Shown piece after piece: positions 1 to 64,000 of a stretch of 64,000 nucleotides of DNA. The notes beneath the pieces were generated by a model. That model worked only from the letters and a program-made list of their open reading frames with translations. It was not told the origin of the DNA and did no database searches. A program made the translations under genes and the position numbers. The stretch lies in contig NZ_QAOU01000003.1 in NCBI RefSeq assembly GCF_003050965.1, positions 372,001 to 436,000 of the forward strand, given 5' to 3'. Position 1 is the first letter of the stretch. The number at the start of each line of letters is the position of its first letter. This DNA comes from Nitrosospira sp. Nsp2. Its GTDB lineage: Bacteria; Pseudomonadota; Gammaproteobacteria; Burkholderiales; Nitrosomonadaceae.

Positions 1-527
1 GCGGCGCTACAAACGAGTACGAGCGAGATTCCATAGGCGCCTACTACCGGGACGAAACCCGCCAGTGGGCTCTGCGGTACTTGCGAGTAGCCCAACGTCA
101 GCCATGGAAAGCCGGTGAATAGCACGCTTCGCAACCAGTCGGATAGAGCCCATAAGGCGCCTGCCGCCAACGCCCAGATCATAGGAGAAGCGATCCGCAA
201 CTGCTTTAGCGTCCAACCTGTAAGGGCGGGGAACAATGCTAGATAGGCACACAGAAACAACAGGGCGAGCACGGCGGCCGGCGCAGGCATTGCGCCAAAG
301 TCATGCAAACTGACGTAAATCCATGTTACACCCGCGCTGAACATTCCCATGCCGAAGGAAAAGCCGAGTAGAGCCGAGTGAAACGGTGTCGCGCTACGGC
401 GCCACAAATGGCACAGTAGTGCCAGCGTGACAAGCGGAATCGGAAAAAGGTAAAAAGGCGCAAATCCGAGCACAGTCAGTGCGCCGAGCATGAGCGTGAG
501 AACGAGTTGCACGCGGATTTTATTCAC
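1..527 (-). CDS. lnt: Apolipoprotein N-acyltransferase, N-terminal part (cut by window edge)
   Basis: Inner-membrane enzyme that adds the third acyl chain to the N-terminal cysteine of lipoproteins. I translated the minus strand from a GTG at 527; an in-frame TGA lies only three codons upstream, so this GTG is the furthest possible start. About 175 residues are visible: several hydrophobic helices, the LGFAPF motif near the N-terminus, and the family-typical stretch DWLRS..FTGFPWL..GYSQ followed by GAYGIS. The carbon-nitrogen hydrolase domain with the catalytic triad lies beyond position 1. A short unassigned reading frame ending in an Arg-rich tail overlaps the start codon; the corC gene that often precedes lnt is not recognisable here. 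Confident family call. Confidence 0.9.
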   Translation of the reverse strand, partial: MNKIRVQLVLTLMLGALTVLGFAPFYLFPIPLVTLALLCHLWRRSATPFHSALLGFSFGMGMFSAGVTWIYVSLHDFGAMPAPAAVLALLFLCAYLALFPALTGWTLKQLRIASPMIWALAAGALWALSDWLRSVLFTGFPWLTLGYSQVPQSPLAGFVPVVGAYGISLVLVCSA

Positions 528-734
528 GCCGCTTCACCCTGCGTCGGCGCCGGGAACGGCTCGAAAACATGGTCTCAAGCGCACTGCCGGCTGCCATGGC
601 CCCTGGAAGAATATCGGCCCCGCTGGGTGCGTCGTCTTTTTGCAAAATAGAGTACAAGTATGAACAAGAGCGTATCAATACCATCGGCCATCGGACTGAC
701 GGCGGGTCAACAAACCGAAAGGATTAAAACAGGT

Positions 735-1907
735 TCAGACAGAAGAAGGGGCGTAGCTCGGCAGCACCAGTCGAAAGGTTGAACCCGCATTGATCTTCGA
801 CTCGACCTCCAACTCGCCACCGAGCAGGCGGGCGGCTTGCGCAGCAATGGTCAATCCCAGGCCGACGCCTGGTTTACCGTAGGTTTCACCGCGCTTAAAG
901 GCATCGAATAGATTGTTCAGGTTTTCCGGCGCGATGCCTGGCCCGTGATCGCTAACACTGAGTATCCAGCCAGTGTCGTTGCCTTTCGACTTATTCCGGG
1001 CCGCGATTCTTATCATGCCGCTGGAGCTGTATTTTACGGCGTTCCCCAGAAGATTCTGTAATACAAGCGTCAATAAACCCTCGTCGCTCATTGTCTCGGC
1101 GCCCTCGGGCACGTCGACATCCAATCTCAAACCTTTGGCTTGCGCGTCATGCCGCGACTGTTTGGCCACTTCTGACAATAGAAGCTTGAGATCCACGAGC
1201 TGAAGATTAATCGGGGCACAATCCTGCCGCAATTGCTCTGCCTGTAGCAACTGGTCCATACCGGACGTCGTCTGCAGGATGGCTCGCTTGATCGACTCGA
1301 TATCCTCTACGCTCTTCGCATATTCTGGAGCTTGAGACAGTCGTGCAGCGAGAAGCTGCAAATGAAGCATGGCGTGGTTGAGGTGATTGCGCAGATCATG
1401 CGACAGGAAGGAGAGGTATTTTGACTGCGTATCGGTAGAGGCCCTAATCCGCTGCCGAAGATGATCCGTGAATGCGACAACGCCTACTTGAAGGGCGGTG
1501 TCAATGGCCATATTCAAGGCAACGTTACTGCGTGCATCCAAGCCATCTCCAAGTGCCTCTGAAATTTGTTCGATGACTATTCTGCGGAGCAGCCGATATT
1601 CGACAACTAACTCCCGGATGTTGTAGTGTTCATGGAACCGAGTCACCCCGTGACTTTTGCTGCCCTCGATCAATTCACGGGTAGCGTGGGGTTTGCCCGA
1701 GGCCAGCGCGGCGGCGATCTCTTTCAGGATTGAGGGCAGCGAATTCCGAAGCTGTTGCAGAGTTAGCTCATCCGCGGCAGGAAGCGTGCGACGCACAGCA
1801 ATTTCCCACTCGGGGATGATGAAATCCGCGCGTGCGCGTAATGCGGCCGCGAGTTGGGGAAAAGGATGATGCGCAAGTAAATCAAGCGTCAGATCTTCTG
1901 TGGACAT
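735..1907 (-). CDS. Soluble sensor histidine kinase with RsbRD-like N-terminal domain
   Basis: A 390-residue cytoplasmic histidine kinase without membrane segments. Residues 1-150 are helical and resemble the RsbRD/RsbT-co-antagonist N-terminal domain. The phospho-acceptor H-box is FLSHDLRN with His170. The ATPase domain shows the N-box NLLGNAVKY (Asn289), the G1 box DHGPGIA (Asp320) and the G2 box GVGLGL (about 347-352). I chose the ATG at 1907 rather than the upstream ATG at 2006, because the upstream 33 codons do not resemble the domain and cross another candidate ORF. No response regulator is adjacent, so it is an orphan kinase here. The signal it senses is unknown. Confidence 0.85.
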   Translation of the reverse strand: MSTEDLTLDLLAHHPFPQLAAALRARADFIIPEWEIAVRRTLPAADELTLQQLRNSLPSILKEIAAALASGKPHATRELIEGSKSHGVTRFHEHYNIRELVVEYRLLRRIVIEQISEALGDGLDARSNVALNMAIDTALQVGVVAFTDHLRQRIRASTDTQSKYLSFLSHDLRNHLNHAMLHLQLLAARLSQAPEYAKSVEDIESIKRAILQTTSGMDQLLQAEQLRQDCAPINLQLVDLKLLLSEVAKQSRHDAQAKGLRLDVDVPEGAETMSDEGLLTLVLQNLLGNAVKYSSSGMIRIAARNKSKGNDTGWILSVSDHGPGIAPENLNNLFDAFKRGETYGKPGVGLGLTIAAQAARLLGGELEVESKINAGSTFRLVLPSYAPSSV

Positions 1908-1940
1908 GAACGAACTGTTCCCAAGATAGAGGAGGTGAGC

Positions 1941-2123
1941 ATGAAAAGCAGTCAAAATTACGCCAAGCCCACATGGGTGCCGCAAGTTGAAGTAGGCGAA
2001 CCGCACTTTGAAAAGCCACTTTTTCCCAAAGTCTGCTGTTGGGGTACCGCGAGTTCCTCAAGATATGTTTTAGCAAGCAGGGGATGTCATTATACGATAG
2101 CTGCCCCTGTACAGGGGACGTGA
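1941..2123 (+). CDS. Candidate small Cys-containing protein or peptide precursor (unknown)
   Basis: A 60-codon ORF, divergent from the histidine kinase, preceded by a near-perfect Shine-Dalgarno (GAGGAGG seven bases before ATG 1941). The N-terminal half is rich in Pro, Trp, Glu and Lys (KPTWVPQVEVGEP, then FEKPLFPK). It is followed by VCCWG and a Ser/Arg stretch ending with another Cys. There is no signal peptide or membrane helix. The leader-like first half and Cys-bearing second half recall RiPP precursors, but no maturase gene is visible nearby and I do not recognise the family. The ORF could also be fortuitous within the upstream region of the next gene. Confidence 0.4.
   Translation: MKSSQNYAKPTWVPQVEVGEPHFEKPLFPKVCCWGTASSSRYVLASRGCHYTIAAPVQGT
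2104..2117. promoter_or_regulatory. 14-bp perfect palindrome, candidate operator
   Basis: CCCCTGTACAGGGG is a perfect inverted repeat in the region between the kinase gene and the M23 peptidase gene. It covers the last codons of the small ORF at 1941. A dimeric repressor site is possible, but no regulator is identified. Confidence 0.35.
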
Positions 2124-2317
2124 ACAACGCGGTTAAGCAGCTCCTGTTCGGAGGGTAAACGCACCCAAATCTGTTACGCCTCGCGCGTTCCCTGTATGGT
2201 GGGGCCCGCAGCAAGCCGCTATCCATACCCGCCTGTCTTACCCCCTTTAGCATGTCAACTATCCTCACGCGTGGCATCTATTGTGCTAAAATTTAGGACT
2301 AAAGCATGAGGGAGAAT

Positions 2318-3634
2318 ATGCTGGTTCACAAATTCAGGGTTTTGCCGGAAAAGCAGTTGACTTTGACAAAAAGAAGATTGCGCTGGCTGATTCTGTTATC
2401 GAGTATTCCTTTGTTTGGCATGGTGGCAGCGTTCGGGATAGCGCCGGACACGTCATTCGAAGAACTTCCCGTGGAGCAGGTCGTCCTGCGCCTCGAACTT
2501 CCCGAAGTTCATCCTGCGTCTGATCTGGATATGACATTCTGGCGGCAGGAACGAATCGAGCGCGGCGATACTATCGCGACCTTGCTGTCCCGTCTCGGCG
2601 TCAACAATCATGACGCAGCCAGTTTCTTGCGAGACGTAAGAGACGTCAAGCCCATGCATCAGCTCATCTCCGGCAAGACCATCCACGTTCAGAGTACCGC
2701 TGCGGGCGAGTTGCTTTTGTTGCGCTATTTCCCGGGCGGCAGCGAGCAGCTGGTGATGGAGAAAAGTGGGGATGCCTTCCGGATAAGCGAACAACCGGCA
2801 AAGCTGGAGACGCACATCCAGATGAAATCCGGCGTAATAAATAGTTCGCTGTTTGCGGCAATTGATAGCGCGGGCGTGCCGGACAGCGTTGCCACCCAGA
2901 TTGTTGATATTCTTGCATCCGAGATTGATTTTCATCGGGATTTGCGCAAGGGCGACCGTTTTACCGTGGTATACGATTCGCTATATGGCAATGGCGAGCC
3001 CGCGAGGCCCGGACGAGTCCTGGCGGTAGAGTTCATCAACCAGGGAACCCCTCATCGGGCACTTTATTTCGCGCCTGAAAACGGGGAAAGCGGCTATTTC
3101 ACGCCGGACGGCAAGAATCTCCGAAAAGCATTCCTGCGCTCGCCGCTGGAGTTCTCACGCATCAGTTCGGGTTTTTCAAGCGCGCGTTTTCATCCTATTC
3201 TCAAGACATGGCGCGCGCATAATGGTATTGACTACGCGGCGCCGACCGGCGCTCGCGTGAAGGCGGCGGCCGATGGGACCGTGGCGTTCTCTGGCTGGCA
3301 GGGCGGTTACGGTAACGTCGTGATCTTGCAGCATAATGGTGGGTACTCGACCGTTTACGGGCACTTGTCGGCTTTTGCCAAGGGTTTGCGCAAGGGGGAG
3401 CGTGTCAGTCAAGGTGAAGTAATCGGCCAGGTCGGTGCGACTGGAATGGCAACCGGTCCGCATCTGCACTATGAATTTCGCTTCAATGGTGTACAGCGGG
3501 ACCCCACAAAGGTGGCAATGCCTGCCGCGAACCCGGTTTCGCCCAAGCATCTGCCGTCATTTTACGAATATACCAAATCGTCGATGGCCCGGCTGGATAT
3601 GCTTCGTGGAACCAGCCTCGCATTCCTCGACTAG
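2318..3634 (+). CDS. M23-family murein endopeptidase (MepM/YebA-like)
   Basis: A periplasmic zinc peptidase that cuts peptidoglycan cross-links. It has 438 residues with an N-terminal signal anchor (hydrophobic segment after RLRW), an OapA/LysM-like region in the middle and a C-terminal peptidase M23 (LytM) domain. The zinc motifs are visible: HNGIDYAAPTGARV (HxxxD), VYGHL and HLHYEFRFNG (HxH). I preferred ATG 2318 over ATG 2306 because GAGGGAG sits about five bases before it. Upstream, TTGTGC/TAAAAT-like sequence precedes the gene. It is followed within 36 bp by anmK, so the pair probably forms a cell-wall remodelling and recycling unit. Confidence 0.9.
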   Translation: MLVHKFRVLPEKQLTLTKRRLRWLILLSSIPLFGMVAAFGIAPDTSFEELPVEQVVLRLELPEVHPASDLDMTFWRQERIERGDTIATLLSRLGVNNHDAASFLRDVRDVKPMHQLISGKTIHVQSTAAGELLLLRYFPGGSEQLVMEKSGDAFRISEQPAKLETHIQMKSGVINSSLFAAIDSAGVPDSVATQIVDILASEIDFHRDLRKGDRFTVVYDSLYGNGEPARPGRVLAVEFINQGTPHRALYFAPENGESGYFTPDGKNLRKAFLRSPLEFSRISSGFSSARFHPILKTWRAHNGIDYAAPTGARVKAAADGTVAFSGWQGGYGNVVILQHNGGYSTVYGHLSAFAKGLRKGERVSQGEVIGQVGATGMATGPHLHYEFRFNGVQRDPTKVAMPAANPVSPKHLPSFYEYTKSSMARLDMLRGTSLAFLD

Positions 3635-3669
3635 GCGCCTGGCGCAAAACGGGCATTAGGCGGAAGAAT

Positions 3670-4770
3670 TTGAAAACCGCTTACTATATCGGGATCATGT
3701 CGGGCACGAGCCTCGACGGGATCGATGCAGTGCTTGCGGATCTCGGCTCTTCACCCCCTTCGTTGCTGCATACCTGTTACCGGCCATACGATTCAGATCT
3801 CCGCAACCGGTTGCTGGGGTTGCATCTGCCGGGCCACGATGAATTGCATCGCGCCTCCTTGATGGGCAATGAGCTCGCCCATCATTATGCCCACGCAGTA
3901 GCGGCATTACTTGCTGAAAGCAGCGTAAAGGCAGCCGAGGTGGCGGCGATTGGATGCCACGGCCAGACGGTCCGGCACTGTCCCCAACCAGGGAACGGCT
4001 ATACCATACAATTATACAATCCCGCACTACTGGTTGAGCTCACGGGCATCGCTGTGGTGGCGGACCTCAGGAGCCGCGATATTGCGGCGGGTGGGCAGGG
4101 CGCGCCGCTGGTCCCGGCGTTTCATAAAATACTGTTCAGCCACCCCGAAATTCACCGCGTTATCGTCAATATCGGCGGTATTTCCAATATAACCGACCTC
4201 CCGCCCGATGGCGAGGTTACCGGATTTGATTGCGGACCCGGCAACATCATGATGGACGCGTGGTGCTTGCGTAGTATCGGCAGCATATATGACAACAACG
4301 GAGCATGGGCAGCATCAGGCAGAGTCATACCGGCCCTGCTGGACAAACTTCTGACCCTGCCTTTTTTCTCTCTTGCTCCCCCAAAGAGCGCTGGAAGGGA
4401 AATATTCAATCTAGTTTGGCTGGAGGATTGTTTGTCCGGAGATGAGCAACCAGCTGATGTTGCAGCGACCCTTCTGCAGTTGACCGTTAGGGGAATTGCA
4501 GAATCGGTCTCAGCTCATTTCCGTGACGTGGCGGAAGTTTATCTATGCGGTGGCGGCGCGCGTAACGGAGCGCTGGTTGACCGGATTCGAGCAGCCATGA
4601 CCGGTAAAAAGGTGGAATTGACCGACAGTATCGGCGTTGATGCCGACTGGCTGGAAGCATTTGCGTTTGCCTGGTTGGCAAAACAGACTATGAATGGTGA
4701 GCCCGGTAATCTTCCCTCTGTAACCGGCGCAAGCGGTCCCAGAGTTCTCGGGGCGATTTACCCTAATTAA
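3670..4770 (+). CDS. anmK: Anhydro-N-acetylmuramic acid kinase
   Basis: Phosphorylates and opens 1,6-anhydro-MurNAc released during peptidoglycan turnover, giving MurNAc-6-phosphate. The start is TTG at 3670, with a purine-rich GGCGGAAGA just upstream. The protein has 366 residues, the usual family length. The N-terminal signature YIGIMSGTSLDGIDA, the substrate-side motif GCHGQTV, the phosphate loop region VNIGGISNITDLP and FDCGPGN are all present. It follows the M23 peptidase on the same strand, an order common in betaproteobacteria, and converges with erpA. Confidence 0.95.
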   Translation: MKTAYYIGIMSGTSLDGIDAVLADLGSSPPSLLHTCYRPYDSDLRNRLLGLHLPGHDELHRASLMGNELAHHYAHAVAALLAESSVKAAEVAAIGCHGQTVRHCPQPGNGYTIQLYNPALLVELTGIAVVADLRSRDIAAGGQGAPLVPAFHKILFSHPEIHRVIVNIGGISNITDLPPDGEVTGFDCGPGNIMMDAWCLRSIGSIYDNNGAWAASGRVIPALLDKLLTLPFFSLAPPKSAGREIFNLVWLEDCLSGDEQPADVAATLLQLTVRGIAESVSAHFRDVAEVYLCGGGARNGALVDRIRAAMTGKKVELTDSIGVDADWLEAFAFAWLAKQTMNGEPGNLPSVTGASGPRVLGAIYPN

Positions 4771-4849
4771 CTTTGCTCCAATTAAAACCTGGTCAGCCAA
4801 AGACGACTTTGTCAGTTTTGCTATGTAAAAAACGCGAACTGATAATCGG

Positions 4850-5224
4850 CTACACTGAAAAAGAAGATCCACAACCACAGGTACTGGACGCTCCGGGGTT
4901 CTTGATAACAAATTGCGCCCCTTCGGCATTTTCCTGGTAGTCGATTTCGGCCCCGGCCAAGTACTGAAAACTCATCGCATCGATGAGTAGTTTCACGCCA
5001 TTCTTCTCCGTTACCGTATCATCTTCGCTGATTAACTCGTCAAAGGTAAAGCCGTACTTAAAACCGGAGCATCCCCCGCCGGCGACAAACACTCGCAGCT
5101 TGAGATCATTGTTTCCTTCTTCCTCGATCAATTGCCGGACTTTGGTTGCCGCATTATCAGTAAAAATAAGTGGAGCTTGCATTTCTGCAACCAGGCTGGA
5201 GTTGGTTGGTGCGTTCATATACAT
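4850..5224 (-). CDS. erpA: Iron-sulfur cluster insertion protein ErpA
   Basis: An A-type carrier that delivers [4Fe-4S]/[2Fe-2S] clusters to apoproteins. The 124-residue protein has the HesB/IscA fold and the three conserved cysteines: Cys52 in GGGCSGF, and Cys116 and Cys118 in TCGCG near the C-terminus. The ORF opens MYMN, so the ATG at 5218 is an alternative start; neither has a strong Shine-Dalgarno. It lies in the usual betaproteobacterial position near argC and rpsI, but two genes (bactofilin and a coiled-coil membrane protein) separate them here. Confidence 0.95.
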
Positions 5225-5273
5225 CTTTTGTCGAGTTAAAGGGGGGACAACTATTCACTTGTGTGCGCACAGG

Positions 5274-5690
5274 TCACTCGCTTTGGCTCGCGGGGATCAA
5301 TGGTACGACTTTATTGTCGACTTGGATATTATCCAGATGATGAAGCATCCCATCCACCGATGCGCCAAGCTGTATTTCCATGGCCTTGTAATGCACATCT
5401 CCAGAGACCTTGGCTTTCGGCTGTAGTTCCATGTATTCGCTTGCATGGATTGCGCCGGTTACCGTTCCGTTGATAACGGCATGCGAGACAATAATTTTCC
5501 CCTCTATGACTGCCTGGTCGCTTAGCACGAGCGTGCTGGGCTTGTCGCCGAGCGCGACGATATTCCCCGTAACGCGACCATCCACCCGTAAGCCTCCGCT
5601 GAAGTTGACGTTGCCGTCGATGTGGGTTCCTACCCCAATCAGCGAATCAATCTGACTTTGCGGTTTCTCGGTTTTTCCATTTCCGAACAT
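5274..5690 (-). CDS. Bactofilin family cytoskeletal protein
   Basis: A 138-residue polymer-forming protein (DUF583/bactofilin, CcmA type). The central part is a right-handed beta-helix made of short repeats such as GLRVDGRVTGNI, AVIEGKIIVS and AVINGTVTGAI, flanked by short disordered ends. Bactofilins form nucleotide-free filaments at the inner membrane and often guide M23 peptidases; an M23 peptidase gene lies 1.6 kb away on the other strand. It lies ten bases downstream of the DUF6776-like gene and is probably co-transcribed with it. Confidence 0.92.
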   Translation of the reverse strand: MFGNGKTEKPQSQIDSLIGVGTHIDGNVNFSGGLRVDGRVTGNIVALGDKPSTLVLSDQAVIEGKIIVSHAVINGTVTGAIHASEYMELQPKAKVSGDVHYKAMEIQLGASVDGMLHHLDNIQVDNKVVPLIPASQSE

Positions 5691-5700
5691 TCTGCCTCCT

Positions 5701-6441
5701 CTATAGTGACAAGTTTACCGTCTGCATCAGTCTCGTCTGTGCCACGCCTTTTTCATACACCTTTACCTGCATACTATCCACGATGGCGTCCGGGGGCAAA
5801 TGAAAGGTGTTGTCTATTCTTTGGTAAAATCTGAAGTTGATGTCCAGCATTTGTGACGAACTATCGCTGCCGATCGGGATCATCATCTTTTCCCCATTTT
5901 GCTGGAAATGTACCGCGAATTCCAGACTTCCGTGGAAATCCTTTGCGCGCGGTCCGTTTTGGACCAGCAACAGGCTATAACGGTATTCTCCGGGCAGTTT
6001 GCCCCGTTCCAGCTTCAGCCGTCCAATCGAAACCTTCTGCTCTGATTTTCCACCGGCTGAACCCAGGTTCTGAAAAAACGCCAGGTCCTCTTTCAGGCGG
6101 ATATTTTCGTTTTCGAGCGTCTTGACCTGTTTTGCGATATCTTCCCGAGCGACCAGGTCCATTTGCAGTTGCCGGTCAAGGCCCGCCACCTTCATGCGGA
6201 GTTCTTCGTTATCCCGCTCCAGACGGCCGTTCAATTCCGACAAACGGTTTAGGTCATGACCCGTTTCGTTCTTGTCAAAGCCGGCAAACCTGCGCCCCGC
6301 TTCATACATACCTAAGGATAGCCCCACTGCCAGCACGGCGAGAATCGTGATAACGACCCAACGCATATAGGCCGGGGTCTGCGGACGTATTGCGACCCTC
6401 GGCGCCGATATGCCGTACTTTTTTTTAAGCGATTTGATCAT
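5701..6441 (-). CDS. Membrane-anchored coiled-coil protein (DUF6776-like)
   Basis: A 246-residue protein with a short basic cytoplasmic tail, one transmembrane helix around residues 28-47 (VVITILAVLAVGLSLGM), a coiled coil at about 58-120 (repeated Leu/Asn/Glu heptads), and a C-terminal beta-rich periplasmic domain. The layout matches the DUF6776 family usually found beside bactofilin genes. The molecular role is unknown. Context suggests it tethers or regulates the bactofilin filament (inference). The 257 bp upstream to argC show no recognisable element. Confidence 0.8.
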   Translation of the reverse strand: MIKSLKKKYGISAPRVAIRPQTPAYMRWVVITILAVLAVGLSLGMYEAGRRFAGFDKNETGHDLNRLSELNGRLERDNEELRMKVAGLDRQLQMDLVAREDIAKQVKTLENENIRLKEDLAFFQNLGSAGGKSEQKVSIGRLKLERGKLPGEYRYSLLLVQNGPRAKDFHGSLEFAVHFQQNGEKMMIPIGSDSSSQMLDINFRFYQRIDNTFHLPPDAIVDSMQVKVYEKGVAQTRLMQTVNLSL

Positions 6442-6698
6442 GCCCCAACATCCTGAAAAATCCTCGGTGGAGCCTATTGCCGGCCAAGCTGGAAATCGCG
6501 AGCAGGCGCGCCACGTGTCTACCTGACACCTGATTCAGGCTGAACAAGTGCTTAGTGCTTAGGCTGCCCCATGCGCCTCCAATTTTACTGCAACTTGATC
6601 GCCTGGTGGGCGTTGGACTCTTTCGGGGCTACAGTCCTATTAACTTGGACACTGACTCGCGTCCCGCGCCGTCGCACCCCGGAAAAGGGACAGGCTGC

Positions 6699-7727
6699 TC
6701 AGGGCAGCAGTGGAGCATGGCTGATCGCCAGCGTTTCAGACAAGCCGAACATCAGGTTCATGTTCTGCACCGCTTGCCCTGCTGCGCCCTTGACCAGATT
6801 ATCCGTTACCGACAGTATTACCGCGGTGTTGCCTCCCTGCGGACGATGGACAGCGATGCGGCAGAGATTAGAGCCACGTACCGAGCGCGTCTCCGGATGG
6901 GCGCCGGGAGGAAGCACATCAACAAAGGGCTCATCGGCGTAGCGCTTTTCATATAAAGCCTGTAGATCGGTATGCGAGGTTAGTCGGGCATAGAGCGTAG
7001 CGTGAATGCCGCGGACCATAGGCGTGAGGTGGGGCACGAACGTCAACCCAACGGGTCGCTCTGCCATATTCGACAGACCTTGTCTGATTTCCGGCAAATG
7101 TCGATGTCCTGGAACACCATAAGCCTTGAAATTATCGGCGGCCTCCGCATACAGCGTATGCACCGCGGCGGTGCGCCCAGCGCCGGATACGCCGGATTTC
7201 GCGTCTGCCACCAGATTGCCCAGGTCAACGATACCCGCTTCAACGAGTGGCAGGAAGCCCAGTTGCACCGCTGTGGGATAGCAGCCCGGATTGGCTATGA
7301 GTGTCGCGGCTCTGATTTTGTCGCGATTGATTTCAGGCAGCCCATAGATGGCCTCGGCTACCAGATCGGGGCAAGCGTGTGACATGCCATACCACTTTTC
7401 CCATTCAGCTATATCCTTGATGCGAAAATCGGCAGACAGATCGATTATCCGTACGCCCGCGTCCAGTAACGGCCGTGCCTGGTTCATGGCAATACCGTTT
7501 GGGGTTGCGAAAAATACCACGTCGCATTTGTCCAGGTCAGCTTCTGCAGGATCACTAAATTTTAGCGACACTCGTCCTCGCAAGCTGGGAAATAATTCCG
7601 CTACGCCCATACCTGCTTCCTTGCGCGACGTTATCACCCGCATGCTCACCCCAGGGTGGTCGGCCAAAATGCGCAGCAGTTCTACACCGGTGTAACCTGT
7701 TCCCCCTACAATTCCTACGTTAAGCAT
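6699..7727 (-). CDS. argC: N-acetyl-gamma-glutamyl-phosphate reductase
   Basis: Third step of arginine biosynthesis: NADPH-dependent reduction of N-acetylglutamyl phosphate to the semialdehyde. It has 342 residues, of the usual length. The Rossmann motif [12 protein letters not shown] lies at 8-19, and the catalytic Cys149 in NPGCYPTA. The C-terminal region contains the [12 protein letters not shown] dimer motif. It lies downstream of rplM-rpsI, separated from them by a clear terminator, so it has its own transcription start. Confidence 0.97.
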
Positions 7728-7768
7728 AGCGTTCCCCTATCCTCCGGGACGATTATAAAGTAACAAAT

Positions 7769-7798
7769 AAAAAAGCCGCCAGAAAAGGGCGGCTTTTT
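7769..7798 (-). terminator. Rho-independent terminator of rplM-rpsI
   Basis: A stem of AAAAAGCCGCC and GGGCGGCTTTTT with an AGAAAA loop. On the minus strand it ends in a run of T just downstream of the rpsI stop codon. The symmetry could make it work in both directions. Confidence 0.9.
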
Positions 7799-7815
7799 GT
7801 GACGAGGGTGAAGAA

Positions 7816-8208
7816 TTATCTCTTGGAAAATTGCTTCCGACGGCGCGCTTTGCGTAAACCGACCTTCTTTCTTTCCACCTCGCGCGCGTCCCGCGTAACC
7901 AGCCCAGCGTTGCTCAATACAGGCTTGAGCGAAGCATCATAATCAATCAATGCCCGGGTAATGCCATGCCGCACTGCCCCAGCCTGGCCCGATTCCCCTC
8001 CGCCGTGAATGTTGACCACAATGTCAAAACTTGTCAGATTACCTGTGAGTTCCAGTGGCTGACGAACTACCATGCGTCCGGTTTCGCGCGAAAAAAACTC
8101 ATCAACCGGCTTGTCGTTAATCGTTATCAAGCCCTTGCCCGGCTTGATGAAGACGCGAGCCACGGCGCTTTTGCGGCGTCCGGTACCGTAATTATAGGTC
8201 GTGTTCAT
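7816..8208 (-). CDS. rpsI: 30S ribosomal protein uS9
   Basis: A 130-residue small-subunit protein whose C-terminal tail reaches the P-site tRNA. The family signatures [13 protein letters not shown] at the start, [18 protein letters not shown] in the middle, and the basic tail ending KQFSKR are all present. It starts 5 bp after the rplM stop, the universal bacterial rplM-rpsI pair. Confidence 0.98.
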
Positions 8209-8213
8209 TAATA

Positions 8214-8648
8214 TCAGGCCCTGACTTCGAGTTGTCGCGGCTGTTGCGCCGCGTGCGGATGCGACGCACCCGCGTAGATTTTGAGTTTTTTCAACATGGC
8301 GTACCCTAGCGGACCCTTTGGCAACATACCCCTGACGGCCTTTTCCAGTGGTCGGCCGGGAAAGCGCGCATGCATTTTGGCAAAACTGGTTTCATAAATA
8401 CCGCCGGGATACCCCGTATGACGATAGTATGTCTTGTTCTCCGCCTTGGCGCCCGTGACACGAAGCTTGTCGACGTTGATAACAACGATGAAATCACCGG
8501 TATCCACATGGGGAGTAAAGATAGGCTTGTGTTTGCCCCGAAGACGATGTGCGATCTCTGCGGCGAGACGCCCAAGTACCTTGTCGGCCGCATCGATCAC
8601 AAACCAGTCGCGGATTACTTCATGTGGTTTGGCTGAAAAGGTTTTCAC
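8214..8648 (-). CDS. rplM: 50S ribosomal protein uL13
   Basis: Early-assembly large-subunit protein, 144 residues with the GTG start chosen here. The open frame extends upstream to 8756, but the conserved N-terminus begins at [16 protein letters not shown] motif lies about nine bases before the GTG at 8648, whereas it would directly abut the alternative ATG at 8657. The motifs [24 protein letters not shown] and GMLPKGPLG are typical. The upstream 287 bp separate it from the divergent phosphoribulokinase gene. Confidence 0.97.
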
Positions 8649-8935
8649 GACGCCCATCCCTGCTGATTCAGTAAAGCCGGGCATATTATGCCAGAGTTTC
8701 TCGAAAGTCAACCGTGCGTGAACTGGCAACGCTAAACAAGGTGCTGTTGCCTCCATTCCGCCTCACCAACGGCCTCTTCAAAGCCCTCAACGCGCGGAAC
8801 AGGTTGCATCTTTTAACCCAAGGCGAGGTGAAAACGGGTATCATAAACGCCGCCAAAAATTTGCTGGAATTCAGCTGTATTTATTGACGAGAAAAACATA
8901 ACATTCATTACTTATTGTCCTGAGGAGAGCGTTGT

Positions 8936-9808
8936 ATGTCACAAAAACACCCTATCATCGCCGTTACCGGTTCGTCGGGCGCTGGTACGTCGACGGTCAA
9001 AAAAAGTTTCGAGCATATTTTCTGGCGCGAGAAACTGACTGCCGCGGTGGTAGAGGGCGACAGCTTCCATCGCTATGATCGTGAAGCGATGAAGAAAGCC
9101 GTGGTCGAATCCGAGAAAAAGAACGGTCATCCCATCAGTCACTTCGGGCCGGAGGCCAACGAATTTGAAAAACTCGAGGCGTTATTCAAGACCTACGGCG
9201 AGAGCGGCACAGGCGAGACGCGTTTGTATCTGCACAATGACGACGAAGCCGTGCCATTCAACCAGCCGGCGGGCACCTTTACGCCTTGGGCTCCTATCAA
9301 GTCGGGTTCGGATTTGCTGTTTTACGAAGGATTGCATGGGGGAGCGAAGAGCGAGACGGCCGATGTGGCAAAATACGTCGATTTGCTGGTCGGCGTCGTA
9401 CCCATCGTTAACCTCGAATGGATCCAGAAAATCCATCGCGACATGAACGCGCGTGGTTATTCGGCAGAGGCAGTCACTCATACCATTCTTCGGCGCATGC
9501 ACGATTACGTGCATTACATTACGCCCCAGTTCTCACGCACGCATATTAATTTCCAGCGGGTGCCCACGGTAGATACATCCAACCCGTTCGTGGCACGTGA
9601 CATTCCAACTCTGGATGAAAGTTTTGTCGTGATTCGCTTTCGCGATCCCAGAAAGGTCGAATTTCCTTACCTGCTGTCCATGATTAACAACTCGTTCATG
9701 TCTCGTCCGAATTCGATCGTGGTGCCGGGAGGGAAAATGGGATTCGCCATGGAGCTGATATTGACGCCGCTTATTCTGGATCTGGTGAAACAAAGCCGTA
9801 GCGCGTAG
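8936..9808 (+). CDS. prk: Phosphoribulokinase (proteobacterial type)
   Basis: Makes ribulose 1,5-bisphosphate from ribulose 5-phosphate in the Calvin cycle. It has 290 residues, the length of the bacterial octameric class. The P-loop variant TGSSGAGTST is at 11-20, followed by VVEGDSFHRYDR. The later motifs FYEGLHGG and the conserved PHINF-like THINFQRVPTVDTSNPF are present. A good Shine-Dalgarno (TGAGGAGAG) precedes the ATG. It stands alone: no RuBisCO genes lie next to it, although a cbbY homologue is at 50.3 kb. The gene supports autotrophic CO2 fixation by the host. Confidence 0.95.
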   Translation: MSQKHPIIAVTGSSGAGTSTVKKSFEHIFWREKLTAAVVEGDSFHRYDREAMKKAVVESEKKNGHPISHFGPEANEFEKLEALFKTYGESGTGETRLYLHNDDEAVPFNQPAGTFTPWAPIKSGSDLLFYEGLHGGAKSETADVAKYVDLLVGVVPIVNLEWIQKIHRDMNARGYSAEAVTHTILRRMHDYVHYITPQFSRTHINFQRVPTVDTSNPFVARDIPTLDESFVVIRFRDPRKVEFPYLLSMINNSFMSRPNSIVVPGGKMGFAMELILTPLILDLVKQSRSA

Positions 9809-10072
9809 CCAGAGCGAGTCGAATCGAGTCTAAACGAGTGGCCACAAAGTCGGCGTGTGGCCGCGTTCTTCTCGTGAACCGGCTTTTCTTACTAGTTCGA
9901 GCGCCCGAATAAGTTCCGTGCTCTGGTGATTTATTCCGGCTCCCGGACTATATGCATCGAATTTCTGCTGCTTGACTTTATCGGGATCACTATAAACCTG
10001 TTATCTCAGTAGCGCTTCCCCAACCTTCGCTGATGATAAGTCCTGCATCCTTCTGCCGGACGGCCTGCCTCA

Positions 10073-12292
10073 ATGTCTTCTCTACTTTCGGCACTTAATC
10101 CCGAACAGCTCGAAGCTGCAACCCTTCCGCACCAGTCCGCGCTGGTGCTGGCTGGCGCGGGTAGTGGCAAGACTCGCGTGCTGACGACGCGTATCGCATA
10201 CCTGATACAGGCTGGACAGGTCAGCCCCCACGGTATATTGGCGGTTACGTTTACCAACAAGGCGGCGAAGGAAATGCTCACCCGGATTTCCGCCATGTTG
10301 CCAATCAATACCGCCGGTATGTGGATAGGCACTTTTCACGGCCTCTGCAACCGGCTCTTGCGCGCACATCACCGGGACGCAGGACTGCCACAGGCGTTTC
10401 AGATTCTTGACTCCGCCGATCAGCTGGCAATCGTCAAGCGCGTCCTGAAGGGTCTGGGCGCCGACGACGAGAAGTTTCCGCCCCGGCAAGTTCAGTGGTT
10501 CATTAACAATGCGAAAGAAGAAGGGCTTAGAGCGTCCCATGTTGAAGCCCATGATGATTTTACGCATAAGATGGCCGAGTTTTATCTCTCTTATGAGCAG
10601 CAATGCAACAAGGAAGGGGTCGTTGATTTTGCTGAGCTGCTATTTCGCAGTTATGAATTATTGAGCCGTAATGAAATCGTGCGCGAACATTATCGCAGCC
10701 GCTTCCATCATGTTCTGGTGGATGAATTTCAGGATACCAGCCAACTGCAATACCGATGGCTGAAGCTGCTCTCAGGCGAGCGCACTGCCGTATTCGTTGT
10801 TGGCGACGATGATCAGAGTATTTACGCGTTCCGCGGTGCCAACATAGGGAACATGAAGGAGTTTGAGCGCGACTTTGGTATCCCGAAAATCATCAAGCTG
10901 GAGCAGAACTATCGTTCGCACGGCAATATACTTAACGCTGCCAATACGCTCATCCGCAACAATGGAGGGCGACTCGGCAAGAATCTGTGGACTGCGGAAG
11001 GCCAGGGCGAACCCATCAGGGTATATAACGCACCGACGGATATCGACGAGGCCGCGTTTATCCTGAATGAAGTGAAATCGCTGCGCGCGGAAGGGGTGGC
11101 GTTATCGCAGATAGCCTTGCTTTACCGTTCGAATGCGCAATCGCGAGTACTGGAGCATGCTCTGTTCAACGCCTCCTTGCCTTACCGCGTCTACGGCGGC
11201 ATGCGTTTTTTCGAACGGCAGGAAATCAAACACGCCTTGGCATATCTTCGGCTGACAGCCAATCCCGACGATGATAACGCGCTACTCCGTGTCGTAAATT
11301 TCCCGACGCGGGGCATCGGTCTGCGCAGTCTGGAGCAGCTTCAGGACGATGCCCTGCAGCAAGGGGCGAGCCTATGGACGGCGATGTTGAAGAAATGCGG
11401 GGCCTCAGCGACTTCGATGCAGGATTGGGCATCCGAAACAGGTATGGATCGGAAGACCGGTAAAGCCAGGAAAGGAGTTGAAGGTTTTGTCGCGCTGGTC
11501 GAATCCTTGCGCCAGGTTCGAGAACAACTGTCGTTGCCGGAAATTGTGGAACACGTGCTTGAACACAGCGGGTTGCGCGCACACTATCGCGGCGAACGCG
11601 AGGGAGCCGAACGGTTGGAGAACCTGAATGAATTGATCAATGCTGCTACCAGTTTCGTGCACGAATCTGAAGACGACAGCCTCCTACTGTTTCTTAACCA
11701 TGCGTCCCTCGAAGCCGGCGAACACCAGGCTGTCCGGGGTGAAGACGCGCTGCAGTTGATGACGGTACACTCAGCCAAGGGGCTTGAGTTTCATAGTGTG
11801 TTTCTGAGCGGGTTGGAGGAAGGGCTGTTTCCGCATGATAACAGCCGCAACGAAACAGGAGGGCTCGAAGAGGAACGGCGTTTAATGTACGTCGCGCTAA
11901 CACGGGCCCGGCGGCGGTTGTATTTGAGTTTCGCTCAAAGCCGCATGCTGCACGGTCAGACCCGATATAACATTCCCTCGCGGTTTTTGCAGGAAATTCC
12001 GGAAGGCCTGCTCAAGTGGCTGCAGCCACTGCAAAAAGCGGCCATTGGTAATCGCGTATCAGCTTCAAGTGGCTTTTCGCCTAGGCAGGGTATTCGAACT
12101 CAGGAATCGGCTCCCCGTGACTCAGCCGCCGCCCGTTGGCGAGTTGGGCAAAATGTGATTCACGCCAAGTTTGGTGCGGGTGTGATCATCAATTGCGAGG
12201 GCAGCGGTGCGGACGCACGCGTCGAGGTGAAATTTGGTCGCGCCGGCACCAAGTGGCTGTTGCTTGAATACGCTAAATTGGCTCCGGCCTGA
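10073..12292 (+). CDS. uvrD: DNA helicase II (UvrD)
   Basis: SF1A 3'-5' helicase for nucleotide-excision and mismatch repair. It has 739 residues. Walker A GAGSGKT is at 28-34, followed by the motifs TFTNKAAKEM, DEFQDTSQ, GDDDQSIYAFRGA, TVHSAKGLEF and VALTRARRR. The C-terminal 45 residues (WRVGQNVIHAKFGAGVI onward) form the small Tudor-like domain that binds RNA polymerase in UvrD and PcrA. It is monocistronic, and the 264 bp upstream hold nothing recognisable. It converges with the next gene over a 6-bp hairpin (GACAGG/CCTGTC) at 12297-12312. Confidence 0.96.
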   Translation: MSSLLSALNPEQLEAATLPHQSALVLAGAGSGKTRVLTTRIAYLIQAGQVSPHGILAVTFTNKAAKEMLTRISAMLPINTAGMWIGTFHGLCNRLLRAHHRDAGLPQAFQILDSADQLAIVKRVLKGLGADDEKFPPRQVQWFINNAKEEGLRASHVEAHDDFTHKMAEFYLSYEQQCNKEGVVDFAELLFRSYELLSRNEIVREHYRSRFHHVLVDEFQDTSQLQYRWLKLLSGERTAVFVVGDDDQSIYAFRGANIGNMKEFERDFGIPKIIKLEQNYRSHGNILNAANTLIRNNGGRLGKNLWTAEGQGEPIRVYNAPTDIDEAAFILNEVKSLRAEGVALSQIALLYRSNAQSRVLEHALFNASLPYRVYGGMRFFERQEIKHALAYLRLTANPDDDNALLRVVNFPTRGIGLRSLEQLQDDALQQGASLWTAMLKKCGASATSMQDWASETGMDRKTGKARKGVEGFVALVESLRQVREQLSLPEIVEHVLEHSGLRAHYRGEREGAERLENLNELINAATSFVHESEDDSLLLFLNHASLEAGEHQAVRGEDALQLMTVHSAKGLEFHSVFLSGLEEGLFPHDNSRNETGGLEEERRLMYVALTRARRRLYLSFAQSRMLHGQTRYNIPSRFLQEIPEGLLKWLQPLQKAAIGNRVSASSGFSPRQGIRTQESAPRDSAAARWRVGQNVIHAKFGAGVIINCEGSGADARVEVKFGRAGTKWLLLEYAKLAPA

Positions 12293-12312
12293 ACCGGACA
12301 GGATAACCTGTC

Positions 12313-13035
12313 TTACGTTGCTTCGGTCGTGTCTACGAAGATTTCCCTGAAGCTTATGTAAATCGAGGTAAATAACGTCGGCACCAGTATAAATAGTCCC
12401 AATCCATAGGGCATGGCAGCAAGGATCGTCAGCAGCACCAGTATTACCGCATAAATCTGGAACGCGACGATGTTCTTCAGGCATGCGACAAAGCTCAGCC
12501 GCATTGCTTCTAGCGGGGGCATGTCGTAAAAGATTACCAGCAGAGGCGCAAACCATGCAGCCATCATCAACGGGATGGACAGCGTCAGCGCTACAAGAGA
12601 TGCTGACAACATGTCCCCTGATACGCTTTTCAGCTCATTCTCATCCACTCGCTTTCCTTCCAGCAGCAGACCCATCAGCACGTCACCGCCGACCAGCATG
12701 AATACGCCCAGGATCAGCACCTGTCCCACCAGATAAATTCCGCCTATCGTAATCAGCGAAGCGGTGTTGTGTCGGAATCCCGCAAACAGATGGGAAAACT
12801 CGAGCCCCCCGCCCTGTTCCAGGCTCCTACAGCCAATCATCAGCCCCGCTAAAAAAACCGGCGATAGCAGTGTAAATATAAATTGTCCCGCCATAGGGAT
12901 GAGCGACAGGGTTGCGGCGATGAGTAGCAAGGTGGTGCACAGAATAATCCACCCCAACGGAACCTTGCGGAACAGGGCGAAGCCGTGGACAATCCATAAC
13001 CATCCGTGTTTCGCATCGACTTGCGTGACTTGCAT
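12313..13035 (-). CDS. BPSS1780-family integral membrane protein
   Basis: A 240-residue polytopic protein with about six hydrophobic helices. It begins with the family-typical MQVTQVDAKHGWLW..G..LFRK segment. The BPSS1780 family is common in betaproteobacteria and its function is unknown. It lies 51 bp downstream of thrB on the same strand. Confidence 0.85.
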   Translation of the reverse strand: MQVTQVDAKHGWLWIVHGFALFRKVPLGWIILCTTLLLIAATLSLIPMAGQFIFTLLSPVFLAGLMIGCRSLEQGGGLEFSHLFAGFRHNTASLITIGGIYLVGQVLILGVFMLVGGDVLMGLLLEGKRVDENELKSVSGDMLSASLVALTLSIPLMMAAWFAPLLVIFYDMPPLEAMRLSFVACLKNIVAFQIYAVILVLLTILAAMPYGLGLFILVPTLFTSIYISFREIFVDTTEAT

Positions 13036-13086
13036 TTTTTTCTCCGTTAGAGCGTGGCCGGTGGAACGTCGACGGGGCCGTTGCGC

Positions 13087-14037
13087 TCAAACCCAAACCT
13101 CAAACAACCGGGACTGTGATGCTGCGTGGTTTTTCAGTATGTGCAGGAAGTGTGAAGGGTCTTTGACATGCGTCAGTTCTCCGGCCCGGGGCAAATGAAA
13201 ATCCTGTAACCGTGATACCCAGAACCGCAAGGCTGCGGCACGCAGCATCAGTGGCCAGGCCTTGTGCTCAACTAGGGTTAGGGGGCGCGTCGCATGATAG
13301 GCAGCAAGCAGCGATCGCGTTGATCGTGGGTCCAGTTCTCTCTCGTCGTTCAAACACCAGTCATTAGCCGTGATAGCCAGGTCGTACAGCAAAACGTCGT
13401 TGCACGCGAAATAGAAGTCTATGACACCCCCCATGGCCCCGTCATTGAACAGCACGTTATCCCGAAACAGATCAGCGTGGATCACTCCTCGCGGCAGATT
13501 TTCAAGGCGATAGAGGGATTGGAAACGCAACTCTTCCTTGAGAACTTCGGCCTCTTCCGCAGCGAGAAAGGGCATGACATCGATTGCCGCGGTTTTCCAC
13601 CATTTGGGTCCACGCGCATTCTCCATCTTTTCAGGGTAGGAAATGCCGGACAGATGCATGTTTGCCAACAGTTCGCCCACCTCCGCGCAGTGCGCGGCAG
13701 TGGGCTGTTCCTGCGATTTTCCCGGGAGGCAGGTAACGATGCTGGCTGGTTTACCGTTCAGTTCCCCGAGGAATTTATTGTCGAGGTCCGCCACGGGGCT
13801 GGGGCAGGGAATGCCACGGCGTGACAGGTATGACATCAAATTCAGATAGTAAGGCAGCTCGGCCGCAGTCAGTTTTTCGAATAAAGTGAGAACGTACTTG
13901 CCATGGCTGGTGGTGACGAAATAATTGGTGTTTTCGATACCCGAAGAGATACCTTCCAGATTGATGAGTGTACCGAGGGAGTAGTTTCTTAGCCAGGCAG
14001 AAAGCTGATGTGGGGTGACGGTAGTGAAAACGGACAT
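13087..14037 (-). CDS. thrB: Homoserine kinase (APH-fold, proteobacterial type)
   Basis: Phosphorylates L-homoserine in threonine biosynthesis. This is the aminoglycoside-phosphotransferase-like form found in Pseudomonas and betaproteobacteria, not the GHMP form of E. coli. It has 316 residues. The N-terminal lobe shows [13 protein letters not shown] and GIENTNYFV, the catalytic loop HADLFRDN is at 187-194, and the metal-binding IDFYFACND is near 206. It follows DUF2782, the usual polA-flanking arrangement in this class. Confidence 0.95.
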
Positions 14038-14102
14038 GAGCGATAAAAAAGGGAGGGCAGAAGTCTAACAGATGAAAATCTGCCGCTGCCCTTTATGAAA
14101 AT

Positions 14103-14471
14103 TTAAAACTGGTGTATCACCCACATTGGAGGGCGGACGTTCTGATCAAGGCCGCCGGTGCTATGGCTAGAAAACGTGCCGTCGCCCTGATTGTCTATCA
14201 AATAATACGGCAGACCAATACGAGGCGTTACCTTGATCATGTAGAGGCGACCGTTTATCCGGTATTCCTCGATCTTGTCCTCACCTCGCTTGGTAATGGT
14301 AACTTGCGGCTCAAGCGAAGGGTCGTCCTCATCCCCGGCGCCCGGCGACGGCAAAGGCAACGCTGGTGGTTCCGGCACTTCAGGCAGCGGCCGCAGGTCC
14401 TTGGGCTGGTTGGACTGCGCTGCTGCAGGTAATGCAACGCTCAATAACAGTGCAAGAACGATGCGACGCAT
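14103..14471 (-). CDS. DUF2782 periplasmic protein
   Basis: A 122-residue exported protein. A signal peptide (MRRIVLALLLSVALPAAAQS) is followed by a Pro/Glu-rich linker and a small beta domain with the family motif EYRINGRLYMIKVTP..G.PYYLID. I chose the ATG at 14471, which has GGGAGG seven bases upstream, over the ATG at 14498, which would add residues before the signal. The function is unknown. It lies between thrB and the LOG gene near polA, as in other betaproteobacteria. Confidence 0.88.
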   Translation of the reverse strand: MRRIVLALLLSVALPAAAQSNQPKDLRPLPEVPEPPALPLPSPGAGDEDDPSLEPQVTITKRGEDKIEEYRINGRLYMIKVTPRIGLPYYLIDNQGDGTFSSHSTGGLDQNVRPPMWVIHQF

Positions 14472-14528
14472 GGCGCCTCCCGGCAGGGTAAGGGTCAATA
14501 TCCCATTCTATCCGAAATGTCACCTCTA

Positions 14529-15257
14529 TTATAGATTGAGTTGGACCTCCCGTTCGGCTGCGGACGGTTCAAACCCGCGGGATTCATAATACTTGAATAT
14601 CGCATCCACAACCTCCGCGGGCTCATCAATCACCTGCATCAAGTCCATGTCCTCCGGCGCGATCACGCCTTCGGTAATAAGCACCTGCCGGAGCCAATCC
14701 AGCATGCCCCGCCAAAAATCCGAACCGACAAGAATAATAGGCATTCTTCGCGTCTTGCCGGTCTGCACCAGCGTGAGTGCTTCCATAAGTTCATCCAGAG
14801 TTCCGAATCCACCGGGCAGGACGACGTATGCAGTCGCCAATTTGACGAACATATACTTGCGGGCAAAAAAATGGCGGAAAGTCTGACTCACGTCCTGATA
14901 GGCATTTCGGCGCTGTTCATGCGGGAGCTGGATATTGAGACCGATGCTGGGCGAATCCCCGAAATAGGCGCCTTTGTTGGCCGCTTCCATAATACCCGGG
15001 CCGCCGCCCGAAATGACCGCAAAACCCGCATCGGATAAGAGACGCGCGATCTGCTCGGCTAATTTATAGGTAGGATGATCCGGAAGCGTGCGCGCGCTAC
15101 CGAAAATACTTACTGCGGGTTTAATCGAATTCAGGCGTTCCGTTGCCTCGACAAATTCTGCCATAATCCCGAACACACGCCATGACTCCCTCGCCGACCA
15201 TGTTTTTTCCCTGAAATCGGCTGTCATTGTATGGGCTAATTTATCTTCCGCGCTCAT
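14529..15257 (-). CDS. LOG-family protein (TIGR00730 type)
   Basis: A 242-residue Rossmann-like protein of the Lonely Guy family, nucleotide 5'-monophosphate phosphoribohydrolases known for releasing cytokinin bases. The signatures GGGPGIMEAANKGA (84-97) and PGGFGTLDE (148-156) are intact. It is the longer bacterial form with an N-terminal helical extension before FGSARTL. Its bacterial substrate is uncertain; purine nucleotide salvage is the likely role. It is divergent from polA with only 22 bp between the start codons. Confidence 0.92.
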   Translation of the reverse strand: MSAEDKLAHTMTADFREKTWSARESWRVFGIMAEFVEATERLNSIKPAVSIFGSARTLPDHPTYKLAEQIARLLSDAGFAVISGGGPGIMEAANKGAYFGDSPSIGLNIQLPHEQRRNAYQDVSQTFRHFFARKYMFVKLATAYVVLPGGFGTLDELMEALTLVQTGKTRRMPIILVGSDFWRGMLDWLRQVLITEGVIAPEDMDLMQVIDEPAEVVDAIFKYYESRGFEPSAAEREVQLNL

Positions 15258-15279
15258 TGGAAACCTTTGGACGTTTTAA

Positions 15280-18015
15280 ATGGAAACACTATTGCTTGTT
15301 GACGGTTCATCGTACCTGTACCGCGCTTTTCATGCTCTGCCAGATTTCCGTAACCGCAACAATGAACCGACGGGCGCTATTTATGGCGTGCTCAACATGC
15401 TGCGCCGTTTGCATAAGGATTACCAAGCCGATTATAGCGCGTGCGTATTTGACGCAAAAGGCAAGACCTTCCGCGATGATCTTTATGCGCAGTATAAATC
15501 GCATCGCCCTCCGATGCCGGACGATCTTGCCGCACAGATCGGTCCGCTCAACGAGTGCATAAAAGCAATGGGCTGGCCGATGCTGATCGTGGAAGGCGTG
15601 GAGGCGGATGATGTCATCGGGACGCTGGCTAAACAGGCCGAACGGGAGCACATGCGCTGCATCATTTCTACCGGCGACAAGGACATTGCGCAGCTGGTCA
15701 ACCCGCAAGTCACGCTGGTCAACACCATGACGAACGAAAGGCTCGACGAAGCTGCCGTGCTTGCAAAGTTTGGCGTGGCGCCAATGCGCATGCTCGATTA
15801 TCTGGCATTGGTGGGCGACGCTTCCGATAACATCCCGGGCGTCGACAAGGTGGGGCCCAAAACAGCCGTAAAGTGGCTCACCAAATACGGCGATCTCGAC
15901 AACCTTATCGTTCATGCAAATGAAATCGGTGGCGCCGTAGGAGACAATCTGCGCCAGGCCCTGGATTGGCTGAGTCAGTCGCGCCAACTGCTCGCAATTA
16001 AATGCGACGTTGCATTGCCAATGAGCTTGCGTGATCTTGCGCTGCAACCGCAGGACGCCGCAAAGTTGGCTGAGTTGTATGAACGCCTGGAGTTTAAAAC
16101 CTGGTTGCGCGAATTGACGCAGGAACCAGATGCAAAAGAGCCCGGCGGCATCGCATTCTCGGAGGACGCCCAGGAGGCGAGCGCGAAGCGGACATATCAC
16201 GATGTCGTGCGAGGGGATTATCACACTATTTTTACCCCTTCCCAACTCGATGAGTGGATCGAACTTCTAAATGCCGCGCCAGTGGTTTCTCTGGATACGG
16301 AAACGACGGGGCTCGACCCAATGCAGGCGCAACTCGTGGGCATCGCGTTTTCGATCAAGGCTCATCAGGCTGCTTACCTGCCGCTCGCGCACTGCTATGC
16401 AGGCGCACCGCCGCAATTGCCCATCGGCATGGTGCTGGACAAGCTCGGGCCGTGGTTGACCGATTCGACCATGCCTAAGTTGGGGCAGAATCTCAAATAT
16501 GATATGCATATATTTGCCAACTATGGCATTCAATTGAAAGGCATAGTACATGACACATTGTTACAGTCTTATGTACTCGAATCACATCGGCCGCACGATA
16601 TGGATAGCCTGGCCTTGCGACATCTCGATGTCAAAACGATAAGCTACGATGAGATCACCGGTAAGGGGGCGAGTCGGATATGTTTCGATCAGGTGGACAT
16701 CGAACGTGCATCGCAATACGCGGCTGAGGATGCGGACATTACGCTGCAGCTTCACCAGGACCTTTATCCGCAAATTGCCGAGGAAATAAAGCTCGACTAT
16801 GTTTACAGTGCGCTCGAAATGCCGGTGATGGAAATATTGTTTGAAATCGAGCGCAACGGCGTGCTTCTGGATCTGCAGCTACTGTCGGTTCAAAGCCGCG
16901 AGCTTGGTGAAAAGATGCTGGCGTTGGAAGATCGGGCGTGTGCGATCGCGGGACAGCCTTTCAATTTGAATTCAACCAAGCAAATTCAGGAGGTTCTGTT
17001 CGAGAGACTCAAGCTGCCCGTGCTGAAAAAGACCCCCGGTGGCGTGCCATCGACCGACGAAGACGTGCTTCAACGGTTGGCACTGGATTACCCTTTGGCA
17101 AAAGTCCTGCTCGATTACCGCGGCGTTGCCAAGCTCAAATCGACTTATACCGATAAGCTCCCCCGCATGGTGGACGCCGCTACGGGGCGTGTGCATACCA
17201 ATTATGCACAGGCCGTGGCGGTGACGGGACGGCTTGCCAGCAATGAGCCCAATCTGCAGAATATTCCCGTTCGAACGGCTGAGGGTCGCCGTATACGAGA
17301 GGCATTCATCGCCTCTCCCGGTAGCTGCCTGGTTTCGGCTGATTACTCGCAAATTGAGCTCCGCATCATGGCGCACATTTCCCAGGACGCAGGCTTGCTC
17401 AACGCCTTTGCGGCAGGCGAGGACATACATCGCGCCACCGCTGCGGAAGTGTTCGGGATTCCGCTGGAAATGGTAAGCGGGGAACAGCGTCGCTATGCAA
17501 AAATCATTAACTTCGGCCTGATCTATGGTATGTCGGAATTCGGATTGGCCTCGCAGCTCGGCATTGACCGCACTGCCGCGAGAGCATACATGGATCGGTA
17601 TTTTGCACGCTATCCGGGCGTCGCCAATTACATGAGGGACACCAGAGAAACGGCCAGGAACACGGGCTGGGTGGAAACCGTGTTCGGGCGCAGGCTGTGG
17701 CTGGCCGAAATAAATAGTTCCAACGGCATGCGCAGGCAGGCGGCGGAGCGGGCCGCGATCAACGCGCCAATGCAAGGCACCGCCGCAGATATCATCAAAC
17801 TCGCCATGATTGCGGTCCACGGCTGGCTGATGCGCCAAAACCTCCGTAGTAAACTTATCATGCAGGTCCACGACGAACTGGTATTGGAAGTGCCGGACGA
17901 TGAACTTGAGATGGTCAAATATCAATTACCCAAGCTTATGGGCGACGTCGCCAAACTCGACGTCCCGTTATTGGTAGAGGTTGGTGTCGGGCCCAACTGG
18001 GAACAGGCACACTAG
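15280..18015 (+). CDS. polA: DNA polymerase I
   Basis: A repair and Okazaki-fragment polymerase of 911 residues with all three domains. The 5' nuclease covers about 1-290 (VDGSSYLYRAFHA, VEADDVIGTLA, STGDKDIAQL). The 3'-5' exonuclease covers about 320-500, with SLDTETTGLD near 338 and YAAEDADITLQL, so proofreading residues are kept. The Klenow polymerase covers 520-911, with palm motif A SADYSQIELR near 688, the O-helix region RRYAKIINFGLIYGMS, and motif C QVHDELVLEV near 863. It is monocistronic. Confidence 0.98.
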   Translation: METLLLVDGSSYLYRAFHALPDFRNRNNEPTGAIYGVLNMLRRLHKDYQADYSACVFDAKGKTFRDDLYAQYKSHRPPMPDDLAAQIGPLNECIKAMGWPMLIVEGVEADDVIGTLAKQAEREHMRCIISTGDKDIAQLVNPQVTLVNTMTNERLDEAAVLAKFGVAPMRMLDYLALVGDASDNIPGVDKVGPKTAVKWLTKYGDLDNLIVHANEIGGAVGDNLRQALDWLSQSRQLLAIKCDVALPMSLRDLALQPQDAAKLAELYERLEFKTWLRELTQEPDAKEPGGIAFSEDAQEASAKRTYHDVVRGDYHTIFTPSQLDEWIELLNAAPVVSLDTETTGLDPMQAQLVGIAFSIKAHQAAYLPLAHCYAGAPPQLPIGMVLDKLGPWLTDSTMPKLGQNLKYDMHIFANYGIQLKGIVHDTLLQSYVLESHRPHDMDSLALRHLDVKTISYDEITGKGASRICFDQVDIERASQYAAEDADITLQLHQDLYPQIAEEIKLDYVYSALEMPVMEILFEIERNGVLLDLQLLSVQSRELGEKMLALEDRACAIAGQPFNLNSTKQIQEVLFERLKLPVLKKTPGGVPSTDEDVLQRLALDYPLAKVLLDYRGVAKLKSTYTDKLPRMVDAATGRVHTNYAQAVAVTGRLASNEPNLQNIPVRTAEGRRIREAFIASPGSCLVSADYSQIELRIMAHISQDAGLLNAFAAGEDIHRATAAEVFGIPLEMVSGEQRRYAKIINFGLIYGMSEFGLASQLGIDRTAARAYMDRYFARYPGVANYMRDTRETARNTGWVETVFGRRLWLAEINSSNGMRRQAAERAAINAPMQGTAADIIKLAMIAVHGWLMRQNLRSKLIMQVHDELVLEVPDDELEMVKYQLPKLMGDVAKLDVPLLVEVGVGPNWEQAH

Positions 18016-18320
18016 GAAGCTTCTGAACAAGTCCTTCGCTGGGGGGCTGCTTTGTAATGCTCTCCTAATTAATAAGGTATAAGGGATCAGCGTGCGCCGT
18101 CGCCTGGCGCGCAGCCATCCCGCAAAGTCCGCCATCGTAGGGAACCTTCGAACCAGTTCTTACGTGCGCGACCCTCGAATTTTGCTTTTGCTACGGATGT
18201 GCTCTAGTCGGCTTCTCCCCACGTTCGTCAGCGGAGCGGACGGTATTTATAACTTGCTAATAACGTAAAAATTGCCGTAAAATCACACCCTTTTCGGTTT
18301 TGAACCCTCATAGGGCACAT
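18016..18320. other. 305-bp gene-free stretch before rpsP
   Basis: No reading frame here resembles a protein. The first part contains an AT-rich run and a block with scattered CGC motifs. The last 70 bp hold the promoter candidate for the ribosomal operon, listed separately. Confidence 0.6.
18254..18283 (+). promoter_or_regulatory. Candidate sigma70 promoter of rpsP-rimM-trmD-rplS
   Basis: TTGCTA at 18254-18259 and TAAAAT at 18278-18283, 18 bp apart, about 38 bp before the rpsP start codon. The region around the elements is AT-rich relative to its neighbours. Confidence 0.5.
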
Positions 18321-18584
18321 ATGGTTACTATTCGACTCGCGCGTGGCGGCGCAAAGAAACGCCCGTTTTTCAACCTGGTAGTAGCTGATTCTCGTAATGC
18401 CCGTGATGGCAAGTTTATTGAGCGTATCGGTTTTTATAACCCCAGGGCGGCTGAAGGGGAAGAAGCGTTGCGTGTTCAGCTGGATCGCGTTACATATTGG
18501 CAATCGCAAGGTGCTCAGCTATCTGATACTGTGACGAGACTTGTCAAAGATTTTGGCGCGAAGCAAAAAGCCGCAGCAAGCTGA
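18321..18584 (+). CDS. rpsP: 30S ribosomal protein bS16
   Basis: An 87-residue small-subunit assembly protein. The family motif [16 protein letters not shown] opens the protein, followed by [15 protein letters not shown] and GFYNP. The open frame extends to 18300, but the ATG at 18321 gives the conserved N-terminus and has AGGG at the right distance. First gene of the rpsP-rimM-trmD-rplS operon. Confidence 0.97.
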
Positions 18585-19119
18585 ACCCCCCGAACCAGCA
18601 GAACTGATCGTCGTATTGGGCCGTGTTGCCGGGCCCTTCGGAGTATCAGGCTGGATCAGGATTTTTCCATATACCGAAAATGTAGATGGGTTGCTGGACT
18701 ACCCGGTCTGGTGGTTAGGCACAGGCAACGGCGATTGGCGTAAGCATAGAGTACTTGCGAGCGAGGTCCACGGAAGTATCCTGGTTGCTTTACTTGAGCA
18801 ATACGATGATCGTACAGCGGCAATGCAGTTGAAGGGATTGCAGGTTGGCGTTCCTCGCAGCCAGTTGCCAGTCTTACCGGAAAGCGGTGAGCAGGGGTAC
18901 TATTGGTCAGACCTGATGGGCTTTGGAGTCGTTAATGTGCTTGGTGAAGAGCTGGGAGTCGTGACCGGGCTACTGGAAACCGGCGCCAATGACGTCCTTC
19001 AAGTGCGAAGCCCGAGAGAAGGCGACGCAGAAAGACTGATTCCTTTCATTCCTGAGGTAATTGTCAAGGTGGACTTGAAGGCGGCGCGAATCACGGTAGA
19101 CTGGGGCCTGGACTACTAG
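18541..19119 (+). CDS. rimM: 16S rRNA processing protein RimM
   Basis: Assists 30S head assembly. The N-terminal RimM barrel begins at [19 protein letters not shown], and the C-terminal PRC-barrel contains [13 protein letters not shown] and [13 protein letters not shown]. Start choice is difficult: the only plausible initiators are TTG codons, and the first one, at 18541, lies inside rpsP and gives a 44-base overlap and 192 residues. A later TTG at 18553 is possible. No ATG exists before the conserved domain. Translational coupling with rpsP is likely. Confidence 0.9.
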
Positions 19120-19121
19120 TC

Positions 19122-19901
19122 ATGGCTTTTGAGTTTGATGTCGTCACGCTTTTCCCTCAAATGTTCGAGGCGATTACGAAGTACGGCGTTACCGGACGGG
19201 CCAGCACAAACGGAATTTATCGCTTACATACCTGGAACCCGCGCGAATTTACGGAAGATAATCATCGTACCGTGGATGACCGACCCTATGGTGGGGGTCC
19301 GGGAATGGTGATGCTGGCGGAACCCCTGGAAAGGGCCATAACGGCGGCAAGAAGCCGCCAAAGTGTAAATAGCCTCGGTACCGTGAGCGCCCCGAAGGTG
19401 GTGTACCTTTCCCCGCAGGGACGCCCGCTGAATCATCAGGTGGTATTGGAGTTATGCGAGTTACCTGCCCTCGTACTGCTTGCCGGACGCTACGAAGGCG
19501 TAGATGAGCGCCTGATCGAGCGGCAGGTGGATTACGAAATTTCTATCGGGGATTATGTACTCTCCGGCGGTGAACTGGCCGCCATGGTTTTGATAGATTG
19601 TATGGTACGGCAAATGCCCGGCGTGCTCGGGGACCCTGAATCGGCCAGCCTGGAATCCTTCACCAACGGGTTGCTTGATTTCCCGCAGTACACGCGGCCC
19701 GAGGTTTACTACGGTACTGTGGTACCCGACGTGTTAATGTCTGGACATCATGCCAGAATAAAACGCTGGCGTTTGCAACAGTCTTTGGGCAGGACATGGC
19801 TGAGACGCCCGGATTTGCTGGCGTTGAAAGTCGAGAGCGGCCTGACCGGCGAGGAAAAAAGATTGCTGGAGGAATTTCAGCGATCCTACGGAATCAATTG
19901 A
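19122..19901 (+). CDS. trmD: tRNA (guanine-N1)-methyltransferase
   Basis: Methylates G37 next to the anticodon, preventing +1 frameshifts. It has 259 residues and the SPOUT trefoil knot. Motifs include [17 protein letters not shown], the loop [22 protein letters not shown], and the S-adenosylmethionine site [15 protein letters not shown] with [14 protein letters not shown]. It starts two bases after the rimM stop codon. Confidence 0.98.
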
Positions 19902-19951
19902 AAGCAGCAGCAACCGAGGAATATAAAGCAAAAAAGCTAAGGAGTAGAAAA

Positions 19952-20359
19952 ATGAATCTGATCGAACAACTTGAGAGCGAAGAAATCAGCCGTCTGGGTA
20001 AAACAATCCCGGACTTCTCCACCGGGGACACCGTTGTGGTTAACGTCAAAGTGGTAGAAGGCGACCGCAAGCGTATTCAGGCTTATGAAGGCATTGTCAT
20101 CGGAAAACGCAATCGTGGTCTGAATTCCGCTTTCACTGTGCGTAAAGTGTCCAGTGGAGAAGGTGTCGAACGTACTTTCCAAACTTATTCGCCACTGATC
20201 GCCAGTATTGAAATCAAGCGGCGCGGCGACGTGCGCCGAGCCAAGCTGTATTACTTGCGGGACCGTTCGGGCAAATCTGCGCGTATTCGGGAAAAGCTGC
20301 CAGCCCGAGCTGCCGTGAAGAAGGAAGAGAAGGATGTGCGTAAAGCCGAGCCCGCCTAA
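19952..20359 (+). CDS. rplS: 50S ribosomal protein bL19
   Basis: A 135-residue protein at the 30S-50S interface. An open frame reaches back into trmD, but the ATG at 19952 follows TAAGGAG and gives the standard start [12 protein letters not shown]. The motifs [30 protein letters not shown] and the C-terminal [18 protein letters not shown] are present. It has a Lys/Glu-rich C-terminal extension. Last gene of the rpsP operon. Confidence 0.97.
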
Positions 20360-20367
20360 GCGTTGTT

Positions 20368-20416
20368 AAACCTCTGAACAAGTTTTCCATCCCATGGGCC
20401 TTGTTACAGAGGTTTT
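20368..20416 (+). terminator. Terminator of the rpsP-rplS operon
   Basis: A long hairpin: AAACCTCTGAACAAG pairs with CTTGTTACAGAGGTTTT with one bulged base, ending in a short T run nine bases after the rplS stop. Confidence 0.75.
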
Positions 20417-20438
20417 CGACTCAGGGCGCTGGTTAGCA

Positions 20439-21032
20439 TCATTTTTGTTTCGGCTGCGGCTTTTGTTCAATTTCCTTCAGCCAGATATCATACACGTCGT
20501 CTGGCCACAGTGATTTGATCCACACAATCACATCATCGATCTGCTGATTCGTCAATTTTCCATCCCAGGGTGGCATGCCCCCGGGACCTGGGCTACCTTC
20601 CCGAATCATTTTTTCCAGCGTTTCGGTTGAGTGATGCCACGCATGGGCGCTACCGTCCAACGGCGGTGGCGGATATCTGCCGTCGGGCCCGGGGGTCCGC
20701 CAACCTGGCGTGGATTCCCCATTTGACCCGTGGCAACTCGCGCAGTTGGCACGATAGACAGCCTCACCACGCTTGATCTTTTCCGGATCCAGCTTACGCG
20801 CCGCCAGGTTTTTCGGCTGTTCCACCGGAGCAGTAGCTGAAGGCGCCGTTTCCTTAACAGTGGTTTCCGACTCGACAGCGGAAGAGGACGGCTGGGCGGG
20901 TGCCGCTGGCACCGCTGGTGCTGCAGGCGCTGATGTCTCTGCGGGGGCCTTTGAAGGTGCGGGGGACTTGGACTCGCCGCATGCAGCAATAATTCCGGCC
21001 ATGCCGATCAGCAGAAAAAAACGAATGTTCAT
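20439..21032 (-). CDS. Lipoprotein c-type cytochrome
   Basis: A 197-residue periplasmic electron carrier. The lipobox IAAC places the lipidated Cys at 18. A 60-residue Pro/Ala/Ser-rich linker follows, then one cytochrome c domain with the haem-binding CASCH (97-101) and a likely axial Met153 in GGMPP. The tail is Lys-rich. It lies downstream of the DUF411 and cupredoxin genes on the same strand, with about 104 bp between, consistent with a periplasmic copper and electron-transfer cluster. The partner is unknown. Confidence 0.88.
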   Translation of the reverse strand: MNIRFFLLIGMAGIIAACGESKSPAPSKAPAETSAPAAPAVPAAPAQPSSSAVESETTVKETAPSATAPVEQPKNLAARKLDPEKIKRGEAVYRANCASCHGSNGESTPGWRTPGPDGRYPPPPLDGSAHAWHHSTETLEKMIREGSPGPGGMPPWDGKLTNQQIDDVIVWIKSLWPDDVYDIWLKEIEQKPQPKQK

Positions 21033-21136
21033 GAGGATAGCCTTTACGGTTGGCCCGTCGGCGGGATGTAACGAATGCGACGGGCCAAGTTCTTTTTATT
21101 CAACGCGACGAGAGCAGAGAGGAGATTGCAATCCTC

Positions 21137-21616
21137 TCATTTCAGTCTCATCATGGATTCTTTCGGATCGGAAGGAAGGTGGCGGCTGTATACGCTCGTA
21201 TCGCCCTGTTTATTGATCAACAGCACGTCATAAGGATCGCTGCGCGCGCCTTCCATACCAGGAGAGCCATGGGGCATACCCGGTGCGGTAAGGCCAATGG
21301 CCCGTGGACGCTCTTTCAACAATCGCTTGATATCCGCTGCGGGTACATGACCTTCAACCGCATAACCGTCGATCAGGGCGGTATGGCATGAACCCAGCGT
21401 CGTAGAAATGCCGGCGCGCTCCCGTGCCTCTTTGTTACCCACATCGTGGGTGTTCACAGTGAAGCCGTGCGCGCGCATATGGTCTACCCATTTTGCGCAG
21501 CATTTGCATGTGGCGCTTTTGTAGACCTCGACCGTCGTCGGAGCGGCCTGCGTGACCGCCGGCAAACCGCTGATGAGAAAGGATCCTGCTAGTAATACAT
21601 GTTTTGCTATTTTCAT
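21137..21616 (-). CDS. DUF411 metal-binding periplasmic protein
   Basis: A 159-residue exported protein. A signal peptide (ending near TQAA) is followed by a DUF411 domain with the metal motif ATCKCCAKWVDHM, then CHTALIDGYAVEGHVP and GLTAPGMPHGSPGM. DUF411 proteins are usually linked with copper resistance or cytochrome oxidase assembly. I chose the ATG at 21616, which overlaps the cupredoxin stop codon (ATGA), so the two genes are translationally coupled. Confidence 0.9.
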   Translation of the reverse strand: MKIAKHVLLAGSFLISGLPAVTQAAPTTVEVYKSATCKCCAKWVDHMRAHGFTVNTHDVGNKEARERAGISTTLGSCHTALIDGYAVEGHVPAADIKRLLKERPRAIGLTAPGMPHGSPGMEGARSDPYDVLLINKQGDTSVYSRHLPSDPKESMMRLK

Positions 21617-22074
21617 TTGGCTTCCACGTTGATTGTTCCTTTCATGCCGGGAAAGTTCATGCCCTTGAAGTGGCCTGGCAACGGGCAGGCGAAACTGACG
21701 GTGCCCGCATCGGCGAAGTGCCATACCAGTTCGCGAGTGTCGCCAGCGTTGACGCTGATCATATTGGGCTCGTCATGGTGTTCCTTCTCAGGGTGTTTTT
21801 TCATCATTTTGCCATGCTCATCGATTTCGTCAGGTGAGCCGATCATCATCTCATGCTGCTTTTTGCCTTCATTCTTAAGCAAAAATTTAATTGTTTCTCC
21901 CTGTTTCACGCTTATTTCAGAAGGCTTGAAACGGTTTTCCACCATGGTAATCTCGATGGTGCGGGAGACCTTTCCCGGATCGCCGGGGCTGCCTACGCCG
22001 TCTTCGGCCAAGGCCCCTGTCCAGTTCCCGGTCAAGATGAAGGCGGACGCGATCAAGATCAAAATCTTTTTCAT
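21613..22074 (-). CDS. Periplasmic cupredoxin (plastocyanin/azurin-like)
   Basis: A 153-residue blue-copper-fold protein with a signal peptide of about 24 residues. The type 1 copper ligands are all visible: His74 (QHEMM), Cys130, His135 and Met139 in ACPLPGHFKGM. A His/Lys-rich loop at about 92-103 may bind extra metal. The ATG at 22074 has GAGGAGG upstream; a longer frame to 22143 lacks the signal at its start. It is coupled by a four-base overlap to the DUF411 gene. Confidence 0.9.
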   Translation of the reverse strand: MKKILILIASAFILTGNWTGALAEDGVGSPGDPGKVSRTIEITMVENRFKPSEISVKQGETIKFLLKNEGKKQHEMMIGSPDEIDEHGKMMKKHPEKEHHDEPNMISVNAGDTRELVWHFADAGTVSFACPLPGHFKGMNFPGMKGTINVEAK

Positions 22075-22504
22075 GTGATCCTCCTCTCTGCAGATCTGGC
22101 TTTCCCTGTTGCCGCACCTGAAAATATAGCGCAAATATAGCAAAAAATCGCCCGTCCGCCCAATTTAGTGCAAAATGTCGAGTTGAATCGAGCGCTTAAA
22201 CTAGAGCAAGGGGGCTCAATCATCGAGACATTGAGTTCACAGGCTGGGCATATGTCCGATGCAGCGATCGAATGACTGGCACGGTTAAACAGGTTTATGG
22301 CCTCGTCTTGCCGGTAGGTAATAGACCAGAGAGGCGCTGGCGGAGTTCCAGCTGGTCCCCCACGATGGATCGAACACTGTCCGAGCACGCCCAAGCATTG
22401 CTCCTTCATATAAGCAGCGAGTGATGTCGGCCGTTTCAGCCGCTATCTTTCGCCTGGCGTCGTTTCGTTTGATAGCCCCAAAGCGGATTTGGAAAAGAGG
22501 GTAC
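22075..22504. other. 430-bp gene-free stretch between divergent genes
   Basis: It separates the cupredoxin gene and the lipoprotein gene. Open frames in it have no recognisable motifs or start signals. It must carry both promoters, but I see no convincing -35/-10 pair. Confidence 0.5.
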
Positions 22505-23692
22505 ATGCCTTTATTTTATGCGCTGCTTTATCTGATCTCCGCGATGGCGTTGTCCGGCTGTGCATCACCCATAGCACTCAACCGGGCAGTCTCCGCCTAT
22601 GACGAGGCCATTACGAGTGCGGCATCCAAGCAATTGCTGGCGAATATCGCGCGGGCCCATCATCACCAGCCCCTACATTTCACGGGTGTATCGAACGTTG
22701 CGGCAACCTTCGATTTTCGCTTCAATGCCGGGGCCACGCCTGCGCTGGGGGGGCTCGCCGGAGCAGTATTGATGCCGATTTTTGGCGCCACTGTCGCTGA
22801 AAATCCCACCATCAGCATTGTCCCCATTGAAGGAGAAGAATTCACCAAGCGGCTGCTAGCCCCGTTTCAGCAAGCCAAGCTGACGCTGTTGCTTCGTCAG
22901 CGCTACGACATCGACCTGCTGCTGAGACTCATGGCGCAGGAAGTACGCCTCCAACAGCCCACCGAACGGATTGCCTATCGAAATCTGCCCTCCGATTCAC
23001 AGGGGTATGAGATGTTCCGTCGCGTGGTGCTGCATCTTTCCGCTATCCAGGACCAAAACCAGCTTCATGTCGAACCCTTGACCCTCGAACGCACGTGGAT
23101 CATTCCCGCCGGGGCAGTTACCGCTGAGGGTTTTCAGGTTCTGGAGAAAGAGTTTTTTGTCCTCTATAACAAACAGGACAATACTTATACGCTTCGCAAA
23201 AACGTGCCGGGACCGATCCTCATCACCAATTATGATCCAAATACCTTACCTTCCGAGGAACGCATCCGGTTAAGCAACGAGGCAGGAAACACGAACACCA
23301 ACGATGTCGCCTTCGACATCCGCCCCCACGGTTCAGGAGGGGAATGGCCCATTCGGGGAACTTTCCGGCTGAGAAGCTTCCATTCCATTCTCGGCTTCCT
23401 CGGCCGTTCCCTCGGCGACGAGCCCGAGTACCACGTCGAGCGAGACCCGCGCACTCCACCCATTGCACGAAACGAAAACCCGGTCTCCACGATGGAACTC
23501 GTTGTTTCCGACTCGGCGCTTCCGGGTGCGGATCTGTCAATTCATTCGCATAATCGTCACTACGCGGTAAACACCACCGGACCGCTCGCCCGCTGGAACC
23601 GCGACGCCTTCCAGATGTTGTATCTGTTGTTTCAGATGACGATTACCGATTTACCCCGCACGGGTGTCCCCAGTATTACGATTGCTAAATAA
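22505..23692 (+). CDS. Lipoprotein of unknown function
   Basis: A 395-residue outer-membrane-type lipoprotein. The signal peptide with lipobox LSGC lies within the first 17 residues when starting at ATG 22505, which has GAGGG upstream; the frame is open to 22421 but the extra residues are basic and unlike a signal. The mature part has an N-terminal SPIALNRAVSAYDEA region with a helical Gln/His-rich segment, a Gly/Ala-rich section, and a C-terminal part with IHSHNRHYAVN. I do not recognise the family. It is monocistronic. Confidence 0.7.
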   Translation: MPLFYALLYLISAMALSGCASPIALNRAVSAYDEAITSAASKQLLANIARAHHHQPLHFTGVSNVAATFDFRFNAGATPALGGLAGAVLMPIFGATVAENPTISIVPIEGEEFTKRLLAPFQQAKLTLLLRQRYDIDLLLRLMAQEVRLQQPTERIAYRNLPSDSQGYEMFRRVVLHLSAIQDQNQLHVEPLTLERTWIIPAGAVTAEGFQVLEKEFFVLYNKQDNTYTLRKNVPGPILITNYDPNTLPSEERIRLSNEAGNTNTNDVAFDIRPHGSGGEWPIRGTFRLRSFHSILGFLGRSLGDEPEYHVERDPRTPPIARNENPVSTMELVVSDSALPGADLSIHSHNRHYAVNTTGPLARWNRDAFQMLYLLFQMTITDLPRTGVPSITIAK

Positions 23693-23761
23693 GCCGGGAC
23701 TTATTGCCGGGTTCGGCGCCGACGCGAGGGATGCCGAAACGCTATGAAATGATCGCGGGGA

Positions 23762-24094
23762 TTAATTCTTATTCCCATCGTGGATTTGACGGAACAGGAC
23801 TTCGGGGCCCCCTACAGCTTGGTTAATCTCGATCACCTTGCGCCGTGACTTGTTTCCCTGCTTGAGTATCACCTGACATTGCGGCACGCCAAATACTTCG
23901 GCCAGAAACGCCATCAGCGCGGCGTTAGCCGCCCCTTCCACCGGCGCCGCAGCAACTCTGATTTTCAGCGCGTCGCCATGCAATCCCGCTACTTCCGTTC
24001 GTTTCGCGCCGGGCTGTATGTGCAGAATGAGGGTAAGCCGGCCACCGCGGGGATGGCTGCGACACCATGCGTTATGCGCAGGAGATGACGTCAT
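23762..24094 (-). CDS. DUF167 (YggU) family protein
   Basis: A 110-residue small alpha/beta protein. The family motif LHIQPGAKRTEVAGLHGDAL is followed by KIRVAAAPVEGAANAALMAFLA and the C-terminal GNKSRRKVIEI. Members often follow yggT and proC, as here (116 bp downstream of yggT). Function unknown. Confidence 0.9.
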   Translation of the reverse strand: MTSSPAHNAWCRSHPRGGRLTLILHIQPGAKRTEVAGLHGDALKIRVAAAPVEGAANAALMAFLAEVFGVPQCQVILKQGNKSRRKVIEINQAVGGPEVLFRQIHDGNKN

Positions 24095-24209
24095 GCATTA
24101 ACATAGCGTGGCTACGACTGTTCACGTGGGTTTAACTATTTTCGCTTGCGAGGATAGGGACGGGAGCGTTAAGCGTTTGCGTTCACTTGAGATTAAATCA
24201 AGAGCCGAG

Positions 24210-24782
24210 TTAAAACAGGTGGGAGATTTGTCTCTCCATCCCTGCTACGACAAACAGCAACAGTTGAATAATCACTAAAACAAATAACGGAGACAGATCT
24301 ATATTAGCGATTGGCGGGATGCGCGCGCGGATAGCTCCGAGAAACGGTCGGGTGAAACTGTCGAGTACCGGTGCCAGCGGGCTGTAGGGATTGATCCAGG
24401 AAAGTAGTGCCTGCGCGATTATCGCTACCATTATGATATAAATCGTCATCTTGATAATCGCTACCAGCGCCAGGAGCGCAAGCCCGCCGATGGCAATCCC
24501 GATAGAAGAGCTGAAGTCATAACCCTGCAGCGTTCGAACTCCCGCCAGTAAGAGTAATTGGATAAGCCATGCCAGCAGAAAAGTGGCGAGATCCATTCCC
24601 CGGAAGCCGGGAATCACGCGGCGGGCAGGCCGCACCAGAAAATCGGTCAGTGCGATAAGGAATGGCGAAAATGGGTTGCGGTGGGGTGCGCGCAGCAACT
24701 GCATCAGGAAACGCAGCAGCAATGCCAGAGAAAATAATCCCAGCAAGGTGTCGAGGAGAAATATAAGCATCTGGTTGAGCAT
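24210..24782 (-). CDS. YggT family membrane protein
   Basis: A 190-residue protein with two copies of the YGGT domain, each with two transmembrane helices: LRAPHRNPFSPFL near 30-43 and the second repeat around LLSWINPYSPLAPVLDSFTRPFL near 125-147. Homologues have been tied to osmotic tolerance and Z-ring positioning. It lies 31 bp downstream of proC, in the conserved proC-yggT-yggU order; the yggS gene that usually precedes proC is absent. Confidence 0.93.
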   Translation of the reverse strand: MLNQMLIFLLDTLLGLFSLALLLRFLMQLLRAPHRNPFSPFLIALTDFLVRPARRVIPGFRGMDLATFLLAWLIQLLLLAGVRTLQGYDFSSSIGIAIGGLALLALVAIIKMTIYIIMVAIIAQALLSWINPYSPLAPVLDSFTRPFLGAIRARIPPIANIDLSPLFVLVIIQLLLFVVAGMERQISHLF

Positions 24783-24813
24783 ACGTAATCCTCAAAGCAA
24801 CAGTGAATGGATT

Positions 24814-25626
24814 TTATTTATTGCCGAACTCATCGGCCAGTTCGCGTGAGCGCTGGCTTGCCGCATGCGCTGCCCGGACAATTGCGCGTTTGACTCCGTC
24901 TTGCTCCAAATTCGCTATCGCGCGCTCAGTCGTGCCGCCGGGCGACGTGACCCTGGCGCGCAGCACGGCGGCATCTTCGCTGCTCTCACTGGCAAGTCTG
25001 GCCGCGCCGAGAAAGGTGTCAACGCTCATCTGCCGCGCCTGAGCCGGGGTTAAGCCCAATTCACGCGCCGCAATCTGCATTGCCTCGATAAAATAGAATA
25101 CATAAGCCGGACCACTGCCGGAGATTGCGGTCACCGCGTCCAGCAATTCCTCGCTCTCGACCCAGAGCACAGAGCCTACCGCTCCAAGTATGGCCTCCGC
25201 GTTGCGTTTCTCCTCCACGGTCACCTCGGCCCTGGCGTAGAGGCCGGTAACGCCCGCTCGAATCAATGCCGGAGTATTGGGCATGGCCCGCACGACGCGA
25301 GTATGACCCGCCAGCCACCGGGAGATGTCTCCCGCGCGAATACCGGCGGCGATAGAGATAATCAGATGGTTTTCAAGCAGCGGAGCGAGTTCCCGGGCCA
25401 CGGTGGGCAGTTGCTGGGGTTTTACAGCGAGGACTATTACGTCGCCATGGGCTACACCCTGGGCAAGGCTGGCCACCGCTTGCACGTTAAATGCATGCTG
25501 TAGTTTTTCTCGTCCCTCAGGGCTTATTTCGACGACGCAAAGCTGGATGGGCGAAAAATCCTGCTGCAAGAGGCCGCTGATCAAGGCGGAAGCCATGTTG
25601 CCCCCGCCGATAAAAGTAATGCGCAC
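24814..25626 (-). CDS. proC: Pyrroline-5-carboxylate reductase
   Basis: Last step of proline biosynthesis. It has 270 residues. The Rossmann motif FIGGGNMASALI lies at the N-terminus, and the C-terminal signature includes VTSPGGTTERAIANLE. The GTG at 25626, with AAGGGA upstream, gives the standard N-terminus; a TTG at 25662 would add 12 residues. AISGSGPAYVFYFIEA is the substrate-side motif. Confidence 0.96.
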   Translation of the reverse strand: MRITFIGGGNMASALISGLLQQDFSPIQLCVVEISPEGREKLQHAFNVQAVASLAQGVAHGDVIVLAVKPQQLPTVARELAPLLENHLIISIAAGIRAGDISRWLAGHTRVVRAMPNTPALIRAGVTGLYARAEVTVEEKRNAEAILGAVGSVLWVESEELLDAVTAISGSGPAYVFYFIEAMQIAARELGLTPAQARQMSVDTFLGAARLASESSEDAAVLRARVTSPGGTTERAIANLEQDGVKRAIVRAAHAASQRSRELADEFGNK

Positions 25627-25762
25627 TGTAATCCCTTTTTTATTAGGCACCTTGGAGGGCAATGATATACGCCGATGGCGGCATAAGCATCAATAGATGC
25701 AAACGATGCAGGGGTGAGAAAGGTTCATCACGATACAGAGAAAATGCGGAACTCCCTCTGGC

Positions 25763-26584
25763 TCATTTTTGACAATGCGGACAATAGAAACTTGAGCGCT
25801 GTCCTTGCCTTATTTGGGAGATGGCTGTCCCGCACTTGCGGCAGGGCTTGCCGGTACGGCCATACACCCAGTACTGCTGCTGAAAATATCCCGGATTTCC
25901 CCCGCTATCAACAAAATCGCGCAAGCTGCTGCCGCCCGCTTCAATCGCCAGATCGAGCGTGACCTTTATCGCTTGCACCAATCTTTCGCATCGGGTTGCT
26001 CCCAGCCGGCCCGCAGCGGTCGTGGGAGCAATGCCCGCGCGAAAAAGCGCTTCATTAGCGTAAATGTTCCCCACCCCTACAACGATGTGACTATTCATCA
26101 ACACCTCCTTGATGCTCGCGTGCCGCCCCCTGGTTCTCCTGTACAGCAGGGTTCCGGTAAAGCCTTCCGTGAGCGGCTCGGGCCCAAGCTGCGCCAACAG
26201 CGCATGCTTCATCACGTCTGGATACGCCCAGAGTATCGCGCCAAAGCGCCGCGGATCACGCAGGCGCAGAACCACGCCATTATCCAGAACCAGATCGGCA
26301 TGGTCATGCTTTTCCGGCGGCGTGATTGCGCTGGGCGGCAGCAACCTGAGACTGCCGGACATACCAAGATGCAGGATCAACGTCCCCTTGCCGCAATCCA
26401 ACAAGATATATTTTCCGCGCCGGGTTACCTGGTGAATTTCCGCACCCCGGAGTGTTTGGTCCAGATCAGGAGGGACCGGCCAACGCAGATTGGGGTTTCT
26501 TATCTGCGCCCCGGCTATGCGACGGCCTTCCAGATGGGATACGATCCCCCGCCGGGTGACTTCGACTTCAGGTAATTCAGGCAA
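25763..26584 (-). CDS. mutM: Formamidopyrimidine-DNA glycosylase
   Basis: Removes 8-oxoguanine and Fapy lesions by a glycosylase/AP-lyase mechanism. It has 273 residues. The catalytic nucleophile is the N-terminal proline, so the start must be the TTG at 26584 directly before PELPEVEV, although the frame is open to 26599. Further motifs are [15 protein letters not shown] and the C-terminal zinc finger CRKCG..CPHC. There is only a weak ribosome-binding signal, which with TTG suggests low expression. Confidence 0.95.
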
Positions 26585-26734
26585 GTGAATAGTCCGCAAA
26601 TATAAACTGAGAATGTAAACCGAGTTTCGAGCGGCATCTCAGCAGTGTCCTTAAACTCATGGACTCTTGGTCAGCCGGCGTTCGCAAGTGACCCGGCCTT
26701 TCCTCTCTTCATGCTGAAACGGAGGGCAGGGAGT

Positions 26735-28090
26735 TCATTTCCTTCGCCGTTTCCACCAGATCATTGCGCCGCTTGTCAGAAAAATCAGCGGCAAGACGAT
26801 CAGAAAGCTCCAGGCTATCATCGTCAGCGCTGGTTCGGCCAACTGCAGATTGCTGTCGAGTGTCGCTCGAGGCTGAATGGCGATGAGATCGTCATCGGCC
26901 GCCAGCCAATTGAGGACATTAATGCCGAAATCCAGATTCTTTCCGTAGCCGAGATAGGCGTTAGCAAGAAAATGGCCGCTACCGATCACGACAATCCGCT
27001 GCTCGTGGTCCTGCACGGTGCGGCTCATTGCGGCGGCGATCGGGACAGGACCGGCTACATCATACATCGGATCGAAGGCGAGTCCGCTATCAAGCTTACC
27101 GGTCTCCACCCATCCGCTTTGCGCTGTTTCCACAAGGGCAACACTTTGCCAATCCTCGCTCTCATTGAGCGCAATCTGGCGGGCAAAGGGAAAGATGGTA
27201 GGGTAGTCGAAATTATTGGTGACCGGGTGCTGGGCATAGCTCGCGCCCCGCGCAAATGTAACAGGGGTTCTCAATTGCTCGGCTTGAGGGTCAACCACGA
27301 CTCCCGCAGTCAGAGTCAGTCCCAGTCTCTCAGCCAGCGGTTGCAACCCATGCAGCGGTTCCTGGTCCACAAGCCACAAAAGATTACCACCTCGTTCGAC
27401 ATAAACAAGCAACTTTTCTACCGTTCCCTCTGACAGGTCAACTTGCGGTGAAGTAATAATCAACACGCTTGTATCCACGGGTAAGTGCCCAATAATCGCC
27501 GGGTTGTATACGCGGACGGTGAAGCCCCTGGACGTTAATTGCTTGCCGAATTCTCCGAGATCGCGACTGGCGATGCCGTCGAGCCTGCGCTCCCCATGTC
27601 CGGCGAGACCCATTACCCGTTTATCGCCGAAGCGCGCCAGGCGCATCAGTAAATTTGTCAGCGCCTGTTCGTTGAATGTTGCCAGACGTTCCTGCCTGCC
27701 ATTAAATTCCACCACTGTCTCGCCGTTGACCTGGACACCCGCTGCTTGCGCGCGCTGCGGGTGCTCGTCCGGATCAACGAAAGTAATGGTCAGATCGGGT
27801 TTGATGCGTTGATAGAGCGCGAGGAAGTCACCAATTATCTTGGATATGTTTCCCAGTTGCGCATCCTGTGCCGTCGCATAAACGGTAATCGCAATGGGAC
27901 CGTTCATGTTTTTCAGCACGTCGATCGAGGCCGGGCTCAGACTGTTGCGCGCGTTGTGGCTGACATCCCACTGAATTCGGTTTTCCCATGCCAGATAACC
28001 CAGCAGACCCGCGAGCGCGGCCACCAGCGCCAAAAACAGGCCACTCTGCACCAGCCAGTGCCAGCGCCGCTTACTGTTCATCGCGGACAT
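26735..28090 (-). CDS. Gld-type ABC system auxiliary protein (GldG-like)
   Basis: A 451-residue protein with one N-terminal transmembrane helix (after RRWHWLVQ), a large periplasmic region of the ABC-type uncharacterised transport domain (motifs NARNSLSPAS, VDPDEHP, GHGERRL, LLVYVERGGNLLWL) and a C-terminal helix plus basic tail. In Bacteroidetes GldG works with GldF and GldA; here the three genes are consecutive on one strand. The proteobacterial function is not established. Confidence 0.88.
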   Translation of the reverse strand: MSAMNSKRRWHWLVQSGLFLALVAALAGLLGYLAWENRIQWDVSHNARNSLSPASIDVLKNMNGPIAITVYATAQDAQLGNISKIIGDFLALYQRIKPDLTITFVDPDEHPQRAQAAGVQVNGETVVEFNGRQERLATFNEQALTNLLMRLARFGDKRVMGLAGHGERRLDGIASRDLGEFGKQLTSRGFTVRVYNPAIIGHLPVDTSVLIITSPQVDLSEGTVEKLLVYVERGGNLLWLVDQEPLHGLQPLAERLGLTLTAGVVVDPQAEQLRTPVTFARGASYAQHPVTNNFDYPTIFPFARQIALNESEDWQSVALVETAQSGWVETGKLDSGLAFDPMYDVAGPVPIAAAMSRTVQDHEQRIVVIGSGHFLANAYLGYGKNLDFGINVLNWLAADDDLIAIQPRATLDSNLQLAEPALTMIAWSFLIVLPLIFLTSGAMIWWKRRRK

Positions 28091-28093
28091 GGC

Positions 28094-28855
28094 TCAACCA
28101 TGCAAACGCTCGCCATCCAGTCTGCGGATAGACAGCACCAGAAAGATCAGAGTGAAAATCGCAAAGTACGCAAGATCAAAACTGTCGATCATGCCGCGAT
28201 TGAAGTTTGCATAATGAGCGAGCAGCGAGAGGTCGCGGGCGATGCCGTCGGTGCTCTCGGCGGTAACATTATCCACGACCCAGAGGCCCAGCAGGACGCC
28301 CAGCGTGCCCGCACCGGCTGTGGCAGGTTGAGCACTGAGGCATGAGATATATAAGCCGAGAGCAGTGAAGCAGGCGGATATCAGGCATAATCCGGCGATA
28401 TTGCTCAGTAACAGGCCAAAATCAAGCGAACCGCCCAATAGCAGCGAAACGGATAAAGCGACAACCAAAGCAATTATGGTGCTGAAGAAGATCATCAGCC
28501 CGAGAAATTTACCCAGCACGATGTCGCTTATCGAAACCGGAGCGGAGATCAGGAATGTCAGGGTTTGGTTACGGCGTTCTTCGGCGATAAGGCGCGCGGT
28601 CAAGAGCGGGGTCGCGGTCAACAGCACGACGGCAGCCATTGCAGATAATGGCGCGACAATCATTTCGGTGACCCCGGGGGGATTGGCAATCCTGATCAGT
28701 TGCGGCTGAATTTGGAGAAAAGTATCGAGATGCGCCAGAAAAACCCATGCCAAGACCACCTGCGCCAGCGCCAATATCACCCAGGCCAGCGGCGAGCAAA
28801 ACAGTATTTTTAATTCCTTTTGAGCGATCGTGAACATCCGATCAGGCGTCTTCAA
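28094..28855 (-). CDS. ABC transporter permease (GldF-like)
   Basis: A 253-residue permease of the ABC-2 type with six hydrophobic helices. It contains LLTARLIAEERRNQTLTFL, a motif typical of GldF/NosY-like permeases, and begins MFTIAQKELKILFCSPLAW. Its start overlaps the end of the ATPase gene by 14 bases and it lies four bases before the GldG-like gene, so the three are coupled. Confidence 0.9.
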   Translation of the reverse strand: MKTPDRMFTIAQKELKILFCSPLAWVILALAQVVLAWVFLAHLDTFLQIQPQLIRIANPPGVTEMIVAPLSAMAAVVLLTATPLLTARLIAEERRNQTLTFLISAPVSISDIVLGKFLGLMIFFSTIIALVVALSVSLLLGGSLDFGLLLSNIAGLCLISACFTALGLYISCLSAQPATAGAGTLGVLLGLWVVDNVTAESTDGIARDLSLLAHYANFNRGMIDSFDLAYFAIFTLIFLVLSIRRLDGERLHG

Positions 28856-29591
28856 AACTGTCCGAACCCATTGTGGAACGCAGGAACACTGCCTCCAGGC
28901 CGATGCCTTTTTCTTTCAGCGTCGCGATGCAGCCCGTGAATACCGTTCGACCCTCGTTAACAATTTGCACGCGGTCGCATATGCTTTCCACTTCGGGCAG
29001 GATGTGAGTGGAAACAATGACGCTGCGCTCTGCGCCGAGTTCACGGATAAGGCTTCGGATCTCGCGTATCTGGTTAGGATCGAGTCCCGCGGTGGGTTCA
29101 TCGAGGATGATTACATCTGGATCGTGGATGATTGCCTGAGCGATTCCGACCCGCTGCTGGTAGCCCTTAGACAGCAAGCCAATCAGGCGTTCGCCTGTGC
29201 CGCGCAGCCCGCACCGCTGGGTAACCATGTCGAGGGCGGACGAAGCTTTTGAGGTGTTTACACGATGCAGTTTTGCTGCAAGCCGCAAATACTCGTTCAC
29301 CGTTAACTCCCGGTAGAGTGGCGGTGTCTCGGGGAGATATCCCATCCGGATCTTGGCTTCTTCTGGCCTGTCCATCAAATTGATCCCGCATATTTCGATA
29401 CTGCCCGTGCTGGGAGCGAGGTTGCCGGTTAGCATGCGCATGACAGTCGACTTGCCCGCACCGTTCGGGCCAAGAAACCCGAGCACTTCGCCATGGCCGA
29501 GTTCCAGATCGAGATCATGGACGACTATACGCCGGCCGAATTGGCGGGATAAGCCGCGAGCAAGAATGGCAGGCTTGATTTGTGCGGTCAT
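28842..29591 (-). CDS. ABC transporter ATP-binding protein (GldA-like)
   Basis: A 249-residue ATPase, first gene of the GldAFG-like operon. Walker A GPNGAGKST is at 41-49, signature LSKGYQQRVGIAQ, and Walker B VIILDEPTAGLDP. It probably energises the adjacent permease; the cargo is unknown. Confidence 0.92.
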   Translation of the reverse strand: MTAQIKPAILARGLSRQFGRRIVVHDLDLELGHGEVLGFLGPNGAGKSTVMRMLTGNLAPSTGSIEICGINLMDRPEEAKIRMGYLPETPPLYRELTVNEYLRLAAKLHRVNTSKASSALDMVTQRCGLRGTGERLIGLLSKGYQQRVGIAQAIIHDPDVIILDEPTAGLDPNQIREIRSLIRELGAERSVIVSTHILPEVESICDRVQIVNEGRTVFTGCIATLKEKGIGLEAVFLRSTMGSDSFEDA

Positions 29592-29838
29592 GACGTGACC
29601 TGCGAAGAGTCCAACTTACAGCATATCGAGCTCATTTATCACATCCTGCTCGCATTGCCGCGCTCACTACGAGAGCGAAGGGCGGAACTTTGATTTTAGG
29701 GGGCTGCCTATAAACCTGGAGGATCATCCGTATCGGTGTCCACTTGTGATAAGCGTAAAATATACCTAATATGTGCCCTGTACTGAAGGACAATCCCGCC
29801 AGTTAGAGCCCTTTTCGAACCTTAGTCTGGATTTTTCC

Positions 29839-31557
29839 ATGAGTCTTAGAATTCCTGGCGCATTAGCGCTGCTTTTTCTTGCTGCCTGTGCGCAGATTCC
29901 GGCGAAAACCGATATCAATGCGGACAAGCGGGCGGAAAAGCTTCGTGCTGGTCAGCCAAAACTGCCCGTGCAGGACCTGACTTCACCCATGCTGTTTGAT
30001 TTTCTGGTGGCGGAAACGGCCTTGCAGCGTGGCGACCAGGAAATCGCCATTCGTACCTATCTGAAGCTTGCAAGAACGACCCGGGACCCGCGAGTGGCAC
30101 AGCGGGCAACTGAAATCGCGCTTCAGTCGCGCCAGGCTGTACCGGCGCTTGAAGCAGCCCAGATCTGGGTAGAGGTCAGTCCGGAATCGGTAACCGCCCA
30201 ACAGACGCTGGCGGCGCTGCTTGTAAGTGCCGACAGGTTGGATGAAGCCCGGCCTCATCTCGAAAAATTTCTCGCGGCAGCAGGAAATAATATTGATGAG
30301 GCTTTCATGCAGTTGAACACCCTGCTGGTACGCAGCCCCAATAAAAACGCGACTTTTGAGTTGGTCAAGCAACTTGCCGCGCCTTATCCAAAGCTGCCGG
30401 AAGCCCATTTTGCCGTGTCCCAGGCGGCGTGGTTCGCCAACGAATTCGATATTGCGCTGACCGAAATGAAACAGGCGTTGGCGCTGCGACCGGAGTGGGA
30501 GATGGCCGCGATTTATCAAGGACGAATACTGGCGCGTAATTCCAATGCAAGCGCACTCCAGTTTTACGAAGAGTATCTCAAGAATTATCCCAAAGCCAAC
30601 GATACGCGGGTCACCTATGCCCGGTTGCTGCTGGCGGAAAAAAATTACAGCAAGGCGAGAGACGAGTTTCAGCGCTTGCTGAAGGAAAATCCGGACAATG
30701 CGGACGTAGCCGTGGCTGTGGGCCTGCTCTCGATGGAGTTGCGCGACTACGATGTGGCGGAGTCTAATTTCAAGAGAGCGCTGGAACTGGAATACCGCGA
30801 TGCCGGCATGGTGCGCTTTTATCTCGGTGGCCTGCATGAAAGAAATCAGCAAATTGATCAGGCAATGGAGTGGTACCGCTCAGTGACGAGCGGGAATCAG
30901 TATATCCCGGCACAAATCAAGTATGCTCTCCTGCTGAGCAAAAAGGGCAAGACGAACGAAGCGCTGCAGCACCTGAGGCAATTACCGGCCACGAATGACC
31001 AGCAACGCGCCCAGTTGATGATTGCCGAAGCGCAATTGCTACGGGAATCGGGCGAGTATCAGAAAGCGTTTCAGTTACTCAGCAAGGGCCTGGAAAAACT
31101 CCCCGACTATCCCGACCTGCTATATGACCGCGCCCTGGCGGCGGAAAAAATCGGGAAGCACGACATCATGGAGTCGGACTTGCGCAAGCTGATCCAGTTG
31201 AGGCCGGATCATGCTCACGCGTACAATGCACTCGGCTACGGTCTTGCCGAGCACAGCGATCGGCTGCCGGAGGCTCTGGAACTCATAGAAAAAGCGATCG
31301 CGCTTTCGCCCAACGATCCTTACATCATGGACAGTCTCGGCTGGGTACACTACCGTATGGGCAATATCAATCAGGGGCTCAGCTACCTGCAGCAAGCGTA
31401 CGTGCTCAATCCCGACCCTGAAATTGCCGCCCATCTGGGGGAGGTGCTTTGGGTGCAGGGAACGAAGGATGAGGCGGAAAAAATCTGGCGTACGACGCTA
31501 AAGAACCATCCCGGCAATGAAGCCCTGCTCAGTACCATGAAGAAATTCATGAAGTAG
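29839..31557 (+). CDS. TPR-repeat lipoprotein
   Basis: A 572-residue outer-membrane-associated protein. A signal peptide with lipobox LFLAAC (Cys at about 16) is followed by roughly a dozen TPR-like helical repeats (examples: AYNALGYGLAEHSDRLPEALE and DSLGWVHYRMGNINQGLSYL). I chose ATG 29839 so that the signal is at the very N-terminus; the frame is open to 29773. It precedes lolB, the common TPR-lolB-ispE arrangement in betaproteobacteria. Exact role unknown. Confidence 0.88.
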   Translation: MSLRIPGALALLFLAACAQIPAKTDINADKRAEKLRAGQPKLPVQDLTSPMLFDFLVAETALQRGDQEIAIRTYLKLARTTRDPRVAQRATEIALQSRQAVPALEAAQIWVEVSPESVTAQQTLAALLVSADRLDEARPHLEKFLAAAGNNIDEAFMQLNTLLVRSPNKNATFELVKQLAAPYPKLPEAHFAVSQAAWFANEFDIALTEMKQALALRPEWEMAAIYQGRILARNSNASALQFYEEYLKNYPKANDTRVTYARLLLAEKNYSKARDEFQRLLKENPDNADVAVAVGLLSMELRDYDVAESNFKRALELEYRDAGMVRFYLGGLHERNQQIDQAMEWYRSVTSGNQYIPAQIKYALLLSKKGKTNEALQHLRQLPATNDQQRAQLMIAEAQLLRESGEYQKAFQLLSKGLEKLPDYPDLLYDRALAAEKIGKHDIMESDLRKLIQLRPDHAHAYNALGYGLAEHSDRLPEALELIEKAIALSPNDPYIMDSLGWVHYRMGNINQGLSYLQQAYVLNPDPEIAAHLGEVLWVQGTKDEAEKIWRTTLKNHPGNEALLSTMKKFMK

Positions 31558-31574
31558 CGCAGCACGGCGGAAAG

Positions 31575-32276
31575 ATGGCTTATGCAGGAGGCCTAGAGCC
31601 GTTTCGAACCCTGACCGGAGCCAGTTTGCCCTTAAAAAACCGTTTTTTTGCTCGCTGGTGGGGCCTCGTTCTCCTGCCGCAATTTATTGCAGGGTGCGCG
31701 GCTCTTGCCCCTCCTACCCCGCAAACGGCTATCAGTACTGTCATCGCCGAGCCTGTGGCAGAGATGGCCAATGCTCAGTCGGCGGCTTTCGCGCTGGTTG
31801 GCAGGGCGTCGGTAAAAGGCGGCAAAGAAAGTTTTTCGGGTGGCGTGCAATGGCAACACTCCGGTAGCCGCGACGAAATCCTGCTGCTCAATCCGCTGGG
31901 GCAAACTCTGGCACAGATTCAGCGGACTTCTGAAGGTGTTCATCTGGCCACTTCGGAGCAGGAGAATTATTACGCGAGCGATGTGGAGAGCCTGACGGAA
32001 CAGGTGCTCGGCTGGCGTTTGCCCCTGATGGGGTTGCAATATTGGGTCCAGGGCACGAATTCTCCTGCTACCACAGCGGCGATAGACACGGGTCCGGATG
32101 GGCGCGTTGTGGCTATCAGACAGGACGGATGGGAGATCGGTTACTCAAGTTATTTTCCCGGCTCGCCATCGCAGGCTATGCAGGGACAAGTCGCCCTCCC
32201 GAAGTTATTGATGCTCACACGCAACGGCCTACAAATAAAACTCGTGATTGATACCTGGATTTCCCTTAATGACTGA
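31575..32276 (+). CDS. lolB: Outer-membrane lipoprotein receptor LolB
   Basis: Accepts lipoproteins from LolA and inserts them in the outer membrane. The lipobox IAGC marks a lipidated protein. The domain contains FALVGRASVKGGKESFSGGV and EILLLNPLGQTLAQI typical of LolB. The start is uncertain: ATG 31575 gives a long leader, while TTG 31626, with GGAG about nine bases upstream, gives a normal signal peptide. It overlaps the ispE start by eight bases. Confidence 0.88.
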   Translation: MAYAGGLEPFRTLTGASLPLKNRFFARWWGLVLLPQFIAGCAALAPPTPQTAISTVIAEPVAEMANAQSAAFALVGRASVKGGKESFSGGVQWQHSGSRDEILLLNPLGQTLAQIQRTSEGVHLATSEQENYYASDVESLTEQVLGWRLPLMGLQYWVQGTNSPATTAAIDTGPDGRVVAIRQDGWEIGYSSYFPGSPSQAMQGQVALPKLLMLTRNGLQIKLVIDTWISLND

Positions 32277-33132
32277 TGCGAAGGTGTCCAGGCTTGCCTG
32301 CCTCGCTCCGGCGAAACTCAACCTGTTCCTGCACGTTGTAGGGCGCAGGGCGGACGGCTATCACCTTTTGCAAACGGTTTTCCGCCTGATTGATTTCTCC
32401 GATCAACTGAATTTCGTCCTGCGACACGACGGTACCGTGAAGCTGCTGTCGCCCATACCCGGCGTGCCCGAAGACACGGATTTGTGCGTGCGCGCCGCAC
32501 GCTTGCTGCAACAGGAGAGTGGCGTGTCCAGCGGCGTGGATATTCTTCTGGAAAAGCGCATCCCGATGGGAGGCGGCCTTGGCGGGGGAAGTTCGGACGC
32601 AGCCACGACCTTGCTGGCCCTAAATCGCTTGTGGGGGCTGAACTGGCCACGGGACCGGCTGATCCAGCTTGGGGTCAAACTGGGAGCGGATGTGCCTGTG
32701 TTCATTTTTGGTAAGAGTGCCTTCGCTGAAGGTATCGGCGAAAAACTTGTACCCATCGACCTGCCACCGGCCTGGTATCTGGTCCTCACGCCGTCCGCCC
32801 AAGTACCAACCGCTCAGGTTTTTGGCAGTAAGGAATTGACACGAAACACGATTCCAATCAAAATACCGCCCTTTTCGGTCGAGCACGGGCATAATGATCT
32901 TGAGCCGGTGGTATGCCGCCTTTATCCCGAGGTAGCGCGCTACCTGGAATGGCTCAAGCAGCTTGACAGCCCGCGGATGGCGGCTATGACGGGCTCCGGC
33001 GCTTGTGTTTTTGCCGAGTTCGCCGCTGAGCCCACAGCAAGAGCGGCACTAAGCCAGCTCCCATCCGGTATGTGTGGTTTCGTGGCGCGGGGTTTGGATC
33101 ATCATCCCTTGCATGATTTTGTGGAACAGTGA
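32269..33132 (+). CDS. ispE: 4-diphosphocytidyl-2-C-methyl-D-erythritol kinase
   Basis: A MEP-pathway kinase for isoprenoid precursors. It has 287 residues from the ATG at 32269, which overlaps the lolB stop codon. The GHMP signatures are clear: APAKLNLFLHVVGRRADGYH near the start and the ATP loop PMGGGLGGGSSDAA, then GADVPVF and GSGACVFAEF at the C-terminus. It is followed at once by tRNA-Gln. Confidence 0.96.
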   Translation: MTDAKVSRLACLAPAKLNLFLHVVGRRADGYHLLQTVFRLIDFSDQLNFVLRHDGTVKLLSPIPGVPEDTDLCVRAARLLQQESGVSSGVDILLEKRIPMGGGLGGGSSDAATTLLALNRLWGLNWPRDRLIQLGVKLGADVPVFIFGKSAFAEGIGEKLVPIDLPPAWYLVLTPSAQVPTAQVFGSKELTRNTIPIKIPPFSVEHGHNDLEPVVCRLYPEVARYLEWLKQLDSPRMAAMTGSGACVFAEFAAEPTARAALSQLPSGMCGFVARGLDHHPLHDFVEQ

Positions 33133-33135
33133 TAT

Positions 33136-33210
33136 TGGGGAGTCGCCAAGTGGTAAGGCACCGGATTTTGATTCCGGCATTCGTAGGTTCGATCCCTACC
33201 TCCCCAGCCA
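33136..33210 (+). tRNA. tRNA-Gln(TTG)
   Basis: A 75-base cloverleaf ending in encoded CCA. The acceptor arm TGGGGAG pairs with CTCCCC. The anticodon stem CCGGA/TCCGG encloses TTTTGAT with anticodon TTG at 33168-33170. The T loop GGTTCGATCC is standard. Its place between ispE and prs is conserved in betaproteobacteria. Confidence 0.97.
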
Positions 33211-33319
33211 GTTTTAAGTCTCGAAATCCGGGGCGAGTCGATCACATGGCGTTAACCGCGTCATTTGCCTGCACCCCCCGGTTCCCGGTTTAGAGCTTTT
33301 TAACCTAAAACTTCCAGTC

Positions 33320-34270
33320 ATGGCCTACGATAGCTTGATGGTTTTTACCGGGAACGCCAATCCCAAGCTGGCGCATGATGTGGTGCGGCATCTCAATATC
33401 CGTCTTGGGCGTGCAACGGTAGGGCGCTTCAGCGATGGCGAAGTGATGGTGGAAATCCTTGAGAATGTCCGGGGCAAGGATGTATTCGTATTGCAATCTA
33501 CCTGCATGCCGACCAATGATACGCTGGTGGAATTGCTGGTACTGGTGGATGCGCTGAAGCGCGCGTCGGCCGGCCGCATCACGGCGGCAATCCCGTATTT
33601 CGGCTACGCCCGCCAGGACAGAAGGCCGCGTTCTGTGCGGGTCCCCATCACGGCGAAAGTTGTGGCGAATATGCTGACCACTGTCGGAATCGACCGGCTG
33701 CTGACCATGGACCTTCACTCGGATCAGATTCAGGGCTTTTTCGATATACCGGTCGATAATATCTATAGTATGCCCATCCTGTTGGGTGATTTATGGAAAA
33801 GCGATTTTCAGAATCTGGTGGTGGTTTCTCCCGATGTCGGAGGGGTCGTACGGGCCAGGCAAATGGCAAAACGGCTGGAGTGCGATCTCGCCATTATCGA
33901 CAAGCGGCGTCCCAAGGCCAACGTTGCAAAGGTAATGAATATCATCGGTGACGTGCAGGGGCGGACATGTGTCATCATGGACGATATGGTGGACACCGCC
34001 AATACATTGTGTGAAGCAGCGCGAGCCCTGAAGGAGCATGGGGCGGAACGCGTGCTGGCTTATTGCACGCACCCGGTTCTGTCCGGTAATGCGGTGGAGC
34101 GGATTGCGAGTTCCGCCCTGGATAAGCTGGTGGTTACAGATACCATTCCTCTACGGGAGGATGCTAAAACCTGTGTGCGCATTCAGCAGTTGAGCGTGGC
34201 GAGTCTGCTGGCGGAAACAATGTTGAGGATCAGCAACGAGGATTCAGTAAGTTCGCTGTTCATGGAGTAG
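33320..34270 (+). CDS. prs: Ribose-phosphate pyrophosphokinase
   Basis: Makes PRPP from ribose 5-phosphate and ATP. It has 316 residues, the class I length. Motifs include [13 protein letters not shown] at the N-terminus, [16 protein letters not shown]-type residues, [17 protein letters not shown] and the PRPP loop [13 protein letters not shown]. It starts about 110 bp after tRNA-Gln. Confidence 0.98.
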
Positions 34271-34378
34271 AAGGATACCGCTCTTTGCCGGAATCAGCTT
34301 TCACAGCGTAAGTAAGTTTTACAAGTTTTAATAACCGGAATCATCTGGTCGCGGGTGATCCACATTTTGGAGAAAATA

Positions 34379-35065
34379 ATGCAGATCGAAATCAGCGCCA
34401 ACAAGCGCGTATTGCAGGGCACAGGTGCGAGCCGCCGCCTGCGTGGTTCGGGCAAGGTGCCCGGAATCATTTACGGCGGAGAAAATCCGGCACAGCCCAT
34501 CGAGCTGGACCATAACAACCTCTTTCATCAGCTCAAACTGGAAGCCTTCCATGCGTCCATCCTGTCGATGGAGGTTGAGGGCCAAAAAGAAACCGTGCTT
34601 TTGCGTGATATCCAAATGCACCCGTTCAAGCCTCTGGTTCTGCATATCGATTTCCAGCGCGTCGACCCCAACAAAAAAATTCACATGAAAGTGCCGTTGC
34701 ACTTCATTAACGCGGATATTGCGCCAGGGGTTAAGCTTTCCTCCGGTCTCGTCAGCCACGTGCTAACCGAACTCGATGTTTCCTGTTTGCCGAAGGATCT
34801 GCCCGAGTTTATTCAGGTTGATTTGGCTGATCTCGCTGCTGGCAACACCTTGCACTTGAGCGACCTGACGCTGCCCGAGGGCGTGGAAATTCCATCTCTT
34901 ATAAAGGGGGACAACCTACCGGTTGCCACCATCGTCATTCCCCGCGCGGTTGCTTCCGACGAAGCGGCTGCCGCAGTTGCTGCGACGGAGGTTCCAACCA
35001 CTGTGCAGAAGAAAGAGGGTATTGCCAAGGAAGGCGAAAAAAAGGACGCTGGGAAGAAGAAATAG
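34379..35065 (+). CDS. rplY: 50S ribosomal protein bL25 (CTC form)
   Basis: The 5S-rRNA-binding protein, in the long form with an N-terminal L25 domain ([28 protein letters not shown]) and a C-terminal TL5/CTC domain. It has 228 residues with a Lys-rich tail. The ATG at 34379 has TTGGAGA upstream. Gene order prs-rplY-pth-ychF is conserved. Confidence 0.96.
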
Positions 35066-35099
35066 TACCTGCGATTTCTCTGCCGTTTTTTCATGTGGG

Positions 35100-35140
35100 C
35101 CCGCTGGACTTAAACCGGTTCCGGCGGGTTTTCTTTTTAA
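35100..35140 (+). terminator. Terminator after rplY
   Basis: CCCGCTGGA pairs with TCCGGCGGG (one G-T wobble) and is followed by TTTTCTTTTTAA, 34 bases after the rplY stop. It may only attenuate transcription into pth. Confidence 0.75.
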
Positions 35141-35170
35141 TAACGCAGGTTTTTTCACTCGTCGCGTTTG

Positions 35171-35752
35171 ATGAAACTCATTGTCGGTCTTGGCAACCCG
35201 GGCAGGGAATACACCGCTACGCGCCATAACGCCGGCACCTGGTGGATATCGCGGCTGGCCGATCAATTAGGCGTTGCGTTAAAAGCGGAACCCAGATTTC
35301 ACGGCCTGTGCGGACGTATCGGCCAAGGCGAGTCCGAACTGTGGCTGCTCAATCCACAGACCTATATGAACGCGAGCGGACGCGCCGTTGCCGCATTGTG
35401 CCGTTTTTATAAAATCGAGCCCGAGCAAATGCTCGTGGTCCACGACGAACTCGATTTACCGCCGGGCACATCCAGACTAAAGCTGGACGGCGGGTTGGGG
35501 GGGCACAACGGATTGAAGGATATCGCGGCGCATCTTGCCACGCGGAATTTCTGGCGCTTGCGCATTGGCATTGGCCATCCAGGCGACAAGAACGGGGTGG
35601 TAAATTATGTGTTGCAGCCTCCGCGCAGAGAAGAGTCGGTCCTCATAGACGAGGCGATCGAGCGCAGCCTGGAGGTTTGGCCGCTGATCGCGCAAGGCAA
35701 TTGCCAGGCTGCAATGATGAAGTTGCACACCAAGGATAAAGAGGAAAAATAA
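35171..35752 (+). CDS. pth: Peptidyl-tRNA hydrolase
   Basis: Releases peptides from tRNAs that fall off ribosomes. It has 193 residues from ATG 35171; a TTG one codon earlier is also in frame. The conserved GLGNPGREYTATRHNAGTWW holds the catalytic His, and QTYMNASG, VVHDELDLPPG and GLGGHNGLKDI follow. It lies between rplY and ychF. Confidence 0.97.
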   Translation: MKLIVGLGNPGREYTATRHNAGTWWISRLADQLGVALKAEPRFHGLCGRIGQGESELWLLNPQTYMNASGRAVAALCRFYKIEPEQMLVVHDELDLPPGTSRLKLDGGLGGHNGLKDIAAHLATRNFWRLRIGIGHPGDKNGVVNYVLQPPRREESVLIDEAIERSLEVWPLIAQGNCQAAMMKLHTKDKEEK

Positions 35753-35856
35753 GCCGTGCGAAATAGTGCCGCATCGCTTCCCTTTCGGCTTCGAGGCATG
35801 CTGCGCCTCGTTCCGTCACATCGATCCAAAGCGAGTCGTTCACAACAGATTAAATT

Positions 35857-36948
35857 ATGAGTCTCAAATGCGGTATCGTTGGTCTGCCCAACGTCGGGAA
35901 ATCCACTCTCTTCAACGCGTTGACCAAGGCGGGTATCGCCGCCGAAAATTATCCGTTCTGCACTATCGAGCCCAATATAGGCATTGTCGAAGTTCCCGAT
36001 CAGCGTCTCGCCGCACTCTCTGCAATCGTCAAGCCGCAAAAGATACAGCCTGCCATTGTCGAGTTTGTAGATATCGCCGGCCTTGTTGCGGGCGCCTCCA
36101 AGGGGGAAGGACTGGGCAACAAGTTCCTCGCTACCATTCGAGAAACCGATGGCATCATCAACATGGTGCGATGTTTTGCCGATGATAACGTTGTGCATGT
36201 GTCCGGCAACGTTGATCCAATTTCGGATATTGAAACCATACAAACCGAATTGGCGTTGGCTGACCTGGCTACATTGGAAAAAGCGCTCCAACGCGAAAGC
36301 AAACTTGCCAAATCGGGGGTCAAGGAAGCGATCAAGTTTGTGGCGCTGCTCGAAATGGTGCGGGCGCACCTTGACCAGGGGAAGCCTGTCCGAAGCCTGG
36401 GGCTTGACAAAGAACAAGAGCAGCTGTTGCAGCCCTTGTGCCTGTTGACGGCCAAGCCCGCGATCTACGTTGCCAACGTCGACGAAAAAGGTTTCACGAA
36501 TAATCCCCTGCTGGAACGCGTGCAGGAGTACGCGGCGGGCGAGGGCGCACCGGTTGTCGCCATCTGCGCCGCACTGGAGGCGGAAATTGCCGACATGCCG
36601 GATGAGGATAAGCAGATCTTTCTTGCGGATATGAATCTTGAGGAACCGGGACTAAATCGCCTGATCCGTGCCGCCTACCAGTTGCTTGGCTTGCAGACAT
36701 ATTTCACTGCCGGCGTGAAAGAAGTGCGCGCATGGACCATATCGAAGGGTGATACGGCGCCGCAGGCCGCTGCCGTGATCCATACCGATTTCGAGAAAGG
36801 GTTCATCCGTGCCGAGGTCATCAGCTATGACGACTTCATCGCCTGCAACGGCGAGCAGGGCGCGAAGGAGGCAGGCAGGATGAGGCTGGAGGGCAAGGAG
36901 TACGTCGTCAAGGATGGCGACGTGATGCATTTTCGGTTTAACGTCTGA
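35857..36948 (+). CDS. ychF: Redox-regulated ATPase YchF
   Basis: An Obg-related P-loop protein (ATP-preferring) of 363 residues. The G1 loop GLPNVGKST is near residue 8, the DxxG region [20 protein letters not shown] is typical, and the C-terminal TGS domain begins around [15 protein letters not shown]. Last core gene before the accessory island; its final 15 bases include a short sequence repeated at 42.2 kb. Confidence 0.97.
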
Positions 36949-37160
36949 GCAGACTAATTAACGTTCAATCATGTTCGCCGATGTTTGAGAATACAAATAA
37001 CTCCATACCGAAAGGACTGAGAGATTTCACTTCTTTTCGTGGGAATGGCTGTTTTGGCGTGTAGCAAGAATCGGCCAGAGCGGACATGTCGAAACAATAG
37101 GTCAGCGCCAGTCGCCATACTGATCGCTGGACTCCAATTGGCTAGTCCTACTCAGGCCTA

Positions 37161-39158
37161 TCAAGTATCAGCGATGAACCCTCGTTCGCGCCATGTCGCC
37201 CGCACGTAGTCCTTGAACACGTAGCCCTCCCCGAGCTCCAGATTATCTGCATGGTCTGAGACGATAATCTGCGGCATCACCTCGGTCTTCATCTCGGTTT
37301 CCGCACAGAACTTAGCAAACTGCGTGAACATGTTGGTCACAGAGTTTAGGTCGGTGTCCAATTTCCCTTCCCGTTTTGCCTGCTTTGCCAACTCTGTTGG
37401 CTCAAATGCCTCGCCGTCATCCAGCGAAGCCGGGAAATACACCTGAGTCGGCTGATCCAGAAACAAGATTGGCGGGATCTTGCAGCCCTCGTCTGAGCGC
37501 GCAGCAAATTGGTAGTGCAGCGACATGAACAATGCCAGGTGCGAGTGCAGCCAGTTCGCCCCACTACCCATCGAGCGCAGGTAAACTCGGGTCTTTGGGT
37601 CACGCTGGTACCAGAGATCAAATGACTCGAGATCGAACTTTAGGTTGACCGGCTTGTAGGTCTCCTCGAAATCGAAATATTCGCCGATCTCGCACATCTT
37701 GGTATTGATCGCGTCTTGTAGACCGTTCAAGCGCTCGGCGACGTTGTACTCCGCCAGTCGCTCGCCAAGCACCTTCACCCGCTCCTTCCAGCGTTTCTCC
37801 TCTTCTGCTAATTCCGACAGCGGTTTATCGATCTGCCGCTGGATTGCTATTTCTAGCTTCAGCTTTGCCTTCATGGCCTGCTCATCAATCGACTTCGACG
37901 TTTGCAGCCTCTCAATCTCCTCATCGAGCGGTTGTAGGTCAGCCTGGGTACGTTTGAGTTACTCGTTGATCTCTTGGAGCTCACTTTCGACTTTCCGGCG
38001 TTGATTCACAAAGCTCTCACGCGCGTACGCAGACAGTTCCAGCTCATCATTCAACCACTCGATGGCAGCGGCAAGCTTGTTCGCCTCGGTTACCGGGACG
38101 TACGTCTGAGTTTCGCACAATGGGCAATGGGACTTGTCCAATTCCGTCGAGTCGGGAATACCATCGCCGGTCAGATCCAAACCGAATTGCACCGCAGACT
38201 TGATGGAACCGTTGATCAGGCGCAACTGTCCCTGCGCCTTACGCTTCTTGACGAGGATGTCGGCCCGTTCATCCAGCAACTTCCCACGCAGAATTTCAAC
38301 TTGGTTCGATAGCACTTGGACCCTGACCAAGCGTCCCGAGATGATCTTCAACACCGATTTGGGCTTGGACCAGATCTCCTCTGCCGTTATCTCGACTAAC
38401 GGAGCACCTGCCAAAGCCTTGAACTCAGCCAGATACCGGTCATTCTCCTTAATACTGTCTTCCTTACGCTTCTCCTGCTGGGGAATCTGCGTCTGAATCT
38501 TCTTCAGCTCGTACTTGGCCCGTTCGAAGTCCTTGGCCAGATCAAAATATTCCTCGCCCACCAAGCCCATCAGAATCTTGAAATGGTCAATCGCTTGGTC
38601 TCGTTTGTATTTTTGATCGAAGCGATAGAAGATTGCGTGCTTATTCGCTACCAAGTTCTGGTGCTGCAACATGAAAGACGAGAAGCTACGCACCGAAGGG
38701 GTTTCGGCTTTCCATCGACCGCTTGCCTTGATGAACGGGTCCTCGTCGATGTTCTCCATTGTTATCGCAAAGTGCCGCCCTACGCTCTTCTTGAAATCGT
38801 CCAAGGGCATGAAATGGCGGTTATCAAAGAACGCTGTCGGTTGCTTGAGTAAACCCAACAGGTAGTCGGAATCACTACCTACCACTTCCCGTAGGAAACA
38901 CCGGTTGGACTTCGCAAGACGCGCCGTTACTAGCATATACGTCGGGAATTGGAAGACCGTGAAGAACAGCTCTGAACGATCCGTAATCACCCCCACCGGA
39001 GTAGTATCCTCAGTACTGCCTAGGCAGTAATCGAAGATTTCGATGATCGCACTTTTACCCGTCGACGACTTACCGGTTATGATGTTTAGCCCCGGCCGAA
39101 ACGGCACGTAGTGGAGCTTGTTCTCGTTATCCACCACACCATGTACTTCACAAAGCAC
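37161..39158 (-). pseudogene. ABC-3C system ATPase (DUF3732), split by an in-frame stop
   Basis: A 665-codon reading frame that is continuous except for one TAA at 37959-37961. The first 399 codons carry the N-terminal ATPase half: Walker A region ITGKSSTGKSAIIEIFDYC and a long helical stretch with HCPLCE, a likely zinc-binding Cys pair. The second half continues in the same frame past the stop and holds the ABC signature region MGSGANWLH, the Walker B LFLDQPTQVYF and the H-loop VSDHADN, as in DUF3732 proteins. The start is GTG 39158, overlapping the end of the middle-component gene. Readthrough, an internal restart at ATG 37874 or a sequencing error are alternatives to inactivation. Confidence 0.82.
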
Positions 39159-39159
39159 T

Positions 39160-39621
39160 TCATAGCGATTTCAACCCTAACGTCCTGTAAATAGAAACGA
39201 CGTTTACATCTGCAAAGACCGTGGCAAGCTTCTGCCCCACCTCCAGGAGCTCTTTGTTTGCGTTGGCCGTTCGCACTTCCCCGATCGATCTCACCGATAG
39301 GTTGTCGGCAACCTTGATGCCGCGCTCTGCGGTTAGGATCAGCAGCGCTGCATTGGTTAGCGACTTGAAGTCCTGCACTCTTGCCGCGAGGCCCACTAAA
39401 CGGCTCTGCTCCTTACACAGCGTTCTCAGCGAGCTAGTGGCCCGGGCGCCCATCAAGAAAGTGCGCATGGGCGGATAAAGCACCATCGGTAGCACTAGAT
39501 AACTGAGCAGCACGTCTTGCTCCTTGGCGTCCGAGAACTCATAAAACCGATGGATGACGGGCGCCAGAGCGAATGGGGTGCGCTGGAGCGTAAATAGATG
39601 ATCAATTGGACTGCTGCTCAT
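39160..39621 (-). CDS. ABC-3C system middle component
   Basis: A 153-residue helical protein between the CTD-type gene and the DUF3732 ATPase gene, matching the middle-component position of ABC three-component systems. It contains YLVLPMVLYPPMRTFL, typical of these small proteins. ATG 39621 overlaps the upstream stop codon (ATGA), so it is coupled; a TTG at 39636 is an alternative. These systems were described computationally as likely biological-conflict modules. Confidence 0.7.
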   Translation of the reverse strand: MSSSPIDHLFTLQRTPFALAPVIHRFYEFSDAKEQDVLLSYLVLPMVLYPPMRTFLMGARATSSLRTLCKEQSRLVGLAARVQDFKSLTNAALLILTAERGIKVADNLSVRSIGEVRTANANKELLEVGQKLATVFADVNVVSIYRTLGLKSL

Positions 39622-40778
39622 TCCCACATCTTCCAATGAAATTCTTGTGACCGAGTGCCCGGTTCTTCGTCTGCCAGCATCTGGTATATCCCGTTGCGAA
39701 ATTCGATAGGGGTGTAGTCGTATCTACAGAGCCGGTCAACCTGCAGCGCGCATCGATCAAAATAGAACGCTTGTGACTTTTTGTGCAGGTCAATGATGCT
39801 CAGGCTAGACGGGCACTGGGCAAGATAACTACGCCAACTACTGATATGGGATCTGTATTGATTGCGCCTATAGTCCTCGATGTCCGACTGAGGAACGGTG
39901 CAATCCTTGATCAGCTCGTAGATATAGTGTTGCGCATGTAACAAATCTACTGTCGCTTCAAGGATACTGCTATCAGCACCAATCTCACTGAGCTTTTCAG
40001 CGAACCGGCGAGTTTGAACATCCATCTCACTCGCCTTGCGCTCTAGCGCCTTATAATCCACTTTGGGAAACTTCCAAGTTCCCACCATGTATCGTGAAGT
40101 CAACTCGCGAGTCTTATCAGTAAACGCTTCGCTGGTAATCTGCCAACTAGTGGTCATGAAACTCGGGCTGGTCATAAAGCCGAACATATCGTTCATGTAA
40201 TCATCGCCGTGATGAGCACTGATGGCGCGCAAGTGCTGTTTTTTATAGTGCGCGATGCGCTCCATAAGGCTCGACTGGTCGGTGACGATCTGAATCTTTG
40301 AGAGTGCATCCATGAGATCTACGCGGCGATCATCCGCAAGCACTTTACGCTGCAATTCTAAGCTCCTGGAAGCAGTCATCTTGCCGGACCCCGCCAGCCT
40401 TGCTTCCGAATTGCTGCGAATATCCTCCAGCACCTGCAATCTTTGCTTAGCGGTTAGACTCCCCCGATTTTTCAGGCTCGTATCTTCACCGAGGCTCTGT
40501 GTCGTCAGCAGAACTAGGGTGGAGTACTGTCGAAATCGGGACTCTGGCTTGAGCCAGTTATTCAACGTGTTCCAGAAGTTAGGGTGGCCATCGGTCAAAT
40601 TGTCGGCATAGTACTTAACCTCCATCTGTTTTTTGTCCGCGACTGTTACGTCACCAAAGACTTCAATCCATAGGATTTCACCATCCTCAAGCGAGTGGCA
40701 ATACTCCATTGCCACCAGTATCTGGTACTTGAGGGCTATAAAAAGTTTGGTTGCGTCAAAATCGAGTTTTTCGTCCAC
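39618..40778 (-). CDS. ABC-3C system CTD-type protein, possible nuclease-like N-terminus
   Basis: A 386-residue soluble protein, first gene of the three-gene operon. GTG 40778 has GAGGGG close upstream, which overlaps the stop of the hsdM remnant. Residues 37-57 (WIEVFGDVTV..KQMEVKYY) show an acidic-x3-Asp then Glu-x-Lys pattern (Glu39, Asp43, Glu53, Lys55) like PD-(D/E)xK or DUF4297-type nucleases. The C-terminal region, with LCRYDYTPIEFRNGIYQML, resembles the ABC-3C C-terminal domain. The nuclease idea is inference; the family assignment comes from context and pattern. Confidence 0.65.
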   Translation of the reverse strand: MDEKLDFDATKLFIALKYQILVAMEYCHSLEDGEILWIEVFGDVTVADKKQMEVKYYADNLTDGHPNFWNTLNNWLKPESRFRQYSTLVLLTTQSLGEDTSLKNRGSLTAKQRLQVLEDIRSNSEARLAGSGKMTASRSLELQRKVLADDRRVDLMDALSKIQIVTDQSSLMERIAHYKKQHLRAISAHHGDDYMNDMFGFMTSPSFMTTSWQITSEAFTDKTRELTSRYMVGTWKFPKVDYKALERKASEMDVQTRRFAEKLSEIGADSSILEATVDLLHAQHYIYELIKDCTVPQSDIEDYRRNQYRSHISSWRSYLAQCPSSLSIIDLHKKSQAFYFDRCALQVDRLCRYDYTPIEFRNGIYQMLADEEPGTRSQEFHWKMWE

Positions 40779-40784
40779 AGCCCC

Positions 40785-41721
40785 TCAAACCTTGGAAGCG
40801 GCGCTAGCGCCACCGATGTCCTTGAGCCTCTCCTTGTCCACTGCGTTGACGTTGAGGGGCGGATTGGCGAGGACGAAGTCGAATTGGCCGGGGGCGGTAT
40901 GCGGGTCGTCGTAGTAGCTGTTGACGTTGCCACCGTGGCGGACGTCACCCTCTAGCCTATGCACGGCGAGGTTAAGGCGGCATAGGCGGCTGGTATCATC
41001 GGCCTTCTCGACGCCGCAGATGGCGAGTTCGGCAGCGGGGTTCTTCTGGGGCTCCGCGACAAAGCGCGCGGACTGCACGAACATGCCGCCTGAGCCGCAG
41101 GCGGGGTCGAGGATGCGGCCGTGGAAGGGTTCGATGACCTCGGCCAGCAGCTTGACGATGCTGCTCAGCGTGTAGAACTCGCCGCCCTTCTGTCCTTCGG
41201 TACAGGCGAACTCGCCGTGGAAATATTCAAAGATGCGGCCGAAGGCATCGAAATCGATGCCGGCGCGAATTTCGGACACCTTCTTTAGCAGCTCCTTGAG
41301 CCGGGTCCTAGTGAAGAGGTTATAGGTCTTGGGCAGCAAGCCGGCGAGCTGCAGGTTGTGCTTTTCGATCTCGCGCATTGCACCATTCACCTTGGGGCCG
41401 ATGTCGGCCACCTCGGGCAGCGTTAGCAGGTAGTCGAAGTGCGCCCCAGGGGCGAGGTAGAGGATGCCTTCGGCGTGGTAGGCGGTGGGTTCATCAACCC
41501 GGCTACCTCTGCGGGATGATGCGCTCGCCCCCTTCGAGCTTGCTGCGCTGGAGGGCGAAACAGATTTCGGCAAAGCGCAGGAAGACCAGGCCAAGGATAG
41601 GTCCGGAATGTTCCTGCGCCTTGAGGCCCGAATTGGCTCGGAACTGGTCGGCGGCATCCCACGGGCGCTTTTCGAGCGACTTGGAAGCGGAGTCTTTTTC
41701 GGAAGGAGCTATCCAATGCAT
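40785..41721 (-). pseudogene. Type I restriction-modification methyltransferase remnant (hsdM)
   Basis: An N6-adenine methyltransferase fragment in two frames. Codons from ATG 41721 give the N-terminal HsdM domain ([19 protein letters not shown], then [13 protein letters not shown]) until a TAG near 41503. The frame then shifts by one and continues from [20 protein letters not shown] through the AdoMet motif DPACGSGGMF to the catalytic FVLANPPLNV. The protein breaks off right after, at KDIGG, where the ABC-3C operon starts. The usual 3' half, hsdS and hsdR are absent. A non-functional relic. Confidence 0.88.
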
Positions 41722-42239
41722 AAATAATCTGCCTCAACGAGCTCGAGGCCGCTGTCGTGGACGGCTATTGATGTAGGGCCATCGGCTGCGGTCTCCCTTA
41801 AGTTGTATTCTGTCTCGGTAAAGCGGTATTCATTCAGCCGAGGAAGGTTGTTATTGTCCGTTAAATTCCACTGACGAGCTATAGCATTATCCGTTGCCGT
41901 TGCCGGACGACAGGGAGCCGTCCCGAAAAATCGATTGATCGCGACCGTTTTTCAGTAGATAGTGTTAACAGACAAGGCTAAACACTCAGCTATGTCGTTC
42001 GCCTGAGCCGTGATGAGTGAGCGTGAAGGTGAATAGCTCGGGAGATATCGCGAGAAGAATGAATCAATAACTAGAGTCAGTTCTGTCGATACGCCAGTTG
42101 ACCAGAGGGAAATCCAAAACCGGTACAAAATCGGTAGGAACTCCTCAATGCGAGTTACTACGGGCAACTCAAGCTGCTTTTTCCGGTTTAACGTTTAATA
42201 GTACGTTGGATTGCTCCGCACCTTAGCGGACACTCCAGG
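41722..42239. other. 518-bp stretch without recognisable gene
   Basis: AT-richer than its neighbours. Frames of 60-70 codons exist but show no motif or start signal. It ends close to the CGGTTTAACGT repeat at 42184 that is also found at the end of ychF. Confidence 0.5.
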
Positions 42240-42889
42240 TTATTTTCCGGCACTCCACCGGGAATTTCGCATCAGGCTGCAAAAGTCCGTGCGGTGGAAA
42301 TGGGGATCCTTGTCCGCCACCACATCGGCGAGGCCGGTGCCATGAGTGGTCTCAGGCCGACGCTTCAGACCGTCGTAAAGGGCTTGCAGAAGGTCCTCCG
42401 AAAGTCGTGGTGGATGCGGATGAGCCGTTTCGAGAGCATTCCCCTGCGTATGGGTGAATTGATCATAGCCAAGGCCCACAAGGTCCATCATAACGCCTGC
42501 GGCAGTAAGTGTGGCGATGGGGTGCAGATGCACGGGAATTCCCGGCGTCGTGTGCAGCGCGATCGCAAGCCAGACTCTCTCGATAGCAGCTTCCGAAATG
42601 CGGTGGCTCCGCAGGAAATCGCGCGCGGTATTGGCGCCATCCACCTCGAAGCGCAACCGGCTTTCTCGAAAGCCGGCGGTCAGGCCGACATCATGGAACA
42701 TGGCTGCGGTGTAGAAAAGTTCCGGATCGAAGCTCAGACCCTTACGCTTTCCAGCCAAGGCGCCCCAAAATAGACCCTGGTAGAGTGCTCAAATAGAAAG
42801 CCACTCTCGGTATCTTTAATGAACTGCGTTGCTTCGCGCGCGTTTGGCTTATTGAGGATTCTAACGCCGGAAATTTCGCTGACGATCAT
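42240..42889 (-). pseudogene. HD-domain phosphohydrolase, frameshifted
   Basis: The start ATG 42889 opens a frame with ISGVRILNKPNAREATQF and the HD-family FEHSTRVY motif, but it shifts frame inside TTTTGGGG around 42765. The continuing frame gives ALAGKRKGLSFDP, the metal motif AAMFHDVGLTAG, and LHTTPGIPVHLHPIATLTAAGV down to the stop at 42240. Restoring one base would give a protein of about 216 residues similar to small HD-domain hydrolases. Substrate unknown. Confidence 0.8.
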
Positions 42890-42931
42890 ATCTATACTCC
42901 ATCACGTCTTAAGATAAATGTGCATAATCAT

Positions 42932-43170
42932 CTGCAGCGCGACTTTACAGCAAGTAAGCCCAACACCCGGTGGGTGGCGTACATAACTTATGTGCGCACC
43001 CAGGAAAGCTGCTTTATCTGTGCATAGTCGTGGATCTGTACTCGGGCATCCTGGTAGGCTGGTCGATGAGCCACTGCCAGGATCGGCAACTGGTGTTACA
43101 AGCCGTACTCATGGCGCTGTGGCAACGTAAGGCAAAAACTACGGTCGTCCTGCATTCGGATCGCGGCTGA
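42932..43170 (+). mobile_element. IS3-family transposase (orfB) remnant
   Basis: Truncated integrase core. The first frame gives LQRDFTASKPNTRWVAYITYVRTQE; after a frameshift the next gives YLCIVVDLYSGILVGW and HSDRG, ending at a stop. DD(E) motif parts D and the HSDRG region remain; the 5' and 3' parts and inverted repeats are not visible. Confidence 0.85.
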
Positions 43171-43289
43171 TCGTAACTCCTCCATTATCTATTTTAGCCA
43201 ACACTGGCCTGCAAAGAAGCTCGGCCCATACTATTCTTTAAAGGGCGAGTAAAAGATGAGTTAACTAAAACATGAAACGGAGGGATAGT

Positions 43290-43484
43290 ATGAAGTACAA
43301 GGTTCTTATTACCCCGGTGGCCCCCTCGATCGACACTCACCCCAATTTCACCGGCGTTCTGGCGGATTATGAGGTTGACGCCAGCTCGGAATCCGAAGCG
43401 GGGGACGTTGCCTTTGACCGTTTCTGCCAGGAGAACCCCTTCCGCTCTCATCGCCGTGATGATTTCATCATAAATGTGAGTTAA
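43290..43484 (+). CDS. Small hypothetical protein
   Basis: A 64-residue acidic protein beginning MKYKVLITPVAPSIDTHPNF. GGAGGG lies about six bases before ATG 43290, so I favour it over the ATG at 43272. No signal peptide or membrane segment; no family recognised. It sits between the IS remnant and the core fmdB gene. Confidence 0.6.
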   Translation: MKYKVLITPVAPSIDTHPNFTGVLADYEVDASSESEAGDVAFDRFCQENPFRSHRRDDFIINVS

Positions 43485-43734
43485 GCCGGGTTCTTAGCTG
43501 GTCTCTACCCGATCCCCGATCAATCTGCACAATTTCCCGTGTCCCGCGAAGGCGCGATGCTGGTTTAGTAATTTTTCTACCCTTTCTACTTGTAACCGCG
43601 TTCACGGCCCGTATTTTGCGGTTAGCCCCAGGTAAGGAACCTTTGCTGAACGAGTCCTCAGCAGAGAACTTATTCATGGGTTCGTTAAGGTATAATTCCT
43701 TTTTATCTCGATTCCGCTTTTGCTGGAGGATGTC

Positions 43735-44043
43735 ATGCCGATATATGAATACCGTTGCGGGTCCTGCGGGTTTGAAAAAGAGTACCTGCAAAAGGTGAAC
43801 GACGCGCCGATCACGGCTTGCCCCGCCTGTGGCAGCGATGCTTATGCCAAGCTCATTTCCGCCGCCGGTTTTCAGTTGAAGGGCAGCGGCTGGTACGCTA
43901 CCGATTTCAAGAATGGCGGAAAGCCTAAATCCAAACCCGATGCCGAAACAGGCGCTGCCGCGAAGAGCGACACAGGTGCGGCGAAGAGCGACACCGCTAC
44001 CCCGGCTGCGCCGGCGGCATCCCCTGCCTGCGTTGACGACTAA
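43735..44043 (+). CDS. FmdB-type zinc ribbon protein
   Basis: A 102-residue protein with the FmdB/CxxC zinc-ribbon at the N-terminus (PIYEYRCGSCGFEKEYLQ then CPACGSDAYAK) and an Ala/Asp/Lys-rich low-complexity tail. ATG 43735 has GGAGG before it. It precedes DUF502 and aspS, a standard betaproteobacterial order. Confidence 0.93.
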   Translation: MPIYEYRCGSCGFEKEYLQKVNDAPITACPACGSDAYAKLISAAGFQLKGSGWYATDFKNGGKPKSKPDAETGAAAKSDTGAAKSDTATPAAPAASPACVDD

Positions 44044-44056
44044 CCCGCTGCGATAC

Positions 44057-44728
44057 ATGAAACGTTATTTCATCACTGGGCTCCTGATCTGGGTACCTCT
44101 CGGTATTACCGCTTGGGCGTTGAAATTTCTGATCAGCACAATGGACCAGTCGCTGTTGCTCCTTCCGCGCAGCCTGCAGCCGGAAACCCTGGTGGGCATC
44201 TACATTCCAGGCATGGGGGCGGTGCTGACCCTGCTTGTGGTATTCCTGACCGGTCTCGCCACCACCAACATTATCGGGCAGCGGCTGGTGGTCTTCTGGG
44301 AAGGCGTGCTGTGGCGCATACCGGTGGTGAAGTCTATCTATTATGGCGTCAAGCAGGTCAGCGATACTCTGTTTTCCAGTCAGGGCGAGGCTTTTCGCAA
44401 GGCGCTGCTCGTGCAGTATCCACGCCAGGGTTCCTGGACAATCGCGTTCATGACCGGGTCGCCGGGGGGCGATGTGGTCAATCATCTCAAGGGCGAGTAC
44501 GTGAGCGTTTATGTGCCTACCACGCCCAACCCTACCTCCGGTTTTTTCCTGATGATGCCGAGAAGCGACGTGATCGAACTCGACATGAGCGTGGACGCAG
44601 CGCTGAAGTACATCATTTCCATGGGCGTCGTCGCGCCCGGCAACGGAAAAAAACATCCTACCCCATCGCAGGCGGTGCTGCTGCATGGCGCCAACACCGT
44701 CAATTCGACGCCGAGCGAAAAACCCTGA
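44057..44728 (+). CDS. DUF502 integral membrane protein
   Basis: A 223-residue protein with two transmembrane helices (residues 5-25 and about 55-80) and a cytoplasmic tail. The family motif RIPVVKSIYYGVKQVSDTL is followed by VQYPRQGSWTIAFMTG and VYVPTTPNPTSGFFLMMP. Function unknown. Located 13 bp after fmdB and 30 bp before aspS. Confidence 0.92.
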   Translation: MKRYFITGLLIWVPLGITAWALKFLISTMDQSLLLLPRSLQPETLVGIYIPGMGAVLTLLVVFLTGLATTNIIGQRLVVFWEGVLWRIPVVKSIYYGVKQVSDTLFSSQGEAFRKALLVQYPRQGSWTIAFMTGSPGGDVVNHLKGEYVSVYVPTTPNPTSGFFLMMPRSDVIELDMSVDAALKYIISMGVVAPGNGKKHPTPSQAVLLHGANTVNSTPSEKP

Positions 44729-44758
44729 TTCCCTTACTTTTCCACTGATCGACTCGCC

Positions 44759-46525
44759 ATGCGAACTGACTACTGCGGCCTTATCGATACCAAATACCTG
44801 AACCGAACAATTACGCTTTACGGCTGGGTGCATCGCCGCCGCGATCATGGCGGCGTTATTTTTGTCGATTTGCGCGATCGAGAAGGCTTGGTGCAGGTGG
44901 TATGCGACCCGGATAATGCGGAGGCTTTCGGGATTGCAGAAAAAATTCGCAACGAGTTTGTTCTCAAAGTCACAGGCACTGTGCGGCATCGCCCAGCCGG
45001 GACGGTTAATCCGAATCTGGTGAGCGGCGAGATTGAGGTGCTGGTTCAATCTATCGAAATTCTCAACACGTCGTTGACTCCGCCATTTCTGATGGACGAT
45101 GAAAACCTGAGCGAATCCGTGAGGCTGGAGCACCGGTATCTCGATCTGCGGCGTCCTCAAATGCAGGCAAACCTGCGGTTGCGCTACAAGGTAGCAATGG
45201 CGATTCGCGTATTCCTCGATCAGCACGGTTTCCTGGACGTGGAGACCCCAGTGCTCACCAAGTCAACGCCGGAAGGTGCGCGCGATTATCTGGTGCCGTC
45301 GCGGGTTAACGTCGGGCATTTTTTTGCTCTTCCGCAGTCGCCGCAATTGTTCAAGCAACTGCTGATGGTTGCCGGCTTCGACCGCTACTACCAGATTACC
45401 AAATGCTTTCGCGACGAGGATTTACGGGCCGACCGGCAGCCTGAATTCACGCAGATCGATATCGAGACGTCTTTTCTGAACGAAGCCCAAATCATGGCGC
45501 TGATGGAAGAAATGATTTGCGGCGTGTTCAAGAGCGCCATGAATATCGATCTGCCGAACCCTTTTCCGCGCCTGCCGTACGCAGAAGCCATGTCACGCTA
45601 CGGTTCAGATAAGCCCGATTTGCGCGTTCCGCTGGTTTTAACCGAGCTCACCGATGTAATGAGGGAAGTGGATTTCAAGGTATTCCGCGAAGCGGCGCAA
45701 CGGCCTGGCGGACGGGTAGCCGCGCTTCTGCTGCCGGGTGGCGGCGAACTGTCACGCAAGGAGATAGACGACTACGGCAACTTTGTGGCGATATATGGGG
45801 CGAAAGGGCTCGCATACATCAAAGTCAATGCCCTTGAAAAAGGGGTGGAGGGCTTGCAATCGCCGATACTGAAATTTCTGCCTGAGAGCGTGGTGAACAT
45901 CGTTCTGGAGCGTACCGGCGCGCAAAACGGTGATCTCATCTTCTTCGGCGCAGACAAGGCCCACGTTGTGAACGAAGCACTGGGCGCGCTACGCGCAAAG
46001 GCCGGCCATGATCGTGGTCTCGCCGAAGCTGGGTGGAAGCCGCTATGGGTGGTCGATTTCCCCATGTTCGAACGGGATGAAGAAGAAAACCGCTGGAAGG
46101 CGTTGCATCATCCATTTACTGCTCCCGCGGATGGTCACGAGGATCTGCTGGAAAACGATCCCGAGAGGGCCTTATCCAAGGCGTATGACATGGTATTGAA
46201 CGGATCGGAGATTGGCGGCGGTTCAGTGCGTATCCATCGTCAGGAAATTCAGTCGAAAGTATTTCGCGCGTTGAATATCGGTGCTGATGAGGCAGACGAA
46301 AAATTCGGCTTTTTGCTGGAAGCGCTGCAATATGGCGCGCCACCCCATGGCGGCATCGCTTTCGGGCTTGACCGCGTCGTTGCCATGATGGCGGGCACTG
46401 AATCAATCCGCGATGTTATCGCCTTTCCCAAGACACAGCGTGCCCAATGCCTGCTTACGCATGCGCCCAGCGCGGTGGGCGAGAAACAGTTGCGGGAGCT
46501 GCACATCAAGCTGCGCCACATGTAG
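44759..46525 (+). CDS. aspS: Aspartyl-tRNA synthetase
   Basis: A class IIb synthetase of 588 residues. The N-terminal OB-fold binds the anticodon ([22 protein letters not shown]), the catalytic core has motif 2 [19 protein letters not shown], and motif 3 is [13 protein letters not shown]. The insertion domain typical of bacterial AspRS is present (about 285-420). Follows fmdB-DUF502. Confidence 0.98.
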
Positions 46526-46620
46526 ACGATTCAACGTTAAATTAACCCGCGAACGGACCAGTTCTGCCTGAAGACCGAAGACTTCTCAACCCGATCTTTC
46601 GCGGTATTTTTGCGGTGAAA

Positions 46621-47082
46621 ATGTACAAGATCCCGGTCTCCGTTCTGGTAGTCATCCATAGCCCCGATATGCGCGTATTGTTGCTTGAGCGGGCCGATCA
46701 TCCCGGTTATTGGCAATCCGTAACCGGTAGCCAAAACGAGGGCGAATCGCTTCAACAAACCGCGGTACGCGAAGTGGCTGAGGAAACGGGCCTGGACGCC
46801 AGCCGTTACGAGCTGACGGACATGGGGATTCAGAACGAATATGACATTTACGAGGAATGGCGGTGGCGCTACGCCCCGGAGGTGACACGCAATACCGAGC
46901 ATGCCTTCGGCCTACGGGTGCCTGAACCCATTCTCGTCACGGTGGCTGCGAGAGAGCACCTGGGGTTTGTCTGGCTGCCCTGGCAGGAGGCCGCGGAAAA
47001 GGTTTTTTCCCCGAGTAATGCGGAGGCGATAAGGAGGCTGGCTGTGGTTGAGGGCGCGACAGGCCACGCTGAAAAGCACTGA
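46621..47082 (+). CDS. nudB: Dihydroneopterin triphosphate diphosphatase (NudB-like Nudix hydrolase)
   Basis: Removes pyrophosphate in folate synthesis. It has 153 residues. The Nudix box runs GSQNEGESLQQTAVREVAEE then TGL, the ending of the motif matching GX5EX7REUXEEXGU. The N-terminus KIPVSVLVVIHSPDMRVLLLER and the tail WLPWQEAAEKVFSPSNAEAI are as in NudB. ATG 46621 is likely; GTG 46615 also possible. Confidence 0.93.
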   Translation: MYKIPVSVLVVIHSPDMRVLLLERADHPGYWQSVTGSQNEGESLQQTAVREVAEETGLDASRYELTDMGIQNEYDIYEEWRWRYAPEVTRNTEHAFGLRVPEPILVTVAAREHLGFVWLPWQEAAEKVFSPSNAEAIRRLAVVEGATGHAEKH

Positions 47083-47233
47083 CCGACTCCTACCTGCCAG
47101 CCTCAGCCGAGCTTTGGCGGGCTGCGTCATTTCAGGAACTCATCCAGGATTCGCTCCAGGACGAACTGATGTTCAGCATTTTTGTCTCATACTGTGTTTT
47201 TACTTGTGTTGATAGACGAAAACAGGAGTAGTC

Positions 47234-48334
47234 ATGCCAGCAGAAGCCATCGCGTTTGAACGTTTTGACAACCTGAAGGATGATGACTGCGAGCAGCGCA
47301 TCGCAGCGGCCAAAGCGGCGCTAGGCAGGCGCGCTGTGATACTCGCGCACCATTATCAGCGCGCGGATGTTTATAAACACGCCGATCTGACCGGGGATTC
47401 CCTTAAGCTCTCGCGCCTGGCGGCCGAAACCGACGCGGATTATCTGGTATTCTGCGGCGTGCATTTCATGGCCGAGGTGGCGGATATCCTCTCGAAGCCG
47501 GAACAGATCGCCATACTGCCCGACCTTTCTGCCGGGTGCTCGATGGCTGATATGGCGAATCTCGCCAAGGTGGAACGGGCCTGGCGCGAACTCGCGGAGG
47601 TTCTCGATCCCGACGAGGCGGTCATCCCTGTCACCTACATTAATTCGGCCGCCGACCTGAAAGCCTTCTGTGGCGAACATGGCGGCATCGTTTGCACATC
47701 CAGCAATGCTGCCAAGATATTGCAGTGGTCGTTTTCCCGGCGTGAGAAGGTATTGTTTTTCCCGGATCAGCATCTGGGACGCTGGAGCGGACATAACCTG
47801 GGAATTCCCCTGGATGAAATGCTGGTGTGGGATTTTGATGAGCCAATGGGGGGGCTCACGCCGGAACAAATCAGGAAGGCCAAGATACTTTTATGGAAGG
47901 GCCATTGCTCCGTGCATCAGATGTTCCAACCGCAGCACATACTGCGCTTTCGCAACCAATATCCTGAGGGAAAAGTCATTTCCCATCCAGAATGCAGCTT
48001 CGAGGTGTGCAAAAATTCCGACTATGTGGGCTCGACGGAGTACATCATCAAGACCATTCGTGAAGCGGAGAAGGGAACGCGCTGGCTGGTCGGCACCGAG
48101 TTGAATCTGGTCAGCCGCATCGCCGAGGAGTTCAAGCCCGACGGGAAAATAGTGCAGTTCATGGCATCGACAATATGCATGTGCTCGACCATGGCCCGCA
48201 TCGATCCCCAGCACCTGGCGTGGGCGCTTGAGAACCTGGTGGCGGGCAAGGTAGTGAATCAGATCAGAGTTCCGGCAGCCGAGGCGGAGCTGGCAAAGCT
48301 GGCCCTGGAGCGGATGCTTGAGGTGTCGTTGTGA
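47234..48334 (+). CDS. nadA: Quinolinate synthase A
   Basis: A [4Fe-4S] enzyme that condenses iminoaspartate with dihydroxyacetone phosphate for NAD synthesis. It has 366 residues. Cluster and substrate motifs are visible: VILAHHYQRADVYKHADLTG, FCGVHFMAEVADIL, GCSMADMAN, CSVHQMF and TICMCSTMARI. Good Shine-Dalgarno (CAGGAG) before ATG. The 151 bp after nudB carry an AT-rich promoter-like section. Confidence 0.97.
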   Translation: MPAEAIAFERFDNLKDDDCEQRIAAAKAALGRRAVILAHHYQRADVYKHADLTGDSLKLSRLAAETDADYLVFCGVHFMAEVADILSKPEQIAILPDLSAGCSMADMANLAKVERAWRELAEVLDPDEAVIPVTYINSAADLKAFCGEHGGIVCTSSNAAKILQWSFSRREKVLFFPDQHLGRWSGHNLGIPLDEMLVWDFDEPMGGLTPEQIRKAKILLWKGHCSVHQMFQPQHILRFRNQYPEGKVISHPECSFEVCKNSDYVGSTEYIIKTIREAEKGTRWLVGTELNLVSRIAEEFKPDGKIVQFMASTICMCSTMARIDPQHLAWALENLVAGKVVNQIRVPAAEAELAKLALERMLEVSL

Positions 48335-48447
48335 AGAGACCGCGCAGCACTTCCCCTCTGTGGGGAGGGAGCAGAAATCTCAGATATAACGGCGCGATGT
48401 GGATCACCTTCCGACCCGGGTTTTTCCGTTAAGCCGGCTGGTCATCG

Positions 48448-49200
48448 ATGGTCAATAAGCTGCATATCGCCACCTACAATATTCACAAGGGCTTTTCCCA
48501 TTTCAATCGGCGGGTAATGGTTCATCAACTGCGCGATAGCTTGCGCACGCTTAATGCCGACATTATCTTTCTGCAGGAAGTAATGGGTGAGCACAAGGGG
48601 CATTCAGAGCGGTTTCACAACTGGCCCTGCGACCCTCAATATGAGTTTCTGGCCCATTCGGTGTGGCCGGAATTCGCATATGGAAAAAATGCGGTCTACG
48701 ATGAGGGACACCATGGCAATGCGATTCTCAGCCGTTATCCCATCGTTCGCTGGGACAACCGGGATGTTTCCGCGCATCGGTTCGAAAACCGCGGCATGCT
48801 GCATTGCGAGATCAGCCTGCCCGGCTGGACCGAGAATTTGCATTGCATATGCGTCCACCTCGGATTGTTCAGGCGCGGGCAATCGCGGCAATTGCAGATA
48901 CTGGAACAGCATATCGAGCGCCTAGTGCCGCCACAGGCGCCCCTGGTTATCGCAGGAGACTTCAACGATTGGCGCGAACTTGCCAGCCGTGTACTGGTTG
49001 AGCGGCTTGAACTGTCGGAAGCCTTCGAGCTCACGGAGGGGAGAGTGGCGCGAAGTTTTCCATCCGCGCTACCGCTATTCCGGCTCGATCGCATCTATGT
49101 GCGCGGATTTCACGTGGAAGAGGCGCAGGTGCATCAAGGCCGCCCATGGTCGAAAATTTCCGATCATGCGGTTCTGACAGCAAGGATGGTTCGCCGATGA
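48448..49200 (+). CDS. Endonuclease/exonuclease/phosphatase family protein
   Basis: A 250-residue metal-dependent phosphoesterase of the EEP fold. Motifs: TYNIHKGF, DIIFLQEVMG (Glu for metal), the CVHLGLFRR segment, GDFNDWRE and ISDHAVL. Such proteins next to cardiolipin-type genes may act in membrane lipid metabolism, but no such gene is here. Its stop overlaps the start of the Sua5 gene. Confidence 0.9.
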   Translation: MVNKLHIATYNIHKGFSHFNRRVMVHQLRDSLRTLNADIIFLQEVMGEHKGHSERFHNWPCDPQYEFLAHSVWPEFAYGKNAVYDEGHHGNAILSRYPIVRWDNRDVSAHRFENRGMLHCEISLPGWTENLHCICVHLGLFRRGQSRQLQILEQHIERLVPPQAPLVIAGDFNDWRELASRVLVERLELSEAFELTEGRVARSFPSALPLFRLDRIYVRGFHVEEAQVHQGRPWSKISDHAVLTARMVRR

Positions 49201-50252
49201 TTGCTGCGGAATCATATAGCCTGCAGGATGAAATAATAGCAGCTGCAACCGTGCTGAGAGAAGGGGGCGTTGTGGCATTTCCCACGGAAACGGTCTATGG
49301 GTTAGGCGCCGAAATATCCAACTCCTCTGCCGTGCGCCGGGTATTTGAAATCAAAAAACGGCCTGCGGATCATCCCCTCATTGTCCATTTCGCCGGTGCG
49401 TCCCGCCTGAACCATTGGGCACGGGAGGTGCCGGAACAGGCATTGCGCCTGGCCGAGCTTCTTTGGCCTGGGCCGCTGACATTGATACTGCCGCGCAGCC
49501 GCCATGTGCCGGCAAACGTGACGGGGGGCCAGGATACGGTTGGATTGAGGGTTCCTGATCACCCCGTTGCGCTGGCCCTGCTGCACGAACTAGGCCCAGA
49601 GCGCGCCGTTGCCGCACCGTCGGCCAACCGGTTTGGGCGCATCAGCCCCACCACGGCGGCCCACGTAAGGGCGGAGCTGGGAGACGCTGTTGACATGATT
49701 CTCGATGGCGGTCCGTGCAGAATCGGCCTGGAAAGCACAATAGTCGGGTTTGAGGGTAAGACTCCTGTCATTCTGCGGCCCGGCGCTATCCCAATGGAAG
49801 AGTTGGCGGAAATACTGGGTGAAGCCGTGGTCATGCCGCCACCTTTGGCGCGGACAGTACGCGTACCCGGCGCGCTGGCTTCGCATTACGCACCCGCCAC
49901 GCCATTGGAACTATGGCGCTCCGAGTTATTATGGCAGCGTGCCCTTGAACTGGAAGCGGGCGGATCGCGGGTGGCAGTCGTGACGTGGTCTCTGAAAAAC
50001 AGGAGCCAGCGTGGGGGCGCGAAAAATAAAAACGTGGTTCATTTTTCCATGCCAGCGGAGTCGGTCAGTTATGGGCGCCAGCTGTATGCGAGCTTGCGGC
50101 AGCTGGATAGTGAACGATTGGACCGCTTGCTGGTGGAAATTCCCCCTGCGGGTTCAGCCTGGGCCGCCATTGCGGACCGCTTGCGGCGCGCCAGCGGGAC
50201 CCCAAGCGAAGAACTTCAGTCGGGTGCCGGGATCGCCCTTCAGGCGCGATAG
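49197..50252 (+). CDS. Threonylcarbamoyl-AMP synthase (Sua5/YrdC type)
   Basis: Forms the intermediate for the t6A37 tRNA modification. It has 351 residues: an N-terminal YrdC domain (GGVVAFPTETVYGLGAE, KKRPADHPLIVH, PSANRFGRISPT) and a C-terminal Sua5 domain. The ATG at 49197 overlaps the upstream stop (ATGA). The frame is open to 49146, but only this start gives the expected N-terminus. Confidence 0.94.
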   Translation: MIAAESYSLQDEIIAAATVLREGGVVAFPTETVYGLGAEISNSSAVRRVFEIKKRPADHPLIVHFAGASRLNHWAREVPEQALRLAELLWPGPLTLILPRSRHVPANVTGGQDTVGLRVPDHPVALALLHELGPERAVAAPSANRFGRISPTTAAHVRAELGDAVDMILDGGPCRIGLESTIVGFEGKTPVILRPGAIPMEELAEILGEAVVMPPPLARTVRVPGALASHYAPATPLELWRSELLWQRALELEAGGSRVAVVTWSLKNRSQRGGAKNKNVVHFSMPAESVSYGRQLYASLRQLDSERLDRLLVEIPPAGSAWAAIADRLRRASGTPSEELQSGAGIALQAR

Positions 50253-50286
50253 CCACGTAGATACACATCGAAAACGAGACTCTGTT

Positions 50287-51060
50287 ATGAAGAAAGATGA
50301 AAAAAGCGCCGTTCGCGCAGTATTGTTTGACGTTGATGGCACCCTTGCCGATACCGAGCGCGATGGACATCGTCCCGCTTTTAATGCCGCGTTCCGGGAA
50401 CTCGGTCTCGATTGGGAATGGGGCGTAGAACTTTATGGCGAATTGCTCGCGATTACCGGCGGAAAAGAGCGCATCCGCCATTTCATCGACAAACACGCCC
50501 CCGCTGAATTGGCCAGGAGTGGGCTTGATGATTGGATTGCCCGGTTGCACAAGGTTAAAACAAGGCATTACGTAGAAGCGCTGGAACGCGGTGGAATCCC
50601 GTTACGTCCAGGTGTCGCCCGCCTCATACGGCAATTGCGCGAAGCGAATATAAAAATAGCGATTGCGACCACGACGACGCCGGAAAATGTCACCGGGCTG
50701 TTGAAGTCCACCTTGGGGGAAGACTCTCCCGGCTGGTTCGATGTTATCGGCGCGGGTGATATTGTTCCCGGAAAGAAGCCTGAACCGGACATTTATCACT
50801 GGGTCCTTGACCGTTTGGGGCTGCCGCCTGAACAGTGTCTGGCCATAGAAGATTCCGAAAACGGATTACGTGCGGCGCTCGCCGCCGGACTCGACACCGT
50901 GGTCACCGTCAGCGATTACACCCGTTTCCAGGATTTCACCGGAGCGCGCGTGGTTTTATCGGATCTCGGTGAGCCAGCGCAACCATTCACGGTGCTGAAG
51001 GGGGATCAGCCGAATCGCGGTTGGGCGGATGTCGAACTTCTGATGAAGTTGAAGACTTAA
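50287..51060 (+). CDS. cbbY: CbbY-type HAD phosphatase (xylulose 1,5-bisphosphatase)
   Basis: A HAD-superfamily phosphatase of 257 residues that clears the RuBisCO inhibitor xylulose 1,5-bisphosphate. Motif I FDVDGTLADTE, the cap domain with LDWEWGVELYGELLAITGGKERI (split here by the field rule: LDWEWGVELYGELL and ITGGKERI), motif II IAIATTTTP and the DSENGLRAALAAG loop match the CbbY subfamily. ATG 50287 chosen; the frame is open to 50011 inside the previous gene. It supports autotrophy with prk. Confidence 0.85.
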   Translation: MKKDEKSAVRAVLFDVDGTLADTERDGHRPAFNAAFRELGLDWEWGVELYGELLAITGGKERIRHFIDKHAPAELARSGLDDWIARLHKVKTRHYVEALERGGIPLRPGVARLIRQLREANIKIAIATTTTPENVTGLLKSTLGEDSPGWFDVIGAGDIVPGKKPEPDIYHWVLDRLGLPPEQCLAIEDSENGLRAALAAGLDTVVTVSDYTRFQDFTGARVVLSDLGEPAQPFTVLKGDQPNRGWADVELLMKLKT

Positions 51061-51309
51061 GCGGAAGCCCGCTGAGTTCAAGTCCGCTCTGCGGACCCGG
51101 ACTCTCTGGCAGGTTTTTCAACCTGAAGCGTTACCAAACACCTGATCTTAACTGACGAGAGATTTGAATTGTCGCACTCGAATTGTCACAGTGTCATATG
51201 GAAGAGGTAGTATTAGCGTCACCTAGCCAACTTCGTGTTACGGTCGCGTGAAGCTGGTTTCAGGTTCGGCCCAATTACAATTTCTGACTACTCCTCATAA
51301 GAAAAATCC

Positions 51310-51759
51310 ATGCTGCATCCCCGCGCCGCCAATTATTCACGTCGAGCCTTGTATTACTTTGAAAGCGCCGGGCTCATCGTTATCGCCGTTGCCACAATAT
51401 ACGCGGGCTATCAGGAAACGATGCTGATGATCAGCAATGACCGGGTTACCTTGGCCGATCTGCTGCTGATGTTTCTCTATCTGGAAATTCTGACAATGGT
51501 GGGCCTGTATTTCGAGTCCGGAAAACTCCCGGTGCGGTTTCCCCTTTATATCGCCATGGTGGCCATGGCGCGCTACGTGATCGTGGACATCAAGGAGATG
51601 GACAATACCCGCCTATTGGGCGTATCGGCCTCGATTGTGCTCGTCGCGGTGGCGGTGCTCGTCATCCGCTACGGTCACGTGCGTTACCCCTATTTGGAAG
51701 ACCTGGAGGATCTGGAAGCGGCCTCCAAGGATGGCAAACTTCGCGATTCTGACCATTAA
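51310..51759 (+). CDS. PsiE-family membrane protein
   Basis: A 149-residue protein with four hydrophobic helices and the family features YFESAGLIVIAVATIY, LYLEILTMVGLYFESGK and RYVIVDIKEMD. PsiE proteins are induced by phosphate starvation in E. coli; the role is unknown. It precedes purE by 18 bp. The 249 bp upstream carry only a small hairpin (CAGGTT/AACCTG) at 51110. Confidence 0.85.
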   Translation: MLHPRAANYSRRALYYFESAGLIVIAVATIYAGYQETMLMISNDRVTLADLLLMFLYLEILTMVGLYFESGKLPVRFPLYIAMVAMARYVIVDIKEMDNTRLLGVSASIVLVAVAVLVIRYGHVRYPYLEDLEDLEAASKDGKLRDSDH

Positions 51760-51777
51760 GACTGGAAGATTACAAAG

Positions 51778-52278
51778 ATGAGCAATCCCCTGGTAGGCGT
51801 CGTGATGGGTAGCAATAGTGACTGGGAGGTGATGAAGCACGCCGTTAGCGTCCTGAAGGATTTTGACGTGCCTTATGAGGCCGAGGTCGTTTCGGCCCAT
51901 CGGACCCCGGACCGCATGTTCGAATACGCGGAAACCGCAGCCAGGCGGGGGCTCAAATGCATTATCGCCGGGGCGGGCGGAGCCGCGCATCTGCCGGGAA
52001 TGATTGCCGCCAAAACCACGCTGCCGGTCTTGGGAGTGCCGGTTACCTCCAGGCAGCTTCAAGGTCTCGACTCCCTCCTTTCAATCGTTCAAATGCCCAA
52101 GGGCGTTCCCGTTGCCACTTTTGCCATCGGCGAGGCGGGCGCAGCCAACGCTGCGCTGTTTGCCGTCGCGCTGCTGGCGGTCGAAGACACAAGGCTTTCC
52201 ACGCTTCTTGCCAGGTTTCGCGAAACTCAAAAGGCAATCGTTGCGGAAATGACCCTGCCCCCGCTGCCCCCGTCATGA
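51778..52278 (+). CDS. purE: N5-carboxyaminoimidazole ribonucleotide mutase
   Basis: A purine-biosynthesis mutase of 166 residues. Motifs [31 protein letters not shown] and [14 protein letters not shown] are those of class I PurE. The last base overlaps the purK start codon (ATGA). Confidence 0.97.
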
Positions 52279-53468
52279 GCATCAGGCCGGGAGCAATGCT
52301 GGGGCTTCTCGGCGGAGGGCAACTCGGCCGCATGTTTACCATGGCGGCGCAAAGCATGGGCTACCGCGTGACCGTGCTGGACCCGTCTGATGTCGGCCCG
52401 GCGAGCAGCGTAGCCGAACGGCATTTGCACGCGGATTACCTCGACCATGAAGCATTACGCAAGCTCGGGTCCGGTTGCGCGGCCATTACCACTGAATTCG
52501 AGAACGTGCCGGCTGAATCGCTTAAAATATTAGCTCAGCACTGTGTGGTGAGCCCCGGGGCCAACAGTGTCGCGATTGCCCAAAATCGCATTCTGGAAAA
52601 AAACTTTCTGGCGACGAATGGCTTCGCGGTCGCGCCCTACGCCGTCATTGAGAATGCGCAGAGTTCGGAAGGCTCATCCTATTCACCCGGCTCATCCGGC
52701 TCAGTGTGGGGAGTGTCACACCTGCATTCGGGGCGGCTGGAGGATTTGTTTCCAGGACTCCTGAAAGTGAGCCGGCTGGGATACGACGGTAAGGGCCAGG
52801 TAAGAGTAACCAGCGCATCCGAGCTTGATGCCGCGTTTACCTCCCTTAACCGGGAACCATGCGTGCTGGAGCGGCTATTGCCGCTGGAATGTGAAGTCTC
52901 GGTTATTGTGGCGCGTGGATTCGACGGCGCAGCCGTCACATTTCCTGTCTCCGAGAACCGCCACCGCAACGGGATACTCGATGTCAGCATTGTTCCGGCC
53001 GGGTTAGCGCCCGCCGTGATTCAGCATGCGCGTGGCACCGCCATGAGCATCGCCGAGAAGCTGGATTATCATGGCGTGCTATGCGTGGAGTTTTTTGTGC
53101 TCGCTGGTGATCAGCTGGTGGTGAATGAAATCGCCCCGCGCCCGCATAACAGCGGACACTACACCGTTGACGCCTGCGTCACCTCGCAGTTCGAACAGCA
53201 GGTGCGGGTGCTTTGCGGCATGCCGCTCGGCAGCACCGCCATGCATGGGGCGGCCGTGATGGTGAATCTGTTGGGTGATCTTTGGCAGAGGGGAGAACCG
53301 GAGTGGGAACGCGTCCTAAGGTTTTCCAACGTGAAATTGCATCTGTACGGGAAGTATGAAGCACGACCCGGACGAAAGATGGGGCACTACACCGTTCTGG
53401 ATGAAACGGCTGAAGCAGCGTTGTCGCTTGCACTAGAAATCAAGCAATCGCTCGATGAGCGCCCTTAG
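52275..53468 (+). CDS. purK: N5-carboxyaminoimidazole ribonucleotide synthase
   Basis: An ATP-grasp enzyme of 397 residues. Motifs are [10 protein letters not shown] at the N-terminus, [11 protein letters not shown] and [25 protein letters not shown] 52275 is coupled to purE. Oddity: residues about 129-150 ([18 protein letters not shown] and following) form a Ser/Gly-rich stretch that typical PurK proteins lack, placed in the loop before LFPGLLK. Confidence 0.95.
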
Positions 53469-53495
53469 ATGGGCACGGATATAAGTTAAAAAATC

Positions 53496-54386
53496 GTGAG
53501 CACGGAAACCGCACTGTTTGAAACCAACATACGAAGCCTGCCGCTTCTGCACCGAGGCAAGGTACGTGACATTTATGGGGTGGACGAGGACAAGCTCCTG
53601 ATCATCCAGACGGACCGGCTTTCCGCGTTCGACGTGGTCCTGCCGACACCCGTCCCCGGGAAGGGCAGGCTGCTGACCGCTTTATCCGATTTCTGGTTTG
53701 AGAAACTTGCGCATATCATTCCCAACCATCTTACCGGTATCCCGCCCGAAGTGGTGGTCGCGGACGGCGAACGCGAGCAGGTGGCGGAGCGGGCGTTTGT
53801 GGTGAAGCGCCTGAAGTCCTTGGCAATAGAAGCGATCGTGCGCGGGTATGTTGTCGGGTCCGGTTGGAAGGATTACACAAGGACGGGGATGATTTGCGGA
53901 ATTCCGCTCCCGGGGGGATTACAGGAAGCCGCGAAAATACCGGGGGGCGCGATTTTCACCCCATCGACCAAGGCGGCACGCGGCGCACATGATGAGAACA
54001 TCCCATTTGCCCGGGCCGAGCAATTGCTGGGCAAGGAACTTGCTGCGCAGGTGCGCGACAAAGCGGTCGCACTCTATACAGAGGCGGCAGACTACGCACT
54101 CGCCAAAGGCATCATCATCGCGGATACCAAATTCGAATTCGGTCAGGACGAAGCGGGAAGGCTTTATCTCATAGATGAAGCGCTCACGCCCGACTCATCC
54201 CGCTTCTGGCCTGCCGACCAGTATGCGCCCGGGAGCAACCCGCCCAGCTATGACAAGCAGTTCGTGCGCGACTGGCTGGAAACACAGGATTGGAACAAGA
54301 GTGCGCCGGCCCCCGCGCTGCCGCCGGAGGTGCTCGCCAAAACCGCGGAAAAATACGAGGAAGCCCTGCGGCGCCTTGTGTTGTAG
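53496..54386 (+). CDS. purC: SAICAR synthetase
   Basis: Adds aspartate to CAIR in purine synthesis. It has 296 residues, the longer eukaryote-like form found in betaproteobacteria. GTG start at 53496, 27 bp after purK. Motifs: [45 protein letters not shown], and the C-terminal [13 protein letters not shown]. Confidence 0.96.
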
Positions 54387-54391
54387 TTCAT

Positions 54392-54422
54392 ATAAAAAAA
54401 AGCGCCCGAAACCCGGCGCTTT
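54392..54422 (-). terminator. Terminator of the peroxiredoxin gene
   Basis: AAAGCGCC pairs with GGCGCTTT around an 8-base loop. On the minus strand it is followed by a T run (complement of the A8 at 54393-54401), so it mainly serves the leftward peroxiredoxin gene. Confidence 0.8.
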
Positions 54423-54451
54423 AGCAGTCAAGTCTCAAGACATGCCCTATC

Positions 54452-55090
54452 TCATTTATTCGGCTGCGGCGTGATACGCAGATAGGGACGCGGCGCTTTG
54501 TAACCCTTCGGGAATTTTTGCTTGATCACCGCTTCGTCCTGGATGGTGAGCGGGATGATGACGTCATCGCCATCTTTCCAGTTGGCCGGGGTTGCGACTG
54601 AGCAGTTATCAGTCAGTTGTAGCGCATCGATAACGCGCAGAACCTCGTCGAAATTGCGCCCAGTGCTCATGGGATAGGTGATGATGAGGCGCACCTTCTT
54701 TTTCGGGTCAATGATGAAGAGCGAACGCACTGTCATCGTTTCGGACTGGTTTGGATGAATCATGTCGTAGAGGGCGGCGACTTTTTTATCCACATCCGCA
54801 ACGATCGGAAAAGCCACGCTGCAACCTTGTGTTTCCTCGATATCCTTGATCCATCCCGCATGCTTCTCCACCGGATCAACCGATAATCCGATCGCTTTGA
54901 CGTTACGCTTCTCGAATTCGGATTTGAGCTTGGCAGTCATGCCCAGTTCTGTGGTGCAAACAGGCGTGTAATCGGCGGGATGCGAAAACAACACCGCCCA
55001 TGAGTCGCCTATCCAGTCATGAAACTTGATCTTGCCGATTGAAGAATCTTGCTCGAAATCAGGTGCAGTATCGCCTAAGCGTAAAGTCAT
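54452..55090 (-). CDS. 1-Cys peroxiredoxin (Prx6 type)
   Basis: Reduces hydrogen and organic peroxides. It has 212 residues. The catalytic Cys45 lies in ADYTPVCTTELG and the long C-terminal extension LTIQDEAVIKQKFPKGYKA is typical of the Prx6/AhpC-like class; the typical resolving Cys of 2-Cys enzymes is absent. It converges with purC. Confidence 0.94.
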   Translation of the reverse strand: MTLRLGDTAPDFEQDSSIGKIKFHDWIGDSWAVLFSHPADYTPVCTTELGMTAKLKSEFEKRNVKAIGLSVDPVEKHAGWIKDIEETQGCSVAFPIVADVDKKVAALYDMIHPNQSETMTVRSLFIIDPKKKVRLIITYPMSTGRNFDEVLRVIDALQLTDNCSVATPANWKDGDDVIIPLTIQDEAVIKQKFPKGYKAPRPYLRITPQPNK

Positions 55091-55224
55091 GACATCCTCC
55101 CAAATTTTATTGGTGAAAAGTGGTTAGGTTAGGGTTTAACCATCTCAATATAGCCCGACTACGGCAACGACTCAACCATTATTATGCGCAGCATGAACGA
55201 GGAACACGAGTGGAGAGCTAATTT

Positions 55225-56685
55225 TCACCGCGCCGGCTCAGGCGCCGTTTCAGGGGAAATGAAATTCAATATTGTCGCAATCGGGCTCTTCGTCTCGCTT
55301 GGACCGGGATCATGACCAGCCAGCAAACCCCATGTATGCGCACCCTCGTATTTCTGCAGGATAGCATAGTAGGTGCGAACGGATTCCGTCAAAATCACCG
55401 CTTCTCCGCCGCGCGCAAACCCATGCTTCAGGGTGGAGAAATGCTTGCTGTGGCTCAATAATGGCAGGGTTTTTTTGAGGTCCAGCCACGAGTCCGGGTT
55501 CAGGTTAAGGCGCTGAGCGAGAATACGCGCATCCTCCAGATGTCCGGAGCCCTGGTTATAGGCGGCGAGCGCCATCCAGGTACGGTCTGGCTCGGTAATG
55601 CGTGGCGGCAGCCGATCTTTCAGCACCCGGAGGTAACGCGCCCCTGCAAGTATATTCTGCCGCACATCGAGGCGATCGGTGACGTTCATCCGGTCCGCGG
55701 TTGTTTCCGTCAACATCATGATGCCGCGCACATTCGCGGGCGAGACCGCCATCGGATTCCAGTGCGATTCCTGATAGGCCAGCGCAGCAATCAGACGCCA
55801 GTCGATTCCGCTTAATTCCTCGGCATCGTGAAAATAGCCGCGTAAATCCGGCAGCAGAGTACGGCGTTTCGCCAAAATGCCGCTCACGTCGGTTTGTTCC
55901 AGACGCTGAACATGACCATAGTACCGGTCGAGCAGGCGCATCAATGTGCCGTCCCGCTCGATGCGGTTAAAAAACTCGCGCGCCTTGTCCAGCAGAGCAG
56001 GGTCTGCATAGGACGAAAAAGCCCATGCCCTGCCGGTGGGTTCGCCGAGATCAAATGCCACATCCAGGTTGGGATAAAAATTCTTGGCCAGATTGATCTG
56101 AGTCGAATCCGCTACCGCGTAGTCGATTTTTCCCTCGGCCAGTTTCGCGAGCAAGTCTTCGGGAGTAATGTCCACCTCAGTCCATTTCAGCCTGGGTACT
56201 TGCAGTTTGGTTCTGTTCAACGCTTCCGCATGGTTCGTTCCGCTTGCGATCTCTATCGTTCTGCCGGCCAACTGCTGAATACTTTTTGGCCGCCGGTAAT
56301 CCGTGTTGTAGACCACTTGAGGCTGTATTGTTTGATAGGCTGGCCCGAAATGCACGCGCTGCGAGTGCTTGGCGCTGATGTTCAACCCGGCGGCGAAGTG
56401 TGCCCGCTGCTTTTCCAGGGGCAAAATAGTCTGGTCCAGCTTTGGTACCAACTTAAACCTTGCTTTTAAGCCCAAATCTCGTGCAAATTCAGAAGCGAGA
56501 TCGAATTCCAGCCCGGCATAGTTGCCTTCGGCATTTTCATAATAAGTGTCGGGACTGTTAACGGTGAGGACTATCAGCTCATCAGTCTGGCCCAACGGCA
56601 ACACCGGTTTTTCGAACGAATCACAGGCGGTGAGCAAGAGGCCGCAGGCGATGACGGTAGTAAGCAACCGGAGAAACATGCGCAT
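55225..56685 (-). CDS. mltF: Membrane-bound lytic transglycosylase F
   Basis: Cuts peptidoglycan with formation of 1,6-anhydro-MurNAc, the substrate of AnmK. It has 486 residues. ATG 56685 gives a signal peptide with lipobox LTAC; a longer frame to 56784 would place the signal internally. An SBP-bacterial-3 domain (NYAGLEFDLASEFARDLGLK) is followed by the SLT catalytic domain (ALAYQESHWNP, VRGIMMLTETTADRM, NQGSGHLEDAR). It is divergent from tRNA-Ser. Confidence 0.93.
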   Translation of the reverse strand: MRMFLRLLTTVIACGLLLTACDSFEKPVLPLGQTDELIVLTVNSPDTYYENAEGNYAGLEFDLASEFARDLGLKARFKLVPKLDQTILPLEKQRAHFAAGLNISAKHSQRVHFGPAYQTIQPQVVYNTDYRRPKSIQQLAGRTIEIASGTNHAEALNRTKLQVPRLKWTEVDITPEDLLAKLAEGKIDYAVADSTQINLAKNFYPNLDVAFDLGEPTGRAWAFSSYADPALLDKAREFFNRIERDGTLMRLLDRYYGHVQRLEQTDVSGILAKRRTLLPDLRGYFHDAEELSGIDWRLIAALAYQESHWNPMAVSPANVRGIMMLTETTADRMNVTDRLDVRQNILAGARYLRVLKDRLPPRITEPDRTWMALAAYNQGSGHLEDARILAQRLNLNPDSWLDLKKTLPLLSHSKHFSTLKHGFARGGEAVILTESVRTYYAILQKYEGAHTWGLLAGHDPGPSETKSPIATILNFISPETAPEPAR

Positions 56686-56787
56686 TGTAGAGAGACAAGC
56701 ATAATCGGGAAACATTCTGACAACTGTCTCGAACGAGTGCGAGAAAAAGCGGGGATAAACTGGTAAAATTGCGGTCGCAGACACAAC

Positions 56788-56880
56788 GGAGAGGTACCGA
56801 AGTGGCCATAACGGCGCTGACTCGAAATCAGATGGTCAGGGTAACCTGGCACGTGGGTTCGAATCCCACCCTCTCCGCCA
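56788..56880 (+). tRNA. tRNA-Ser(CGA)
   Basis: A 93-base tRNA with a long variable arm and encoded CCA. Acceptor GGAGAGG pairs with CCTCTCC. The anticodon CGA is at 56823-56825 in loop CTCGAAA, and the T loop GGTTCGAATCC is standard. It marks the edge of a region rich in pseudogenes and could be an integration site, though no repeat of its 3' end was found downstream. Confidence 0.96.
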
Positions 56881-56907
56881 GTTTCTCTATAAAAACAATA
56901 GGTTAAG

Positions 56908-56927
56908 TGGGTTATTTTTTTAACCCA
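56908..56927 (+). terminator. Hairpin downstream of tRNA-Ser
   Basis: TGGGTTA and TAACCCA pair around a TTTTTT loop, 28 bp after the tRNA CCA. There is no T run after the stem, so termination is uncertain. Confidence 0.4.
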
Positions 56928-57428
56928 TCATCCAACCCCCCAATTTCTTCGCGATTAGCTGAGATGACCCTTGGTCGAGAAGCTGTCTCAAGTCTAGCTT
57001 AAAACACAAGCGTTATCACACTACCGACTTACCACTTCCCCGGAGAAGGATACCAGCGCTGCGTCAGCTACCTCTTTGGGTGCTCGATCAGTGCAAAAAA
57101 TGCGGAGAGCGCCTCTCAAGATATCAAGGTGTGGTTCCAATTTTTCGTTGGGAGCTTCGAGCAGGCGAGGGGCTTAGGGAGGGAGGGGGCATCGTAAACT
57201 GGCGTATAACCAACAGCACTCCTGAATTTATGATTTTTACCATTACATTTTTACCCGTATTTTTACCCGTCTTAATTATTGTTGGAATAGAGCGTCCAGC
57301 AGAGCAATCGAATTGTAATTAGGAGGTTCCGAGTTCGACGTTTGGTGTCGGCAACAATAAAACAATAGCTTACTTTTGAGGAAGCTATTGTTTATTTATA
57401 ATCGAGGTAACGTCGGGGTGGCGGACTC
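56928..57428. other. 500-bp stretch without a convincing gene
   Basis: It contains an 80-codon frame at 57080-57322 with a CKKCG start and one hydrophobic stretch, but no ribosome-binding site and no family match, so I do not call it. A hairpin at 57361 is listed separately. Confidence 0.5.
57361..57392. repeat. 11-bp stem hairpin upstream of the OYE remnant
   Basis: AACAATAGCTT and AAGCTATTGTT are perfect inverted repeats with a 10-base loop, followed by TATTTAT. It could terminate rightward transcription. Confidence 0.5.
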
Positions 57429-57611
57429 GGACTCATTACCGACCCGCAATATGCGGATGAGATCATCACCAGCGGTCAAGCGGATCTCGTTTTTATCGGT
57501 CGTGAGTTACTGCGGGAACCTTACTGGGCCCTCAAGGCGCAACACACGTTAGGGATAGAACCCGAATGGCCTATCCAGTATGGTTATGCTGTTAAGCGGC
57601 GGGCAAAATAG
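57429..57611 (+). pseudogene. NADH:flavin oxidoreductase (old yellow enzyme) 3' remnant
   Basis: Sixty codons without a start that match the C-terminal end of YqjM-like enzymes: GLITDPQYADEIITSGQADL, FIGRELLREPYWALKAQ and WPIQYGYAVKRR, ending at TAG 57609. The flavin-binding barrel is missing. A truncated relic. Confidence 0.85.
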
Positions 57612-57883
57612 ATATTGTAGTGTTTAATTGGCGGAGACACCTCGATGAGTGGATTATTCACTTTGAGAGGAAGTTTGAAGATGAAACAGGGGGCATACAG
57701 GCAGTTTTGACGCCAGCTTCAAGTTAGAGGTTGCGCGGAGGGTGAGGGGCTGATGCGGGCTTACGTGGGCAGCCTGAATGCCTTGGAAGCGCAAAAGGAA
57801 CTTGCCGAATCCGTGGCGTTTGCAGGCGAGGCCGGCTTCATGCTCAACACCTGATCTCAGCAAAACTGGAAGGAATCCTCACC

Positions 57884-59297
57884 ATGAAACAACTTAATCA
57901 GATTTACATCAACGGCGAATTCGTTACACCACACGGCACCCGAACGCTGGATTTGCTCAGCCCTGTCACCAATGAGAAGGTAGCGCAAGTGACGCTGGGT
58001 GATGAAGTCGATACCCAAAACGCCATCGTTGCAGCTGAGAAGGCGTTCAAGACCTTCGCGCAGACCAGCAAGGAAGAACGTATCGGCTATCTCGAAAAAA
58101 TGCACGAGATTCTGAAACGCCGCCGGCAGGAATTGATCGATGTGATGATCGACGAATACGGCTGCCACTATATTTCACCTCGTTGCTGATCGACCTTGCA
58201 GTGGACGACTTCAAGACCATGGCGCAACTGCTGAAGGACTTTGACTTGGAGCCAAAGGTCGGCCATTCCCGGGTACGCCTGCAGGGCGTGGGCGTGGTGG
58301 GCGTCATCATTCCGTGGAACTCTAGCAAGCGCTTCATTGCCACCAAGGTTTCGGCAGCCATTGCCGCGGGTTGCACCTGCGTTATCAAGCCCAGTGAATT
58401 CAGCGCACAGCAAACGCAGCTGACGGAATGCTTTCACGAAGCGGGACTGCCTAGGGGTGTGGTGAACTTCGTCAACGGTACGGGTGATGTGGTGGGTGCG
58501 GAAATGACACGCAGTCCAGGCATCACGAAGATCACCTTTACCGGATCCACCAGGGTGGGCAGATCATCGCCAAAGGTGCAGTGGACAGCATGAAGCGTGT
58601 AACGCTGGAACTGGGCGGCAAATCACCTAACATCATCTTGGAGGATGGAGATTTCGCCACCGCCATTCCGCAGGCCATTCTTGCAGCCTACATGAACAGC
58701 GGGCAAGCTTGCGTGGCTGCCACGCGTCTGCTGGTGCCCGAAAATCGTCTGAGTGAAGTGAACCAACTCGCCAAGGCCGCCATTGCCGGCACGGTGAAAG
58801 TCGGCAACCCGAAGGATGCAGACACCACCATCGGCCCCATGGTCAACCAGAAGCAATTCGAGCGCGTGCAGGACTACATCCGTATCGGTATTGAAGAAGG
58901 CGCCCCCTTGCTCACTGGCGGCACGGGCAAGCCAGCTGGTCTGGAGGCTGGCAACTTCGTCAAAGCCACCATTTTTACCAACGTGAAGAATTCCATGCGC
59001 ATTGCACAAGAGGAAATCTTTGGCCCCGTGCTGTCGATCATCCCGTATAAAGACGAAGCGGACGCAGTTGCCATCGCCAACGACAGCCCCTATGGCTTGG
59101 CGGCCTACATCACCGCAGGCGACAAAGCGCGCGCATACCGTGTCGCTAACCAGCTTGATGCTGGCCGCGTGTGCATTAATGGCGAGTTCCATGACCCACT
59201 GGCCCCGTTCGGTGGCTTCAAGCAGTCGGGTTACGGGCGGGAGTTCGGCGTGTTTGGATTGGAGGCATATCTGGAACCCAAAGCAATTATCGGGTAA
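57884..59297 (+). pseudogene. Aldehyde dehydrogenase with two frameshifts
   Basis: ALDH-superfamily gene in three frames. Part 1 (from ATG 57884, with AAGGA upstream) covers INGEFVTPHGTRTLDLLSP. A one-base shift near 58165 leads to part 2, with LIDLAVDDFKTMAQLL, VIIPWNSSKRF and FTGSTRVG. A second shift near 58560 leads to part 3, with the catalytic GQACVAATR Cys, LELGGKSPNI and GGFKQSGYGREFG, to the stop at 59297. Adding two bases gives 471 residues, a normal length. The active-site residues remain, so decay is recent or the shifts are sequencing errors. Confidence 0.88.
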
Positions 59298-59343
59298 CGC
59301 CCCCGGATTGGTGGCGGCAATTTTTTGCCGGGCGGGGGATTAG

Positions 59344-59764
59344 ATGACGACAGCTTTTAACCTATTACATCAGCATATCCAGACGTTTGTCGGGAACAAC
59401 AAGCAATGGCAGACACTGATCGCTGATGATCTCATGTGGGAGCTACCTTATGCGCCCTCCCTTGATCATCCAGCACGGCTGACGGGACCACAGGAGGTGA
59501 TGAATCATGTTACCTGGTTCTTGGAGGCAGTAGAAAATTTCCGTTTCTTCAACACCAAGGTCTACGCTTTAACTGATTCGGGAGTGGCGGTCGCCGAATT
59601 CAGTGCAGAAGCACTCATCAAGTCTACCGGACGTCTCTAATGTCCAGAATTATGTGCTATTTCTGTGGGCTTCAGACGGAAAAATCGCATTCCTACGCTA
59701 ATATTTCAATCCCGTGCAGGCGGCTAAGGCTCTGGATACGCCGATTCTCGGTATCGAATCCTGA
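59344..59764 (+). pseudogene. NTF2/SnoaL-like protein, broken
   Basis: ATG 59344 starts a 98-codon frame (MTTAFNLLHQHIQTFVGNN; WELPYAPSLDHPARLTGP; VTWFLEAVENFRFFNTKVYA) that ends at TAA 59638. The family continues in another frame with NVQNYVLFLWASDGKIAFLR, a TAA, then YFNPVQAAKALDTPI and the final TGA at 59762. So there is one frameshift and one nonsense codon. Related proteins are small ketosteroid-isomerase-fold enzymes; the substrate is unknown. Confidence 0.8.
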
Positions 59765-59970
59765 GGACATTGGCCTGGTCAAACCGATCAATGCCTGCAA
59801 GTAACGCGTACCTGTTCGACCGGCACCAGCGCCAGTAAACGATGCGATATGATAACGGCAACGTCCTGAGTCAACGGTTTTGATCCCCTCCGTGCGGCAA
59901 TGAGCGTGACTGCGGAGCCTGAACGCGTCTGATGTGCTCCCCTTAAACAGAGCCAAAATCGAATGTGCAC

Positions 59971-60603
59971 TTATTTGTGCGAGAAGTACTCGTTCAGGTT
60001 GTAGACGAGTCCCGCAAATGGCATGCTCAATGCCCCATAAACAGCCGACGCTTCGGGAGCCGCATTGTCGCCCAGAATCTCGACAGCCACATTCGAATAT
60101 CCGACCGGAATGACACCGGCTTGCACCATTCGCATCACACCGAGGTCCGACTGCTCCTTAGTGAAGCTACCGGAAGCATCGACGACAGCGTAGGTGCTGT
60201 AGCCATCGGTCAAGGCGGAAATCGCTGGGAACGCTAAGCAGACGTCGGTCGAGATACCGCTAATGACCAGTTTCTTGCGACCAGTTGCCTTCACCGCCCC
60301 AACGACGCGCGGGTCATCCCAGGCATTGACGGTCGTCCGCTCGATATGATGATTCCCGGGCAGCGCTTCCTGCAGTTCCGGGATCATCGGCCCCCACATT
60401 CTTTCAGTAGTAGTCGTCACAATGATCGGAATCTTGAGCGCTTGGGCAGCCTTCGCGAGGCCGATAATGTTGTGTTTCAACTGCATCGTATCGATGTCAC
60501 GAATCCCGGTATACAAGCCCACCTGATGGTCGACAATGAGCAGTACAGCGTTATCCCGTGTAAGGTGCTCATAATGGGAACTGGGGATATGATCGATTTT
60601 CAT
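59971..60603 (-). CDS. Isochorismatase-family hydrolase (YcaC-like)
   Basis: A cysteine hydrolase of 210 residues. The catalytic triad region is visible: Asp in LLIVDHQVGLYTG, Lys in GRKKLVISG, and Cys in STDVCLAFPAISA. ATG 60603 has TAGGAGA upstream; the longer frame to 60690 has no such signal. The gene appears intact, unlike most neighbours. Substrate unknown. Confidence 0.9.
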   Translation of the reverse strand: MKIDHIPSSHYEHLTRDNAVLLIVDHQVGLYTGIRDIDTMQLKHNIIGLAKAAQALKIPIIVTTTTERMWGPMIPELQEALPGNHHIERTTVNAWDDPRVVGAVKATGRKKLVISGISTDVCLAFPAISALTDGYSTYAVVDASGSFTKEQSDLGVMRMVQAGVIPVGYSNVAVEILGDNAAPEASAVYGALSMPFAGLVYNLNEYFSHK

Positions 60604-60824
60604 ATTCTGTTCTCCTATAGTGTGATTAAAAATGGCGTTGTCACCATGCAGTATAGGAGACACAAGTGTTGCGAACGGAAGTGGGTCCATAGTTCTGCCT
60701 CAGTTAAGCCAAAATTCTGTGACGGCGGGTAATCCCTAGTCCTAGTATTAGGAGTAGACCCGATGTCCCCCGAATTTGAGTAGCGGCTGAGTTTGGAGTC
60801 CAATCTTATGCAAGGGAGATTGGA

Positions 60825-61300
60825 ATGAAGAAGCGATTCACGGAAGAACAGATTATTGGATTTCTACGAGAGGCCGAAGCTGGGTTGCCGGTGGCGGTTG
60901 TGTCGTCGGCATGGATTTTCTGAGGCGAGCTATTACCTCTGGCGCAGCAAGTTTGGGGGAATGAACGTCTCCGATGCGAAGCGGCTAAAAGAGTTGGGAG
61001 CCGAGAACACGCGGTTGAAGAATCTGCTTGCCGAGTCGATGCTGGAAAGCGAGATCACGAAGGAGACCCTGCGAAAAAAGTGGTGAGCGCACCGTCACGT
61101 CGTGACCTGGTGCGCCATATGACCGGCCGAGGATTAAGCGCACGCCGGGCATTACGGGTAATTGGCATGAGTGCCAGCGCCTATCGCTATCGACCTGTTG
61201 CATCGTAGCATTGGCAGAGGGGCACCGTCGCTATGGGCAGGCATGATTTATCTGGAGGTGCGTCAAGCCGGCGTGGTGGCCGATCAAAAACGCATGGGCC
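60825..61300 (+). mobile_element. IS3-family insertion-sequence remnant (orfA and orfB start)
   Basis: orfA opens MKKRFTEEQIIGFLREAEAG, shifts frame at VPVAVV/LCRRHGF, and ends KETLRKKW at TGA 61084. orfB begins at GTG 61083 (SAPSRRDLVRHMTGRGLSAR), is cut by a TAG after YRYRPVAS, loses its middle, and continues as GHRRYG..MIYLEVRQAG. Beyond about 61300 the sequence becomes a histidine-kinase fragment. The right end and inverted repeats are missing. Confidence 0.85.
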
Positions 61301-61671
61301 ACGCTTTCAATTTATTGGCAGTATGGTCAGAGGCTGGTGGGACCGCGAGGCAATGAAAAGGGCAATTGAAAAATATTGTTAGCAATGCTGTGAAATACGG
61401 CCGCCCCGACACCCCTATTCGGATTAAGATCGATTTGATAAATGAGCGCATGCTACTGAGTGTACATAATGAAGGAAAACCTATTCCCCCCGAACACATT
61501 GAAGATATATTTCAGACATTCCACAGAGCGGCTGCTGCAAAAAAAAGGAGATAAGTATGGTTGGGGTATAGGCCTTCCATATGTTCGCAGCGTCGCGGAA
61601 AGCCATGGCGGAAGCATTGCAGTTGATAGCGCAGTAGGCCAAGGAAAATCTTTACAATAGACATTCCATAG
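61300..61671 (+). pseudogene. Sensor histidine kinase 3' remnant
   Basis: Fragment of the ATPase domain fused to the IS remnant. Parts in shifting frames: GWWDREAMKRAIE; then the N-box region IVSNAVKYGRPDTPIRIKI; HNEGKPIPPEHIEDIFQTF; a shift; GWGIGLPYVRSVAESHGGS; a last shift; FTIDIP and TAG 61669. At least three frameshifts, mainly in A or T runs. The sensor part is missing. Confidence 0.85.
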
Positions 61672-61976
61672 GACGTCAGGACTTATGAGAATGCTCTTGA
61701 GCTAGGAGCGAAATTGGATTGATCGGGTGGAGAGTAGCAACGAGAGCCGGTTCTTTTCTTTCTTGTTACCGTCGATAGCTCTTTTATGAGGCGTTGAATT
61801 GGGACAAGCTAACGTATCCTTTATTATTGATAAAACGTTATCAATAATAGAATAGGGACGTCCAACCTGTTGCCATTGACATCGCCTTGTGGCAGATGGA
61901 TCGGCAATCCACCCAGTCACGCACAGCTGACAAAATGTGCCTGCGAGAGCGCGCCTTCAAAACGCTACGCCAGGCG
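61672..61976. other. 305-bp stretch holding a perfect palindrome
   Basis: No gene seen. It lies between the kinase remnant and the end of the SDR gene and includes the inverted repeat at 61822-61849. Confidence 0.5.
61822..61849. repeat. 12-bp perfect inverted repeat with 4-base loop
   Basis: Arms TATTATTGATAA and TTATCAATAATA around AACG. It is AT-rich, with no T run after it, so it is more likely an operator or hairpin of an element end than a terminator. Confidence 0.6.
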
Positions 61977-62720
61977 CTACCCGATGCGATATTGACCTCC
62001 GTCTACCACTATAACCTGCCCGGTGATGAATGCAGCATCGTCGCTTGTCAAAAATAGAACTGCGCCAGTGACATCCTTGGGTTCCCCGAGCCGCTTGATC
62101 GCCTGCTGTTCCCACGTGGAGCGCTTCTGGTCTTCCGACTGAGGTCGGATTGCCGCTGTATTCGTCAGGCCCGGCAAAACCGCGTTCGCGGTAATACCGT
62201 CGTTTGCCACATCATTGGCCAGCCCTCTCATGAATCCGATAATTCCCATTTTTGAAGCAATGTAGTGGCTCATGCCCGGTATGGCCAGGCCAACCATGTT
62301 TGACGATACGCCGACGAAGCGGCCCCACTTCTTCTTCCTCATCGTTGGTAAGAAATACTTCACACTTAAAAAGTGTGAGTCCAAATTCGTGGCCATCGTC
62401 TTCCGCCACGTCGGCAAGTCCAGTTCGTCGATAGAGCGATTTGGAAAATAACCCGCATTGTTTACAACGATATCTACCTCGCCGATATCGCGGCTCTTAA
62501 GGGATACCGAACGCCAGTCCTCTTCCTCCGTCACGTCAAGTTGAAACGCGTGCGCCGATCGGCCGATCTTGTCCACGGTCTGGTGCGGGAGCGTGAGGTC
62601 CGTCGCAATCACTTGCGCACCTCGTTCCGCCAATGCCAATGCGATCGCTTGTCCGATACCCTGGGCGGCGCCCGTCACCAAGGCGATGTGTCCTTCGTGT
62701 GTCTTTGTCGAGATCTTCAT
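61977..62720 (-). CDS. SDR family NAD(P)-dependent oxidoreductase
   Basis: A 247-residue classical short-chain dehydrogenase. The cofactor motif is TGAAQGIG (17-24), then NNAG, the catalytic Ser-Tyr-Lys at SSNMVG and YIASK, and PGLTNT in the substrate loop. It lies 10 bp downstream of the FMN-reductase gene, so the two form an operon. Substrate unknown. Confidence 0.93.
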   Translation of the reverse strand: MKISTKTHEGHIALVTGAAQGIGQAIALALAERGAQVIATDLTLPHQTVDKIGRSAHAFQLDVTEEEDWRSVSLKSRDIGEVDIVVNNAGYFPNRSIDELDLPTWRKTMATNLDSHFLSVKYFLPTMRKKKWGRFVGVSSNMVGLAIPGMSHYIASKMGIIGFMRGLANDVANDGITANAVLPGLTNTAAIRPQSEDQKRSTWEQQAIKRLGEPKDVTGAVLFLTSDDAAFITGQVIVVDGGQYRIG

Positions 62721-62730
62721 GCTGTCGCAA

Positions 62731-63309
62731 TCAAACTTCTCGGGCTGCCTTTAAAGCTGAGGTCCACCAGAGTAGATCGTCGATCATCATGTTGGCTGAC
62801 TTCTCCAAATCGGCGAGCCCTTTCGCAACATCCCCGCCTTGGAAATGTGCCCAAAGCGTTGCAGGAGGGATGTGGACAGATTGTCGAATCGGCGCTATTT
62901 GAAGCTCGATTATCGTTTCGCGGAGCTGCTGGACGCCGCGTGCGCCCATGGCGCTGCCGTAGCTCACAAAGGCAGCGGCCTTGCGATTCCACTCAGGATA
63001 GACCCAATCGATCGCGTTTTTCAGCACGGCGGAGGGGCCGTAGTTATATTCCGGCGTAACGAAGACAAAACCATCCGAGGCCGCGATTTGGGCGGTCCAT
63101 TTTTGTACGATGTCGTGTTCATAGGGCGGCCGGCCCGGCATAGCTGGTGGCGCGGGTTGGTCGAAGAACGGCATGGGGAAGTCGCGGAGATCAAGAAGCC
63201 GCCCTTCAATCCCCTCCCGTTTACGAATATGCTCAAGAATCCATTGAGCCGGCTTTTCGGAGAATCGGCCCTGACGTGTGCTGCCGACGATTACTGAAAC
63301 GATCATCAT
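62731..63309 (-). CDS. NADPH-dependent FMN reductase
   Basis: A flavodoxin-like reductase of 192 residues. It has VGSTRQGRFSEKPAQWI and VTPEYNYGPSAVLKNAIDW, the FMN motifs of the family. ATG 63309 has AAAGGAAA upstream; a longer frame to 63336 is also open. It precedes the SDR gene on the same strand. Confidence 0.93.
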   Translation of the reverse strand: MMIVSVIVGSTRQGRFSEKPAQWILEHIRKREGIEGRLLDLRDFPMPFFDQPAPPAMPGRPPYEHDIVQKWTAQIAASDGFVFVTPEYNYGPSAVLKNAIDWVYPEWNRKAAAFVSYGSAMGARGVQQLRETIIELQIAPIRQSVHIPPATLWAHFQGGDVAKGLADLEKSANMMIDDLLWWTSALKAAREV

Positions 63310-63414
63310 GGGTTTCCTTTGAAGAAAGCACTTCAAAAATTCGCTGATCTCACCGGTTGAAGACGACCGATTAGGAATGTTCGCGGGCTGTTTTTAGAGA
63401 TGGGGCTTCTCCTT

Positions 63415-64000
63415 TCAGCGTCCATTTGGTCGCGTGTGGAGGCGTGCCCAGTCGGGGAGCTTCGTGAGCGCACGCCCGAACTCGCGTTCCAGGTCGGCGA
63501 TGTCGACGCTGTAGCCGACGCGCTCGAACCATTCGAACATCAACGCCATCTCCTTGCTGTACTGCCGGACCTGTTCGATTGGCGTCCGCGCGAACGCGAT
63601 CGGCCGCCCCAGCGCCTCCGTCAGAATCTCCGCCGCCTCCGCCATCGTTCGTACATCACCGGCGAGAGCAATCTTGCGGCGGTTCAGAGCAGCTGCGTCA
63701 GTGAACTCCCCCGCGCCGAACCAGCCAATGTCGTCCACCGCAATCATCTGTAGCTTCGTATCCGGCCCGAACGCCGAGCTATCGTGGAGCCTTGAAGACT
63801 CTAGGGCGCCAGCAGGTTCTCCATGAAGAACACCGGACGCAGGATCACATGCGAGGGGAAGCGGAGGCCGCGCACGGTTTCCTCGATGCGCCACTTGCTG
63901 TCAAAGTGAGGGACGCCCGTCTGCTTATCCGCCGATCCCACAGAAGTATAGACAAAATGTTCGATGCCGGCCTCGCGCAACAGCGTCGCAAGACGCTTGC
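63415..64000 (-). pseudogene. NmrA-family NAD(P)-binding protein, broken and partial
   Basis: The reading runs in from the window edge with LREAGIEHFVYTSVGSADKQ, FDSKWRIEETVRGL and ILRPVFFMENLLAP, then meets TAG at 63801-63803 at a position normally Trp. After a further frameshift it continues FGPDTKLQMIAVDDIGWF, GRPIAFARTPIEQVR and ends at 63415. So one nonsense codon and one frameshift disrupt it; the N-terminal Rossmann motif lies beyond 64000. Confidence 0.85.

Follow-up and report, generated by a model that had tools for sequence, protein, structure and literature searches.

Three genes beside ychF are, by sequence descent, a type II Lamassu system (ABC-3C, DdmABC-like) in which the ATPase gene is broken. 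The window analysed here is the whole 64,000-nucleotide stretch, G000:C3:372001-436000, from a 3.46-Mb genome of 21 contigs in which an ammonia monooxygenase-family gene is present. In the reading that we hold with considerable confidence, the Lamassu trio and a partial type I restriction locus were acquired together on a segment inserted behind ychF, at its 3′ end; the system was then inactivated in its sensor gene. A locus may thus resemble a functioning defence system and yet be dead, with its sensor gene broken and its effector gene intact. The trio itself is an ordinary member of its family, and the site at the tail of ychF is the more interesting by-product of the analysis.

Family assignment of the three proteins

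Across positions 37161-40778, all coding units lie on the minus strand, as two intact genes and an ATPase gene in two pieces. The effector gene lmuA (39618-40778, minus strand) is intact, with a GTG start and GAGGGG upstream, and encodes 386 amino acids; lmuC (39160-39621, minus strand), also intact, encodes 153 amino acids and corresponds to ABC-3C middle component 3; and lmuB (37161-39163, minus strand) is a pseudogene with two lesions that keeps its ATPase motifs. The initial annotation described one strand with a 4-base and a 3-base overlap. The strand and the 4-base overlap, shared by lmuA and lmuC (39618-39621), stand; the 3-base overlap is absent.

The same annotation proposed an ABC-3C trio with a small middle component, and searches of all three proteins against models bear this out. 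The 153-amino-acid protein matches Pfam MC3 (PF20131, 2.4e-30; 105.5 bits against a cut-off of 23.2), a name that we take to be the later one for DUF6521, and PADLOC LmuC (8.9e-11). PADLOC LmuB matches both ATPase pieces (2.2e-65 and 3.1e-39), and the second piece is also DUF3732 (PF12532, 1.4e-47, above the Pfam cut-off). Three distinct solved sequences, all of them DUF3732 proteins (9hqu, 9ny5 and 9uxl; best 4.8e-18), are matched by both pieces alike. Together they hold a Walker A motif (GKSSTGKS), a hook (CPLC), a signature motif (GSGANW) and a Walker B motif (FLDQP) with the E changed to Q.

The 386-amino-acid protein was matched by PADLOC LmuA alone (PDLC03848, 4.2e-43, residues 4-379). 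Its description as a CTD-type protein holds in so far as this model and solved CTD chains match it, but no Pfam CTD model does: Pfam gave no nuclease or CTD model on the window’s LmuA even at an E value of 10. A LmuA profile of nine rows, read to an E value of 1, matched four distinct solved ABC-three component C-terminal-domain sequences (9.8e-4, 0.0011, 0.047 and 0.049), with 9nxx among the best (9.8e-4) and 9hqu at 0.047. The best alignments fall mainly at profile positions 168-328, in the second half of LmuA, and some of the four sequences belong to entries that LmuB also matched (9ny5 and 9hqu). The corresponding nine-row LmuC profile weakly matched chain 9hqu_D, which is named LmuC (0.021); the sole other row was a kinase (0.56). 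With phmmer, single LmuA or LmuC sequences found no solved relative among PDB sequences at an E value of 0.1. Four other LmuA proteins were compared with Pfam CTD7, which scored above cut-off in L014, below it in L009 and L073, and not at all in L006. The single NCBIfam match to LmuA (E value 0.05) was dismissed as meaningless.

In LmuA, residues E39, D43, E53 and K55 are invariant in 9/9 aligned sequences (the window, L006-L009 and L011-L014, with L010 and L073 left out) and by eye resemble a PD-(D/E)xK motif; they lie near the N terminus, where Lamassu systems with a Cap4-type effector carry their Cap4/DUF4297 nuclease domain. This motif and the relatives make LmuA a candidate effector with nuclease-like chemistry.

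Because LmuA, LmuC and LmuB models all match, the trio belongs to Lamassu. It also has the same-strand order LmuA, LmuC, LmuB, the LmuB motifs, the middle component and the C-terminal ABC-3C domain of LmuA that mark Lamassu and ABC-3C systems; an uninterrupted LmuB of ~650 amino acids, which a working system needs, is missing from it, owing to a TAA codon and a shifted start. The superfamily takes in both ABC-3C and DdmABC, according to the review PMC10586767. The named family therefore replaces the ‘unknown ABC-3C system’, and the view of the trio as a little-known system has to be given up, as relatives of all three proteins have been solved (with weak matches for LmuA and LmuC). Nor is the description of a family with no settled mechanism supported, since the addendum of PMC12409362 reports effector release.

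Lesions in lmuB and their reading

The ATPase gene was annotated as a single gene of the DUF3732 family; the family is right, but the gene is not one open frame. Its first piece is a 399-amino-acid open reading frame (37959-39158, minus strand) that starts at GTG and is closed by an in-frame TAA (37959-37961), codon 400 of the GTG-started frame. Relatives L006-L013 have a sense codon in this column (residues D, Q, E, I, Q, E, E and S). The second piece continues in the same frame for 265 codons (37161-37958), and its first start codon, the ATG at 37874, would give 237 amino acids.

The other lesion lies in the start region (39138-39163, minus strand). One base has been lost near codon 8, placing the conserved ATG (39161-39163) out of frame, such that it opens 25 residues and then a stop. 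The DNA surrounding this ATG is common to the window and its relatives, and the ATG overlaps the lmuC stop by 4 bases (39160-39163). An in-frame GTG at 39158, one base beyond the lmuC stop and five bases past the ATG, might still serve as the start of the downstream frame, whose first strand would then be altered, and the first lesion may thus be mild.

In all 9/9 close relatives (L006-L013 and L073), LmuB is uninterrupted, starts with ATG and has 667-670 amino acids. A class-wide LmuB search covered 369 genomes with three candidates scored per genome, and among the matches listed 367/369 genomes and 14/14 controls were positive; we give no prevalence from these counts, since other coiled-coil ATPases score with this model too. 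The comparison was drawn instead from the strongest near-full rows, with an E value of up to 1e-25 and at least 500 of the 611 LmuB model positions. Twelve such rows are among the matches listed, and the window’s is the sole one with a stop. A weaker, partial row from G612 (7.3e-15), below the cut-off used, also has a stop.

Gene trees place the window with L006 for all three proteins (no tree includes L014, and those for LmuA and LmuC also omit L010). The window’s branch is the shorter each time: 0.19 against 0.52 for LmuB, 0.37 against 0.72 for LmuA and 0.23 against 0.59 for LmuC. Short branches and kept ATPase motifs fit a recent loss, or a sequence error. That both lesions are errors of sequencing or assembly in an intact system is unlikely, in our estimate: neither lies inside a long single-base run, the neighbouring ychF, aspS and nadA-like genes have full-length frames, and two separate lesions fall in one gene next to a clearly broken hsdM. 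What speaks for such errors is that the sequence is an assembled one from a single genome and offers no further copy for comparison, as G795, of the same species, is without the locus.

A further reading takes the two pieces as a working protein, in which a 399-amino-acid half and a 237-amino-acid half join through the coiled coil and the ATPase head and guard LmuA. If true, the locus would hold a Lamassu ATPase that occurs naturally in two pieces, a split SMC-like sensor. The break falls beyond the hook, leaving Walker A and the hook in the first half and the signature and Walker B in the second; both halves match LmuB models and solved chains, and the trees show no faster change. Against it, the first start codon after the TAA comes 28 codons later and by eye lacks a clear ribosome-binding site, the conserved start has also been shifted out of frame, and no split gene occurs in the 11 other near-full rows listed or in the nine close relatives. 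The interrupted copy of the remote L014 gives it no help either, as that one ends in transposase-like DNA at a contig end. We give a split LmuB only a very slim chance.

On the evidence of sequence, we therefore favour recent inactivation of lmuB, which leaves the system most likely dead now. That conclusion draws on the broken LmuB, on the reports, in section 9 of PMC10586767, that every Lamassu component is essential wherever assayed, and on the likely role of LmuB as the sensor. Against it speak LmuA and LmuC, which are intact and conserved as the genes of a long-dead operon would not be. The same intactness, together with a ribosome-binding site for LmuA that looks good by eye, could mean that LmuA and LmuC persist as a pair under a different regulator or in a different role. 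This we find barely credible, given that Lamassu components are reported to be jointly essential, that no LmuA-LmuC pair wholly without LmuB occurs among 10 loci, and that recent loss accounts equally for the intact neighbours.

The ychF 3′ end and its cargo

On the other side of the trio from ychF lies a remnant of a type I restriction gene, in agreement with the relic restriction system first described there. The remnant and some upstream DNA span 40785-41778 (minus strand), and positions 40807-41778 share 85% DNA identity with an hsdM that is intact in genome G419. Near codon 64 the reading frame of the remnant is broken, and near codon 305 the gene is cut, at a junction ~28 nucleotides before the LmuA start. 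G419 carries its type I locus (L031) at the same ychF site, with hsdR-, hsdS- and hsdM-type genes open, whereas the window has just the cut, frameshifted hsdM. This locus, and a PD-Lambda-4-like gene at the same site in G795, uphold the proposed defence-island setting.

The gene ychF itself (35857-36948, plus strand) ends in a sequence, taken from 36930-36944 as the left copy, that recurs on the plus strand at 42180-42197, where it again encodes FRFNV followed by a stop. The two copies agree over 15 bases with one mismatch, and the second is a candidate far attachment site. They bound a putatively inserted segment, 36949-42179, that holds the lmu trio and the hsdM remnant. When the gap was shuffled 60 times, comparable matches reached 14 bases at most (6/60) and never 15. 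Another direct repeat of 15 bases and an inverted pair also lie in the gap, and we take both as chance; because of that other repeat, the tail repeat alone is weak.

Further evidence comes from the DNA behind the far copy, which resembles the DNA following ychF in G422 (53 bases, 75%, E value 0.002). Within it, 18 bases (42206-42223, plus strand) equal the DNA right after the ychF stop in G422. This 18-mer occurs once in its own genome, and its 17-base core is found in 2/23 genomes of the genus, the window’s own and G422, where it lies directly after the ychF stop. We had first read the tail repeat as chance; the shuffles and the G422 flank overturned that reading.

An 11-base core of the tail, with at most one mismatch, is present in 5/12 other gaps on the plus strand and in 0/12 on the minus strand, against a maximum of 3/12 gaps in 100 shuffle rounds; with one mismatch allowed, it is absent from the remaining 7/12. 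This count leaves out the window, from which the motif was derived. In the control, 55.8 kb of the window away from the gap, the core turned up once on the plus strand, with a single mismatch; a core match listed past the window’s gap does not enter the counts.

The distance from ychF to an fmdB-like gene ranges from 684 to 13,629 bases, with varied content, in 11 same-genus genomes and is 6,787 bases in the window (of 12 same-genus genomes covered, L036, whose contig ends, was left out). Even within one species, two genomes carry different cargo at the ychF tail: same-species G795 aligns with the window as far as 36951 and then from 43206 onwards (96.6% and 98.6% identity), and its DNA between these flanks is different and encodes a 1302-amino-acid protein with a PD-Lambda-4_A match (1.7e-49). 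Several other ychF gaps contain no obvious defence gene by eye.

A direct target repeat and an old flank behind the far copy are both present, as for an integrative element at ychF. These features suggest site-specific insertion of the segment into the ychF 3′ end, for which an integrase would be responsible; none was noticed in the list of open reading frames of the segment. Across the genus, the ychF 3′ end looks like a recurrent insertion point. The ychF-linked insertion that we found in the literature concerns Streptococcus pneumoniae only, which is not proof of novelty; there, prophage insertion adjoins ychF, between dnaN and ychF or upstream (PMC6375853 and PMC10383233).

Relatives and comparison with known Lamassu systems

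The trio also exists elsewhere, which removes one foreseen objection to the ABC-3C reading. Loci L006-L013, from Paraburkholderia, Massilia, Cupriavidus, Pseudomonas, Kosakonia and Cedecea, encode LmuA proteins 44-54% identical to the window’s over nearly full length, and the IMG/VR contig L073 encodes one at 50%; gene order is the same in 8/8 of these close relatives and in L073. LmuA, LmuC and LmuB sequence occurs together in 9/9 loci, with the systems of L010 and L014 broken. In L010, extra DNA is inserted where lmuA ends, between lmuA and lmuC, and lmuC is frameshifted; the LmuB frame of L014, a remote locus, passes by eye into unrelated DNA that looks transposase-like and closes the contig. 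With the window, this makes 3/11 loci broken (the window, L006-L014 and L073). Integrase-like open reading frames lie upstream in the Massilia niastensis locus L008, in L009 and in L073 (by eye).

Within its own order, LmuA relatives are found in 4/399 genomes, the window’s own included, with one other marginal (9.7e-4). The C-terminal half of LmuB is found in 2/23 genomes of the genus, and the G423 copy is just 31% identical. Plasmid occurrence amounts to one record, from Cedecea neteri, and there is one viral-contig relative among 28 pattern matches. As the closest relatives found belong to other families, the trio was probably acquired horizontally.

How a working system of this kind would act can be drawn from proposals for other Lamassu systems. 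LmuB, a Rad50/SMC-like protein, would together with LmuC hold the LmuA effector inactive. According to PMC10586767, LmuB is the likely sensor, generally has the Walker B change of E to Q, and often carries a zinc hook. It would recognise abnormal DNA, such as the ends or hairpins of phages or plasmids; sensing of hairpins and of DNA ends is listed in PMC12904381. LmuA would then be released and form tetramers, as reported for other Lamassu systems: preprints cited in the addendum of PMC12409362 describe activation that frees LmuA, with tetramer formation activating its Cap4 nuclease. Such tetramers are proposed to cut DNA, by which the infected cell would be harmed or killed. In the window, a cut LmuB with a shifted start would not form the complex normally, leaving LmuA and LmuC without a full sensor. 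We infer that Lamassu function has been lost here, and LmuA would presumably be harmless alone.

The closest known counterpart is the three-gene form, which PMC12409362 calls Lamassu type II and in which DdmB carries DUF6521. Like the window, Lamassu type II, or DdmABC of V. cholerae, has three components: a DUF3732 LmuB, LmuC, and LmuA with a C-terminal ABC-3C domain. Compared with this system and with the solved Lamassu-type chains (9hqu, 9hqx, 9ny5, 9nyg, 9uxh, 9uxk and 9uxl), the window differs in its interrupted LmuB and in a LmuA that is distant, reached by profile (9.8e-4 at best) and not by phmmer. Compared with its own relatives L006-L013 and L073, it has LmuB in two pieces where they have one frame of 667-670 amino acids.

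Copies of the ychF tail between ychF and fmdB

The variable gap between ychF and the fmdB-like gene, which in the window holds the Lamassu operon, contains a copy of the ychF 3′ tail: the tail itself lies at 36930-36944, its copy within 42180-42223. The 11-base core of the tail recurs in five of the 12 other ychF-fmdB gaps of the genus (loci L031, L032, L038, L039 and L083), against three or fewer in 100 shuffle rounds; 55.8 kb of control DNA also gave one match. The arrangement resembles a site at which defence cargo integrates.

Gap debris and a small ORF ahead of fmdB

Between the ychF tail copy and fmdB lie an HD-domain ORF (42240-42758; PF01966, barely over the cut-off) and, identified by eye, a transposase-like fragment (about 43024-43169), which are more gap debris. 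A small plus-strand ORF (MKYKVLITPVAPSIDTHPNFTGVLADYEV...; about 43290-43484) immediately precedes fmdB; stretches in several gaps of the genus align to it, and by eye an ORF at the equivalent position in L041, another genome's gap, resembles it.

Defence-related genes in other genomes

In genome G419 (L031), this site carries a Type I restriction locus, its neighbour encoding a 702-aa protein that appears DUF262-like by eye (PADLOC PDC-M55C, 7.1e-28), and a 735-aa ORF, GTPase-like on inspection. In G795, of the window's species, the site encodes a 1302-aa alpha/beta-hydrolase protein (L083:10766-14674), kin of PD-Lambda-4_A (1.7e-49).

Separately, a Cupriavidus Lamassu locus of the same clade as the window's (L010:7190-9846) is itself damaged: an insertion separates lmuA from lmuC, and lmuC is frameshifted, yet LmuB is intact.
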